Shown here piece by piece: positions 1 through 47,375 of a DNA stretch of 47,375 nt. Source of the DNA: Bacteroidota bacterium. Its GTDB lineage: Bacteria > Bacteroidota > Bacteroidia > JABEUT01. The stretch spans positions 11,673 to 59,047 of the forward strand of contig JABDHI010000010.1 in NCBI GenBank assembly GCA_013285655.1, in the 5' to 3' direction. A program made the position numbers and the translations under genes. The notes under the pieces are model-generated. The model did no database searches, was not told the origin of the DNA, and saw nothing but the letters and a program-made list of their open reading frames with translations. Numbering within the stretch: position 1 is the first letter of the stretch; every line of letters starts with the position of its first letter.

Positions 1-2267
1 AATTCGACCAATCGGTATTTGTAATAAATGCAGTAAAAAGTGTAATAACCGAGGGCGCTTTAGGGGCCATACTTACAGGGCTTATGGTTCTTTTATTTTT
101 GGGAGACTGGCGCAGTAGTTTGATCGTTATCATTACTATCCCCGTTTCAGTTATCAGTGCGGTTATGTTTTTAAAACTAACAGGGCAAACCATCAACCTG
201 ATGACATTAAGCGGATTGTCATTATCCATAGGAATTTTGGTTGACCAGGCCACGGTAACTATTGAAAACATTCACCAGCATTTAGAAATGGGCAAAAGCA
301 AAAAGCTTGCCATTTTTGATGCCTGCAGAGAGATATCGTTTCCATTATTGCTTATCCTGCTTTGTATCCTTGCCGTATTTGCTCCTTCGTTTGTAATGAA
401 TGGTGTACCTAAAGCTATGTTCCTGCCGCTTTCTTTATCCATTGGCTTTGCTATGATCATTTCATTTTTCGCGGCACAAATGCTGGTTCCTGTTATGTCT
501 AATTGGATCTTAAAGAGCCATACGAATGTAAACGAAGCGGTATATACACATGCAGGCCTAGCTCTGGATGAAGAGGAGTTAACCGAAATAAAAAAACATA
601 TGGATGAAGAAACATCTCATCCGGAGAAAAACGACCTGTTTCAGAAAATAAAAATGGCCTTTTTAAGACGCTTAGAAAAATTAATGCCTAACAAAAAACT
701 ATGGGTAATAGTTTACCTGGCAGGTGCACTGCTTGCCGTTGCATTTTGCTTTAGCTTTATTGGTAAAGATATGTTACCCAAAGTCAATTCGGGACAGTTT
801 CAATTGCGGGTAAAAGAACCTGACGGAACACGCCTGGAACGGACAGAAGAAGCAGTGCATAAAGTATTAGCTATTATTGACTCAGCCACCGGAAACCATG
901 TATCTATAAGTTCTGCCTATGTGGGTTTAATACCCAGCAGTTTTGGCACGAGCAATTTATATGTGTTTAACAGCGGTACACAGGAAGCCGTTATACAGGT
1001 TGGTTTGGATGAAGACTATAAAGTTAACCTTGATGACCTGAAGGAAAAACTGAGGGCCAACATTAATAGATTGTTACCTGAAGCCCGGATAAGTTTTGAG
1101 CCTATTGAGCTTACAGAAAAGATCATGAGCCAGGGTGCCTCTACCCCTATTGAAATAAGGGTGGCCGGTAAAAACATGGATGACATTTCAAACTATGCAG
1201 GCAAGCTAAAGCAGAAATTAAGTGCTATTCCATTTCTGCGCGATGTTCAGATTCAGCAACCTTTGAAGTTTCCTGTTATACGTATTCACTTCGATAGGTT
1301 CAAGATAGCCCAAATGGGTTTGAGCCTGCCTGAAGTGGCACAATCGGTTACCGATGCTACCTCGTCGAGCCGCTTTACATACAAAAACCTGTGGCTCGAT
1401 CAAAACAACTCATACACCTACCAAACACAAATAGAAGTGCCGGAATATATGATGAACGATATGAGCCAGGTACAATCTATTCCGCTTATAAAGGGAATGA
1501 ACCGCCCTTTCCTGGGTGATGTTGCTACCTTTTCTGTCGATTCTGTTCCGGGAGAATATGATCGTTCCGGCCCAAGGAGATTTGTAACAGTAAGCGCCAA
1601 CATAAATAAAAAAGACTTAGGCACTGCAACCGATGCGGTTCAAAAGTCGATAGCTGAAATTGGTGAGCTACCTAAAGGTCTGCAAATGCAAGTAAAAGGA
1701 ATGTCCAGCTTATTGATAGAAACCTTTTCGAGTTTGCAAAGTGGTTTACTGGTGGCACTGGTTGTTATTTTATTATTGCTGGCAGCCAATTACCAGTCTT
1801 TTAAGCTTTCGCTCATTGTGCTATCCACTACGCCAGCCGTTTTGCTCGGTGCATTGTTGTTTCTGCTGGCAACGGGCTCTACATTAAACCTGCAATCGTA
1901 CATGGGTATTATTATGGCCATTGGGGTTTCTGTAGCCAATTCCATACTAATAGTTACCAATGCAGAAAACCTGCGCCCTAAATACAAAAGCGCTATTGAA
2001 GCAGCCAAAGTAAGCGCATCTGTCCGCTTACGCCCTATATTAATGACGAGCCTTGCCATGATAGCAGGTATGATACCTATGGCAGCCGGTTTTGGCGAAG
2101 CAGGTGATCAAACCGCTCCACTAGGCAGAGCCGTTATAGGCGGATTAGCAGCATCTACCCTGGCCGCTTTATTTATAGTGCCGCTTGTATATTCCGTTAC
2201 GATGCAGAAAGCCTCTTTCGATGATTCTTCTTTATTACCTGAAAACAATAATTCAAAACCTCTTTAA
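1..2267 (+). CDS. RND efflux transporter permease (5'-truncated)
   Basis: Inner-membrane proton-driven efflux pump of the AcrB/HAE-1-like RND superfamily. The reading frame is open from base 3, before the first ATG at 84, so the N-terminal part lies outside the window. The visible protein starts in the conserved stretch before TM2 (FDQSVFV, then LTGLMVLLFLGDWRSS), followed by TM2-TM6, a periplasmic porter region (about 245-560 counted from Met84) and the C-terminal TM block ending GMIPMAAGFG and VPLVYS. The proton-relay segment in TM4 reads GILVDQATVTIENI: the second Asp of the AcrB pair (VDDA) is Gln here, and TM10 has VANSILIV where AcrB has its relay Lys. The adaptor gene follows 2 bp after the stop. 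No outer-membrane channel gene is present downstream; it may lie upstream of the window. Family assignment is secure; the substrate cannot be read from the sequence. Confidence 0.93.
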   Translation, partial: FDQSVFVINAVKSVITEGALGAILTGLMVLLFLGDWRSSLIVIITIPVSVISAVMFLKLTGQTINLMTLSGLSLSIGILVDQATVTIENIHQHLEMGKSKKLAIFDACREISFPLLLILLCILAVFAPSFVMNGVPKAMFLPLSLSIGFAMIISFFAAQMLVPVMSNWILKSHTNVNEAVYTHAGLALDEEELTEIKKHMDEETSHPEKNDLFQKIKMAFLRRLEKLMPNKKLWVIVYLAGALLAVAFCFSFIGKDMLPKVNSGQFQLRVKEPDGTRLERTEEAVHKVLAIIDSATGNHVSISSAYVGLIPSSFGTSNLYVFNSGTQEAVIQVGLDEDYKVNLDDLKEKLRANINRLLPEARISFEPIELTEKIMSQGASTPIEIRVAGKNMDDISNYAGKLKQKLSAIPFLRDVQIQQPLKFPVIRIHFDRFKIAQMGLSLPEVAQSVTDATSSSRFTYKNLWLDQNNSYTYQTQIEVPEYMMNDMSQVQSIPLIKGMNRPFLGDVATFSVDSVPGEYDRSGPRRFVTVSANINKKDLGTATDAVQKSIAEIGELPKGLQMQVKGMSSLLIETFSSLQSGLLVALVVILLLLAANYQSFKLSLIVLSTTPAVLLGALLFLLATGSTLNLQSYMGIIMAIGVSVANSILIVTNAENLRPKYKSAIEAAKVSASVRLRPILMTSLAMIAGMIPMAAGFGEAGDQTAPLGRAVIGGLAASTLAALFIVPLVYSVTMQKASFDDSSLLPENNNSKPL

Positions 2268-2269
2268 TC

Positions 2270-3358
2270 ATGAAAAACATTTTTAATATATCTGCAACGA
2301 TCATTATATGTTCGTTGTTATTTACAGCTTGTTCCAGAAAGGAGAACAACACATCTGAGAAAAAAGCGGAAGCAGTTAGTTACCCTTTATGCGCCGTAAA
2401 AACGCAGGCCATTGCAACAACTCTGCGTTTACCTGCGCAGCTTAACCCGTTTTACGAGGTAAGTATTTACCCACGTGTTACAGGGTACATCAAAACCCTG
2501 CCGGTTGATATTGGAAGTGTGGTAAAAGAAGGGCAACTGTTAATGCAAATGGAAGCGCCCGACGTAGAACAAAACAGTGTGGCGGCACAGGAACGTTACA
2601 TAAAGGTACAGGCAACCTACCGCGCCAGTAAAGATAATTATACCCGATTGATGAATGCAGCTAAAACAGCAGGTGCGGTTTCTCCGAATGATCTGCAAAT
2701 GGCACAGTCGCAAATGCAATCGGACAGTGCGCTAAGCAATAGCGAAAAAGCAAACTGGATGGCCATGGAATCGATGAAGGATTACTTAACTGTAAGAGCC
2801 CCTTTCGATGGAACTATTACGCAACGGAATGTTCACCCCGGTGCATTGGTTACCACAGGCAATAAAACAGACATGTCGCCTTTGTTAGAATTGCAACAGA
2901 TATCGAAGCTGCGCCTACAGGTAAAAGTGCCTGAAACGTATGCAACACAATTGGAAGATAACCAGAACATTTCGTTTGTAGTGGATGCGCTTCCGGGAAA
3001 AACATTTACCGGAACCATTAGCCGCCAGGCGAATTCACTGGATGATAAATACCGCAGCGAAACATTTGAAATAGATATAACCAATACCGACCACTTACTT
3101 ATGCCGGGTATGTATGCAGAAGTTTTGCTCCCCTTAAAAGGCCACCCGAATGCCTGTGTTGTTCCTCAAACAGCCGTAGTAGTTTCTACCGAAAAAAAAT
3201 ACGTAATAAAAGTGCAGGACAATAAGACCGCATTGGTAGATGTTACCACCGGCAATGAAGACAATGGGATAGTAGAAATATTCGGAGATATAAAAGCAGG
3301 AGATATGGTTATTGAAAAAGCTAATGATGAAATTAAAGCGAATCAAATTATTAAGTAA
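2270..3358 (+). CDS. RND efflux periplasmic adaptor (HlyD/MFP family) lipoprotein
   Basis: Periplasmic membrane-fusion subunit linking the RND permease to an outer-membrane channel. The N-terminus is a lipoprotein signal with lipobox LFTAC (Cys21). It is followed by a lipoyl/barrel-sandwich half (YPRVTGYIKTLPVDIGSVVKEG, about residues 68-90), a helical hairpin rich in Gln/Ala/Ser (about 95-165), the second lipoyl half (VRAPFDGTITQRNVHPG) and beta-barrel/membrane-proximal domains (about 205-355). At 362 aa it is normal for the family. It starts 2 bp after the permease stop, so the two are almost certainly cotranscribed. Permease-before-adaptor order is less usual than the reverse but occurs in Bacteroidota. 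Function is well supported; substrate unknown. Confidence 0.93.
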   Translation: MKNIFNISATIIICSLLFTACSRKENNTSEKKAEAVSYPLCAVKTQAIATTLRLPAQLNPFYEVSIYPRVTGYIKTLPVDIGSVVKEGQLLMQMEAPDVEQNSVAAQERYIKVQATYRASKDNYTRLMNAAKTAGAVSPNDLQMAQSQMQSDSALSNSEKANWMAMESMKDYLTVRAPFDGTITQRNVHPGALVTTGNKTDMSPLLELQQISKLRLQVKVPETYATQLEDNQNISFVVDALPGKTFTGTISRQANSLDDKYRSETFEIDITNTDHLLMPGMYAEVLLPLKGHPNACVVPQTAVVVSTEKKYVIKVQDNKTALVDVTTGNEDNGIVEIFGDIKAGDMVIEKANDEIKANQIIK

Positions 3359-3569
3359 TAATAAGGAGCGGTGTTACACCATGACTACATACCTCATATA
3401 CTGTTAGTTACGAACACAAGTCCGCTAAAGCCAGTAAAGACGCCATTTTCGCCCTTATTTTCTGTCGATAAAAAAGGTTGGTAAGACGATACTTTTATGG
3501 CGTCTGCATAATATTTTATCACATGGGTATTAAGTGACCGTAAATTGCGGAAAATTTAATCCCTTGTTT

Positions 3570-4190
3570 ATGAAAAACAATCCGGCCAAGCAAACAGAAG
3601 AACTCAAAAAAAACGTTGATAAGGTTTCACATTCATCGAAGGAAACTATTAAAACGTTAATAGATTCAAATACAAAGCAATTCGGCTTAATTTTAGATGC
3701 GAACAAAAAAACATTCGAATCTATCAGCAAACTTTTAAAAGAAAAGTCAGTTGATCCTGCTTTAACAAATGCAATTACCAGCACATTCAGCAAAAGCATC
3801 AAACTTTCTGAAGAGACCATAGACTCTGTTATTGATTCACACAGCAAACGCATAGCGCAATCCATCAATTTTGTATCGCGCTTTACAGAAATTTTAAAGA
3901 GTGATGATATAACCTCGAAAGAAGGTGTGAGCAAACTGCTTGAACTGGCAAAAGATAACCTGGAGACCTCAACGGCTCTTACCATGGAGAATATTGAGAA
4001 AATGGTACAAGCCTATTCAGAACATCTTAACCTTGCACTGGCTTTTAACCGAAAATTTGCCGAGAACATACAAACGTATGTAAACTCGTTGGTACAAAAC
4101 CAAAAGAGGAGCAATGATATGTTCCCTTACGGCGATGTTGCATTCGATTGGTGGAAGAAAGCTGAAGAGAAAGAAAAGCACAAAGCGTAG
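3570..4190 (+). CDS. Phasin-like helical protein
   Basis: Cytoplasmic-looking 206-aa protein with no signal peptide and no membrane segment. It is almost entirely predicted helix, rich in Lys, Ser, Thr, Glu and Asn with spaced Leu/Ile/Val, and ends in a highly charged tail (WWKKAEEKEKHKA). This composition and length resemble phasins and other amphipathic helical granule or surface-associated proteins, but I see no diagnostic motif. The ATG at 3570 (MKNNPAKQ) is preferred over the in-frame GTG at 3534, because the extra residues (MTVNCGKFNPLF) look unlike the rest. The 211-bp gap upstream holds a 9-bp inverted repeat (AGACGCCAT, 3438-3446 with 3497-3505) that could be regulatory. Monocistronic, with a strong terminator just downstream. 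Function is inferred only. Confidence 0.6.
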   Translation: MKNNPAKQTEELKKNVDKVSHSSKETIKTLIDSNTKQFGLILDANKKTFESISKLLKEKSVDPALTNAITSTFSKSIKLSEETIDSVIDSHSKRIAQSINFVSRFTEILKSDDITSKEGVSKLLELAKDNLETSTALTMENIEKMVQAYSEHLNLALAFNRKFAENIQTYVNSLVQNQKRSNDMFPYGDVAFDWWKKAEEKEKHKA

Positions 4191-4213
4191 TATTTATAGT
4201 TTCAAAATAAATG

Positions 4214-4246
4214 ATCCCTGTAGCGCAAATGTTACAGGGATTTTTT
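4214..4246 (+). terminator. Rho-independent terminator of the phasin-like gene
   Basis: Perfect 9-bp stem ATCCCTGTA / TACAGGGAT (4214-4222 with 4233-4241), 10-nt loop, then a run of T. It lies 24 bp after the stop codon of the phasin-like gene. Confidence 0.85.
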
Positions 4247-4603
4247 ATTGCCATCTTCTGTTCAAAGGCTTTATTGCAATCTACAGATTCGTTTTTTCAA
4301 CTTACATCTAATAAAATAACAAAACCTTTAAGGCAGAATTAATTTTGAATTATGAAAACAACCAAGAACATAGAACCTGTAAACAAAAAGCGTTTGTTAA
4401 TGCATTAACTGGCTATAATATTTTCATTTACACCAAATATGTAGTGTGGTTGATAGGTGAAGTTGGTTTGTTTTGGTGTAAGAGCTCCGGGGCCGGAATA
4501 TCCCCGGGGCTTTTTTCTTACCATATTATAATTTTAAGCTATGAAGTATTTTGTATTATTGATTCGTCTATTATAACAACGAACCATAACAACCATATTA
4601 TTT
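4247..4603 (+). other. Gene-poor gap holding a possible short transcript
   Basis: About 357 bp between the phasin terminator and the aldo/keto reductase. No convincing protein gene: a longer frame across it runs into the reductase out of frame. It contains an 18-codon ATG frame at 4352-4408 (starting MKTTKNIEP) and, further on, a second GC-rich terminator at 4483-4516. Two terminators in series with no real gene between them suggest a small RNA or leader transcript of roughly 150-200 nt. I do not recognise its family. Confidence 0.35.
4483..4516 (+). terminator. Strong Rho-independent terminator in an intergenic gap
   Basis: Ten-bp GC-rich stem AGCTCCGGGG / CCCCGGGGCT with one G-T pair (4483-4492 with 4502-4511), 9-nt loop, then TTTTTTC. 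It ends about 87 bp before the reductase start and belongs to no annotated gene, so it is a terminator either for a small RNA or for attenuation upstream of the reductase. Confidence 0.8.
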
Positions 4604-5626
4604 ATGAAATATCATTTATTAGGAAAGACTGGCTTACGCGTATCAGAGCTATGCCTGGGCACAATGACCTTTGGAAGCAAAGGAATGTTTGCCGCATTGG
4701 GTGGTGTAGAACAAAACATTGCAGATTCTCTGGTAGCCCGATCGGTAGAAAGTGGCATTAACTTTATTGATACCGCTAATGTGTATTCAGAAGGCATATC
4801 GGAAGAAATGACCGGCAAAGCGGTGAGAAACCTTAACCTGAAACGCGACGACCTGGTAATTGCAACCAAGGTGCGTGGCAAAATGGGCGATGGCCCTAAC
4901 GGAAGTGGCCTTACCCGCAAACATATATTACAACAAGTTGAGGCCAGCTTAAAGCGCCTTAATATGGATTATATTGACCTGTACCAGATACATGGCTATG
5001 ATGAACTTACCCCCATTGAAGAAACTATAGATGTGTTAGATGGATTGGTTAAGAGTGGCAAGGTGCGTTACATTGGTTGCAGCAACCTGGCAGCGTGGCA
5101 TATTATGAAAGCTTCCTCTTATTCTCATTATACGCATAAAGCAAGGTTCGAATCGTTACAGGCATATTATACTATTGCCGGCCGCGATTTAGAAAGGGAA
5201 CTTGCACCTGTGCTGAGAGACCAACAGATGGGCCTTATGGTATGGAGCCCGCTGGCGGGTGGCTTACTAAGCGGCAAATACAACCGTAAAATGGAAGCTG
5301 CAGAAGGATCGAGGCGCATTAAGTTCGATTTCCCTCCGGTAAATCAGGAACGTGCTTTTGATATTATTGATGTGCTCGAACCCATGGCTAAGGAAAAGAA
5401 AGTATCGGTAGCACAACTGGCACTGGCATGGTTATTGCACCAAAAGGTAGTAACTACAGTTATTATCGGCGCTAAAAAACTCGATCAGTTGAACGACAAC
5501 CTGAAAGCTACCGAAGTAACTTTTAGTCCGGAAGAATTAACGAAACTGGATGCTGTAAGTAAACTACCGGCCGAATACCCACACTGGATGTTAGAACGCC
5601 AGGGCGGTGACAGAAGGAAAAAGTAA
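4604..5626 (+). CDS. Aldo/keto reductase
   Basis: NAD(P)H-dependent oxidoreductase of the aldo/keto reductase superfamily, TIM-barrel, cytoplasmic. The catalytic tetrad is visible: Asp56 (GINFIDTANVYS), Tyr61, Lys89 (VIATKVRG) and His130 (LYQIHGYD). Later signatures include VRYIGCSNLAAW and MVWSPLAGGLLSGKY. The C-terminal IIGAKKLDQLNDNLKA matches the cofactor-binding loop seen in YghZ/Kv-beta-like members. At 340 aa it is full length. ATG at 4604, no Shine-Dalgarno sequence, as usual in Bacteroidota. It is alone on its strand, followed by a repeat-filled gap. Substrate cannot be assigned. Confidence 0.93.
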   Translation: MKYHLLGKTGLRVSELCLGTMTFGSKGMFAALGGVEQNIADSLVARSVESGINFIDTANVYSEGISEEMTGKAVRNLNLKRDDLVIATKVRGKMGDGPNGSGLTRKHILQQVEASLKRLNMDYIDLYQIHGYDELTPIEETIDVLDGLVKSGKVRYIGCSNLAAWHIMKASSYSHYTHKARFESLQAYYTIAGRDLERELAPVLRDQQMGLMVWSPLAGGLLSGKYNRKMEAAEGSRRIKFDFPPVNQERAFDIIDVLEPMAKEKKVSVAQLALAWLLHQKVVTTVIIGAKKLDQLNDNLKATEVTFSPEELTKLDAVSKLPAEYPHWMLERQGGDRRKK

Positions 5627-5685
5627 TTTCAATTAAAAATTACGAATTAAGAATTAAAGTCAGTTTCATTTGCCGCGATAATATT

Positions 5686-5848
5686 CGTAAGATTTCTCAC
5701 TCCACTTCACTCCACTTCGCTTCGCTCGAAATGACAGAGGATCACATTTTAAAGAGAGGAGGGTGGCGCGGCTTCGTCGCGCCACCCTCCTCTCTTCTTA
5801 TATAACAAGCTCACCTGTCATTCCGAACGCAGTGAGAAATCTCACTCA
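5686..5848. repeat. Compound palindromic intergenic element
   Basis: Outer arms are an imperfect inverted repeat: the left arm (about 5686-5737, containing TTCGCTCGAAATGACAG) and right arm (5814-5848, CTGTCATTCCGAACGCAGTG, then AGAAATCTCAC) are complementary versions of one sequence. Between them sits a perfect 19-bp hairpin (5752-5770 with 5778-5796, AAGAGAGGAGGGTGGCGCG) with a 7-nt loop. It may act as terminator between the convergent reductase and MFS operon, but the T-tracts are weak. This type of CTGTCATTYCGA element is common in Bacteroidota intergenic regions. Confidence 0.75.
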
Positions 5849-5859
5849 ACTATAAAATA

Positions 5860-7134
5860 CTACTTCTCTATTACAGCGTTTTCCGCAACAGGTTCTATCG
5901 TTTCCTGTTTCTTCTTAAATATTTCTTTACGCATAATATATAAGAAGACACCGAAAATGATCAGTGCCGCAATACCCTGTAGCATAACCGTATCGGGTGC
6001 GCCTATCTTTTTCGATAATGCACCAACTACCAAAGCGCCTAATGGCTGCATACCAAAAAAGGCCATAGCAAAGTAGCTGATTACCCTGCCACGCATAGCA
6101 GGCGATGCGGTAGTTTGCAATATGGTATTACTTACAGTTACCTGGGCCATCATACCAAAGCCAACTATAACCGTAAACGCACATGCCAAAGGAAAGTTTG
6201 ATATATGCGAAAAACCAATGAGCCCAACACCGAAAATAAATGTTGCCCAAAATAATATAGCACGCATATTAGCACCAGGTTTTAATGAAGCCAGGAAAAT
6301 GGTTCCACAAATAGCACCTACCCCAACAAAACTATTCAAGTAGCCATAAACGGAAGCATCGCCGGTAAATATTTCTTTTGCAAACACGGGCAGTAATGCA
6401 TTGTATGGCAACACAAAAAAACTAACTAAGCCCAGGAATAAAATTATTAAACCAATAGCCGGGTTCGCCTGCAGGTATCGAAATCCTTCTACCAACTCCT
6501 CTCCTATCTTTTTGGTATGCTTTGGTGGATTAGGCAAGTTTAGCTTCATAAACAACAAAGACACTATCACGGCTACAAAGCTCAGCGCATTTAATGCAAA
6601 GCATATACCCGCCCCATATTTAGCTAACACCATACCCGAAAAAGCAGGGCCCAATATTTTTGCAAGGTTAACCATAGATGAATTAAGTGCAATAGCATTG
6701 GGTAGGTCTTCTTTTTTATCGACCATATTATAAACTAAGCCCTGGCGCGCAGGCACATCAAAGGCATTAATAACACCTAGCAATACACTTAGTCCGAATA
6801 TTTCCCACACCGTATATTTGGTGAACAAAACCAATATAGCAATCAATGCTGCTTGAATTAGTGAGGCCACTTGGGTGACCAACAAGACTTTATATCGGTT
6901 ATATCTGTCAGATACCACTCCACCCCACAACGAAAGCAAAAAGCTTGGGAACTGCGTACAAAAAACAGTTAGCCCTAGCATGAACGCTGAATGCGTCATG
7001 ATATAGACAACCCAATACACAGCAGTACGTTGCATCCAAGTACCTATTAGCGAAACAGACTGGCCAAAGAAGTACAACCTGTAATTACGGCTGCTGAATG
7101 CCCTGAACGTACTTATGTTTTTAATTGAAGCCAT
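5860..7134 (-). CDS. MFS transporter (DHA3/EntS-like exporter)
   Basis: Twelve-TM major facilitator, 424 aa. The N-terminus (FRAFSSRNYRLYFFGQSVSL, then IGTWMQ) is typical of the DHA3 group that includes EntS-like exporters. Motif A between TM2 and TM3 reads GGVVSDRYNRYKVLL. A conserved loop DVPARQG and the C-terminal half (MRGRVISYFAM) fit the same group. It is the last gene of a minus-strand operon (isochorismatase-fold hydrolase, MarR, small membrane protein, MFS; gaps 10, 11 and 24 bp), which argues for export of a small hydrophobic molecule under MarR control. The cytoplasmic tail is Lys-rich and ends EPVAENAVIEK. Transporter class is secure; the substrate is unknown. Confidence 0.93.
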   Translation of the reverse strand: MASIKNISTFRAFSSRNYRLYFFGQSVSLIGTWMQRTAVYWVVYIMTHSAFMLGLTVFCTQFPSFLLSLWGGVVSDRYNRYKVLLVTQVASLIQAALIAILVLFTKYTVWEIFGLSVLLGVINAFDVPARQGLVYNMVDKKEDLPNAIALNSSMVNLAKILGPAFSGMVLAKYGAGICFALNALSFVAVIVSLLFMKLNLPNPPKHTKKIGEELVEGFRYLQANPAIGLIILFLGLVSFFVLPYNALLPVFAKEIFTGDASVYGYLNSFVGVGAICGTIFLASLKPGANMRAILFWATFIFGVGLIGFSHISNFPLACAFTVIVGFGMMAQVTVSNTILQTTASPAMRGRVISYFAMAFFGMQPLGALVVGALSKKIGAPDTVMLQGIAALIIFGVFLYIMRKEIFKKKQETIEPVAENAVIEK

Positions 7135-7158
7135 AACCTAAACCTATTACACTCTCAT

Positions 7159-7467
7159 TTACATTTTCTCTTTCTTCGCGAAATTGGTTGCTGCCATAAC
7201 AGCCATTAAAGCAAAACCAATAAAGAAGATAATAACTGCAACATTATCCTGGCACGACATTTTACCAACCTTGTATAGTAAGCCGCCTATAACCAGGTTA
7301 AGCAAGGCCCATAATACATTTACCAAAGGAGATGAAGGCCCTTTGCCCGGTGGTTTAGCAAATGGTGTCGGGAAGTTATCGCCACAAACACCTTTAACAA
7401 AATGCGGCACAAAGTTCGAAATGAACGCGCCCGACCAAAATATACTTACATAATGATACCATTCCAT
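7159..7467 (-). CDS. Small integral membrane protein of unknown function
   Basis: 102-aa protein with about three hydrophobic segments: near residues 5-22 (VSIFWSGAFISNFVPHF), 48-67 (LVNVLWALLNLVIGGLLYKV) and 75-95 (VAVIIFFIGFALMAVMAAT), with a short Lys-rich tail. The Pro/Gly-rich loop between the first two (FPTPFAKPPGKGPSSP) is distinctive. No known catalytic motif. It lies 11 bp after marR and 24 bp before the MFS start, so it is probably expressed with the exporter and may be an accessory subunit; this is context inference only. Confidence 0.8.
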   Translation of the reverse strand: MEWYHYVSIFWSGAFISNFVPHFVKGVCGDNFPTPFAKPPGKGPSSPLVNVLWALLNLVIGGLLYKVGKMSCQDNVAVIIFFIGFALMAVMAATNFAKKEKM

Positions 7468-7478
7468 ATTATTTAGTT

Positions 7479-7907
7479 TTAGTTAGTTTCTACCAGTTTA
7501 TTTAACAAAGGCAATGCTTTTTCTATCAGTTCTTTTTCTTTATCAGTAAGTGATTTTTCAATAGCACCTTTCAGCCACTCATCTTTATCATACCTGACTT
7601 TTTCTACCAGCTTGCGGCCGGAAGGAGTAAGTGCTACAAACACCTTTCGCTTATCATCTTTAGATGGAGTGCGCTTTATGATCCCTTGCTCTTCCATCTT
7701 CTTTAATATCTGCGACATCGATTGTGTTTTAACCCTTGTTAGTGAAGCTAACTCAGTTGGTAGTAATGAAGGCGCACGAAATAGATGCCCAATGGTTTCA
7801 ATTTCAGTCATAGAATATATGCTAACCGAACCGGCTTGCTTGCGCAACCTCTTATGCAGGGCCGATATGGTATTACGCAGTGATGATGAAAGCTCTGTGG
7901 TATTCAT
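7479..7907 (-). CDS. MarR family transcriptional regulator
   Basis: 142-aa winged-helix DNA-binding protein, dimeric in this family, usually a ligand-released repressor. The recognition region is LLPTELASLTRVKTQSMSQILKKMEEQG (about residues 49-76), followed by the wing IIKRTPSKDDKRKVFVALTPSG (about 77-98) and a C-terminal dimerisation helix. It sits inside the operon with the hydrolase, small membrane protein and MFS exporter, so autoregulation of an efflux/detoxification unit is likely. A candidate palindromic operator is at 8520-8538, overlapping the operon's predicted -7 element. Confidence 0.93.
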   Translation of the reverse strand: MNTTELSSSLRNTISALHKRLRKQAGSVSIYSMTEIETIGHLFRAPSLLPTELASLTRVKTQSMSQILKKMEEQGIIKRTPSKDDKRKVFVALTPSGRKLVEKVRYDKDEWLKGAIEKSLTDKEKELIEKALPLLNKLVETN

Positions 7908-7917
7908 GTGAAAGATA

Positions 7918-8478
7918 TTATTGTTTACTCCATTCTTCTACGGTAAGCACATCCGCCTGGCGTGGAAATACTTTTGTAGTAAGTACATTATGAATTTCTG
8001 CATCGCCGTCGGCACAACAATCAGCTAATACAGTAAGGCGGTAATCTTTATCGGATGCTTCACGAAGCGTAGACAATACCACACCGCCTGTAGCAATACC
8101 GGTTAACACCATGTGCTGTATGCCTTGCGAACGGAGTACTACTTCAAGGTCGCTCCCTGCAAAAGCGCTTACGCGGCGCTTAGTAACAATAACATCTCCA
8201 GCCTGCGGAGCAACGCGAGAGTCTACTTTCATAAAGTCATCCATGTTAACCTTGGCAAGCCTTTCTTTGGTTGCGCTAAAGCTTTTGTTACCGGGGCTCA
8301 CTTCCGGCATACCAGCCCTGAAACCTACCACTACATATATTACCGGCATGTTTTTAGCACGTGCATTGGCAATTGCTTTATTAACGTTGCTTATTAATAC
8401 TTCCGGCGAAATTGGTAACATAGGCAATATGCCTTGTTGCATATCCATTACTAATAGGGCTGTGTTCTTTGTTTCCAT
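7918..8478 (-). CDS. Isochorismatase-family hydrolase lacking the usual Cys
   Basis: 186-aa protein of the isochorismatase/cysteine hydrolase fold. Asp12 (ALLVMDMQQG) and Lys100 (VIVTKRRVSAFAGS) of the catalytic triad are present. The third position, normally Cys in nicotinamidase-like members (GVATNVCVEST), reads GIATGGVVLST, giving Val133 where Cys is expected. Either the protein uses non-Cys chemistry, as true isochorismatases do, or it is a binding protein. It is the first gene of the operon with MarR and the MFS exporter; marR starts 10 bp later. The reaction cannot be named from sequence; a role in processing the molecule sensed or exported by the operon is inferred. Confidence 0.88.
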   Translation of the reverse strand: METKNTALLVMDMQQGILPMLPISPEVLISNVNKAIANARAKNMPVIYVVVGFRAGMPEVSPGNKSFSATKERLAKVNMDDFMKVDSRVAPQAGDVIVTKRRVSAFAGSDLEVVLRSQGIQHMVLTGIATGGVVLSTLREASDKDYRLTVLADCCADGDAEIHNVLTTKVFPRQADVLTVEEWSKQ

Positions 8479-8519
8479 ATAAGGGTTTTATTTTATGTTG
8501 TTTAACTTGTAATTAAAAC

Positions 8520-8543
8520 TTGTTAGTTTACCTTACAAAATTA
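8520..8543 (-). promoter_or_regulatory. Predicted promoter with overlapping MarR-type operator
   Basis: On the minus strand TAATTTTG (8536-8543) matches the Bacteroidota -7 consensus TAnnTTTG, about 57 bp upstream of the hydrolase ATG. It overlaps an imperfect palindrome TTGTTAGTTTACCTTACAA (8520-8538), the TTG...CAA form and size typical of MarR sites. A further half-site-like ACTTGTAAT lies just downstream (about 8505-8513). No clear -33 TTG at the right distance. Confidence 0.5.
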
Positions 8544-8653
8544 TATTATTTAATAATGCGAGATATGTTTTATTTCAAGTGCTTTTAAATAGACCTGATA
8601 ACCAGTGAGAATTATTTTTTTTTACAGTTTGAAATGCGAAATATGCATTAAAT

Positions 8654-8710
8654 CAAAGTTTGAAACTTTGCTTATTTCTACCCACAAGTTACGCTATGCT
8701 AACTTGCGGG
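8654..8710. repeat. Two adjacent intergenic hairpins
   Basis: CAAAGTT / AACTTTG (8654-8660 with 8664-8670) and CCCACAAGTTA / TAACTTGCGGG (8681-8691 with 8700-8710, one mismatch). The second, followed by AGCAAGTGAACGCCC, has the look of a dispersed Bacteroidota intergenic repeat. They sit downstream of the TPR gene's stop and may help end its transcript. Confidence 0.55.
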
Positions 8711-8747
8711 AGCAAGTGAACGCCCAAAATATAATAACATGTATAAC

Positions 8748-10145
8748 CTACTCTGTCTTCTTCTCCAGCTTCTCAATGGTCTTTTTGGCAGCGGCAAGGC
8801 GAGCCTCTTTATTCTTCTCTACCAGTCGGTGAGTAGCCATATGTTCCAGCCAGTGATGTAACGGAGTGAGTAATGCAGCCAGGCAAACCATTGCTACTAA
8901 CATTAGTACAGGTTTGTGGTGGGTCACTTTTTCTAAAAACGGGTGAAGAAACAAATTGAGGAACTCAAATACCATCAGCAGGGCAACTACTCCAAAGAAT
9001 GTAATAAGGGCAGGGTTAGTAATAAGCCTGCGGCTAAGCATCAGGAACACTACTATAAAACATAAAATGCCAAGGGCAATGGCAGCGTATTGCATATTCT
9101 CGTTACGCTCTTCCTTTTGCTTTAATATTTCTTGTTCTTTCTCCTGTTGGCGAACTTGTTCAAGAAAGTTCTGCCCTTCCACTTCAGCAGCTTTGGTTTG
9201 GTTCTTAAGAGTATCGTTAGTGGCAACAAATATTTTCAGGTAATGCAGGGCGCTATCGGTCTGATGTAAGGAATCGAATGAAGCATAGAGAAAGGCAGCG
9301 GCATCTGATACTCCTTTTAAATACGGTACCCCCTTTGCCATGTTCATAGCTGTGCGGGCATAATAAATAGCCGAATCGGCCATGTTGTACTTTTTATAGA
9401 ACCCTGCAAAAGATAAATAGCCTTCACTTAACAAGCGCGAATTACCAAACACATTTTTATAACCTTCAATTGCAGCCACATAATAATCTCGGGCCAGGTT
9501 GCGGTTATTCAGCTTTAGCTGAATATTGGCAAGCCCGTTAAGTACTTCACAGGTTAGTTTAGAATGTGTTCGGATAGCATATTCGTAGGCTTGCTGCTCA
9601 AATAGCAACGCGCTGTCAGTCTTGTTCAAGCTGGTATAAATAGTGCTCATATTTACATTCACAGAAAACACATAAACCTCAGCCCCACTCCTTTGCCCTA
9701 TTTCCTTCTCACGGTTATAGTATTGTATGGCTTTAGTATAGTCGCCATAATCGCGGTAGGTGTTACCCAATAAATTGCAGCCCTGCGCCATATTGCCACT
9801 ATCGTGAATGCCTTCGAACAGCTGGAGGCTTTTAAATTCCATTTGCAAAGCCAGCGGATAATTGCCTACCATACGCTCATTAAATCCAATGGCCTGGTAT
9901 ACTATGCCCAGCATTTTGGCATCATTCAGTCGGGTGGCAATGTTCAGCGCTTTTTGGGTATACGCCAGTGTACTATCCTGCCTTATGTTTTCATACGCGC
10001 TTTCAATGGCCATGGCAGCATAAAACCTGCCACTGTCGGTTTTGGCTCTCGTTAACTCGCCTTTCAGGCTATCGAAAAAAGGATTCTGTGCCTGTACACT
10101 AAAAGAAATAACTACCGCAAAGCTCAACGCGAGCAACTTTTTCAT
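8748..10145 (-). CDS. Secreted/membrane tetratricopeptide repeat protein
   Basis: 465 aa with a cleavable signal peptide (MKKLLALSFAVVISFSVQAQ), then about eight TPR-like helix pairs (residues about 30-300; for example NLLGNTYRDYGDYTKAIQYY and GLANIQLKLNNRNLARDYYV). A short Gln/Glu/Lys coiled coil (about 315-345) is followed by three hydrophobic segments (about 350-440) and a Lys/Glu-rich tail. The arrangement resembles Bacteroidota TPR sensor kinases (signal, TPRs, coiled coil, TM), but no histidine kinase or DNA-binding domain follows; instead there are extra TM segments and a short charged tail. It is single-gene on its strand. A periplasmic scaffold or sensing role is inferred; no partner is visible. 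Confidence 0.85.
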   Translation of the reverse strand: MKKLLALSFAVVISFSVQAQNPFFDSLKGELTRAKTDSGRFYAAMAIESAYENIRQDSTLAYTQKALNIATRLNDAKMLGIVYQAIGFNERMVGNYPLALQMEFKSLQLFEGIHDSGNMAQGCNLLGNTYRDYGDYTKAIQYYNREKEIGQRSGAEVYVFSVNVNMSTIYTSLNKTDSALLFEQQAYEYAIRTHSKLTCEVLNGLANIQLKLNNRNLARDYYVAAIEGYKNVFGNSRLLSEGYLSFAGFYKKYNMADSAIYYARTAMNMAKGVPYLKGVSDAAAFLYASFDSLHQTDSALHYLKIFVATNDTLKNQTKAAEVEGQNFLEQVRQQEKEQEILKQKEERNENMQYAAIALGILCFIVVFLMLSRRLITNPALITFFGVVALLMVFEFLNLFLHPFLEKVTHHKPVLMLVAMVCLAALLTPLHHWLEHMATHRLVEKNKEARLAAAKKTIEKLEKKTE

Positions 10146-10332
10146 ACAATAACCAATTTATTTTAACTACCCTGCAAAGCTTTAGCAGGTATAGCCCAGT
10201 AAAAGTAAAAAATTAACCGCAACCCGTTAAAAGTGTGAATTATGTAACCTTCTCCTTTGTTCATATAAACCACAACCCAACGAAGTTGTACACTTTTGCA
10301 GCTATAATTATAAAACAAATAAAATCATTATC

Positions 10333-10584
10333 ATGAAAATCAAAAACTTAGCTCTTACACTTTCTATTTGCACACTTGGCCTTGCTACTTCAGCTATCGC
10401 TCAAGACAAGTCGACTACAACCAGCACAGCTGCTGCAACTACAACCAAAACCAAAGATGGAGCTACTGTAACTCAGTCGACTGAAAAGACTGTTAAGACA
10501 AAGAAGGCTAAAGACGGTTCGAAGAAGATGACCGATACCAAGACAGAGACAAAGACCGACAAGAAGGTTGAAACAACAAAATAA
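10333..10584 (+). CDS. Small secreted Lys/Thr-rich protein, copy 1 of 3
   Basis: 83 aa. Signal peptide MKIKNLALTLSICTLGLATS, then AIA, with predicted cleavage before QDK. The mature part is nearly all Thr, Lys, Ser, Asp, Glu and Ala, lacks Cys and aromatic residues, and ends TDTKTETKTDKKVETTK. The same plan occurs in the genes at 18403 and 22192: signal ending A-x-AQDK, Thr-rich middle, TVK-x-KKxKxGxKK block, and a DTKxxTKVET tail. It is predicted to be disordered and strongly cationic, located in the periplasm or outside. Own terminator 34 bp downstream, so monocistronic. No known domain; function unknown. Confidence 0.85.
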   Translation: MKIKNLALTLSICTLGLATSAIAQDKSTTTSTAAATTTKTKDGATVTQSTEKTVKTKKAKDGSKKMTDTKTETKTDKKVETTK

Positions 10585-10617
10585 TTCTTGGTTATAAGCA
10601 ACCAAAACCCCTGCAGG

Positions 10618-10647
10618 AGAGCCGAGTAACATCGGCTCTTTTGTGTT
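10618..10647 (+). terminator. Terminator of Lys/Thr-rich gene copy 1
   Basis: Perfect 8-bp stem AGAGCCGA / TCGGCTCT (10618-10625 with 10632-10639), 6-nt loop, then TTTTGTGTTTT. Confidence 0.85.
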
Positions 10648-10686
10648 TTATAACCTTTACACAGTAATGCGGTAACGTATTTATTG

Positions 10687-10694
10687 TAGTTTTG
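10687..10694 (+). promoter_or_regulatory. Predicted -7 element for the CurA-like reductase
   Basis: TAGTTTTG matches the Bacteroidota -7 consensus TAnnTTTG and lies 32 bp before the ATG at 10727, just after the previous gene's terminator. No convincing -33 element. Confidence 0.5.
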
Positions 10695-10726
10695 GCATTA
10701 AGCCATTAGGCGTATAAATAAAGACC

Positions 10727-11722
10727 ATGAACAAAACGATACTGTTGGCCCACAGGCCTGTTGGCACCCCTACCTTAAAAGATTTCAAAACCGCTGAAAC
10801 CGAAATGCCGGTTGCAAAGGATGGAGAGATACTCTTAAAGACACTATATATATCGGTAGACCCGTATATACGTGGCCGGATGAATGATGCTAAATCATAT
10901 GTTCCGCCATTTGAGTTGAATAAGCCTATACAATCGGGCATAATAGCTGAAGTTGTAGACTCAAAGAACCCGGCATTTACAAAAGGCGATTCTGTTTCAG
11001 GAATAATTGATTGGAAAGAGTACCAGGTATCTTCGGGCAAAGGCCTTATTAAGGTAGATAAAGCAGCAGCTCCCCTATCAGCCTACTTAGGTGTATTGGG
11101 CATGACGGGCCTTACCGCTTATATGGGCCTTGTAGAAATTGCACAACCCAAAGCCGGAGAAACGTTAGTAGTATCTGGTGCAGCAGGAGCCGTAGGAAGC
11201 ATTGCGGGCCAAATTGGTAAAATACTGGGCTGTACCGTTGTTGGCATAACCGGATCGGATGAAAAAGCAGCCTTAATAAAATCGAAATTTAAATTCGATG
11301 AAGCCATAAATTATAAAACTGCACCCAATTTAAACAGCGCCATTAAACAAGCTTGCCCAAAAGGCATAGATATTTACTTTGATAATGTGGGCGGAGAAAT
11401 ATCAGACGCCGTGTTATATAATATTAACAAGCATGCGCGTATATCTGTTTGCGGAGCTATATCGCTATACAACTCAACTATGGTACCCATAGGGCCACGT
11501 ATACAACCCATTATAGTAAGTAAAAGTGCTATGATGCGCGGATTTATAATATCAGACTTCTACGAGAAATTTCCGCAGGGCATAAAGCAATTAGCCACTT
11601 GGTTAAAAGAAGGAAAACTGACCTATACCGAAACTATTGTTGAAGGATTTGATAATGCACCACAGGCATTTTTAGATCTGTTTGAAGGTAAGAATGAAGG
11701 TAAAATGGTAGTGAAAGTATAA
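10727..11722 (+). CDS. NADP-dependent oxidoreductase (CurA/alkenal reductase-like MDR)
   Basis: 331-aa zinc-free medium-chain dehydrogenase/reductase. The N-terminal substrate domain has the family signature YISVDPYIRGRM (about residues 41-52). The Rossmann domain starts with GAAGAVGSIAG (151-161), the AxxGxxG nucleotide-binding motif of the leukotriene B4 dehydrogenase/CurA group. IDIYFDNVGGEISDAVL and the C-terminal GKLTYTETIVEGFDNAPQAF also fit. These enzymes reduce the double bond of alpha,beta-unsaturated carbonyls with NADPH in the cytoplasm. Full length, single gene, converging with the AsmA-like operon 10 bp away. Subfamily good, exact substrate unknown. Confidence 0.92.
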   Translation: MNKTILLAHRPVGTPTLKDFKTAETEMPVAKDGEILLKTLYISVDPYIRGRMNDAKSYVPPFELNKPIQSGIIAEVVDSKNPAFTKGDSVSGIIDWKEYQVSSGKGLIKVDKAAAPLSAYLGVLGMTGLTAYMGLVEIAQPKAGETLVVSGAAGAVGSIAGQIGKILGCTVVGITGSDEKAALIKSKFKFDEAINYKTAPNLNSAIKQACPKGIDIYFDNVGGEISDAVLYNINKHARISVCGAISLYNSTMVPIGPRIQPIIVSKSAMMRGFIISDFYEKFPQGIKQLATWLKEGKLTYTETIVEGFDNAPQAFLDLFEGKNEGKMVVKV

Positions 11723-11732
11723 CGCCTGGCGG

Positions 11733-14081
11733 TTACAATAAACTGAGGCCCTTTCTATCCTTATCGTACTTTTCGCGCGGAGCTTCGGCATTGAGTTTGT
11801 TCATTTCGCGGTACGCTCTAAGTAACCCATCAGGCAAATCTCCTTTATACTTTATTTGGTAGTACGAATATCCGTTGTAAGGTATATTATCCTGCACCGG
11901 GTTAAACACTATTCTGTTACCAAGCCCCTTAGCTATAAAAGATGCCATGAAAGCATTTTTACGTTGCGCGTTTAACTGGGCAAGGCGTGTATTTATAAGT
12001 GAACTACTAATTAGTTTTTGGCATTTACCCTGAACGGTAAATTCAAGGTCGTGGGCCACATGCTTATCAAGGTACTTCATAAACAGGGTATCTTTTATCG
12101 ACATTTCCTCTACAAGCAGTGAATCTTTCTTATTAAAATCACTAACTTTTTTATTATTAATTGAGAGGTAGTATTTCTTCTTGGCTTCAAAGAACATAAT
12201 ATATTCCCTCTCCTTAGCTTCATATACCATAGGCGATATACGTACCGAAGCAGTGGGGTTATCGGTCAAATAGTTCATTAATTTCTTCAGGAATCTTTCC
12301 TGGTCAGACATTAATGCTGCCTGCCTCATATCCCACCGAAGGGTTAAGTATTCTTTTATTTCGTTTTCGGTATTCTTTACTTTTAAACCGTATGATGTGG
12401 TAGGTGGTTTTACAAAAATATTTTTTATCACACCAAATATAACATCCTTTAAATGGAACTTAGGATTCTTTAAGCTGCCGGTAATGGGTACTTGATAATC
12501 TATCACATTGCTCCGGTTACGGGCAACGGCCATAACAAGCCATACAGGTATCCAGCTATAGCCCTTATTATTCACTCTTGGTGCAATAAGCGGATCAATT
12601 ACAAGTAAGTGGTTCAGGCTTTCTATCTCTCCGTGGCGCACCTTCCAATCGCTTGTAAAATCTACCGTGCCCCTATACATAGGGAACGAAGTATAGGATA
12701 TAATATATGGGTTGAACATGGTAACCGGTACATTGCTAAAGTGGGTTTGCACATCAAAACTTTGGTTGTCCCTTGGGTTTATGCTTACCCTAACAGTTCC
12801 ATCGCCATAAGGCTTTACAGTTAATTTAATACCTACATTTATATTGTTTTTAGTCTTATCTATAGAATCGGCAGAAATAGTAAGCGGGTAAATGCCGGCG
12901 CTAAATTCTTCGCTCCCCGAGTAATCGTTAAAACGAATATTACCATCAACCATGGCTGCGTGGTTTATTTTATACGGGCTATCGAAAAAGTTTTTCGAAA
13001 TTTCAGCTAAATAATGCCCCAACTCTAATATCAGGTTAAATTGTCTTGAATCTGATTTTACCGCAGTTACATTGCTAATGTTCTTACCAAACATGGTTTC
13101 AACATTATCTAAATAATCATATTCTTCGTACTTAAAATAAGGATGATATAATGCAACGGTATCGAGGTTATAAATATGTTTTTCAGGGTTAGTTTCATTT
13201 ACAACCATCAAAAATTTATCAAAGGACATGTAATCATCGGTAGGGGTTTTACCGAAGTGAAAATTATTGACCACAATACGTCCATGCGTATCTACATTAT
13301 CCGGGTCTTTCATATTTCCGCTCGCGGTGAGGTCGGCATCAATAGTTGCTTTAAATGAACCATAATTCACCATCGATTGCAGGTACTGTTCAATAATATC
13401 GAGACTATACTTATGGGCGTGTACCTGGTACTTATAATCAGAGTTTCTAAAATCAACCGTGCCTGCCCCATCTATACTACCAGTGCCTGTACCCGATTCA
13501 AATGAAAATTTCACATCTATAGAATCAACGTCCCAGGGCTTGCCCTTGGTTTCGAAATTCATATTTTTTACGCAGTAATTAATATCGGCCAGGGTATCGT
13601 AAAAGTAAAAGGTGCCGTTAACTACTTTAAGATCGCGAAGATCAACATATACTTTCGATGGTGTAGTATTAGTAGTGTCGCCTTTCGATGAAAAGCGTTC
13701 AATTATATCGCTGAAATTAAAATCATTTCTTTTATTAAGAATAACTACCGCGTTAGGTTCTTCAAAAGTAAGCTGTGTAATGTCGTAGGTTTGAGACAGC
13801 ATTTTACGCATGCTAATGTCTCCGTTCACGCCTTTAGCTTCAAAGAATAAACTATCGCTATTGGCTTCATATATTTTAAAGTCTTCCATGTGAACATGGC
13901 CCGTAAACGGGTTAACATAGGCCCACTTCATTCGTATCTGCCGGCCTGTCCATTTTACGCTGTATTTTTCAACCACGTATTTTGCAATAGGCGAAGCAAA
14001 TGCCACTAACAGTATAGGCACAACAATAATTATAGTGCCTACAACTAATAGGGTTCTTTTAACCCCTTTCGATAACTTCAT
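11733..14081 (-). CDS. AsmA-like DUF748 envelope protein
   Basis: 782 aa. One N-terminal TM anchor (VVGTIIIVVPILLVAFASPI, about residues 13-32), followed by a large beta-rich periplasmic region. The opening (IRMKWAYVNPFTGHVHMEDF, then KIYEANSDSLFFEAKGV) is characteristic of DUF748/AsmA-like proteins, a group related to bridge-like lipid-transfer proteins. No catalytic motif. It is the last gene of a minus-strand operon with CsbD and two small membrane proteins (gaps 2, 18 and 25 bp), which suggests an envelope-stress role. The lipid-transfer role is from family knowledge, not seen directly. Confidence 0.82.
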   Translation of the reverse strand: MKLSKGVKRTLLVVGTIIIVVPILLVAFASPIAKYVVEKYSVKWTGRQIRMKWAYVNPFTGHVHMEDFKIYEANSDSLFFEAKGVNGDISMRKMLSQTYDITQLTFEEPNAVVILNKRNDFNFSDIIERFSSKGDTTNTTPSKVYVDLRDLKVVNGTFYFYDTLADINYCVKNMNFETKGKPWDVDSIDVKFSFESGTGTGSIDGAGTVDFRNSDYKYQVHAHKYSLDIIEQYLQSMVNYGSFKATIDADLTASGNMKDPDNVDTHGRIVVNNFHFGKTPTDDYMSFDKFLMVVNETNPEKHIYNLDTVALYHPYFKYEEYDYLDNVETMFGKNISNVTAVKSDSRQFNLILELGHYLAEISKNFFDSPYKINHAAMVDGNIRFNDYSGSEEFSAGIYPLTISADSIDKTKNNINVGIKLTVKPYGDGTVRVSINPRDNQSFDVQTHFSNVPVTMFNPYIISYTSFPMYRGTVDFTSDWKVRHGEIESLNHLLVIDPLIAPRVNNKGYSWIPVWLVMAVARNRSNVIDYQVPITGSLKNPKFHLKDVIFGVIKNIFVKPPTTSYGLKVKNTENEIKEYLTLRWDMRQAALMSDQERFLKKLMNYLTDNPTASVRISPMVYEAKEREYIMFFEAKKKYYLSINNKKVSDFNKKDSLLVEEMSIKDTLFMKYLDKHVAHDLEFTVQGKCQKLISSSLINTRLAQLNAQRKNAFMASFIAKGLGNRIVFNPVQDNIPYNGYSYYQIKYKGDLPDGLLRAYREMNKLNAEAPREKYDKDRKGLSLL

Positions 14082-14106
14082 ATTTTCTGAGCAATGTACT
14101 GTTTAA

Positions 14107-14301
14107 TTACGCCTCATCCTTTGTAGTGCGTATAAGGCTTATACCGGCAATAAAGAAAACGATGCCTAATATACTGTAAACTACCACTGCCTTAACATCG
14201 CGTGTACCGCCGGAAGTATTAACAAACAATACAGCCACGTAAATTAACCCTGCAATACCAATAAGGGTTAACAATCCACCAAATATCCTTTTTAAATTCA
14301 T
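14107..14301 (-). CDS. Small two-TM membrane protein
   Basis: 64 aa with two hydrophobic segments (IFGGLLTLIGIAGLIYVAVL, about 6-25, and VVVYSILGIVFFIAGISLI, about 39-57) joined by a polar loop (NTSGGTRDVKA). The C-terminus is IRTTKDEA. No motif points to a function. It is third in the operon CsbD, 73-aa membrane protein, this gene, AsmA-like protein. Probably a structural or stress-associated inner-membrane peptide. Confidence 0.75.
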   Translation of the reverse strand: MNLKRIFGGLLTLIGIAGLIYVAVLFVNTSGGTRDVKAVVVYSILGIVFFIAGISLIRTTKDEA

Positions 14302-14319
14302 GTTTCTTAATTTTAAAAT

Positions 14320-14541
14320 TTAAGCTTGTCCTTTTTTATTTGTAACCAATACCACTACACCCGCTACTATTAAAATAGCGCTAACAAATGGCGGCCATTG
14401 TACGGTGTGGTCAACATCGTGGTTTACCTGAATTGGGCCTATATCTACCACCTTTTGCGTGGTAACATAACTAAACCCGCTATATACAAGCGCAAGTATG
14501 CCAAGTGCTATCAATACTATGCCTATTACTTTCGTGTTCAT
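14320..14541 (-). CDS. Small two-TM membrane protein with VDIGPIQV motif
   Basis: 73 aa with two hydrophobic segments (VIGIVLIALGILALVYSGFS, about 5-24, and FVSAILIVAGVVVLVTN, about 52-68). The short loop carries TTQKVVDIGPIQVN, a pattern I associate with small conserved Bacteroidota/proteobacterial membrane proteins found near stress genes. The stop is 18 bp before the next gene; the start is 2 bp after csbD's stop, so translation is probably coupled. Function unknown. Confidence 0.78.
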   Translation of the reverse strand: MNTKVIGIVLIALGILALVYSGFSYVTTQKVVDIGPIQVNHDVDHTVQWPPFVSAILIVAGVVVLVTNKKGQA

Positions 14542-14543
14542 GC

Positions 14544-14729
14544 TTACAATGAATCGATAAACTTCTTTAACTCTTCTTTGGTCTTACCCAGTTTTATCTG
14601 AAGCTTTCCCAACATCTCATCCATTTTACCTTCCTGGTACATCACATCATCATCAGTTAATACTGCAAAGCTTTTCTTTAGCTTACCTTTTTTCTCGTTC
14701 CAGTTACCTTCTACCTTGTCAGTATTCAT
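14544..14729 (-). CDS. CsbD family stress protein
   Basis: 61-aa soluble protein with the CsbD signature: an N-terminal VEGNWNEKKGKLKKSFAVLTDDD followed by MYQEGKMDEMLGKLQIKLG, and a C-terminal helix. CsbD-family proteins are small, highly charged and induced in general stress; their molecular role is unresolved. It leads the operon with two small membrane proteins and the AsmA-like protein. ATG at 14729. The upstream minus strand has CACCTTTG (14763-14770), a one-mismatch version of the -7 element. Confidence 0.92.
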   Translation of the reverse strand: MNTDKVEGNWNEKKGKLKKSFAVLTDDDVMYQEGKMDEMLGKLQIKLGKTKEELKKFIDSL

Positions 14730-14928
14730 GTGTTTTAGTTTTAATCAGTTTATTTAACGCCTCAAAGGTGAGCATATTTAACCTCTTACATCTTATATTG
14801 TTTTGATAATGAGTTATATAATTTACAGATTCACTACCGGGCAGGTTAAATAATACTATTTCTTAAACTAGGTTAAGTGCATATTGGTAAATACAACGCA
14901 CCTTTGTGCTATAATTAAAACTAAACCA
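14730..14928. promoter_or_regulatory. Divergent promoter region (csbD operon / yceI)
   Basis: 199-bp gap between divergent genes. Each direction shows CACCTTTG, one base off the TAnnTTTG consensus: minus strand 14763-14770, plus strand 14899-14906. The plus-strand one is 22 bp from the YceI ATG. Identical degenerate elements on both sides could indicate shared control. Otherwise AT-rich with no repeat. Confidence 0.35.
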
Positions 14929-15462
14929 ATGAAAAAACTCATCTTCCCAATAGCAGTAGGAGCAACATTGTTCTTCTCTGCTTTCACAACCTTTACATCT
15001 ATGAACTGGAAAATAGCGGATGGCTATTCTGTAAAGTTCACCAGCAAAGACCCATCGGGTGTTTTTACTTCACTTAAAGGCGATATTGCTTTTGATGCTA
15101 ACAACCTTGCTGCTGCTAAGGCTAACCTGGTTATTGACGTAGCATCTATTAACACCGGTAATGGTATGCAAAACACCAAGGCTAAAAATGACAGCTGGTT
15201 CAATGCCGATAAATACCCTACCATTAAATTTACATCGAGCAAGTTTGCAAAAACAGCTACAGGTTATGAAGTAACCGGCACCATGGAAGTGAAGGATGTA
15301 AAGAAAGAAGTAACCATACCGTTTACTTTTGTGAACAACACCTTTGCAGCCAGCTTTATGATCAATCGTATCGACTACCACGTTGGTAATACCGAAGGCA
15401 TGAATGCACATGCATCAACCGACCTTAAGATAGATGTATCAATACCGGTTACACAACAATAA
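14929..15462 (+). CDS. YceI family periplasmic lipid-binding-like protein
   Basis: 177 aa. Signal peptide MKKLIFPIAVGATLFFSAFT, then the YceI/lipocalin-like barrel: WKIADGYSVKFTSKDPSGVF, FDANNLAAAKANLVIDVASI, WFNADKYPTIKFTSSKF, TGTMEVKDVKKEVTIPFTF. Members bind isoprenoids or other amphiphiles in the periplasm. The ATG at 14929 is chosen because it gives a clean signal peptide; an in-frame upstream GTG at 14884 would add residues with no signal character. A small membrane protein follows 6 bp later and is probably cotranscribed. Family secure, ligand unknown. Confidence 0.93.
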   Translation: MKKLIFPIAVGATLFFSAFTTFTSMNWKIADGYSVKFTSKDPSGVFTSLKGDIAFDANNLAAAKANLVIDVASINTGNGMQNTKAKNDSWFNADKYPTIKFTSSKFAKTATGYEVTGTMEVKDVKKEVTIPFTFVNNTFAASFMINRIDYHVGNTEGMNAHASTDLKIDVSIPVTQQ

Positions 15463-15468
15463 GCAATC

Positions 15469-15861
15469 ATGAAAAAGACATTTCTTCACGGAATTGTTTC
15501 GGGAATAATGGCAGCAGTAGCTGCCATTATTTACTCCGGTATATACCAAAATGCTGAAGGCACCGATTTCCATAAGTTGATCAACATAGGTTCAATGACA
15601 GGCGCCAGCCTATTTGGTTGTATGCTTATGGCCATTGGTTATTATCTATTAGAAAGATTCAATAAAGAAAACCTGAAGGGGTTATTTAACATTGTAATTG
15701 TGGTCATATCATTCGTGAGTATAATCAACCCGATAGGTATGACTTTGCCGCTAGATATTAAAAACCCTGAAATGTTTCCCGGTTTGGTAGTGCCTATGCA
15801 CTTTATGCCGGCTTTAGCATTTTTATGTTTAGTGCCTTTCTTTAAAAACAAGAAAGCATAA
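15469..15861 (+). CDS. Four-TM membrane protein of unknown function
   Basis: 130 aa with four hydrophobic segments (about 5-26, 41-62, 73-93 and 105-124) and short loops, ending FFKNKKA. The second loop carries AEGTDFHKLINIG. It starts 6 bp after the yceI stop. YceI proteins are often encoded beside small membrane proteins such as cytochrome b561, but this one shows no His pair typical of b-type haem binding. Function unknown; coupling to YceI is by position only. Confidence 0.8.
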   Translation: MKKTFLHGIVSGIMAAVAAIIYSGIYQNAEGTDFHKLINIGSMTGASLFGCMLMAIGYYLLERFNKENLKGLFNIVIVVISFVSIINPIGMTLPLDIKNPEMFPGLVVPMHFMPALAFLCLVPFFKNKKA

Positions 15862-15950
15862 GTCATTATTGGTTTACCCGTGTATACCAGGCTACCGGAA
15901 AAGCTGTAAAAGAGCTAACTTTGAAAAGAGGATAAACGAACACATGCCCC

Positions 15951-16388
15951 ATGGAAATAATAGCATTAAACGGTTACGCCGATTGCGGAAAATCAAACAC
16001 ACTCAATATTGCATACCAGCTATTGCTTAATGCAGGCTATACCCAGGTAAGCGGGCATTTTGGCAGGCCATCGAACTACAATTTTATTGGCGAAGACTTT
16101 TACGGCAACAACGATTTTTTTGATGTGCTTACAAAGGATGGTAAGCTGGTGGGTATAAGCACAGGTGAAGATTCAGAAGAAGACCTGGAAAAGAGATTGG
16201 CTTATTTTAAAGAACTGGGCTGTGTTAAAGCCATTTGTTCCTGCACCAATACCGATAAGTATTTAGCCCTCATTAAAAAGCAGGCCCATTACAAAATACT
16301 CGATAAAACTCCGCAAATAGCGGATGCCTTAAAACGCATAAACGATGGCACTGTTGCCCGCGAAATTGTGTCATTGGTAAAGCTGTAA
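15951..16388 (+). CDS. Small P-loop protein of unknown function
   Basis: 145 aa, soluble. Near the N-terminus is a Walker A-like P-loop, GYADCGKSNT (residues 8-17; Gly-x4-GKS), with strand MEIIALN before it and helix TLNIAYQLLLNAG after it, as in minimal P-loop NTPases. Walker B is not obvious (candidates are LVGIST or KAICSC). KAICSCTNTDK contains two Cys. No recognised fused domain. It is monocistronic and ends exactly where the convergent nuoA ends (stops abut at 16388/16389). Nucleotide binding is plausible; the reaction is unknown. Confidence 0.75.
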   Translation: MEIIALNGYADCGKSNTLNIAYQLLLNAGYTQVSGHFGRPSNYNFIGEDFYGNNDFFDVLTKDGKLVGISTGEDSEEDLEKRLAYFKELGCVKAICSCTNTDKYLALIKKQAHYKILDKTPQIADALKRINDGTVAREIVSLVKL

Positions 16389-16766
16389 TTATTCCTTACT
16401 CCAGTTAAGCACACCTTTCTTTACTACGTAAACAAAACCCAGCAGCATAACCGCCAGGTACGATATCATTTCAATAAAGCCTGTGCTACCCAGGTTTCTG
16501 AAATCTACTGCCCAGGGATACATAAATATCACCTCTACATCAAATAGCACAAACAATATTGCGCTCATAAAGTATTTTACAGAAAAAGGTAACCGTGCAT
16601 TACCTTCCGATGGTATACCGCATTCAAAGACTTCGTGCTTTGCTTTGCCTCCGCGTTTGGGTACTACGGCATGGCTGGCAACCATAGTTAATGTAACAAA
16701 ACCACCTGCTACCAACGCCGTCATTGCGATTGGTATATAGGCCATAGCATTACCTGATAAATCCAT
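16389..16766 (-). CDS. nuoA: NADH-quinone oxidoreductase subunit A
   Basis: 125-aa, three-TM subunit of complex I (ND3 homologue). The hallmark loop FECGIPSEGNARLPFSVKYF is present, followed by LFVLFDVEVIFMYPWAV with the conserved acidic residues of TM2, and a third TM (ISYLAVMLLGFVYVVKKG). Length and motifs are normal. No other nuo gene flanks it on either side: right of it is a 203-bp gap then a lipoprotein on the other strand, left is the convergent P-loop gene. In most genomes nuoA leads the nuo operon, so here it is stand-alone. Start at 16766; Met8 is an alternative. Confidence 0.95.
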   Translation of the reverse strand: MDLSGNAMAYIPIAMTALVAGGFVTLTMVASHAVVPKRGGKAKHEVFECGIPSEGNARLPFSVKYFMSAILFVLFDVEVIFMYPWAVDFRNLGSTGFIEMISYLAVMLLGFVYVVKKGVLNWSKE

Positions 16767-16969
16767 ACCTGTAAGTTAAGGACTCAAAGATGCACAGGTA
16801 CATATAAATAAGTCTTACATAAGCATTAAGGAAGCTTATATACTTTACGTATAATTTTATGTGAATAGTGCAAATTATTATCGCAATGATATAATAGTCA
16901 ACCTTATAAGATACCCAATATTTGTAAGGTGAAAATTAATTCATACCAAAACAAAAAAACAAAACTAAA

Positions 16970-17395
16970 ATGAAAACATCAATTTGGGCAGTTAGTGCTT
17001 GCGTAATTATAGGTGCAAGCTTAACAAGCTGCGGCAACTCAACAACCAGCACCACGCATACTGTTAGTAGCGACACAATTAGAACCAGCGACTCTACCAT
17101 GCAAATATCAACGGTGGAAATTGATACGTACCGTAAACAATATAATGATAGCATTGCTGCCAACCAACGAAGCATTGATGAGCTTAACGCCCGCATAGCC
17201 GACGAAAAGGCAGAACGCAGAGAAGAAGATAAAAAGAGAGCTGCTGAGTTAGAAACAAAGAACAGCGAAATGAAAAGAAAGCTGGATGAGTTTAAAGCAA
17301 GCACCAAAGCAGACTGGGAATCATTTAAGACAGGTTTTAACCATGATATGCATGAGTTAGGCCAATCAATAAAGGATTTCAAGAATAAGCTTTAA
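16970..17395 (+). CDS. Lipoprotein with coiled-coil
   Basis: 141 aa. Lipoprotein signal with lipobox SLTSC (Cys21), a Ser/Thr-rich linker (about 22-50), then a highly charged helix (about 55-140; NARIADEKAERREEDKKRAA, ETKNSEMKRKLDEF) typical of a coiled coil. Expected to be membrane-anchored on the periplasmic side. The MtfA-type peptidase gene begins 23 bp downstream, so the two likely form an operon. No specific family recognised. Confidence 0.8.
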   Translation: MKTSIWAVSACVIIGASLTSCGNSTTSTTHTVSSDTIRTSDSTMQISTVEIDTYRKQYNDSIAANQRSIDELNARIADEKAERREEDKKRAAELETKNSEMKRKLDEFKASTKADWESFKTGFNHDMHELGQSIKDFKNKL

Positions 17396-17418
17396 TTTAA
17401 CAGCACAAATAACAAACC

Positions 17419-18258
17419 ATGTTAGGGCTTATCACCTTTGTTGTTGTATTTATTGCGGTATCCTTACGGGTATCGAACAAGAAGAAGCAACTGCTGGATG
17501 AAAAGCTTAATGCGCCCTTTGCGGACACATGGCGTGAAATGCTGAAGAACAAAGTAGTATTTTATAATAACCTTAGTGATGAAGATAAGGCGCTGTTCGA
17601 GAAACGCGTACAGCGCTTTATTGCCACCAAGAACATTGAGGGTATAGACACGCAAATTGACGATGACATTCGTTTAATGGTAGCAAGCAGTGCCGTTATT
17701 CCAACGTTCGCGTTCCCTAAGTATAACTACCCGAAGGTACGCACGGTGCTTATTTATCCCAACAGCTTCGATGAGGATTTTCAAACCACCAGGTTCGAAG
17801 GCCATAAAGAAGTTATACTGGGTATGGTGGGCAACAGGTTTATGAATGGGTCGGTAATACTATCAAAACCCGACCTTATTAAAGCCTTTGATGGCCAGCC
17901 GCACCGCGAAAATGTGGGCGTACATGAATTTGTACACCTGCTCGATAAGGAAGATGGCGTTATAGATGGCGTACCTGAAATGCTTATGGATAATCATTTT
18001 GCCGGGCCATGGCTGCACGAGATAAAGAAGGAGATGGACAAAATAAAGAAGGGCAATTCTGATATTAACCCTTATGCCCTTACCAGCAATGCTGAGTTTT
18101 TGGCGGTGGTTAGCGAATATTTTTTCGATAACCCTGAAAAATTCAAGAAAAGGCATGCCGAGCTTTATGGTTTCCTATCAACCATTTTTAACCGCGAGCA
18201 TAAAGGCCTGCACGAGGCGGTTATTAAACCTTTGTTGGCACCCCTGGCAAGAAGTTAA
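17419..18258 (+). CDS. mtfA: MtfA-type zinc metallopeptidase
   Basis: 279 aa: one N-terminal TM (LGLITFVVVFIAVSLRV), then a gluzincin-like domain. Zinc motif HEFVH at residues 169-173 (VGVHEFVHLLDKEDG), with the downstream Glu in NAEFLAVVSEYFF. RVQRFIATKNIEG and the C-terminal FDNPEKFKKRHAELYGFL also match the MtfA family. E. coli MtfA is a cytosolic peptidase linked to Mlc and glucose uptake; Bacteroidota homologues carry a TM anchor and probably have a different role. Likely cotranscribed with the lipoprotein upstream. Confidence 0.9.
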   Translation: MLGLITFVVVFIAVSLRVSNKKKQLLDEKLNAPFADTWREMLKNKVVFYNNLSDEDKALFEKRVQRFIATKNIEGIDTQIDDDIRLMVASSAVIPTFAFPKYNYPKVRTVLIYPNSFDEDFQTTRFEGHKEVILGMVGNRFMNGSVILSKPDLIKAFDGQPHRENVGVHEFVHLLDKEDGVIDGVPEMLMDNHFAGPWLHEIKKEMDKIKKGNSDINPYALTSNAEFLAVVSEYFFDNPEKFKKRHAELYGFLSTIFNREHKGLHEAVIKPLLAPLARS

Positions 18259-18402
18259 ATGTGGTAACATGTTGGGTATACCGAAACATGTGTAGTTTTA
18301 CACCGATAGAAATTACTGATTTACCGTTACTTTTTGGCCCTCTGAATAAAAACCTTAAATGCTATTCGCTACTCTAGTTAACTTAAATTAAAATTAAACA
18401 CC

Positions 18403-18654
18403 ATGAAATCGAAAAAATTGATTATCAGCCTAGTAGTTTTAGCAATTGGTACGCTTGGCTTTGCAGTTTCTGCATTGGCCCAAGACAAAACTCCACCATC
18501 TAAAACTGTAAGCAAAACCAGTATTGAAACGGACAATTCAATACGAACAAAAACCACTACCAAAACTGTTAAGGCCAAGAAAAGCAAGAACGGCAAAAAA
18601 CAGGTAACCGATACCAAAGTAGATACTAAGGTAGAAACGGACCAAAAGAAATAG
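18403..18654 (+). CDS. Small secreted Lys/Thr-rich protein, copy 2 of 3
   Basis: 83 aa. Signal peptide MKSKKLIISLVVLAIGTLGF, then AVSALA before QDK. The mature part is Thr/Lys/Ser rich, with TKTVKAKKSKNGKKQVTDTK then VDTKVETDQKK, clearly related to the genes at 10333 and 22192. No Cys, no aromatic residues in the mature part; predicted disordered and basic. It has its own terminator at 18680-18709. Function unknown. Confidence 0.85.
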   Translation: MKSKKLIISLVVLAIGTLGFAVSALAQDKTPPSKTVSKTSIETDNSIRTKTTTKTVKAKKSKNGKKQVTDTKVDTKVETDQKK

Positions 18655-18679
18655 AGTAAGTTTATTTTACTTTTAAAGG

Positions 18680-18709
18680 AAAGAGCCGGTATTAACCGGC
18701 TCTTTTTTA
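18680..18709 (+). terminator. Terminator of Lys/Thr-rich gene copy 2
   Basis: Perfect 11-bp stem AAAGAGCCGGT / ACCGGCTCTTT (18680-18690 with 18695-18705), ATTA loop, T-run. Confidence 0.9.
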
Positions 18710-18801
18710 TGTCTGAAGTGGTGAATTAAAACCTTTTCCGCAATTTTGCGTATTAAAGAACGGGTAACGACATTCCATTAACCATAATAACCATTTAGCT
18801 G

Positions 18802-21462
18802 ATGAATAAATCTACTCTATTTTCCAAAAACGGGTTAGCATCGTTAGTATCTTCAGCCCATCAACATTCTTTAAAACTCATGCTGGTAGTAGTAGTTTCA
18901 GCTACAGCAACAATGGGCGAAGCCCAATCGTGGATGAATACGTTTCCTGACAATGGCCATCAGCCTGGTTTTTTTGAAATTCAGCAATCATTTAACACCT
19001 ATTGGAAAACAAAAGGGCTTACCATGACAGATAGGGACGCCATGGATGATGACGAAGAAGGTGATTACGGAGAGTATATTCAATATAAACGCTGGGAATG
19101 GTTTGCATCGAAAAGGGTAAGCCTTACTGGTGAGTTGCCCGACCCCATGATAGCCTATAATGAAAGGAACAAAATTCAGCAAAAAGATAAAAGCAGGAAT
19201 AATAAGCAGGCTATGCTTAGCGCATCATGGACATCGATAGGCCCCTCAGTAATACCAAGCAAAGGCGGCGAAGGAAGAATAAACTGCCTTGCCATTAACC
19301 CGCTTGATACAAATATTATTTATGCAGGCTCTCCTTCGGGTGGGCTTTGGAAAACTACTAATGGCGGCGTTACATGGACACCCACATCAGATTACTTGGC
19401 CACTTTAGGTGTTACCGACATTGCAATTGATCCTGTTGATACCAACATTATTTATATAGCCACCGGCGACGGAGATGTAATATACACCTACTCTACCGGC
19501 GTTATGAAATCGACCGATGGAGGCGCAACATGGAACACCACGGGCTTAAGCTGGCAAACCAACCAGGGGTTATACATGAATAGAATTGTAATTAACCCTG
19601 CCAACCATAATGAGTTATTGGTAGGTAATTATAATGGTATAGCTAAATCTGTTAATGGAGGTACCAGCTGGACCAATACAATGACGGGCCATCGCATATA
19701 TGATATACAATTTAAACCCGGTAACCCTGCCATTGTTTATGCAAGTGGAGTTAAAACAATTTACAAATCGGCCGATTCGGGCAGTACGTTTAGCACAGCT
19801 TATTCAAACATGGGTGGCAACCGTATACAACTGGCTGTTACCCCTGCTAATGCGAATTACCTTTATGCGCTCGAATCTGATTCGGCAACATCGGGTTTTC
19901 ACGCACTTATAAGGTCCATAGATGGTGGCACAACTTTCACCCAAATGTCTTCTACACCTAATATACTTGGTGCCTCTCCACTTGGCTCTACTGCTGGTGG
20001 CCAGGGCTGGGCCGATCTGGCTATTGCCGCATCACCTAAACTGCCAAACACTATTTTTATAGGAGGTATAAACGTATGGTCGTCTGATAATGGTGGCGCC
20101 ACTTGGATAAATAAAACAAAAGGAACATCGCTTCATAACAATCCCAATTACATACATTCTGATATTCACAAACTGGCCTTTATGCCGGGGGATCCAAACT
20201 CAATTTTAGCGGGATGTGATGGCGGCTTATTTAAATCGGCCGATACAGGAGCGGCCTGGACCGACCTAAGTGCAGGCTTAACCATAATGGAAATGTATAG
20301 CATAAGCAGTGCACAAACTAATACCACTTTTGTATCGTGCGGGGTACAAGATAATGGCAGCGACCTGTTAAATTCAGGTGCATGGTCAGAAGATCTGGCA
20401 GGTGATGGCATGATGACCATTGTTGACTATACCAATGCCAATACTGTATATTCTGCCGAATATGACGGTAAGCTTATGTTATCTACCAATGGCGGAACAA
20501 GCTTTACAACCATTACACCTAATAGCGGATCGGTAACCGGTGCGTGGGTAACACCTTATGTAATAGATAAGAATTCAAACACTACACTTTATGCCGGGTA
20601 TAATGATATTTGGAAAACTACCAATCAGGGAACTGCATGGACCAAGGTTACCAATAACCTTACCGGAACAGCTACCGACCTGGTAATGGCATTGGCCATA
20701 TCTCCATCAAACTCTAACTACCTGTATGCAGCTATGGGCGCCAATACGGGTTACAACAATATTCCCGGTACATTTCTTTTTAAAACTACCGACGGTGGAA
20801 CTACCTGGAACAATGTTACTGGTACATTACCTATAGCATCAGCTTATATCTCAGCACTTGCCATTAAAGCATCCGACCCGCTAACCGTATGGGTAACCTT
20901 TTCAAATTACACATCGGGCATTAAAGTATATAAAACAACCAATGGCGGAAGTACATGGACAAACGTAAGCACAGGGTTACCAAATGTGCCGGTAGATTGC
21001 ATTGTATACGACCAAACTGCAAACAATGACAGAGTATTTGTTGGAACCGACATAGGTGTTTTTTATACCGACAATACACAGGGGGGAAACTGGTTGAGTT
21101 TTAATACCGGCCTACCTAATGCTATGGTATACTCGCTAGATATTCAAGCATCTGGTGCATTATTAAGAGCCGGAACTTTTGGAAGAGGATTGTGGGAAAC
21201 AACACTAACAGCGCCATTGGGAGTTAATACAGTAAGTGCAGGCAGCGCGGCTATCAGGGTTTATCCTAACCCGACCAAAACAAGTATTACCGTTAAGTCA
21301 GAAAGTGAATTGGGTTTAATTACCCTGTATAACTTATTGGGAGAAATGGTATATAATGAAAAGACGGATAAGAACGAAAGCCAGTTAGATATGAGCAGTT
21401 TGTCATCTGGCATTTATTTTTTACGATGTAATAACAGCTTCGCCAAAATTGTAAAAGAATAG
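18802..21462 (+). CDS. T9SS-secreted Asp-box beta-propeller protein
   Basis: 886 aa. An N-terminal signal-like hydrophobic segment (LKLMLVVVVSATATMGEAQS) is followed by at least ten Asp-box motifs of the sialidase/VPS10 type spread over about 190-800, such as KTTNGGVTWT, KSTDGGATWN, SSDNGGATWI, KTTDGGTTWN and KTTNGGSTWT. This predicts one or two beta-propellers. The C-terminal about 70 residues are a type IX sorting domain (IRVYPNPTKTSITVKS, then SSLSSGIYFLR). It is therefore secreted or attached to the cell surface. Sialidase catalytic residues (Arg triad, Tyr/Glu) are not evident, so I do not call an enzyme. Converges with the next gene 13 bp away. Confidence 0.9.
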   Translation: MNKSTLFSKNGLASLVSSAHQHSLKLMLVVVVSATATMGEAQSWMNTFPDNGHQPGFFEIQQSFNTYWKTKGLTMTDRDAMDDDEEGDYGEYIQYKRWEWFASKRVSLTGELPDPMIAYNERNKIQQKDKSRNNKQAMLSASWTSIGPSVIPSKGGEGRINCLAINPLDTNIIYAGSPSGGLWKTTNGGVTWTPTSDYLATLGVTDIAIDPVDTNIIYIATGDGDVIYTYSTGVMKSTDGGATWNTTGLSWQTNQGLYMNRIVINPANHNELLVGNYNGIAKSVNGGTSWTNTMTGHRIYDIQFKPGNPAIVYASGVKTIYKSADSGSTFSTAYSNMGGNRIQLAVTPANANYLYALESDSATSGFHALIRSIDGGTTFTQMSSTPNILGASPLGSTAGGQGWADLAIAASPKLPNTIFIGGINVWSSDNGGATWINKTKGTSLHNNPNYIHSDIHKLAFMPGDPNSILAGCDGGLFKSADTGAAWTDLSAGLTIMEMYSISSAQTNTTFVSCGVQDNGSDLLNSGAWSEDLAGDGMMTIVDYTNANTVYSAEYDGKLMLSTNGGTSFTTITPNSGSVTGAWVTPYVIDKNSNTTLYAGYNDIWKTTNQGTAWTKVTNNLTGTATDLVMALAISPSNSNYLYAAMGANTGYNNIPGTFLFKTTDGGTTWNNVTGTLPIASAYISALAIKASDPLTVWVTFSNYTSGIKVYKTTNGGSTWTNVSTGLPNVPVDCIVYDQTANNDRVFVGTDIGVFYTDNTQGGNWLSFNTGLPNAMVYSLDIQASGALLRAGTFGRGLWETTLTAPLGVNTVSAGSAAIRVYPNPTKTSITVKSESELGLITLYNLLGEMVYNEKTDKNESQLDMSSLSSGIYFLRCNNSFAKIVKE

Positions 21463-21475
21463 CTTGCCAGCCTGA

Positions 21476-22042
21476 CTACCAGCTATCAGGCGCTTCAAAT
21501 TTCTTCACATAATCGTAGCCCAATGCACCATGCTGCACATATAGCTTAACCTGCCCTCCGTTGGTTAACTTATCAAACAGGTTCTTATATATCTCGAACC
21601 GCTCACGCTTGTTATTCATATAAATAAACAGAAAGTACACTTTGTAACTATTTCCATTATTATAGCTCACGGCCTCTGTTACTTCATCTATTTTATAAAC
21701 CTGCGGCGTTATTTCAGTATTTGCAGCATAATGGTTTATATAGTTAGCAACCGATGGAACCAGGGTAAGGAATGTAACAAAAACGCATACGTGCATGTTC
21801 CATGTTCTTCGTTGATCGAAATAAGCTTCCGGAAATTTATTTTTCAAAATGAGTGTCGTGCATAATGCAATTACAAGGCCAATCAGCACACCTAACCAGG
21901 TAAGTTGCATGCCGCGTATGGTATGGTCAATAATAGTAAGTACAGGCATTAAGGATAGTACAGCAATAACAGATGCTATTCGGGCTACCCGGTAAATTCT
22001 TTTGCTTGCCCTACTCTCCTCTTGTTTTGTAACCCTTATCAA
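21476..22042 (-). CDS. Three-TM membrane protein with periplasmic tail
   Basis: 188 aa with TM segments about 23-40, 49-65 and 82-100, then a soluble tail (about 105-188) rich in Tyr, Asn and Lys. No family recognised. The start codon is TTG at 22042 (MIRVTKQEESRASKRIYR); a stop lies four codons further upstream and the next ATG would cut into TM1, so TTG is the most reasonable start. No operon partner. Confidence 0.72.
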   Translation of the reverse strand: MIRVTKQEESRASKRIYRVARIASVIAVLSLMPVLTIIDHTIRGMQLTWLGVLIGLVIALCTTLILKNKFPEAYFDQRRTWNMHVCVFVTFLTLVPSVANYINHYAANTEITPQVYKIDEVTEAVSYNNGNSYKVYFLFIYMNNKRERFEIYKNLFDKLTNGGQVKLYVQHGALGYDYVKKFEAPDSW

Positions 22043-22133
22043 TTGATTTTGTTTGTGTTAGTGGTTATTCCGTTCAAATTTACCGATAAAATAGACCCAT
22101 TAACCGTTAATTTGTATAAGTCTACAGATTTTT

Positions 22134-22166
22134 TTGAACTGAGTGTGTGCATACTACATACCTTGC
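22134..22166 (+). promoter_or_regulatory. Predicted promoter of Lys/Thr-rich gene copy 3
   Basis: TTG at 22134-22136 and TACCTTGC at 22159-22166 (close to TAnnTTTG), 22 bp apart, which fits Bacteroidota -33/-7 spacing. The gene's ATG is 26 bp downstream. Confidence 0.45.
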
Positions 22167-22191
22167 GCCCAACTAATAAAAAAACAAAACT

Positions 22192-22437
22192 ATGAAACTT
22201 AAAAATTTGGTTCTTACAGGTTTAGTTTGCACAATTGGCTTTGCTACTGCAGCATTAGCTCAAGACAAAACAAACAACGGAACCACAACCACCACCAGCA
22301 AATCTACCGTTAACACTGGCGATGGTACCAAAACAACTACCAAAACCAAAACCGTTAAGAACAAAGAAAGCAAGAATGGTGACAAGAAGGTAAAAGAAAC
22401 CAAGACCGACACGAAGGTAGAAACAGACAAGAAGTAG
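22192..22437 (+). CDS. Small secreted Lys/Thr-rich protein, copy 3 of 3
   Basis: 81 aa. Signal peptide MKLKNLVLTGLVCTIGFATA, then ALA before QDK. Mature part NNGTTTTTSKSTVNTGDGTK, then TKTKTVKNKESKNGDKKVKE and TKTDTKVETDKK. Closest in composition to the gene at 10333 (same MKxKNL start and KxGxKK block). Own terminator 27 bp downstream. Function unknown; presumably exported, basic and disordered. Confidence 0.85.
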   Translation: MKLKNLVLTGLVCTIGFATAALAQDKTNNGTTTTTSKSTVNTGDGTKTTTKTKTVKNKESKNGDKKVKETKTDTKVETDKK

Positions 22438-22464
22438 AATACTACTTTTTCTGTTGGTTTGATA

Positions 22465-22494
22465 AAAAAAGCTCCGCATTGCGGGGCTTTTTTC
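22465..22494. terminator. Bidirectional terminator
   Basis: GCTCCGC / GCGGGGC stem (22471-22477 with 22481-22487, one G-T pair), flanked by A7 on the left and T6 on the right. It ends both copy 3 of the Lys/Thr-rich gene (plus) and the convergent REC-SpoIIE gene (minus). Confidence 0.8.
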
Positions 22495-22521
22495 GTCTTA
22501 TACACAGATATTACCATTACT

Positions 22522-23733
22522 TTACTCTATTTCAAACCCAATAACCAACACATCGTCTGTTTGTTCTTCGGTAGCTCTTCGCATTTCAAAGTAATCATTC
22601 AATGTATTTTTTTGCGCATGTATAGGTTGAGTACTGTAGTTCATCAATAGGTTTTTAAAACCAACCGACTTTAGCTTTTTATGATCATCTCCCCCAAACT
22701 GATCGGCATATCCATCGGTAAGCATATAAAACCTATCGCACTTTTGCATTTTTACTTCTTCGTTTTTAAAGTAGTGCGCTTCGTGATGCGAACCACCTAT
22801 AGGGAACGGAGAGCCTTTAATTTCAGAAAGTATTTTATTTCGGACAATATATAAGGGCCGCTTTGCACCCGAAAATGTAAGTACCGAATTTGCTTTATCA
22901 ATCGAGCAAATTGAAATATCCATACCATCGCTAATAGCGTTGGCATTGGTACCAATTTCAAATATCTCGCTGAACCCTTTATTTATTTCATTCAAAATTC
23001 CGGCAGGGTCTACTATACCTTTCAGTTGAACGGTGTTGCGCAACAAGTGGTACCCCATCATAGATAGTAAGGCGCCCGGCACCCCGTGGCCGGTACAATC
23101 GCTCACTGCAATTATAAATTTTCCATTATGTTCGGCAAACCAATAAAAATCGCCACTTACAATATCCTTGGGCTTAAACAAAATAAATGATTCAGGAAAA
23201 TACTGGCACAATAGTTTTTCGTTTGGTAAAATGGCATGCTGAATTCTTTGTGCGTAATTAATACTATCAATAGTGTCTTTGTTCTTCCGCTCTATTATTT
23301 CGTTAGCACTTTTTAGTTTTGCATTAAGGCTTTTTATGGTTGCGTTCTCAATCTTCAATTCCTTTTTACCCAGGGCATTCTCAATTACTGAAGGCAGTTT
23401 CAACAAATTATTCTTTAGCACATAATCTTCAGCACCACCCTTAATACACTTAACGGCAAACTCTTCTGATACCGAACCGGTAACCAAAATAAACGGTATT
23501 TGCGGGCATTGCTCTTTTACAATTTTTAAAGCCGATAGGGAATCAAACTCCGGCATAGAATGGTCGGACAATATAATATCGGGGCCAAAAGACGAGAGAC
23601 TTGAAACAAATTCGTCCTTATTAGAAGCGTGAGAGCTGTTAAAAACAAAGTTCGATCGGCGGAGAGTCCGTTCTATAAGTGCTACGTCATCGTCATTATC
23701 TTCTAAGAATAATATCTTTAGTTCATCTTGCAT
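22522..23733 (-). CDS. Response regulator with SpoIIE/PP2C phosphatase output
   Basis: 403 aa, cytoplasmic. Receiver domain about 5-120: acidic cluster EDNDDD (11-16), phosphoacceptor Asp57 (IILSDHSMP), Lys107 (DYVLKNNL). A coiled-coil linker (about 125-165, ending SINYAQRIQHAILP) leads to a SpoIIE-type PP2C phosphatase (about 170-400) with metal-binding Asp195 (VSGDFYWF), Asp212 (AVSDCTGHGVPGALLSMMG) and MLTDGYADQFGG. Such proteins control partner-switching (anti-sigma antagonists). No sensor kinase or STAS gene is adjacent. The architecture is clear; its signal and target are unknown. Confidence 0.93.
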   Translation of the reverse strand: MQDELKILFLEDNDDDVALIERTLRRSNFVFNSSHASNKDEFVSSLSSFGPDIILSDHSMPEFDSLSALKIVKEQCPQIPFILVTGSVSEEFAVKCIKGGAEDYVLKNNLLKLPSVIENALGKKELKIENATIKSLNAKLKSANEIIERKNKDTIDSINYAQRIQHAILPNEKLLCQYFPESFILFKPKDIVSGDFYWFAEHNGKFIIAVSDCTGHGVPGALLSMMGYHLLRNTVQLKGIVDPAGILNEINKGFSEIFEIGTNANAISDGMDISICSIDKANSVLTFSGAKRPLYIVRNKILSEIKGSPFPIGGSHHEAHYFKNEEVKMQKCDRFYMLTDGYADQFGGDDHKKLKSVGFKNLLMNYSTQPIHAQKNTLNDYFEMRRATEEQTDDVLVIGFEIE

Positions 23734-24705
23734 TTTATGTATGGAGTTTTTCTATTCTATAATTCTGTTTTTTTAACCTATGGTCAATTCAACAATAGGT
23801 TATTTAATAAACATCTACGCAGAAAATATTTTAAAGATTTGCCTTTTCGTTGACCAATGATAAACTCCGGCTGAACCATATAAAAACATAGCCGGAATAA
23901 ATGATTATTCAGACCTGTTGAAAAGCATTTTACTTACTCAATTACTATAAGTAGTATATGAGGTAAATTTGCAAGAGAGCGTGACCTCATCCTGTGTCCT
24001 TCTCCTATAGGAGAAGGAAGTGCGCGCGCTTCCCTCTCTTTTCAGGAGAGGGTGAAGTCACAAGTTCTTTTGAAATAATATTTTATACTGCATACCAAAT
24101 TGCTGTCGCAAAATAGACACTGGAAACCAATGCATTGCGGCACTTTACGACAGATGCGACACGAATTTCCCAAGCCAAAAATTAGTAACTGATTGAAAAT
24201 CAGAAGAAGGAATGAAAAAACAAATTATACTACGACGTAAAACGACACGAAAATAATGGTGAATGGTAAGTGGTAAATGGTGAATTTAAAACCTCTTTAG
24301 TGGTTGGGTTGCAACACGAAAGACGGGTGACAAAACAGTGATTTTTCATGAAATCATCATAATGAAAATCAATAAGTTGATGGGTAATAAAAGCGAAAAG
24401 TGTAACCCCACTACAGCGGTTTTGAATGACCTCAGCCTACCTCCTCCTAAATGAGAGGGAAATCTCTTTGGAAAAGTAAAATGCAACATATTTCTTGATC
24501 TGCGTAAAGAAGTGTTGCAAAATAATGGTGAATGGTACATGGCGAACGCAATTATCTTTAAAGTTAGATAACCTTGAGATTGCCACGTTCCGCGAAAACG
24601 CCGGAACTCGCAATGACGAAAACAACCCTCCAGAGGGGATAAAAAGCACTAATGCCTTTAGATTATTAATTCGTAATTTTTAATTCTTAATTAAGGTGCA
24701 GCCGT
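23734..24705. other. Long intergenic region, no gene seen
   Basis: About 970 bp between two minus-strand genes. No frame here shows signal, domain or family character. It holds degenerate repeat fragments: a hairpin-like stretch near 24000-24050 (CTTCTCCTATAGGAGAAGGA), short runs of the AATGGTGAATGGT type near 24256-24285 and 24523-24540, a GAGATTGCC...CGCAATGACGA arm pair near 24572-24620, and the AATTCTTAATTA-type repeat at 24668-24694 just before the rho stop. It looks like an old repeat-accumulation site. Confidence 0.6.
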
Positions 24706-26346
24706 TTAGTCGTTCATGGTAATAAGGAACTCCTCATTCGATTTGGTACGTACCAAACGCTCACGTAAAAACTCCATAGCTTCTATCGGAGTCATATCGG
24801 TAAGGTGGTTACGTAATACCCAAATGCGTTGCAGAGATTCTTTATCGAGCAACAGATCATCGCGGCGAGTACTTGATGCCACAATATCAATAGCAGGGAA
24901 TATGCGTTTGTTAGAAAGGCGGCGATCGAGTTGCAACTCCATGTTACCAGTTCCTTTAAACTCTTCAAATATCACCTCATCCATTTTCGAACCGGTATCA
25001 ATAAGTGCAGTAGCTAATATGGTAAGTGAACCACCATCTTCAATTTTACGTGCAGCACCAAAGAAACGCTTAGGTTTTTGCAGCGCGTTAGCCTCTACAC
25101 CACCCGATAACACTTTACCCGATGCAGGCGATACAGTATTGTATGCACGTGCCAAACGGGTAATAGAATCGAGGAGAATAACCACATCATGTCCGCATTC
25201 TACCAAACGTTTTGCTTTTTCAAGTACAATGTTGGCGATCTTTACGTGGCGTTCTGCAGGTTCATCGAATGTAGATGCAATAACTTCGGCCTTAACGCTA
25301 CGGGCCATATCGGTAACCTCCTCAGGACGTTCGTCGATAAGCAATATAATAAGGTATGCTTCAGGGTGGTTATCGGCAATAGCGTTGGCAATTTCTTTAA
25401 GCAAAACTGTTTTACCGGTTTTAGGCTGCGCTACTATAAGTCCGCGTTGGCCTTTACCAATTGGGGTAAACATATCTACAATACGGCTCGACAATGTAGC
25501 CTTGGGATGGCTTGCCAGGTTGAACTTTTCGTGCGGGAACAATGGAGTTAAAAAATCGAATGGAACACGGTCGCGCACTACATCCGGTGTTTTGCCATTA
25601 ATAAGCTCAACACGGGTAAGCGGGAAGAACTTCTCACCTTCGCGCGGAGGCCTTACAAATCCGTTAATGGTATCGCCGGTCTTTAAACCGAATAACTTTA
25701 TTTGAGATTGAGAAACGTAAACGTCATCAGGTGAATTCAAGTAGTTATAATCTGCCGAACGCATGAAACCATAACCATCGGGCATAATTTCTAAAACACC
25801 CTCAGCACCTACTATATTATCAAAGTTGTATTGTGGCTCTCTTTGATTCTGGTTTTGGTTGCTATTCTGGTTTTGATTAGGGTTCTGGTTTTGATTATTG
25901 TTCTGGTTATTCTGGTTCTGATTTTGGTGGTGATGCTGTGGCTGATTGTTGTTATTGTTGTTGTTATTTTCCGGAGGCAGAATAAAATCGGGCGGAGCTT
26001 GTGTTGCAGGTGTTGCCGGAATTTCAATATTGGCAATAGGTGTTTCCTTTACAGGTTCTTCATGCACATGGTCCGGTTCGTGATACTCTGGCAATACAGG
26101 AGATTCTTCCTTTTTATGTTGTTGCGCACGCGGGTGATTGGCACCTACCTTTTGATGAGGCTTTTGTTCAACAGGGTTATCGGCTTTAACGTGATTGCTT
26201 TCGGGCTTATTGTTTAACTGGTGATCGAGAATCTTCATAACGATATCTTGTTTCTTAAGGCCGTCGAGCTTAGATATCTTTAATGATTTGGCGATCTCTT
26301 TTAATTGCACCAATGATTTACTGTTCAATTCGACAATGTCGTACAT
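24706..26346 (-). CDS. rho: Transcription termination factor Rho with Asn/Gln-rich insert
   Basis: 546-aa hexameric RNA-dependent ATPase that ends transcription. N-terminal helical region about 1-45; then a disordered insert about 45-170 that includes an almost pure Asn/Gln/His tract at 127-168 (DNA about 25843-25968); RNA-binding cold-shock-like domain ([16 protein letters not shown], about 182-197); ATPase with Walker A AQPKTGKT (306-313), [10 protein letters not shown] (336-345), Walker [17 protein letters not shown] (388-403) and the R-loop ([15 protein letters not shown]). All motor motifs are intact. E. coli Rho is 419 aa; the extra length is the insert, a known trait of Bacteroidota Rho. 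Single gene. Confidence 0.98.
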
Positions 26347-26528
26347 ACTAATAAGTTATGTTGTTGGATTATTTTAATAAACGTAGGGGGAAATTTGTGC
26401 GTGTCTGAATTCTATACTGCGTACCCGGTAACTATCTGGCTTGTTAAATGCGTTGTGAGAAATATGCATTGCAATATTAGTAATTATTTTGGAATAACAA
26501 TAACACCCAACCAATAAAAAAAATCGTG

Positions 26529-26536
26529 TACTTTTG
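26529..26536 (+). promoter_or_regulatory. Predicted -7 element for the dedA operon
   Basis: TACTTTTG matches TAnnTTTG, 25 bp upstream of the DedA ATG. No well-spaced -33 TTG. Confidence 0.5.
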
Positions 26537-26561
26537 GCTTACTTATTAATAAAACCAACGA

Positions 26562-27215
26562 ATGGGAGAAATTAAGCACTGGATAGACCTATTGTTCCAC
26601 ACCGATTTACAGGCGTTCTTAAAGAACCTGTATGACAAGTATCAGTCACAGTCATACATCATATTAATGCTTATTATATTTTGCGAAACAGGGTTGGTGG
26701 TATTACCTTTCTTACCTGGCGATTCGCTGTTGTTTGCTGCCGGTGCCGTTTGCAGTAGCATGGGTGTATTCAACATACCTACACTTATTGGCTTGTTGAT
26801 AGTTGCGGCCTTTTTTGGAGATAATTCCAACTACTTTATTGGCCGTTATATAGGACCTAAAATATTCAATATGAAACTGCGCTTTATTAATAAGGAGTAC
26901 TTACACCGTACCCACGAGTTTTACGAAAAGCATGGTGGCGCTACTATTATAATTGCCCGTTTTATGCCAATCATCCGCACTTTTGCGCCTTTTGTAGCAG
27001 GTATTGGTACCATGTCGTACGGCCGTTTTATAACCTTTAGTATCATAAGCAGTCTTTTATGGATAAACGTTTGTACCTGGGCCGGTTATGCATTAGGCTC
27101 TATACCTTGGGTTAAAACACATTTCGAAATGGTGACATTATTAATAATTGCGGTATCGCTTATACCAGCTGCTGTAGGCGTGTTACGCGGAATGATGACA
27201 AAAAAGACCCAGTGA
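26562..27215 (+). CDS. DedA family membrane protein
   Basis: 217 aa, polytopic, DedA/SNARE-associated (VTT) family; members act in lipid (undecaprenyl-phosphate or phospholipid) flipping. Signatures: ETGLVVLPFLPGDSLLFAAG (about 43-62), FFGDNSNYFIGRYIG (about 85-99), and IIIARFMPIIRTFAPFVAGI, then GTMSYGRF and NVCTWAGYALG. Full length. The WbqC gene overlaps its last 4 bp (GTGA), so translation is coupled. With WbqC and a glycosyltransferase downstream, a role in supplying lipid carriers for surface glycans is a reasonable inference. Confidence 0.93.
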   Translation: MGEIKHWIDLLFHTDLQAFLKNLYDKYQSQSYIILMLIIFCETGLVVLPFLPGDSLLFAAGAVCSSMGVFNIPTLIGLLIVAAFFGDNSNYFIGRYIGPKIFNMKLRFINKEYLHRTHEFYEKHGGATIIIARFMPIIRTFAPFVAGIGTMSYGRFITFSIISSLLWINVCTWAGYALGSIPWVKTHFEMVTLLIIAVSLIPAAVGVLRGMMTKKTQ

Positions 27216-27832
27216 GTTCTGTTGCTATACTTCCTGTTGCTTACCTGCCACCCCTGCCCCATTACGCAGCTATGCTAAAACATAGTGAAAGTATGTGGGA
27301 TATACACGAGCACTTTCACAAGCAATACTTTTATAACCGAAGTACAATATACGGAGCAAACGGACCACTTAAGCTTATCATTCCTTTGCAAAAGCGACAT
27401 GAGAAAACACCGCTTAAAGATGTGATGATAAGATATACTGAAGAACGTTGGCAAGCACTTCACTGGCGTTCGTTAGAATCTGCATACCGCCGTTCGCCTT
27501 ACTTTGAATACTTTGAACACGAACTTGCACCATTATACAACGATTATCAGCCGGAGCTACTAATTGACTGGAACCGTAAAATATTTGACACAGTAAACAA
27601 GCTAATGCAAGTTGATATTAAGTTATGTTATACTACCGAATATCTGAAAACGCCAGAAGATGTTGATGATTATAGAGGTCTTGCATCGCCCGCAATTATG
27701 GAAAAGCAAACCAACAAGAACATTAAGTACCAGCAAGTGTTTGAAGAGAAATATGGCTTTATGCCAAACCTAAGCATTATAGATCTGTTGTTTTGCGAAG
27801 GGCCACATGCTAAACAGTTATTAGTAAGCTAG
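27212..27832 (+). CDS. WbqC family protein
   Basis: 206 aa, soluble. N-terminal VAILPVAYLPPLPHYAAMLK, then WDIHEHFHKQYFYNRSTIYG and LKLIIPLQKRHEKTPLKDV match the WbqC family, encoded in polysaccharide loci and next to export genes in Bacteroidota. The start is GTG at 27212 overlapping the dedA stop (GTGA); the frame has no better start before the conserved N-terminus. The glycosyltransferase begins 3 bp after its stop. Biochemical role is unproven in the family; context suggests surface sugar assembly. Confidence 0.88.
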   Translation: MSSVAILPVAYLPPLPHYAAMLKHSESMWDIHEHFHKQYFYNRSTIYGANGPLKLIIPLQKRHEKTPLKDVMIRYTEERWQALHWRSLESAYRRSPYFEYFEHELAPLYNDYQPELLIDWNRKIFDTVNKLMQVDIKLCYTTEYLKTPEDVDDYRGLASPAIMEKQTNKNIKYQQVFEEKYGFMPNLSIIDLLFCEGPHAKQLLVS

Positions 27833-27835
27833 TAT

Positions 27836-28945
27836 ATGGTATACCTAACCTTTAACGATGAGCCGGGTGGCGTTTACCAAAGCCAGGTAATTGACGTATG
27901 TAGGTTTTGGGAAGATACCTTTAAAGAAAAAGTAAAACTCATTGCCCTTGTATCGGGCCGTAATTACTTTAAAACCCGTAGTAAGATAAAACAGATGTAC
28001 CGCAATTCGGTGGTGCTACCCATGTACCCGGGGATTGATAACTGGGAGAAGAATCTCTTCTTATTACGCTCAGCACGATTAGGCAAAACCAAAGAGAATG
28101 TAATAGCACGTGGCGTATTTGCAACTCTGTTGGCAAGAGACAGCACAAGTTTTGACAAGGTTTGTTTTGATGCACGTGGTGCCTATACCGCCGAATGGAA
28201 CGAGTATTTAAAGAACGAAGCACCTGATATAGCAAAGAACATGTACAAGTTTGAAAGCAGGGCTGTGCTTGAATCGAACTGGCGCATTGCAGTATCGAAC
28301 AAACTGGTTGACTATTGGAAAACGAGCTACCGCTTTATGTCGACCAATTACTCGGTTATACCTTGTACCCTAAGTGCAGATATGCCAACATCATACCATG
28401 TTGATGAAGTCAATAATATTCGCAACCATTTCAAAATTGCCGATACTGAACCGCTGTTAGTATATTCCGGTTCATCAGCAGGCTGGCAATCGTTCGGGCT
28501 ATTGGAAGATACACTAACAAAAGCACTCGAACAGAACAGTTCATTAAAGCTACTAATGCTATACCAACCTACCCAGGCAGAACATCTGATGAAGCAGTTC
28601 CCCGGGCGGGTATTTAATGAATGGTTGCCTGCAAACGAAGTACATGATTACTTAGCTGCAGCTGATTATGGCCTGTTGATACGTGAAGAATCGGTAACTA
28701 ACGAAGTAAGCTCCCCTGTTAAGTTTGCCGAGTACCTTGCTGCAGGTTTGCCAGTTATCATATCAAACCATATTGGCGACTTCAGTGCTTTTGTACAAGA
28801 TAAGAACTGTGGCAGCCTTGCTACATCAACCAACTGGTCGGCATTGCAACGCCCTTCGAGGGGTGACAAACTACGCATACAAACTCTGGCCGATACTTAC
28901 TTCCGGAAGAAGGCTTATACGGAGCAATACGCTAAGATATTCTAA
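27836..28945 (+). CDS. Glycosyltransferase (GT-B fold, group 4-like)
   Basis: 369 aa. The N-terminal domain includes GGVYQSQVIDVCRFW, the C-terminal domain LLVYSGSSAGWQSFGLLED, VFNEWLPANEVHDYLAAADY and VSSPVKFAEYLAAGLPVI, the donor-binding pattern of GT4-like enzymes (with Glu-x7-Glu replaced by EESVTNEVSSPVKFAEY). ATG at 27836, 3 bp after wbqC. It is the last gene of the dedA-wbqC-GT unit. Sugar donor and acceptor are unknown. Confidence 0.88.
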   Translation: MVYLTFNDEPGGVYQSQVIDVCRFWEDTFKEKVKLIALVSGRNYFKTRSKIKQMYRNSVVLPMYPGIDNWEKNLFLLRSARLGKTKENVIARGVFATLLARDSTSFDKVCFDARGAYTAEWNEYLKNEAPDIAKNMYKFESRAVLESNWRIAVSNKLVDYWKTSYRFMSTNYSVIPCTLSADMPTSYHVDEVNNIRNHFKIADTEPLLVYSGSSAGWQSFGLLEDTLTKALEQNSSLKLLMLYQPTQAEHLMKQFPGRVFNEWLPANEVHDYLAAADYGLLIREESVTNEVSSPVKFAEYLAAGLPVIISNHIGDFSAFVQDKNCGSLATSTNWSALQRPSRGDKLRIQTLADTYFRKKAYTEQYAKIF

Positions 28946-28974
28946 AAGTAAAGGTCCCGCTTTGCAGCAGGACC
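28946..28974 (-). terminator. Terminator of the minus-strand T9SS gene
   Basis: Stem GGTCC..GC / GC..GGACC (28953-28960 with 28967-28974, one mismatch). On the minus strand it is followed by TTTACTTTT, 33 bp past the stop of the 29007-30422 gene. It could also slow plus-strand readthrough from the glycosyltransferase. Confidence 0.5.
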
Positions 28975-29006
28975 CTCACTATTAGATCTATTTACTAAGC
29001 GCTTGC

Positions 29007-30422
29007 CTATTGAACTTTGGTCAGCTTTTCATATTTCATTCCTTTATCGGTATGTATTACAACATTGTAAACACCTGCAGCGTAGTTGCTCATATCGAAT
29101 GTTTCAACACTGTTGGTGGTAGAGTTGAACATAAAGTTCTTAAACACCACTTCCTTACCACTCATATCGTAAATAACTACCGACTGAAGTTTGCCTGTGA
29201 AACCTGTCATATCAACATTAAAGTTGCTGGTAACCGGGTTAGGGTAAACTTTAATAGTACTTGTAGCATTAATTGGCGCAATACCAACTGCAACCTGAGA
29301 TTTAAAGTAAACATTATCTACCTTAAATACAGCACCATTGTAAGTGCTTGGTAAACCAGTGCTGGTATAGGTAGATGATTGGAACGACACAATAACAGAA
29401 TCGGGGGCTGAACCTACGTTGAAAGGGAGCTCAACAGTGGTATAGCTTGGTGCAGCAACCATGCTGCCTCCGGTACCACCAATTACAGTGCTGTTCTTAT
29501 TGAACTGAAGGAACACCTGTGCCCTGTCAGCTGTATCCGCAGGAGCATATTTGTAAGACAATACTAAGGTGTCAATTTGATTAGCAAACGGGTAACCACC
29601 AATAGTAGAATCTGAAGTGCTGCTAACTTGTACTTGTCTGCCATCGGTAGCATAACCAGAACCATAATTAGCACTTGTAGTTAGCTCTAATGCATATTTA
29701 CCAGCTGCTGCATCGGTTGTACGTTGCGCGCCAGGGAACTGGGTTGTTTCCCATCCGTTCAATGATAACAAAGTATCAGCAGTCCAGTTTTCAAAGTCAC
29801 CATTAAGCATGGTTGGCTGGCTGCTAACACCGGTAAAGGTAACGCTATCGATAGTTAATACACTACCCGCGCGGCCGCCACCATTGTTAAACACGTTGCT
29901 TGATGTAACGGCTCCAAATACTACTGTATCGGGCGCCATAGGCAAAGCAGGGTTAAAAGCACCACTATATAAAGTAAAGGTCGAAGCCGCATTAATGATC
30001 TGGCCTTCATATTCGCCAATTACCGAACCTGCCTTTTTAAAGAACACCAAAATAAGAGCTGTATCGGCTTGGGTTTTAGCATATTTATACCAAACTCGTA
30101 TACCGGTAGCCTTTTGTGCGTAAGGTATACCACCCGATACCGAAGCACCGTTAGGGTTACCATCAATAATAAAACCTGCACCTGTTTGACCACTTACAGT
30201 ATACGCGCTCATTTGTACTGCATAGCTACCGTGGTAACCAGGGGTAACCCTTGTTACACCAATTACCAAACCACCACTCTGGTCGTTAGGTGTCATGTAG
30301 TACTGAGGATCCATATAAGTATTAGCAGTCCAAGTTTCGAAACCGCGGTTAGGTATAGACTGTGCCACCACCGAACCGGTTGCTAACAAGGCTAAACCAA
30401 GATTAAGTAATATTTTCTTCAT
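29007..30422 (-). CDS. T9SS-secreted protein with two tandem beta-sandwich-like repeats
   Basis: 471 aa from the ATG at 30422, chosen for its clean signal peptide (MKKILLNLGLALLATGSVVA, then Q); an upstream in-frame ATG adds a non-signal extension. Two homologous segments follow: about 24-195, beginning NRGFETWTANTYMDPQYYM, and about 210-375, beginning NGDFENWTADTLLSLNGWET. Each has aromatic-rich beta strands and motifs such as GIRVWYKYAKTQADTALILV and LVLSYKYAPADTADRAQVFL, resembling carbohydrate-binding jelly-roll modules. The C-terminus is a T9SS sorting domain (TIKVYPNPVTSNFNVDM). No catalytic site seen. Probably a surface adhesin or binding protein. Confidence 0.88.
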   Translation of the reverse strand: MKKILLNLGLALLATGSVVAQSIPNRGFETWTANTYMDPQYYMTPNDQSGGLVIGVTRVTPGYHGSYAVQMSAYTVSGQTGAGFIIDGNPNGASVSGGIPYAQKATGIRVWYKYAKTQADTALILVFFKKAGSVIGEYEGQIINAASTFTLYSGAFNPALPMAPDTVVFGAVTSSNVFNNGGGRAGSVLTIDSVTFTGVSSQPTMLNGDFENWTADTLLSLNGWETTQFPGAQRTTDAAAGKYALELTTSANYGSGYATDGRQVQVSSTSDSTIGGYPFANQIDTLVLSYKYAPADTADRAQVFLQFNKNSTVIGGTGGSMVAAPSYTTVELPFNVGSAPDSVIVSFQSSTYTSTGLPSTYNGAVFKVDNVYFKSQVAVGIAPINATSTIKVYPNPVTSNFNVDMTGFTGKLQSVVIYDMSGKEVVFKNFMFNSTTNSVETFDMSNYAAGVYNVVIHTDKGMKYEKLTKVQ

Positions 30423-30450
30423 GTGTGTTTTGTTTTTATGGTTATAACAG

Positions 30451-30458
30451 CAAATGTA
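30451..30458 (-). promoter_or_regulatory. Predicted -7 element for the T9SS tandem-repeat gene
   Basis: On the minus strand TACATTTG fits TAnnTTTG, 28 bp upstream of the ATG at 30422. Confidence 0.5.
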
Positions 30459-30596
30459 CAAAAAATAGGGCTGCAATTATTACCAGTTTTTATTGAATTA
30501 GAACTATTTAACGTCTTCTATTATTCTTACTGTTTTTACCATTCATAGTAAAGCGAAGAATATAACCCCATTGTTTTGGGGCATTTGGCACCACCC

Positions 30597-30646
30597 TGTG
30601 CATCTATGTGTCTTTCCTATCATTGTTACTCTTCACCTCACGTGCC
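30597..30646 (+). repeat. Dispersed 50-bp repeat, copy 1
   Basis: TGTGCATCTATGTGTCT, then TTCCTATCATT and CACCTCACGTGCC. The second copy at 44989-45039 differs by a few substitutions and one insertion. Both lie in gaps next to other repeats. Confidence 0.75.
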
Positions 30647-31147
30647 GTTGCTTTGTAACCCTTAGTTTTATGTCTTTTTTGATTAAATGCGACACTTTTG
30701 CACACAGATCAAAAAAATGTGTCGCATTTTACTTTTATTATCATGTTAAAATTGGCTTCCAATTGATTATTCGTATTATGCCATGCTTCATTGAACTCAT
30801 GAGGGACTCCACCATTCTTAATTTGTAATTCTTAATTGAATAAAAGTGGGCACCCACTTTTTCAAAAGTGCGACCGTTAAACCTATTGACTATCAATTTG
30901 AGTGATTTATTGTTACCCTATAATTCTGCTACCCACCGCACATATCCTTTCACTTTTAGTTCTTTACCATTCATTTATGTTTCGCTTTGTATTATCCCAC
31001 AATGCTACGGGATGTCGCCATGCCTATTTTAAATGACTAACTCTTCAAATATACCCATTATATTACCTATAATAAATAAATTACTTACTAAGTTATCTAC
31101 AGGTCAACGTATTTTCTCAATCCAAATCAAAGACCTATCTTTAAATC

Positions 31148-32180
31148 ATGAAAAGAATAATTCTTACCACTCTCCTCCTCATGGCTCTTTCTTTTTTAAA
31201 AGGGCAGAATCTTGTACCCAATTATTCTTTTGAAAGTATAATTCAATGCCCCACCGGTTGGGGTTCATTTAATGGATATGTATCTGATTGGAGGGGGCAA
31301 CAAGGAGCTGGCAGCAGCTTATCTTACTATACTCATCAATGTTCTGGTGACTCGATAAATGGAGGGAGTGTTCCTTATAATTATTATGAAGGGTTTCAGT
31401 ATGCACATAGTGGAGTTTCTTATGCATCTGTTATGACATTTGTAAATGGCACAGATCCTACTTATCCGAAAGGTGATACAATGTATGTCGATAAACGCGA
31501 CTATTTACAAGCAGCCTTAACGGATTCATTACATAAAGGAGAAAAATACTTTGTGACTTTTTATGTAAACTTAATGAATTCGTGTGACTATTCTTGCAAT
31601 GATATAGGAGTATACCTTTCAACTTCGCCCCCCCCTTTTAATGGTAATGGAAAAGTATTATCGTCATACATCCCTCAAATAGCTAATGACCCTAAAAAAC
31701 AAGAATTAAACGACACTCTTAACTGGATGAAAATAAAGGGAAATTTTATTGCGCGGGGGGGGGGAGAAATATATTACTATTGGTAACTTTAAAAATGATT
31801 CAATGAGTAATTTAAATTACTTAGGAGAAATTACACCAGACGGTACAGAAGCCTGGTATTATGTTGATGACGTAATAGTAAGCCCAGATAGCAATTATGC
31901 GGATAGCATTATGGGCATAGCCCAGTTAAAAGTGAATAGTGAAGAGTTAACAGTGTTTCCGAACCCTAGCAACGGTGTTTTCACCGTTGAGTTAAAAACG
32001 AATAGTGAAAAGTTGAAAGTAGAGGTGTACAGTATACTGGGGCAACCAATTTATAAAGCACCGCTTACTGCAGAAACCACACAGTTAAATTTAAGCACCG
32101 AACCTAAAGGTATATACCTGTACAGGGTAGTTACAAATGCCGGCACTTTAGCGGCGCAAGGGAAACTGATAATACAGTAA
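31148..32180 (+). pseudogene. T9SS-secreted protein split by a G10 tract (possible phase variant)
   Basis: Two frames make one protein. The first (31148-31786) has signal peptide MKRIILTTLLLMALSFLKG, then QNLVPNYSFE and FVTFYVNLMNSCDYSCNDIG. The second (continuing to 32180) carries KYITIGNFKND, YYVDDVIVSPD and a T9SS sorting domain (TVFPNPSNGVFTVELKTNS, ending GKLIIQ). They meet in a run of ten G at 31755-31764. Nine G would give an unbroken ARGGEKYITIGNF; ten shift the frame and stop it at 31786, cutting off the sorting domain. The N-terminal LVPNYSFE module is typical of Bacteroidota surface proteins, often with OmpA or T9SS tails. Either slipped-strand phase variation, a sequencing error, or a recent frameshift. 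If nine G, the protein is about 344 aa, cell-surface or secreted. Confidence 0.85.
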
Positions 32181-32242
32181 GGCTCAGTTTTATACGGGCA
32201 AAAAGTTTAATTTCACTGCTTGTTATTATATAACAAGGGCTA

Positions 32243-33451
32243 ATGAAAAAACTTACCTGTGCTATACTTACCCGCGATACCAACTGGTTCATGGATTCTG
32301 TATTAAGCACAAAAGATATTTCGTTTTACGAGGTTAACCCTAAACAAATAGGGTTTGAATTGCCTAACCCCTACTCGTTTACCTATTGCGATGCACCCGA
32401 TATAATATTGGTAGATAGTAGTTTCTACTCGTGGGTGCGTGGCCGCTACCCCAATACTATTAAGCAGGTTTATGCCGCCCTGCGTAACATAAGCAAATAC
32501 AAAACCATAATTGGCGCCGAGGGCACCGACTGGTTTCATCTGGCAAGGCCGACTGAAGCATATAACCTTACCGATATAACTTTAAAAGCCTCGGGCCTTT
32601 TTAAAGACCTCGACCTGTATAATTATGAGGTTGGTTCGTGCAGTCCAAATAAAATTTGGACCGCCAAAACAAAAAAACTTGCAGAACCTTTTTCACAAGA
32701 AATAATTGACAAGCTACGGCTTTCGCTGCCCTGCTTTATAACCATCGATAGGCGGGTAAGACGCAAAGCCAGGTTTATAAAAACACAAATATCTGCCCCA
32801 CAAAAATTTGTCCGTTATTGGGGCGATTGGGTTTCTGATATTGAAGTATCATTACTAAGCAAACTAATTAAGCCTAAAAAGCTATTGCATTTTATAGGTG
32901 GCTTAACACATATACAGCGCCTCGAAATGCTTATTGAATTAAAAGAATACAGAGCAGAAAGTACGTTTCAGATAAATGACGTAGAAGATTATATATGGGG
33001 AACCGAACGCCGCCGCCAGCCCATGACCGCTGAAATAAAGGAAGCATTAATTAAACGTGTTTCTGATGAGGGCTTTTATTCGAAAACAAGGATGAATAGA
33101 AATACGTTTAAACGTAGCCTTCTTAACCACAAAATAATACTTGCCCCTACGGGCTTTGGCGAACTTACATACCGGCATGCCGAAGGCTGGAAATCGAATC
33201 GAACCGTATTGTGCCAGGACTTATCACATGTAAATACCATGTATCCGTTAAAAAACATGCAGAATGTATGTTTTTGTAAAACTGATTTTTCGGATATAAA
33301 AGATAAAGTTAAAGAACTAAAGAATGATAATACCCTGCGAAACACATTGGCGCAAAACGGCCATACCGATTGGGTAAACTGGATATCGGGGTACGAGATA
33401 ATATTAGACCAAGGCGTCAGCGCCCATATACGCAAGCACTTAAATTTATAG
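32243..33451 (+). CDS. Glycosyltransferase-like protein
   Basis: 402 aa, soluble, no signal. The C-terminal part (LAPTGFGELTYRHAEGWKSN, TVLCQDLSHVNTMYPLKNM, then DKVKELKNDNTLRNTLAQNG) resembles the donor-binding half of GT-B enzymes and exostosin-like proteins, with Arg/Glu in RHAEGW and an LxxNG-like tail. The N-terminal half (VDSSFYSWVRGRYPN, IIGAEGTDWFHLARP) is compatible with a Rossmann-like acceptor domain. Lone gene 62 bp after the split T9SS gene. Fold assignment is moderate and the substrate unknown. Confidence 0.7.
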   Translation: MKKLTCAILTRDTNWFMDSVLSTKDISFYEVNPKQIGFELPNPYSFTYCDAPDIILVDSSFYSWVRGRYPNTIKQVYAALRNISKYKTIIGAEGTDWFHLARPTEAYNLTDITLKASGLFKDLDLYNYEVGSCSPNKIWTAKTKKLAEPFSQEIIDKLRLSLPCFITIDRRVRRKARFIKTQISAPQKFVRYWGDWVSDIEVSLLSKLIKPKKLLHFIGGLTHIQRLEMLIELKEYRAESTFQINDVEDYIWGTERRRQPMTAEIKEALIKRVSDEGFYSKTRMNRNTFKRSLLNHKIILAPTGFGELTYRHAEGWKSNRTVLCQDLSHVNTMYPLKNMQNVCFCKTDFSDIKDKVKELKNDNTLRNTLAQNGHTDWVNWISGYEIILDQGVSAHIRKHLNL

Positions 33452-33510
33452 TTGTCACTATAGGTGGTTTAATCAAAAAATTATAGTATTAACTGCCCCC
33501 CTACGAAGGC

Positions 33511-34014
33511 TTAGTATTTAACGCTATTAAACGAACCGTTATTTATACTAATAGTTGCATTGCTTGCACTATTAAACCCGGTAAAGTTGAATGTACCCGT
33601 AATGGTTCTGTGAACCGAATCGTATGAAAATATTTTTAACGAGCCTGCATAACTATTGGTGCTGGTAAAGTAGAATGTATAAGGTGGTGGTGGTGTTCCG
33701 GTTTGATAAGCATAATACTGCCCTTCACTAACACTATTAAGGTTATATGTACCAACAACTTTTGTGTTGTTGTTTAGCCTTATATTTAATATATTAAGTA
33801 TATAGGTTTGGTTTATATTGGTGTTCCAGGTGCCATAAATATCAAGCACAGTATCGGCATACTTAATGGCCGTAGCATTAAAGGTTACCTGTTCATCGTT
33901 GGCATAAGCGCTAAGGTTATAGCTCGATAGTGCAGTAGGGGTTTGCACTCCGTTTTTTGCACACGATGATAGCAGAAGGCCTGCACTTACTATTACTATA
34001 AATAATCGCTTCAT
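33511..34014 (-). CDS. Lipoprotein with DUF6252-like beta domain
   Basis: 167 aa. Lipobox LLSSC (Cys18), then a beta-rich domain ending RTITGTFNFTGFNSASNATI, SINNGSFNSVKY, the ending pattern of small Bacteroidota lipoproteins of the DUF6252 type. Predicted outer-membrane or periplasmic lipoprotein. No partner gene; function unknown. Family call is by pattern. Confidence 0.72.
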   Translation of the reverse strand: MKRLFIVIVSAGLLLSSCAKNGVQTPTALSSYNLSAYANDEQVTFNATAIKYADTVLDIYGTWNTNINQTYILNILNIRLNNNTKVVGTYNLNSVSEGQYYAYQTGTPPPPYTFYFTSTNSYAGSLKIFSYDSVHRTITGTFNFTGFNSASNATISINNGSFNSVKY

Positions 34015-34114
34015 TCTATTTCAACACCCCCAAGTATCATATTGTTAAATAGGCCCTAAAAATACAATTTTTAATACAAACCACAGTAATTCAATTAAAA
34101 AGTGGCTTAATACC

Positions 34115-36400
34115 CTACTTCATCAGGGCTTTAAGTTCCTCAATAGCACTTACATTATCCGGTTGCTTTATCGATTGTAACACCTGCCCCTTTTCCCTGT
34201 CAGTAAGGTGCCAGCTTAGCGATATATCGTCAGTTCCGGTATTATCTATCTGCATACACACCACACTTACTTTACCGGGGTACCAACGGCTCATATATTC
34301 TACCATCCTGTCTTCCTTATAGTTTTCTACCGGGAACAAATTACTGTAAAACCTGTTTACCGGAAAGGTAAGGCTGGCTACCAAATTATGTGGCGAATTA
34401 TCGGTAATGGCAGGGCGCTTATACTGGTCGCGTATTTGTATAATAATAATACGGCTTGCATTATCGGCCAGCCATTGGCGGAAGGTGTAAATGTATTTCA
34501 CGGCTTCTTCCAGTCCAAAATTATCTACCAGCCCGGCATCCATAGCTTCTATTGCCGGTTCGCTGGGCAGTGCAGTAATAGGTGTAATATAGGGGAAGGT
34601 AGCACTCATGCGCAGGGCGCTGGTAAACCAAAGGTTCTGCGCATCCTGGTTGGCAAACAGGCGTGTAAACTCAAGCGACTGTGTCATGGGGCTGTAGGTT
34701 ACATTACTATCTACATCATAACCTGTCATAAACGATATGCCTTGCGATGATATAATAAGCTTCCGTCCATCGTTTACAATGGTAGGTGTTACAAACATCA
34801 TTGGTATCATGGCTTGTTCTTCGGGCAGGCGGTAATCGCGCAGGCGTTTGTTCAGCACATTGCCCGTGTTTTCATCCAGCTTCTTTTCAAAAGCATAACC
34901 GCGGTCTTTAGTATAGGTATAATCTCCGTCTTTAAAGTTTTGCAGGCGGAAGGCCATATCGTTAGTAGCAATAGTAAAAGCAATAGGGTTAAGCATATCT
35001 TGCGATATGTTGCTAACATACTTCGGGCTGTTCAAATCAATAGGCATGTTGTTCTCTCTTTCCAAATAAAGTTCGCGGTAATAGGCAGCGCCCACCATAC
35101 CACCCGATGAACCTGTTATAAGTTCAGCACGCGGAAAGAATTTGCCATGAAAAACACTATCAAGGTAACGCAATGTATAAAAGGTCCACATAGCCGAACG
35201 CAAGCCACCACCACTGGTATTAATTAAAATAATGGGTGGTTTGTAGTTATTGGCCTTTTCTGAATTTTTCAGCTTCCACAGGTCCAATATACCTATCATA
35301 TGGCGCTTATCATACTGTACCAGTTTTTTATCATCGGCCAGTTTCGCAAAGGTTTCGAACGAATATTGTGCAGGAGTCGCATTATAATTTAAGCCATAAG
35401 CCTTAGCTGCAAACCACTGCCAGTGTGCCGACGAAACAAAGTTAACCAGCAGCAATATACCCAATACCCCAATGGTGGTCCAGCCACGTAGCCAGTTATG
35501 CAGGGCGCTAACCAACATGGTAAAAATGGTAAATAGCAGAAAAACACTTGCTGCCGCAGGCACCATAAGCAAAGGCTTATCTCTGAATACGCCTAACAAC
35601 AACAAACTCATTATAGCTATAACTTCAAACACGGCACCCGTGTGGTGGTTCCGCCTGAAGATACGTTCCAGCATTTTATGGTCGTAGTGCTCATACCCAC
35701 GTGCCAACCTAATGCCCAGGTTACCGCCCAAAAAGGTTTCAATGTGCCAGGTACGGTCGCCATACACACCGCTTTTTAGCGATTCGCTCTCCCACTCCAT
35801 TCCATAATCGAGCCTTACTTTTTTATGCTTGGGGTTTATGCGCGATGCCCTGCGCGGACCGCTTATGCCAAACATCTTCAGCATATTTTTATCGAACAAA
35901 TAAAAATAGGCCATGGTAATGAACATAAAACCACCTACACCCAGCAAAAAGCCGGCCATGTGCAAGGGCAAGCTTTGCGACAGGCCCGCATCATAAGCGC
36001 GGTTATGAATTTCGCAACCAATAAAGGTTAGTAAAAACGTAAGTGGTATAAAAAAATTATTGAGTACAAATGTAAAAAATGGCCTTTCGAGCGTTGCCAA
36101 AAACGGAAAGCGCCAGCTGTTTATAATATAGCTCGATACGTTGAACGACATTATAAAACCGCCGCATGAAAAGCCCACCATAAAGTAAGATGCAAAACTT
36201 ACGTGATTAAAATATTCGGGGAACAGGAACAGGTAAGGTACGCCGTATTTGGCCGCTACCGATTTGGTTATAAAACCAAAGAACAGGGCCCACACAAAAA
36301 TGAACACCAGGTTTTCCTTAATGGTCATTAATAGCAATTGCAAAGGGAAAAAGTAAAATGCCCTTCGTAACCGCTGGTGTTTTTTAAATAGTACCTTCAT
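34115..36400 (-). CDS. Polytopic membrane patatin-like phospholipase
   Basis: 761 aa. The first about 340 residues carry seven or eight hydrophobic segments, including about 28-50, 68-90, 108-128, 148-168 and 257-275, 280-300, 310-325, separated by a charged loop (180-250). The C-terminal half is a patatin fold: oxyanion loop SGGGLRS (396-402), nucleophile elbow GSSGG with Ser432, and catalytic Asp621 in MDAGLVDNFG. Patatin-like enzymes are Ser-Asp dyad acyl hydrolases acting on membrane lipids. The polytopic domain would tether it in the inner membrane. Single gene; ATG at 36400. Lipase call is strong, substrate unknown. Confidence 0.9.
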   Translation of the reverse strand: MKVLFKKHQRLRRAFYFFPLQLLLMTIKENLVFIFVWALFFGFITKSVAAKYGVPYLFLFPEYFNHVSFASYFMVGFSCGGFIMSFNVSSYIINSWRFPFLATLERPFFTFVLNNFFIPLTFLLTFIGCEIHNRAYDAGLSQSLPLHMAGFLLGVGGFMFITMAYFYLFDKNMLKMFGISGPRRASRINPKHKKVRLDYGMEWESESLKSGVYGDRTWHIETFLGGNLGIRLARGYEHYDHKMLERIFRRNHHTGAVFEVIAIMSLLLLGVFRDKPLLMVPAAASVFLLFTIFTMLVSALHNWLRGWTTIGVLGILLLVNFVSSAHWQWFAAKAYGLNYNATPAQYSFETFAKLADDKKLVQYDKRHMIGILDLWKLKNSEKANNYKPPIILINTSGGGLRSAMWTFYTLRYLDSVFHGKFFPRAELITGSSGGMVGAAYYRELYLERENNMPIDLNSPKYVSNISQDMLNPIAFTIATNDMAFRLQNFKDGDYTYTKDRGYAFEKKLDENTGNVLNKRLRDYRLPEEQAMIPMMFVTPTIVNDGRKLIISSQGISFMTGYDVDSNVTYSPMTQSLEFTRLFANQDAQNLWFTSALRMSATFPYITPITALPSEPAIEAMDAGLVDNFGLEEAVKYIYTFRQWLADNASRIIIIQIRDQYKRPAITDNSPHNLVASLTFPVNRFYSNLFPVENYKEDRMVEYMSRWYPGKVSVVCMQIDNTGTDDISLSWHLTDREKGQVLQSIKQPDNVSAIEELKALMK

Positions 36401-36835
36401 TTAATCAACTAATTCTTTTACCGCAAAGCACGCCAAGTTTCTAAGGAAGGTATCCGACGGGCTCAAACGGACAAGATGACCAAATAATAAGCTGTCATGT
36501 TGAGCTTGTCGAAACATATTCCATTTCACTTTCCACTTCATACATTAACTTCAATAATACAATTTATCCCTCCTACAAATATAGCTAAGGTCGCCCGGAT
36601 TAACAATCAATTAACATACCCTGCGGTTGTCTTTTCAACAGGCCAATGCTAAGAATGTTTCAAATCCATCGGGACCTCTCCTTTTCAATACCTTGGGCGT
36701 TCCCCTCTCCCGAGTGCTCGGGACGGGTCGGGCTGTACGCTTTTACTCCTCGGTTCACTGCGGGGTAACCGCTGCCATCCCTAACGCAAAACACACAGTT
36801 CGTTATTCGAAATTCAGTATTCGGTATTCAAAATT
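36401..36835. other. Repeat-rich intergenic region
   Basis: 435 bp between two minus-strand genes. Holds CCGCAAAGCACGCCAAGTT (about 36421-36439, a common Bacteroidota fragment), TGTCATGTTGAGCTTGTCG and AAACATATTCC (36493-36522, also at 46592-46620), and the 95-bp repeat at 36693-36787 also found near rnpB. A short rightward frame here lies in the repeat and is not called a gene. Confidence 0.6.
36693..36787 (-). repeat. Dispersed GCGTTAGGGAT...GGGGAACGCCCAA repeat, copy 1
   Basis: On the minus strand it reads GCGTTAGGGATGGCAGCG, then TACAGCCCGACCCG, then GGGGAACGCCCAA; the second copy is at 45050-45134. The ends are conserved; the middle (between GCAGCG and AGCCCGACC) varies. This repeat type is seen in intergenic DNA of many Bacteroidota and may be a structured RNA or a non-autonomous element. 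Confidence 0.7.
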
Positions 36836-38476
36836 CTAGAGTCCTTGTACAACCTTATCCTTAGGGTATTTTACGGAATAAGAGAAACTAAGTTTCTTTG
36901 TTTCGCCGGGAGCCATAGAAATCTTCCAGGTTAGCTTGCCGCTATCGGTTTCTTGTGCGGCTCCGCCTTTGTCAAGCACATCAATTACAATGTCTTTATC
37001 GGTAGTAACCGGCACCTGGTCATACACCTCTATTTTAAGCGAATCGGTATGGGTGTTACGTAAGGTTATAGTATAGGCAAAGGTTTGTGTTTTGTTGCTG
37101 CCTATCCATTTGGTAGCACACAACTCTTTTACACGTTCGCGCTTAACAATCACTTTTTTATCCATACCCAGCGAGAAGCTGATGGTATCGGTAGTGCTTT
37201 GTGCACTGATGTATGATTTGCCTACATACGCACCTGCATAGTATATATTAACCGAACCGGGTAACAGGTCGAGGTCTTGCCAGTGAATAACATCGGCCAT
37301 CAGGTAGGCATTTTGCATCATTTTAGGCGTGGTTTGGTTGCGGTAAAGTGCAGGCACGTCCAGTTTTTTTACATCTACAGTATGTGCTTTGCCATCTGTC
37401 GGCAAGGTATAGGGTACATCAATATGGAACTCAACCGCTAACTGGCTTTCGTTGGTACTGCTGCTTATAGCTTGCTGGGTGTACTCGTTGTTTTTGTAAG
37501 CTTCTTTTTTATCAGCCTTATTTAATGTTACTGTTTCTAACTGGTCTTCTTGCATGGGTGCAGGTGCCGATGCCGCCACCGGCGCACCTCCATATCCATT
37601 GCTTCTGTAATTATAACTCGATTGGAACGTTAAATAATCGGGGTTAAGCACTGGCGCTGTTTGGCTCACCTCAGGGTTCGATGTAGAAAGTGTGAGGTCA
37701 ACATTGGTCCAGTCGTCGCCGGTATGTTGGTAAACGTTAGCCTTATAGCTCAACTGGCAATTATGTTTCAGGTCTTTTGCACGCAGGTCATACTCAGGGG
37801 CCCAACCGGCTTCATAGGTAAGGTACGATAAACGGAAGCCCAGGTTTTGTGCATGGTCGCAGCTTACAATAGCTTCCACATCGCTGGCAAGGGTATCGGT
37901 ACGGCTGCGCCATTCGTTCATTTCATTCTGTATCTTGTTCAGCTTGGCTTTTAATAGTTTTTCTTTCTTGTGCAGCATCATTAGCGAATCATCTATATGC
38001 CCCATTTCGTGCATATAAAAATCGTACATGGCTTTTACCGTTGCTGCATTGGTGCCGGTATTAGCACCCGCTGTATTGCGGTTATTATCGAGCATGCTCT
38101 TACCCTGATCCATTATGGTTATATCGTTCTTCAGTCTTTCCAGCGCATCGTTTAACGCGGTTAATGAATCGGCCCACTTTTTGGTCTTTACATTCTTTTT
38201 ACTCTCATTCAAAAAGTCTTCGTATGATGTAACCGATAGTATAGTTATATCTCCGTTTGAAGATAGTTGAATGGTCCCCTTATCAATATTCGATGGCAGG
38301 CCATGAAACACCACGGTCGACTTACCTTCGGGCAATTGCGCCTCAATTTGATGCGTTACCACTGCACCACGCAAATAAACGGTAACGTTTTTAACCGGAG
38401 GGGTAAGATCAATGGTGTTTTGCGCAAACGCAGCTGCAACAATTAATACCGATGGTAGTAGGATAAGTTTCTTCAT
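36836..38476 (-). CDS. DUF4139 / mucoidy inhibitor MuiA family protein
   Basis: 546 aa. Signal peptide MKKLILLPSVLIVAAAFAQ; N-terminal DUF4140 domain (VKNVTVYLRGAVVTHQIEAQ, then LPEGKSTVVFHGLP); coiled-coil (about 120-205); DUF4139 C-terminal domain (SYLTYEAGWAPEYDLRAKDL and KANVYQHTGDDWTNVDLTLS, ending SFSYSVKYPKDKVVQGL). Exported family of unknown mechanism; a Pseudomonas homologue was linked to suppressing mucoidy. Length and order are normal. -7-like TAGTTTTG at 38505-38512 (minus) lies 29 bp upstream. Single gene, divergent from the lipoprotein at 38610. Confidence 0.9.
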   Translation of the reverse strand: MKKLILLPSVLIVAAAFAQNTIDLTPPVKNVTVYLRGAVVTHQIEAQLPEGKSTVVFHGLPSNIDKGTIQLSSNGDITILSVTSYEDFLNESKKNVKTKKWADSLTALNDALERLKNDITIMDQGKSMLDNNRNTAGANTGTNAATVKAMYDFYMHEMGHIDDSLMMLHKKEKLLKAKLNKIQNEMNEWRSRTDTLASDVEAIVSCDHAQNLGFRLSYLTYEAGWAPEYDLRAKDLKHNCQLSYKANVYQHTGDDWTNVDLTLSTSNPEVSQTAPVLNPDYLTFQSSYNYRSNGYGGAPVAASAPAPMQEDQLETVTLNKADKKEAYKNNEYTQQAISSSTNESQLAVEFHIDVPYTLPTDGKAHTVDVKKLDVPALYRNQTTPKMMQNAYLMADVIHWQDLDLLPGSVNIYYAGAYVGKSYISAQSTTDTISFSLGMDKKVIVKRERVKELCATKWIGSNKTQTFAYTITLRNTHTDSLKIEVYDQVPVTTDKDIVIDVLDKGGAAQETDSGKLTWKISMAPGETKKLSFSYSVKYPKDKVVQGL

Positions 38477-38504
38477 GATGAATATGTATGGAGTAAATAT
38501 AGGG

Positions 38505-38512
38505 CAAAACTA
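38505..38512 (-). promoter_or_regulatory. Predicted -7 element for the DUF4139 gene
   Basis: Minus-strand TAGTTTTG matches TAnnTTTG, 28 bp upstream of the start at 38476. Confidence 0.5.
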
Positions 38513-38609
38513 ACTACTGATTATGAGCATAGTATGAAGACAATTAATTACAAATAGTTATATGTTTTAGAAAGCTTTTGCGTAGATTTGGGGATATAAA
38601 TTCTATCGA

Positions 38610-39569
38610 CTGAAACTACTACTACCATTTGTCGTAATTATTTTATTCTGGAGCTGCGGACCCCATAAATCAGAAAGGGGTGCTGTAAAGGCAATTGCTG
38701 CCCCTACTCCGTTTATTACCCCTTCGGGCGATAAGGTTATTTTCCTCGATGATTATTTTACTGCCTACTTAAAAGCAGTCCGCCTGAATTATAAAAAGCG
38801 CGATAGCATTTTAGAAGCTACCGTATCGAACCCGATACACGACCGTTATTTTAAAAAGAATGTATCGGCTACCGACCGTAACCCGAAAGCCCTATCAGCA
38901 GTGCCCGATACTACCAGCCTCGATAGTATTATTAGCGGCATTGAAACCAACAAGGTATTAATAGAGAACAAAATAATACATACCCTTACCGATTGCCGTG
39001 GTTATTTAAAGAACGACAGCCTGACTATTTACATTGGCCCTTCGAACAAACGTATGAAAGGAATAGTAGGCGATTGTGGCGGTATTTACAGCTGGTGCAT
39101 AGGTAACAAGGATATTATATTAATGATAGACCCGCAAATACAAGGGTGGATTGGCTTATTGCCATTTAGCATTGCGCACCAATACCAACATGCGTATAGC
39201 TGGACGAAAATGAACCTTGGTGCATTGCTTGCTATGAACCTGATGGACCGCATTGTAGCCGAGGGCAAAGCCGATTGGTACGCACACGTGCTTTACCCCG
39301 ATGTAAAAATGCCATGGGATACTGCCCTATCTGACGAGGGATTGCAATACCAATGGAGCCGTATTAAAGCCGAAATGCGCAGCGAAGATTATTACCAGAT
39401 ACAGGGCATTATGTTTGGCTCCGATAACTATCCTGAGTTTACAGGGTATAGTGTGGGCTTCGACTTGGTGCAGTCGGCATTAAAAAAGAATGCAGCCCTT
39501 ACCCCCGAGCAATGGAGTAACGAAAGCCCGGCGCTGATACTAGAAATGAGCGAGTACAAGACGCAGTAA
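38610..39569 (+). CDS. DUF2268-like lipoprotein with altered zinc motif and non-ATG start
   Basis: About 320 aa if it starts at CTG 38610 (LKLLLPFVVIILFWSCGPHK), giving a clean lipoprotein signal with lipobox LFWSC (Cys16). The frame is open from the TAG at 38583 and holds no ATG, GTG or TTG before the lipobox; the first GTG (38901) would remove the signal and about 97 residues. The core resembles DUF2268/HExxH metallopeptidase-like proteins: IAHQYQHAYSW (His190-His194) and VAEGKADWYAHVL (Glu218). The catalytic Glu of HExxH is Gln here, so it is probably not an active protease, although it may bind metal. Start assignment: CTG or ATT, or a base error in the original ATG. Confidence 0.7.
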   Translation: MKLLLPFVVIILFWSCGPHKSERGAVKAIAAPTPFITPSGDKVIFLDDYFTAYLKAVRLNYKKRDSILEATVSNPIHDRYFKKNVSATDRNPKALSAVPDTTSLDSIISGIETNKVLIENKIIHTLTDCRGYLKNDSLTIYIGPSNKRMKGIVGDCGGIYSWCIGNKDIILMIDPQIQGWIGLLPFSIAHQYQHAYSWTKMNLGALLAMNLMDRIVAEGKADWYAHVLYPDVKMPWDTALSDEGLQYQWSRIKAEMRSEDYYQIQGIMFGSDNYPEFTGYSVGFDLVQSALKKNAALTPEQWSNESPALILEMSEYKTQ

Positions 39570-39577
39570 TACTATTT

Positions 39578-40801
39578 ATGAAAAAATACATTCTTACCAC
39601 ACTATTATTGGCATGCAGTTTACTTATCTATAGCCAACACATTACCAAAGTATATTACAACAAAAACTGGAAGACCGTAAAAGCAACCGATACAGTTGCT
39701 TATTACCGTTTGGTAAAGCTCGATAGTAAATGCAAAGCATTAGATACTATACGCGATTATTATGCGGATGGTAAATTGTATTGCAAAACAGATGGGGCAC
39801 AATTTGTCGACACACTTAACGACAAAAACACGGTTTACACAGGCACCGGAACAGAATACTATAAAACAGGACCACGAAAATCTCAAATACTGCGCAATGA
39901 TCGGGGTATTATCCTTTCTAACATGGGTTGGCACACCAATGGCAAACTGAGATATACGGTTCCTTATGTAAATGGTAAAAAAGAAGGGTTGGGCAAAACC
40001 TACCAGGAAGGTGGAAGCCTTTTGAGTGACCAGCCATATATTAATGACATGAAGAATGGCATAAAAAAATCGTACACGGCTAACGGGGCTATTTATGCTG
40101 AAGCCACCTATGTTGATGACAAGTTGAATGGAATTTCTAAAAGCTATTATAGTAGCGGAGAATTGAAAGAAGTAGCAACTTACTTGAATGATACAATTAT
40201 AGGTATAAGTAAGTACTATTATAAAGATGGTAAACTGGAAGCAGAACTACCTCATGCGCATGGCAAAATGGATGGCACTTATAAAACGTATTATGAAAAT
40301 GGTAACTTATCGGCGGAATGCAATTATGTTGATGGTAAATTGAATGGTACTACGTTAGTATATTGGGACAATAAACTACTTAAACGAAGAGATGTTTACG
40401 AAAATGGCAAATTAACAGAAGGTAAATGCTATGATATAACCGGCAAAGAAGAGCCTTATTACGACTATTATGTAGAAGGCCCAAGTGATGATGATTTTAC
40501 GATTGTTCAACAAATGCCTCAGTTTAAAGGAGACATAAATTCATACTTGAGCAAGAATATTAAATACCCGAAAAAAGAACAAAAAAATAATATAACAGGC
40601 ACAGTATATATTAATTTTATTATAGAAAAAGATGGTAGCATTAGCAGCGTAAGAGTATTAAGAGGTGTACCTAGCGGACCAGACCTTGATGACGAAGCCT
40701 TGCGCGTTATATCTTCAATGCCCAGATGGACACCGGGGCTACAGGATGGCTTTGCAGTAAGGGTTTCCTATAATGTTCCTATTAGATTTACATTGCAATA
40801 A
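39578..40801 (+). CDS. YwqK/MORN-like repeat protein with TonB C-terminal domain
   Basis: 407 aa. Signal peptide MKKYILTTLLLACSLLIYSQ. About six 23-residue repeats of the YwqK antitoxin/MORN type at about 134-280 (KLNGISKSYYSSGELKEVAT, KMDGTYKTYYENGNLSAECN, KLNGTTLVYWDNK). Then a TonB-type C-terminal domain at about 308-407 (VQQMPQFKGDINSYLSKNI, then ITGTVYINFIIEKDGS, PRWTPGLQDGFAVRVSYNVP). There is no uncleaved N-terminal TM, so it cannot work as a classical ExbBD-linked TonB. It starts 8 bp after the metallopeptidase-like gene and precedes a TonB-domain-only protein by 8 bp. Bacteroidota have many such TonB-domain proteins outside energy transduction. Confidence 0.85.
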   Translation: MKKYILTTLLLACSLLIYSQHITKVYYNKNWKTVKATDTVAYYRLVKLDSKCKALDTIRDYYADGKLYCKTDGAQFVDTLNDKNTVYTGTGTEYYKTGPRKSQILRNDRGIILSNMGWHTNGKLRYTVPYVNGKKEGLGKTYQEGGSLLSDQPYINDMKNGIKKSYTANGAIYAEATYVDDKLNGISKSYYSSGELKEVATYLNDTIIGISKYYYKDGKLEAELPHAHGKMDGTYKTYYENGNLSAECNYVDGKLNGTTLVYWDNKLLKRRDVYENGKLTEGKCYDITGKEEPYYDYYVEGPSDDDFTIVQQMPQFKGDINSYLSKNIKYPKKEQKNNITGTVYINFIIEKDGSISSVRVLRGVPSGPDLDDEALRVISSMPRWTPGLQDGFAVRVSYNVPIRFTLQ

Positions 40802-40809
40802 AATACCCA

Positions 40810-41214
40810 ATGAAGAAATACGTTTTGAGCCTAGCAATACTTTTTAGCGCTGCTTTAGTAAATGCACAAACAACTGACAAGCCCCAAGGAACCGCACCAT
40901 CGCATCAAGTGTTTACTATAGTGCAACAAATGCCATCATTCCCTGACCTTAGCAAATACTTAGCCGACAGTACCCGCTACCCTGAAGCAGAAAGAAAGAA
41001 GAACATTAGCGGTACAGTATATGTAAACTTTACTGTTGAAGCGGATGGCGCATTAACAAACGTGCATGTAATAAAAGGTGTTGCCCATGGCCCCGGATTG
41101 AATGCAGAAGCCGTACGCGTTATTGCTACCATGCCCAGGTGGCAACCCGGTATGCAGGATGGTAAAACAGTTAGAGTAACCTATAACTTGCCTATTAAGT
41201 TTGCGTTGAAATAA
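40810..41214 (+). CDS. Secreted protein with TonB C-terminal domain only
   Basis: 134 aa. Signal peptide MKKYVLSLAILFSAALVNAQ, short linker, then the same domain as the C-terminus of the preceding gene (VQQMPSFPDLSKYLADSTRYP, then ISGTVYVNFTVEADGALTNV, PRWQPGMQDGKTVRVTYNLP). Shared residues over the whole domain show that one gene arose from the other by duplication plus domain gain or loss. Lacks a TM anchor. It is the last gene before a 148-bp inverted-repeat element. Confidence 0.88.
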   Translation: MKKYVLSLAILFSAALVNAQTTDKPQGTAPSHQVFTIVQQMPSFPDLSKYLADSTRYPEAERKKNISGTVYVNFTVEADGALTNVHVIKGVAHGPGLNAEAVRVIATMPRWQPGMQDGKTVRVTYNLPIKFALK

Positions 41215-41231
41215 GAATATTCGGTATTTCA

Positions 41232-41379
41232 ATTGCCGTCTGCTTTAGCTGACGGATACGATAAGTCAATTAATTATTTGGCTTTAGCCAAAAAAGTGCT
41301 TCTTAATAAATCAATCTATTTTAGGCTGAAGCCTTATTTATTGTTGTGTACTTTTCCGTCAGCTAAAGCAGACGGCAAT
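41232..41379. repeat. 148-bp element with perfect 25-bp inverted ends
   Basis: ATTGCCGTCTGCTTTAGCTG plus ACGGA (41232-41256) is exactly complementary to 41355-41379. Each arm is itself nearly palindromic (CCGTC.GC..GC.GACGG). Inside are GGCTTTAGCC-like (41280-41289) and AGGCTGAAGCCT (41323-41334) palindromes. It resembles a MITE-like non-autonomous element; no target duplication is evident. Confidence 0.8.
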
Positions 41380-41389
41380 AATACTGAAC

Positions 41390-41965
41390 CTACTGCCCGT
41401 CGCCTTCGTCGGCGTTATTGCTTTTACCGAGGGTAAGATCGAGGCGAGAGCCTACAGCCAGTTTATCGCCGGGAGACATTAATTTGCCTTTGTAACGTAT
41501 TTCTAATACGCAGCCAACGCAAATGTCGGTCTTGGTGCTAATGCTGCCAATTTTAAAGCCTTGTTGTTGTAATACCAGTTTAGCACGCTCAAACGATGCT
41601 TCGAAAATGCTTGGTGGTAATTCTACCAAAGGTGCTACTGCAGTTGTAATGTATAAATAGATGTTACGATCCTTTTTAACGTGTGCTCCTTTGTATGGTA
41701 TTTGGTTAATTACCGTTTGCGGTGGCAGTTTTTCATCGTACGATGAATCAATTATCACATAATTTAATTCTTTTTCTTTCAATAAACCTTTTACATCTTT
41801 CAATGATTGTTTGGTCAGGTCAGGTAATACAATGTATTCGCCATGGCGGGTATACCAACTTAAAAAACTGCTTGCACCACCAAATACAACAGCCAGTAAC
41901 ACCACAGCTATTGCCAGGTTAATAAAGAATGTCTTACTTTTTATAAACTCTTTAAACTCTCCCAT
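41390..41965 (-). CDS. PASTA domain protein
   Basis: 191 aa: short cytoplasmic N-terminus, one TM (FFINLAIAVVLLAVVFGGAS, about 13-32), then two PASTA domains (about 42-110, YIVLPDLTKQSLKDVKGLLK; about 112-180, LPPSIFEASFERAKLVLQQQ). PASTA domains bind peptidoglycan or muropeptides. It lies downstream of the double Ddl on the same strand (103 bp gap), the gene neighbourhood usual in Bacteroidota. No kinase or transpeptidase domain. Tail is polar (SNNADEGDGQ). Confidence 0.9.
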   Translation of the reverse strand: MGEFKEFIKSKTFFINLAIAVVLLAVVFGGASSFLSWYTRHGEYIVLPDLTKQSLKDVKGLLKEKELNYVIIDSSYDEKLPPQTVINQIPYKGAHVKKDRNIYLYITTAVAPLVELPPSIFEASFERAKLVLQQQGFKIGSISTKTDICVGCVLEIRYKGKLMSPGDKLAVGSRLDLTLGKSNNADEGDGQ

Positions 41966-41971
41966 TATGCT

Positions 41972-42068
41972 AATTTGATGATTTAATAATTTGAAGATTT
42001 GATGATGTTATACATTGTGTGCTAATTTGTATTTTATTTTCAAATTGACTAATCTCCAAACTATCAAA
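41972..42068. repeat. AT-rich repeat tract between ddl and the PASTA gene
   Basis: TTTGATGATTTAATAATTTG-type repeats at about 41972-42005 and a related inverted stretch (ATCAAATT, CAAATTGAC) up to the ddl stop. This simple repeat is often found in Bacteroidota gaps. It may separate ddl and PASTA transcripts. Confidence 0.45.
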
Positions 42069-44756
42069 TTACTTTTTTGTAAAACTATATTTTAAAATGG
42101 CATCTATAAAACCAAATGGTGTGTAACCGTTAATTGCGGTTTGGTGAAAAATGCAAGTAGCCGGCGTCATACCCGGTAACGAGTTCACCTCTATAAATAC
42201 TACTTCCACTTTACCGTTCTTATACACACGCACAAACGCATCTATACGGGCATAGCCCTCAATATTCAGCAACAGGGCCGCGCGTTTAAGCTCGGCCTTT
42301 ACTTTATCTGATATGGCTTGCCTTTGCTTGGGGTTAACTGCATAACGGGCCGGAGTAATGTTCTGCCCCTCCCCTGCTAAAAACTTTTCTTCTAACGATA
42401 ATACAGCCCCTTCCGATAATGCTTCCGAAGCTTCAAATATTTCGTAGGTCTTACTCTTGCCGTTATGGTGTGTAAGCAGTCCGCCTGTTATTTCTAACAA
42501 ATGCTGGGCGCCTTTTTTGCTTATCATCTCTTCTGCCAAAAATGCGTTCTTCTGCGGAAACTCTTCGTTCTGTTTTATCTTCAATATCTCAGCCGCCTTT
42601 GCATCTTTCTTTTCTTCAGGGCGGAATATCAACTTTACAAAAGCTTCAAACTCTTGCAGGGTATCTATCTTACGCACTGCCGAACTGCAACCGTCATCAA
42701 TTGGTTTGGCTATAAATGGCACACCCAGCTTGGTTGACAACTTCTTGAATAAAGCTTTAGTATCTTTCTTACACTCCTCGTGCGTAATTACAATATCATC
42801 GGGCACCAACAGGCCATTGTGGCGTAAAATATTGTTGGTCTCGTATTTATTTATGGTAATAGCCGATGTTGCCGCTGACGATCCGTTGAATGGCAAACCA
42901 ACTTTGCTCAACTCTATTTGTACCTGTCCATCTTCGCCCGGGCGACCATGCAGAGCAATAAACACACCATCTACTTCCTTAGCCAGTTGGGCATAGGTAA
43001 GTTTGCGAGGCGGTGTTAAACTATTGCCTGTTGAATATTTTTCAGTAATGCTTTCGCATTGCTGCTGCACACGTTTTATATAGGGGTGAATTTTAAAATT
43101 CTCAATCTTCTCGCGTATATCGTCCGCATTATCTTTCAGCAATATGTTAATAGGTATCTGGTAAAGCGAATAGTTACCTGCTTTGCCTGCTAAAAACACA
43201 GGTATCGGTTCATATTGGCTCGATGATGCCAGCTTCTCGTAAATGTTCCGTCCGCTTTCAACTGATATATGTCGTTCTGATGAATAACCGCCGAGTATTA
43301 CAGCTATCTTCTTTTTATTCGAACCTTTTTGTTTGTCTTCACCAATCAATGTATCAACACGGTGCAACAGTTCGTTGTAACGCGGATTGTTCTTGCTCGC
43401 CTCTACCCTTTCTTGTAAGGATACACGAATGATATAAGTAAGGAAGCGTGAAGGGTTCAAACCAATTTCGGCTGCCTGGTGAAAGAAGAACGACGAGGGC
43501 AACATACCCGAAGTAGTGTTCGGATCATTTAAAAATATTTTGTTCTCGTCGGTTATAAAACCATCAATACGGGCATATACATTAAAGTGCATACTGCTGA
43601 ATAAACTGCAACAGGCATCTGCTATCTGTTTAATATGTTCTTCAGGCAAGTCTATCGGAGTGATCTTTCGCGATAAGCCCGGTAAGTATTTCGAACGGTA
43701 ATCGAACAGTTCTTGTCCTTTGCGTATTTCGGTCGGTGGCAATGCAATAGGCCTGCCGCTTTCATCTTGTATTACAATGCACGAAAACTCTTTGCCACGC
43801 AAAAAGCTTTCTATTATCACTTCACTTTCTCCGTCGAAAGCCTCGAGTATAATATGTTCACCACTCTTACTAAACTGCGCGGTAAGTTTCTTCAATAATT
43901 CTTCCGGGTGTAATACAATGCTGTTGTACCCACTTTGGCGTAATGCCAGCGGAAAACCCAAGCCTTCGCGTATATCACTCAGGTGGCGCACGTAATCAAC
44001 CTGTGCTTCACGGTTCATCTTAGTCCATGCTGCATGCGTAAGCTTGGTTAAAAAGAAAGCTTTCAGCACCGCATTTTCAAACGAATCGTAATCGGTTTGC
44101 ATTAATACCGTTGCACCTATCGATGAGCCTTGATTGGCAGGCTTAATAACGCATGGCATACCAACTGTTTTCTTAACCTCTTCGTATAATTTCTTAATCG
44201 TACTGGTTTCAAAACCTTCTTCACGCTTAACAATTCTGTATGCCGGAACGGGCAGGCCCGCTTCGTACATCCAGTTACGTTGTATGGCTTTGTTCATACC
44301 CAATGCCGACGAAAATACGCCCGAACCCGAATAGGGTATCTTCATATAATCGAGCAGGCCCTGTATGCTGCCATCTTCGCCCCCTGCACCATGCAGGCAC
44401 AAAAAGGCAAAGTCAATATGGTTCTTAAGTTCTTCGGCTTTTACCGGCTTGCCCAGTTTTTGCAGCATTTTAACAGCCAGCTTATCTTCCCCATCCTTTA
44501 ACGATTCGGCATATACCTGGTAATGGTGTGGTGTAGCCGGCAAATATTCTACGGGCGGGTAAAAATCGCGTATGCTGCCTTTGTAAATATATTTCCAGTC
44601 CAATATTACAAAATTGCCAAAGCTGTCCACAAAAATCGGTACAGGTTCAAATAACGATTTGTTCAGGTTATCGTAAACGGTTCTTCCACCTGCAAACGAT
44701 ACTTCCCGCTCCCGCGAATACCCTCCGAAAAATATGCCTACACGCAACTTGCTCAT
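42069..44756 (-). CDS. ddl: Tandem D-alanine--D-alanine ligase fusion
   Basis: 895 aa, twice a normal Ddl (about 300-370 aa). It contains two complete ATP-grasp ligases. Copy 1 (about 1-465): GGYSREREVS, LHGAGGEDGSIQGLLDY, PYSGSGVFSSALGMNK, KPANQGSSIG, YARIDGF, then LNDPNTTSGM where the usual metal-binding EVN is DPN (Asp411, Asn413). Copy 2 (about 483-895): GGYSSERHIS, LHGRPGEDGQVQIEL, KPIDDGCSSAV, YARIDAF, EVNSLPGMTP (Glu856, Asn858). A short Lys-rich linker (about 473-483) joins them. Ddl makes the D-Ala-D-Ala dipeptide for peptidoglycan in the cytoplasm. Copy 2 has the canonical active-site end; copy 1 is slightly diverged but most of its motifs are kept. Confidence 0.93.
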   Translation of the reverse strand: MSKLRVGIFFGGYSREREVSFAGGRTVYDNLNKSLFEPVPIFVDSFGNFVILDWKYIYKGSIRDFYPPVEYLPATPHHYQVYAESLKDGEDKLAVKMLQKLGKPVKAEELKNHIDFAFLCLHGAGGEDGSIQGLLDYMKIPYSGSGVFSSALGMNKAIQRNWMYEAGLPVPAYRIVKREEGFETSTIKKLYEEVKKTVGMPCVIKPANQGSSIGATVLMQTDYDSFENAVLKAFFLTKLTHAAWTKMNREAQVDYVRHLSDIREGLGFPLALRQSGYNSIVLHPEELLKKLTAQFSKSGEHIILEAFDGESEVIIESFLRGKEFSCIVIQDESGRPIALPPTEIRKGQELFDYRSKYLPGLSRKITPIDLPEEHIKQIADACCSLFSSMHFNVYARIDGFITDENKIFLNDPNTTSGMLPSSFFFHQAAEIGLNPSRFLTYIIRVSLQERVEASKNNPRYNELLHRVDTLIGEDKQKGSNKKKIAVILGGYSSERHISVESGRNIYEKLASSSQYEPIPVFLAGKAGNYSLYQIPINILLKDNADDIREKIENFKIHPYIKRVQQQCESITEKYSTGNSLTPPRKLTYAQLAKEVDGVFIALHGRPGEDGQVQIELSKVGLPFNGSSAATSAITINKYETNNILRHNGLLVPDDIVITHEECKKDTKALFKKLSTKLGVPFIAKPIDDGCSSAVRKIDTLQEFEAFVKLIFRPEEKKDAKAAEILKIKQNEEFPQKNAFLAEEMISKKGAQHLLEITGGLLTHHNGKSKTYEIFEASEALSEGAVLSLEEKFLAGEGQNITPARYAVNPKQRQAISDKVKAELKRAALLLNIEGYARIDAFVRVYKNGKVEVVFIEVNSLPGMTPATCIFHQTAINGYTPFGFIDAILKYSFTKK

Positions 44757-44826
44757 TCTCTTTTAATTGTCAGACACTAATTTCACGAATTATAATTGGT
44801 GTAATTCGTGTCAAAAACTTAATGCG

Positions 44827-44834
44827 CAAAGATA
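44827..44834 (-). promoter_or_regulatory. Predicted -7 element for ddl
   Basis: Minus-strand TATCTTTG matches TAnnTTTG, 70 bp upstream of the ddl start at 44756. No spaced -33. Confidence 0.5.
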
Positions 44835-44988
44835 GCTAAACACCACCTTAATTTTTGTGCCCTAAACATGAGTTATTAACGAGAAATGGACAATAAAATG
44901 CTCCTTCAAATTCAACTATATTACTTGGCTTTGGCACACCGCGAAGCCTGCATGAGTTCCTTAATAAACAAACAAGTACGAATAGTTC

Positions 44989-45039
44989 TGTGCATCTATG
45001 TGTCTATTCCTATCATCACTTCTATTCACCTCACGTGCC
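44989..45039 (+). repeat. Dispersed 50-bp repeat, copy 2
   Basis: TGTGCATCTATGTGTCTATT, then CCTATCATCACT and CACCTCACGTGCC. Same orientation as the copy at 30597. It is joined to the GCGTTAGGGAT repeat by 10 bp here, but not at the first site. Confidence 0.75.
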
Positions 45040-45049
45040 ATGTCTTTCT

Positions 45050-45134
45050 GCGTTAGGGATAGCAGCGAAAAGCCCGGAGCATAGCGAGGACTTGCAGCGT
45101 ATAGCCCGACCCGAGGCACGAGGGGAACGCCCAA
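45050..45134 (+). repeat. Dispersed GCGTTAGGGAT...GGGGAACGCCCAA repeat, copy 2
   Basis: GCGTTAGGGATAGCAGCG at the left, GTATAGCCCGACCCG in the middle, GGGGAACGCCCAA at the right. It matches the inverted copy at 36693-36787 at both ends, with a different centre. Confidence 0.7.
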
Positions 45135-45195
45135 TGAATTAAATACTGAGATTGCTTCGCTCCTCGCAATGACGAACAGCTAAGCACTTTTTTAC

Positions 45196-45203
45196 TAATT
45201 TTG
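45196..45203 (+). promoter_or_regulatory. -7 element of rnpB
   Basis: TAATTTTG, a perfect TAnnTTTG, ends 5 bp before the 5' strand of RNase P helix P1 at 45208. This places the transcript start where the RNA structure needs it. Confidence 0.75.
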
Positions 45204-45207
45204 CACC

Positions 45208-45581
45208 AAAGCAGGCCGTTCTATCGTTCTGTAGCAATACAGGAAGGAAAGTCCGGACAACATAGAGCGACCCGCCCCCAGAATACGAGGGAGACCGGTA
45301 GTAAATACCGGTAATGGACAGTGTCGCAGAGAATATACCGCCCTAGCGTTTACCGCAAAGGGTAAGGGTGAAAACGCGTGGTAAGAGCTCACGATTTTTG
45401 TTGGTAACAACAGAAGTGATAAACCCCGGGTGTTGCAAGGCCAAATATGCCATGGCTTGAGGGCTGCTCGCCCAACATGGTGGGTAGGCTGCAAGAGCAA
45501 GGGTAGCAATGCCCTGCCCAGATAAATGATAGAAGTGCCCGAAAGGGTTCACAGAATCCGGCTTACAGGCCTGCTTTTTTT
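45208..45581 (+). ncRNA. rnpB: RNase P RNA (catalytic subunit)
   Basis: About 374-nt type A ribozyme that trims tRNA 5' ends. Recognised by conserved core: GGAAAGTCCGGAC (45246-45258), ACCGCC...GGTAAGGGTGAAA (about 45338-45373), GGTAAGAGCTCAC (45380-45392), ATAAACCCC (45420-45428), CAGATAAATGATAGAAG (about 45520-45536) and ACAGAATCCGGCTTACAG (45551-45568). Helix P1 is AAAGCAGGCC (45208-45217) paired with GGCCTGCTTT (45568-45577), followed by T7 as the terminator tail. The 3' end overlaps the first unit of a tandem array (see repeat at 45562-45917). A protein frame on the other strand here is an artefact. Confidence 0.97.
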
Positions 45582-45917
45582 ACCCTCTTACTTAATAGTT
45601 CTTTTACCCAAACCCCTAAAGGGGCTTTAATACACGGGAGTTCTTTTGCCCCCTTTAGGGGGTTGGGGCTTACAGGCCTGCTTTTTTTTACTCTCTTACT
45701 TAATAATTCTGTTACCCCAAACCCCTAAAGGGGCTTTAATACACGGGAGTTCTTTTGCCCCCTTTAGGGGGTTGGGGCTTACACGCCTGCTTTTTTTTAC
45801 TCTCTTACTTAATAATTCTTTTACCCCAAACCCCTAAAGGGGCTTTAATACACGGGAGTTCTTTTGCCCCCTTTAGGGGGTTGGGGGTTACAGGCCTGCT
45901 TTTTTTACCTACTCCCA
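45562..45917 (+). repeat. Tandem array made from the rnpB 3' end plus a palindromic element
   Basis: Three full units of 107, 109 and 109 bp (starting 45562, 45669 and 45778) and a partial fourth (45887-45917). Each unit opens with the RNase P 3' end, CTTACAGGCCTGCTTTTTTT, then about 28 bp of spacer (ACTCTCTTACTTAATAATTC), then a palindromic element ACCCCAAACCCCTAAAGGGG...GCCCCCTTTAGGGGGTTGGGG. Unit 3 has ACACGCCTGC for ACAGGCCTGC. The palindromic element also occurs alone at 46518-46585, so it was inserted behind rnpB and then amplified together with the rnpB tail. The 340 bp after rnpB hold nothing else. Confidence 0.93.
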
Positions 45918-45921
45918 AAAA

Positions 45922-46398
45922 CTACTTATGGTGAATATCTGTTTCTAATTGACCTTCCTCAATTATAAACACTCTATTTTTCTCTCCGGGATTATCTTCT
46001 TTGGTAAGAATGACTTCTGTATTCCTATTTATTTTCAAAGTGGCTCCCTTTTTTAAATGCACTTTAAAATCAGGAAGCGATGTGTCACCCACCTGTGGTC
46101 TTGCCATAAACTCCATTACAAGATTACTGTCAGATGATTGAAGGGCCTGACCAATAGGAATATTATGGAGGAAAACAGCACCTGGTATAAATATAACCGA
46201 GGCTTCTGTTGCCTTAAGACAAAGACCTCTCCGCCAAAGAATCTTTTCCCCTGGAGCAATAGATACTGTCTTATATTTATTGGTATCATACTGGTTAACC
46301 AAGGAGTCGGCGTAGGTATATACCTCCATTTGCGTACCAGTATTTCGACAAGAAAAAATCAGTATAGAAAGTAATATTGAAAGCAAAGTAGTTCTCAT
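45922..46398 (-). CDS. FecR-like lipoprotein
   Basis: 158 aa. Lipobox LIFSC (Cys17), then a beta-rich domain with KKGATLKINRNTEVILTKED and NRVFIIEEGQLETDIHHK, resembling FecR-type ligand-binding domains. No TM or sigma-factor partner. The ATG at 46398 gives a clean lipoprotein signal. A perfect -7 element lies only 5 bp upstream (46403-46410, minus), so the mRNA may be leaderless or have an extremely short leader. Confidence 0.72.
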   Translation of the reverse strand: MRTTLLSILLSILIFSCRNTGTQMEVYTYADSLVNQYDTNKYKTVSIAPGEKILWRRGLCLKATEASVIFIPGAVFLHNIPIGQALQSSDSNLVMEFMARPQVGDTSLPDFKVHLKKGATLKINRNTEVILTKEDNPGEKNRVFIIEEGQLETDIHHK

Positions 46399-46402
46399 CT
46401 TT

Positions 46403-46410
46403 CAAAGGTA
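46403..46410 (-). promoter_or_regulatory. Predicted -7 element very close to the lipoprotein start
   Basis: Minus-strand TACCTTTG matches TAnnTTTG and ends 4 bp before the ATG at 46398. With the usual 4-8 bp to the start site, transcription would begin at or next to the ATG. Confidence 0.5.
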
Positions 46411-46419
46411 CGAATTCAT

Positions 46420-46503
46420 GGCTAAAGCCCTATAGCGCTGTACTAACTTAACCCCAGACTTAAGTCTGGGGTTATTAATAATAGGTAGGTATTGGCTTTA
46501 GCC
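46420..46503. repeat. 84-bp palindromic element
   Basis: Outer inverted repeat GGCTAAAGCC / GGCTTTAGCC (46420-46429 with 46494-46503) around a perfect 24-bp palindrome (46450-46473, AACCCCAGACTT and its complement). Same GGCTTTAGCC building block as the element at 41232-41379. Confidence 0.75.
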
Positions 46504-46517
46504 GTGAGGTCGCCGTC

Positions 46518-46585
46518 TACCCCAAACCCCTAAAGGGGCTTTACTACACGAGTGTTCTTTTGCCCCCTTTAGGGGGTTGGGGGTA
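46518..46585 (+). repeat. Single copy of the CCCCTAAAGGGG palindromic element
   Basis: TACCCCAAACCCCTAAAGGG at the left and TGCCCCCTTTAGGGGGTTGG at the right, with ACACGAGTGTTCTTT between. It matches the element inside each unit of the rnpB array. Confidence 0.85.
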
Positions 46586-46591
46586 AACCGA

Positions 46592-46660
46592 TGTCATGTT
46601 GAGCCTGTCGAAACATATTCATTATATAACGGAAGGTCTTCGACAAACTCAGACGGACGT
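46592..46660. repeat. TGTCATGTTGAGC repeat fragment
   Basis: TGTCATGTTGAGCCTGTCGA, then AACATATTC (46592-46620), repeated with one substitution at 36493-36522. It is followed by TTCGACAAACTCAGACGGAC, a partial complement, so the unit is an imperfect inverted repeat. Confidence 0.6.
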
Positions 46661-46897
46661 TTAATTTATTGGGGGTTCAGAAATATCTTGCGGTTTAATT
46701 CCCCTTGTTCTGAAATACTTTAGTAACGATAAGCCACCCCTTACCACAAAGTATATTACAAATGCAATTGATATTGGCTTGGTAACAAAAATGTTGTTTA
46801 TAAATTGCTCTACAACTATAAATGCCGCACAGCCAATTAAAAATATACCTATTACGAGTGCATATATACCTTTATGCAGTGGCATTAATCTTGGCAT
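46661..46897 (-). CDS. Small two-TM membrane protein
   Basis: 78 aa with two hydrophobic segments (IYALVIGIFLIGCAAFIVVE, about 11-30, and ISIAFVIYFVVRGGLSLL, about 42-59), ending in a polar tail with Pro (QDISEPPIN). It lies 54 bp downstream of the RDD gene and may be cotranscribed with it. No family recognised. Confidence 0.7.
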   Translation of the reverse strand: MPRLMPLHKGIYALVIGIFLIGCAAFIVVEQFINNIFVTKPISIAFVIYFVVRGGLSLLKYFRTRGIKPQDISEPPIN

Positions 46898-46951
46898 GCT
46901 TTATTCTTTTCGAAGTCCTGATTGCTTCGCAATTCTTAATTTTTAATTGAA

Positions 46952-47375
46952 TTAAGCCTTTGGTACCTGGCTCTTAACCACCAAGGTATCGGCCAACTCA
47001 TCATGCAAAGCCTGTGCCTTTGGGGTAAAGCCTGCCATAATGTAGCCTATTAATAAAGTGCAGTTAGATATATATTTAGCCATATAACGGCCTGCTGCCC
47101 TCCAAAAACTTAAACGCTGGCCCAAGGTATCGGTAACGCGTATGCCAATAGCAATTTTGCCCGGTGTTGCCTGAAACCTTGATGATTCGAATGAAGCAAA
47201 ATAGAAAATGGTAAGCAATGAAGTAACCAAGCCTATCCATGCTTCGCGTATCAGTTCATCAATCGATGGCATCATAGGGTCATTCGGGAATTTAATATTA
47301 TGCATCCATATATCCCACATACTTTGACCACCTGTTAATACAAACATTTTAAGCGGTGAAATAAGAAGGCTTATT
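46952..47375 (-). CDS. RDD family membrane protein (truncated by window edge)
   Basis: The frame is open to base 47375 (ISLLISPLK before Met at 47347), so the N-terminus is missing. Visible part: a TM about 35-55 (LVTSLLTIFYFASFESSR) and the RDD signature FQATPGKIAIGIRVTDTLG, QRLSFWRAAGRYMAKYIS, then IMAGFTPKAQALHDELADTL with a conserved Asp. RDD proteins are small integral membrane proteins; some act in ion exchange. The stop overlaps an AATTCTTAATT repeat at 46931-46955. Confidence 0.88.
   Translation of the reverse strand, partial: ISLLISPLKMFVLTGGQSMWDIWMHNIKFPNDPMMPSIDELIREAWIGLVTSLLTIFYFASFESSRFQATPGKIAIGIRVTDTLGQRLSFWRAAGRYMAKYISNCTLLIGYIMAGFTPKAQALHDELADTLVVKSQVPKA

Follow-up and report, generated by a model that had tools for sequence, protein, structure and literature searches.

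A tandem array of rnpB 3' ends and a dispersed REP-like element downstream of the RNase P RNA gene in a Bacteroidota genome

Introduction

Why should the 3' end of an essential ribozyme gene stand four times in a row, and do the additional copies serve the RNase P RNA or are they merely tolerated? The window, i.e. the whole stretch of 47,375 nucleotides analyzed here, raises this question immediately downstream of rnpB, where copies of the gene's tail alternate with a palindromic element. The answer depends on how the array is built, where its element comes from, what relatives carry at the same locus, and how often comparable arrays occur elsewhere in bacteria.

Structure of the array at the rnpB 3' end

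A cmscan search of the window identified rnpB at 45208-45581 (+) as a match to the full RF00010 model (247.4 bits, E = 1.8e-79), corresponding to class A RNase P RNA, with the first tail copy at 45560-45581. Tandem Repeats Finder (TRF) placed an array with a period of 109 and 3.2 copies at 45560-45906 (+; score 645, 96% matches) and found no other array with a period above 30 in the 47-kb window; the array is not a chance product. It comprises four rnpB tails, starting at 45560, 45667, 45776 and 45885 (spacings of 107, 109 and 109), and three inverted-repeat elements, and its repeat unit begins at GGCTTA, within the last 22 bases of rnpB. Tail copy 2 (45667-45691, +; 92% in repeat family D3) contains an intact 3' strand of helix P1 followed by a T-run, whereas the P1 strand of tail copy 3 (45776-45800, +; 88% in the same family) differs at one base (CACGCC instead of CAGGCC in the unit alignment). 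Tail copy 4 (45885-45909, +; 96%) opens a partial last unit of about 25 nt and retains the P1 strand, its single change (GGGTTA for GGCTTA) lying just ahead of it. The elements occupy 45607-45667 (arms of 18 nt, 94% complementary), 45715-45777 and 45824-45886 (arms of 19 nt, 95% complementary in both), with a loop of 25 nt.

The first-pass annotation, made from the letters alone, had described four tails, three elements, the same spacings and one altered base in copy 3, and had stated that copies 2 and 4 keep the P1-pairing sequence, all of which is borne out by cmscan, TRF, the repeat search and the unit alignment. It had also correctly let the unit begin with the tail, but placed the exact start two bases too late.

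In the unit alignment, the element is invariant from AAACCCC onward in all three units, and the differences are confined to the tail and spacer, where they occur at fixed positions (T7/T8, ACCC/ACTC, AATAG/AATAA, CAGG/CACG and CCC/CCCC). Units 2 and 3 form the closest pair, while T7-ACC of copy 4 is like unit 1; this distribution of differences suggests that the array may have grown in more than one duplication step. The array sits between convergent transcription units, and the stop codon of the facing ORF (45922-46398, -; 158 aa, no Pfam match in hmmscan) lies 15 nt past its end. On the other side of rnpB, an 895-aa ORF at 42069-44756 (-) contains two tandem D-Ala-D-Ala ligase modules (two N-terminal and several C-terminal Pfam stretches), and it is adjoined by a PASTA-domain protein at 41390-41965.

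The element is dispersed and specific to the genus

BLAST returned 44 matches of the element in its own 2.69-Mb draft genome, and the arm pattern ACCCCTAAAGGGGCTTT occurred 32 times in this genome versus 0 times for the reversed control. The same pattern was present in 7 of the 11 genomes of the genus and in 0 of 29 genomes of other families. Judged by this sequence distribution, the element is a dispersed, genus-specific repeat, for which REP-like is used here as a description rather than as proven membership. Like REP sequences and BIMEs, it is a short palindrome found in many copies between genes: 21 of 22 sampled copies were intergenic, with flanking genes in all orientations. The loop often varies among copies, and a subtype resembling CTTTAATACAC....GTTCTTT is common to the array, to a solitary copy at 46519-46583 and to two copies in G008, a genome of the same genus. 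The solitary copy (own-genome BLAST match G000:C10:58190-58256) is 96% identical to the array copies and has no rnpB tail; upstream of it, at 46449-46474, lies a perfect 26-bp palindrome, TAACCCCAGACTTAAGTCTGGGGTTA.

Transcription termination was considered and rejected as the main role of the element: of the 22 sampled copies, 7 are flanked by divergent gene pairs and 3 by convergent pairs, and an element placed irrespective of gene orientation does not act primarily as a terminator. Nor does it have the form of an intrinsic terminator, in which a hairpin at a gene 3' end is followed directly by a T-run, as 13 nt separate the hairpin of the element from the T-run, a gap that makes stand-alone termination doubtful.

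The genome encodes five Y1_Tnp (RAYT-type) genes. Within this incomplete assembly, the exact CCCCTAAAGGGG element flanks none of the five loci. One Y1_Tnp gene, at locus L073 (G000:C15:4877-8221), lies between inverted AACCCTGAAGGGGTT repeats, the pair AACCCTGAAGGGGTTGAAT / ATTCAACCCCTTCAGGGTT, which resemble the dispersed element without being identical to it. On another contig (L021, G000:C56), element matches at 1935-2000 and 2041-2108 lie about 107 bp apart and have almost identical loops; the pair points to a further local duplication, here without an rnpB tail, and TRF did not report the pair as a tandem array. A literature search with the element string retrieved no relevant paper.

History of the locus within the genus

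The ddl-like gene upstream of rnpB is also found in G008, G009, G002, G005 and G007. At the ddl-rnpB locus of G009 no element follows the rnpB tail, and in G004 no element adjoins the tail. The ddl-rnpB locus of G008 carries one element and one tail, spaced roughly as they are in the window. The array is present in the window genome only, among the same-genus loci. The simplest order of events is insertion of the element followed by duplication, and the loci of G009 and G008 support the first-pass proposal that a palindromic element inserted beside rnpB before the segment expanded. Two separate insertions, one in G008 and one in the window, might also have occurred, because both elements belong to a subtype that has other copies. 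As for copy number in relatives, a comparison that the first-pass annotation had called for, the nearest relatives have one tail, and the window species is represented by a single genome. RNase P RNA is expected in G006 (same genus, 99% complete); this genome gave no RF00010 match even in a three-genome search, which may reflect an assembly gap or a divergent RNA.

Recurrence of rnpB tail arrays across bacteria

About 57 rnpB loci with their flanks were inspected in a sample of the class. Only two of them, in the window genome and in G030 (in all probability the Chitinophaga MAG CAMCYR010000010.1), showed a tandem array with a period of 30 or more, and the rnpB tail forms part of the repeat in each. 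The window had been selected because of its array, which leaves G030 as the sole unbiased case in this sample. The array of G030 consists of a 152-bp unit repeated three times; in G390, a genome of the same genus whose downstream gene is homologous, rnpB has just one tail.

Across 84,980 species, a scan with a degenerate pattern yielded 89 loci. Of these, 69 are rnpB with extra tails, recognized by a conserved core lying at the expected distance or, where the contig stretch was short, by the pre-tail motif. Rfam was applied to 14 of the 69 loci and confirmed 13, the exception being L134, which is cut at the edge and gave no match. Enterobacterial-type tails were present at 60 of the 69 loci, and the other nine belong to Kangiella and a Kangiellaceae MAG (four), Microbulbifer, an Oceanospirillaceae MAG, two Clostridia MAGs and the Chitinophaga MAG. 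Because the scan was limited to spacings of about 96-156 and its tail motif matches 27 of 44 tails of the class, this total is a lower bound. The remaining 20 of the 89 matches were discarded as not rnpB: those in Acidithiobacillus and Gallionellaceae look like CRISPR-type arrays, and the rest are chance matches or other repeats. One contig labelled Chryseobacterium sp. 18061 (L188) has an rnpB of enterobacterial type with a 109 x 5.5 array and probably comes from a mislabelled or contaminated assembly.

Kangiella and enterobacterial units have in common an altered stretch ahead of GGCTTA, and on this resemblance the arrays of these two groups may be of one old gammaproteobacterial origin. Counting the arrays of Clostridia, Chitinophaga and the window in addition, at least four origins are likely. 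An oddity of E. coli rnpB recurs in two Bacteroidota lineages with different units, in Clostridia and in several gammaproteobacterial groups, and comparison among them offers a way to test whether selection maintains the spare 3' ends of an essential ribozyme or whether they are simply tolerated.

Origin and role of the extra tails

The array is probably the product of a REP-like insertion followed by a tandem duplication running from tail to element, with tail 1 still working and the extra tails mostly passengers. A copy of the dispersed, genus-specific inverted repeat would have landed just downstream of rnpB, after which a segment starting at GGCTTA in the rnpB tail and extending to the end of the element would have been duplicated in tandem to give three units and a partial fourth, through unequal recombination or replication slippage, perhaps aided by the hairpin. 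Since this segment starts within the 3' end of rnpB and extends away from the gene, the upstream gene would be left intact and tail 1 would remain the working P1 strand and termination site. Slippage or unequal recombination, as already put forward in the first-pass annotation, fits the E. coli analogue, in which complete genomes have four tails (K-12), three (BLR(DE3) and LR-24), two (RM9975) or one (Nissle 1917). Varying in this way between strains, the extra copies of E. coli are dispensable and unstable; they are readily gained or lost and are non-essential in at least one lineage. This natural series also makes the distinction between selected and tolerated copies easy to test in laboratory strains.

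On this account the extra tails would be mostly tolerated, acting at best as a weak back-up upon read-through. Such a passenger status is the most likely one, ahead of a fail-safe role that is itself possible. Two observations point the other way: the 92-95% identity of tail copies over 24 nt at the 69 loci, together with terminators at most copies, could reflect selection rather than tolerance, and the persistence of arrays in such a large number of Enterobacterales may point to a benefit.

A less probable but serious alternative is that the extra tails have been retained to provide fail-safe 3' ends, with a read-through transcript stopping or being trimmed at a later copy. The later tail would pair with the sole P1 5' strand or, CAGGCCTG being self-complementary, with an earlier tail, the convergent gene would be protected, and usable RNase P RNA would still be made. 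The position of the array between convergent genes suits this reading, as does the preservation of the P1 strand in three of the four window tails, although copy 3 has lost a P1 pair. In the minimum-energy fold, each of the four tails is available for pairing with the P1 5' strand, in agreement with the first-pass suggestion that alternative tails could be used; given that every tail can pair, folding cannot discriminate for or against a function. Against the accompanying suggestion of back-up terminators, the extra tails in the window carry just the P1 strand and T-run and no strong local terminator hairpin (2 weak terminator-like sites versus 1.8 expected from shuffles), whereas at the 69 comparison loci a terminator-like hairpin and T-run follow 156 of 194 tail copies. 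At lineage-variable positions, the tails within one genome agree at 0.83-0.95, versus 0.48-0.57 with genomes shuffled. This agreement fits selection on the tails, but homogenization through recombination predicts it as well. The single tail of E. coli Nissle 1917 speaks against a general need for spare 3' ends. A role of the extra tails as back-up terminators or alternative P1 strands is possible but hypothetical.

Extended to all such loci, selection would make rnpB 3' ends a recurrent, convergently selected array site in distant phyla, with spare copies of the P1 strand and terminator serving to adjust or protect the formation of the RNase P RNA 3' end. This broader proposal is rather unlikely; if true, the window would be a Bacteroidota case in which long-range P1 pairing and a REP-like hairpin replace the local terminator.

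It is improbable that a mobile element integrating at the rnpB 3' end left the tails behind as duplicated attachment sites. Islands do integrate at tRNA and tmRNA genes, and direct repeats of an RNA gene 3' end do flank an inserted element here. However, the tails of the window are separated by just about 85 nt, too short for any gene, and neither a recombinase nor a cargo gene of an integrative element lies between them; the element also occurs at dozens of sites without an rnpB tail, and in G008 it stands next to rnpB without a second tail. An assembly artefact, conceivable in a draft metagenome-assembled genome (68.7% complete, 121 contigs), is very unlikely, because the units differ at fixed places and analogous arrays occur in complete E. 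coli chromosomes.

Comparison with known systems

The repeats downstream of E. coli rnpB reportedly came to light in the early 1980s, with the sequencing of the M1 RNA gene; our literature search on rnpB tandem repeats retrieved no relevant paper. In K-12, a 113-bp unit is repeated 3.5 times with 96% matches, and each copy starts with the exact rnpB tail and includes a terminator hairpin; Rfam matched RF00010 alone in this region, with no RtT family. Like this control, the window array consists of units that start inside the rnpB 3' end and follow one another head to tail downstream. The two resemble each other in the gene involved, the unit start (CGGCTTA in E. coli, GGCTTA in the window), the period (113 versus 109), the copy number (3.5 versus 3.2), the 96% matches and the partial last unit. 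They differ in that each E. coli unit has its own strong terminator hairpin, whereas the window unit has the dispersed element, a P1 strand and a T-run; the unit sequences are otherwise unrelated. A terminator hairpin in every unit, which the window array lacks, is a variable trait among such arrays. This identical architecture, together with the dispersal of the element, had been missed in the first-pass annotation.

The Chitinophaga MAG array belongs to the same class, with the exact tail GGCTTACAGGCCTGCTTTTT present three times, but its unit starts deeper in rnpB, reaches the start of the next gene and does not contain CCCCTAAAGGGG. At E. coli tyrT, 178-bp repeats start with the tRNA 3' end; there too, the end of a stable RNA gene has seeded a tandem array, although the gene is a different one. 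The element itself is comparable to REP and BIME sequences with their RAYTs in being a short, dispersed, intergenic palindrome in a genome with Y1_Tnp genes, and differs in that none of the five Y1_Tnp genes in this incomplete assembly is flanked by exact CCCCTAAAGGGG. Taken together, the window array and the E. coli rnpB 3' repeats represent one type of structure, whose architecture was already known; the window array is a separate case of that architecture, built on a genus-specific dispersed element, and the broader recurrence is the interesting part.
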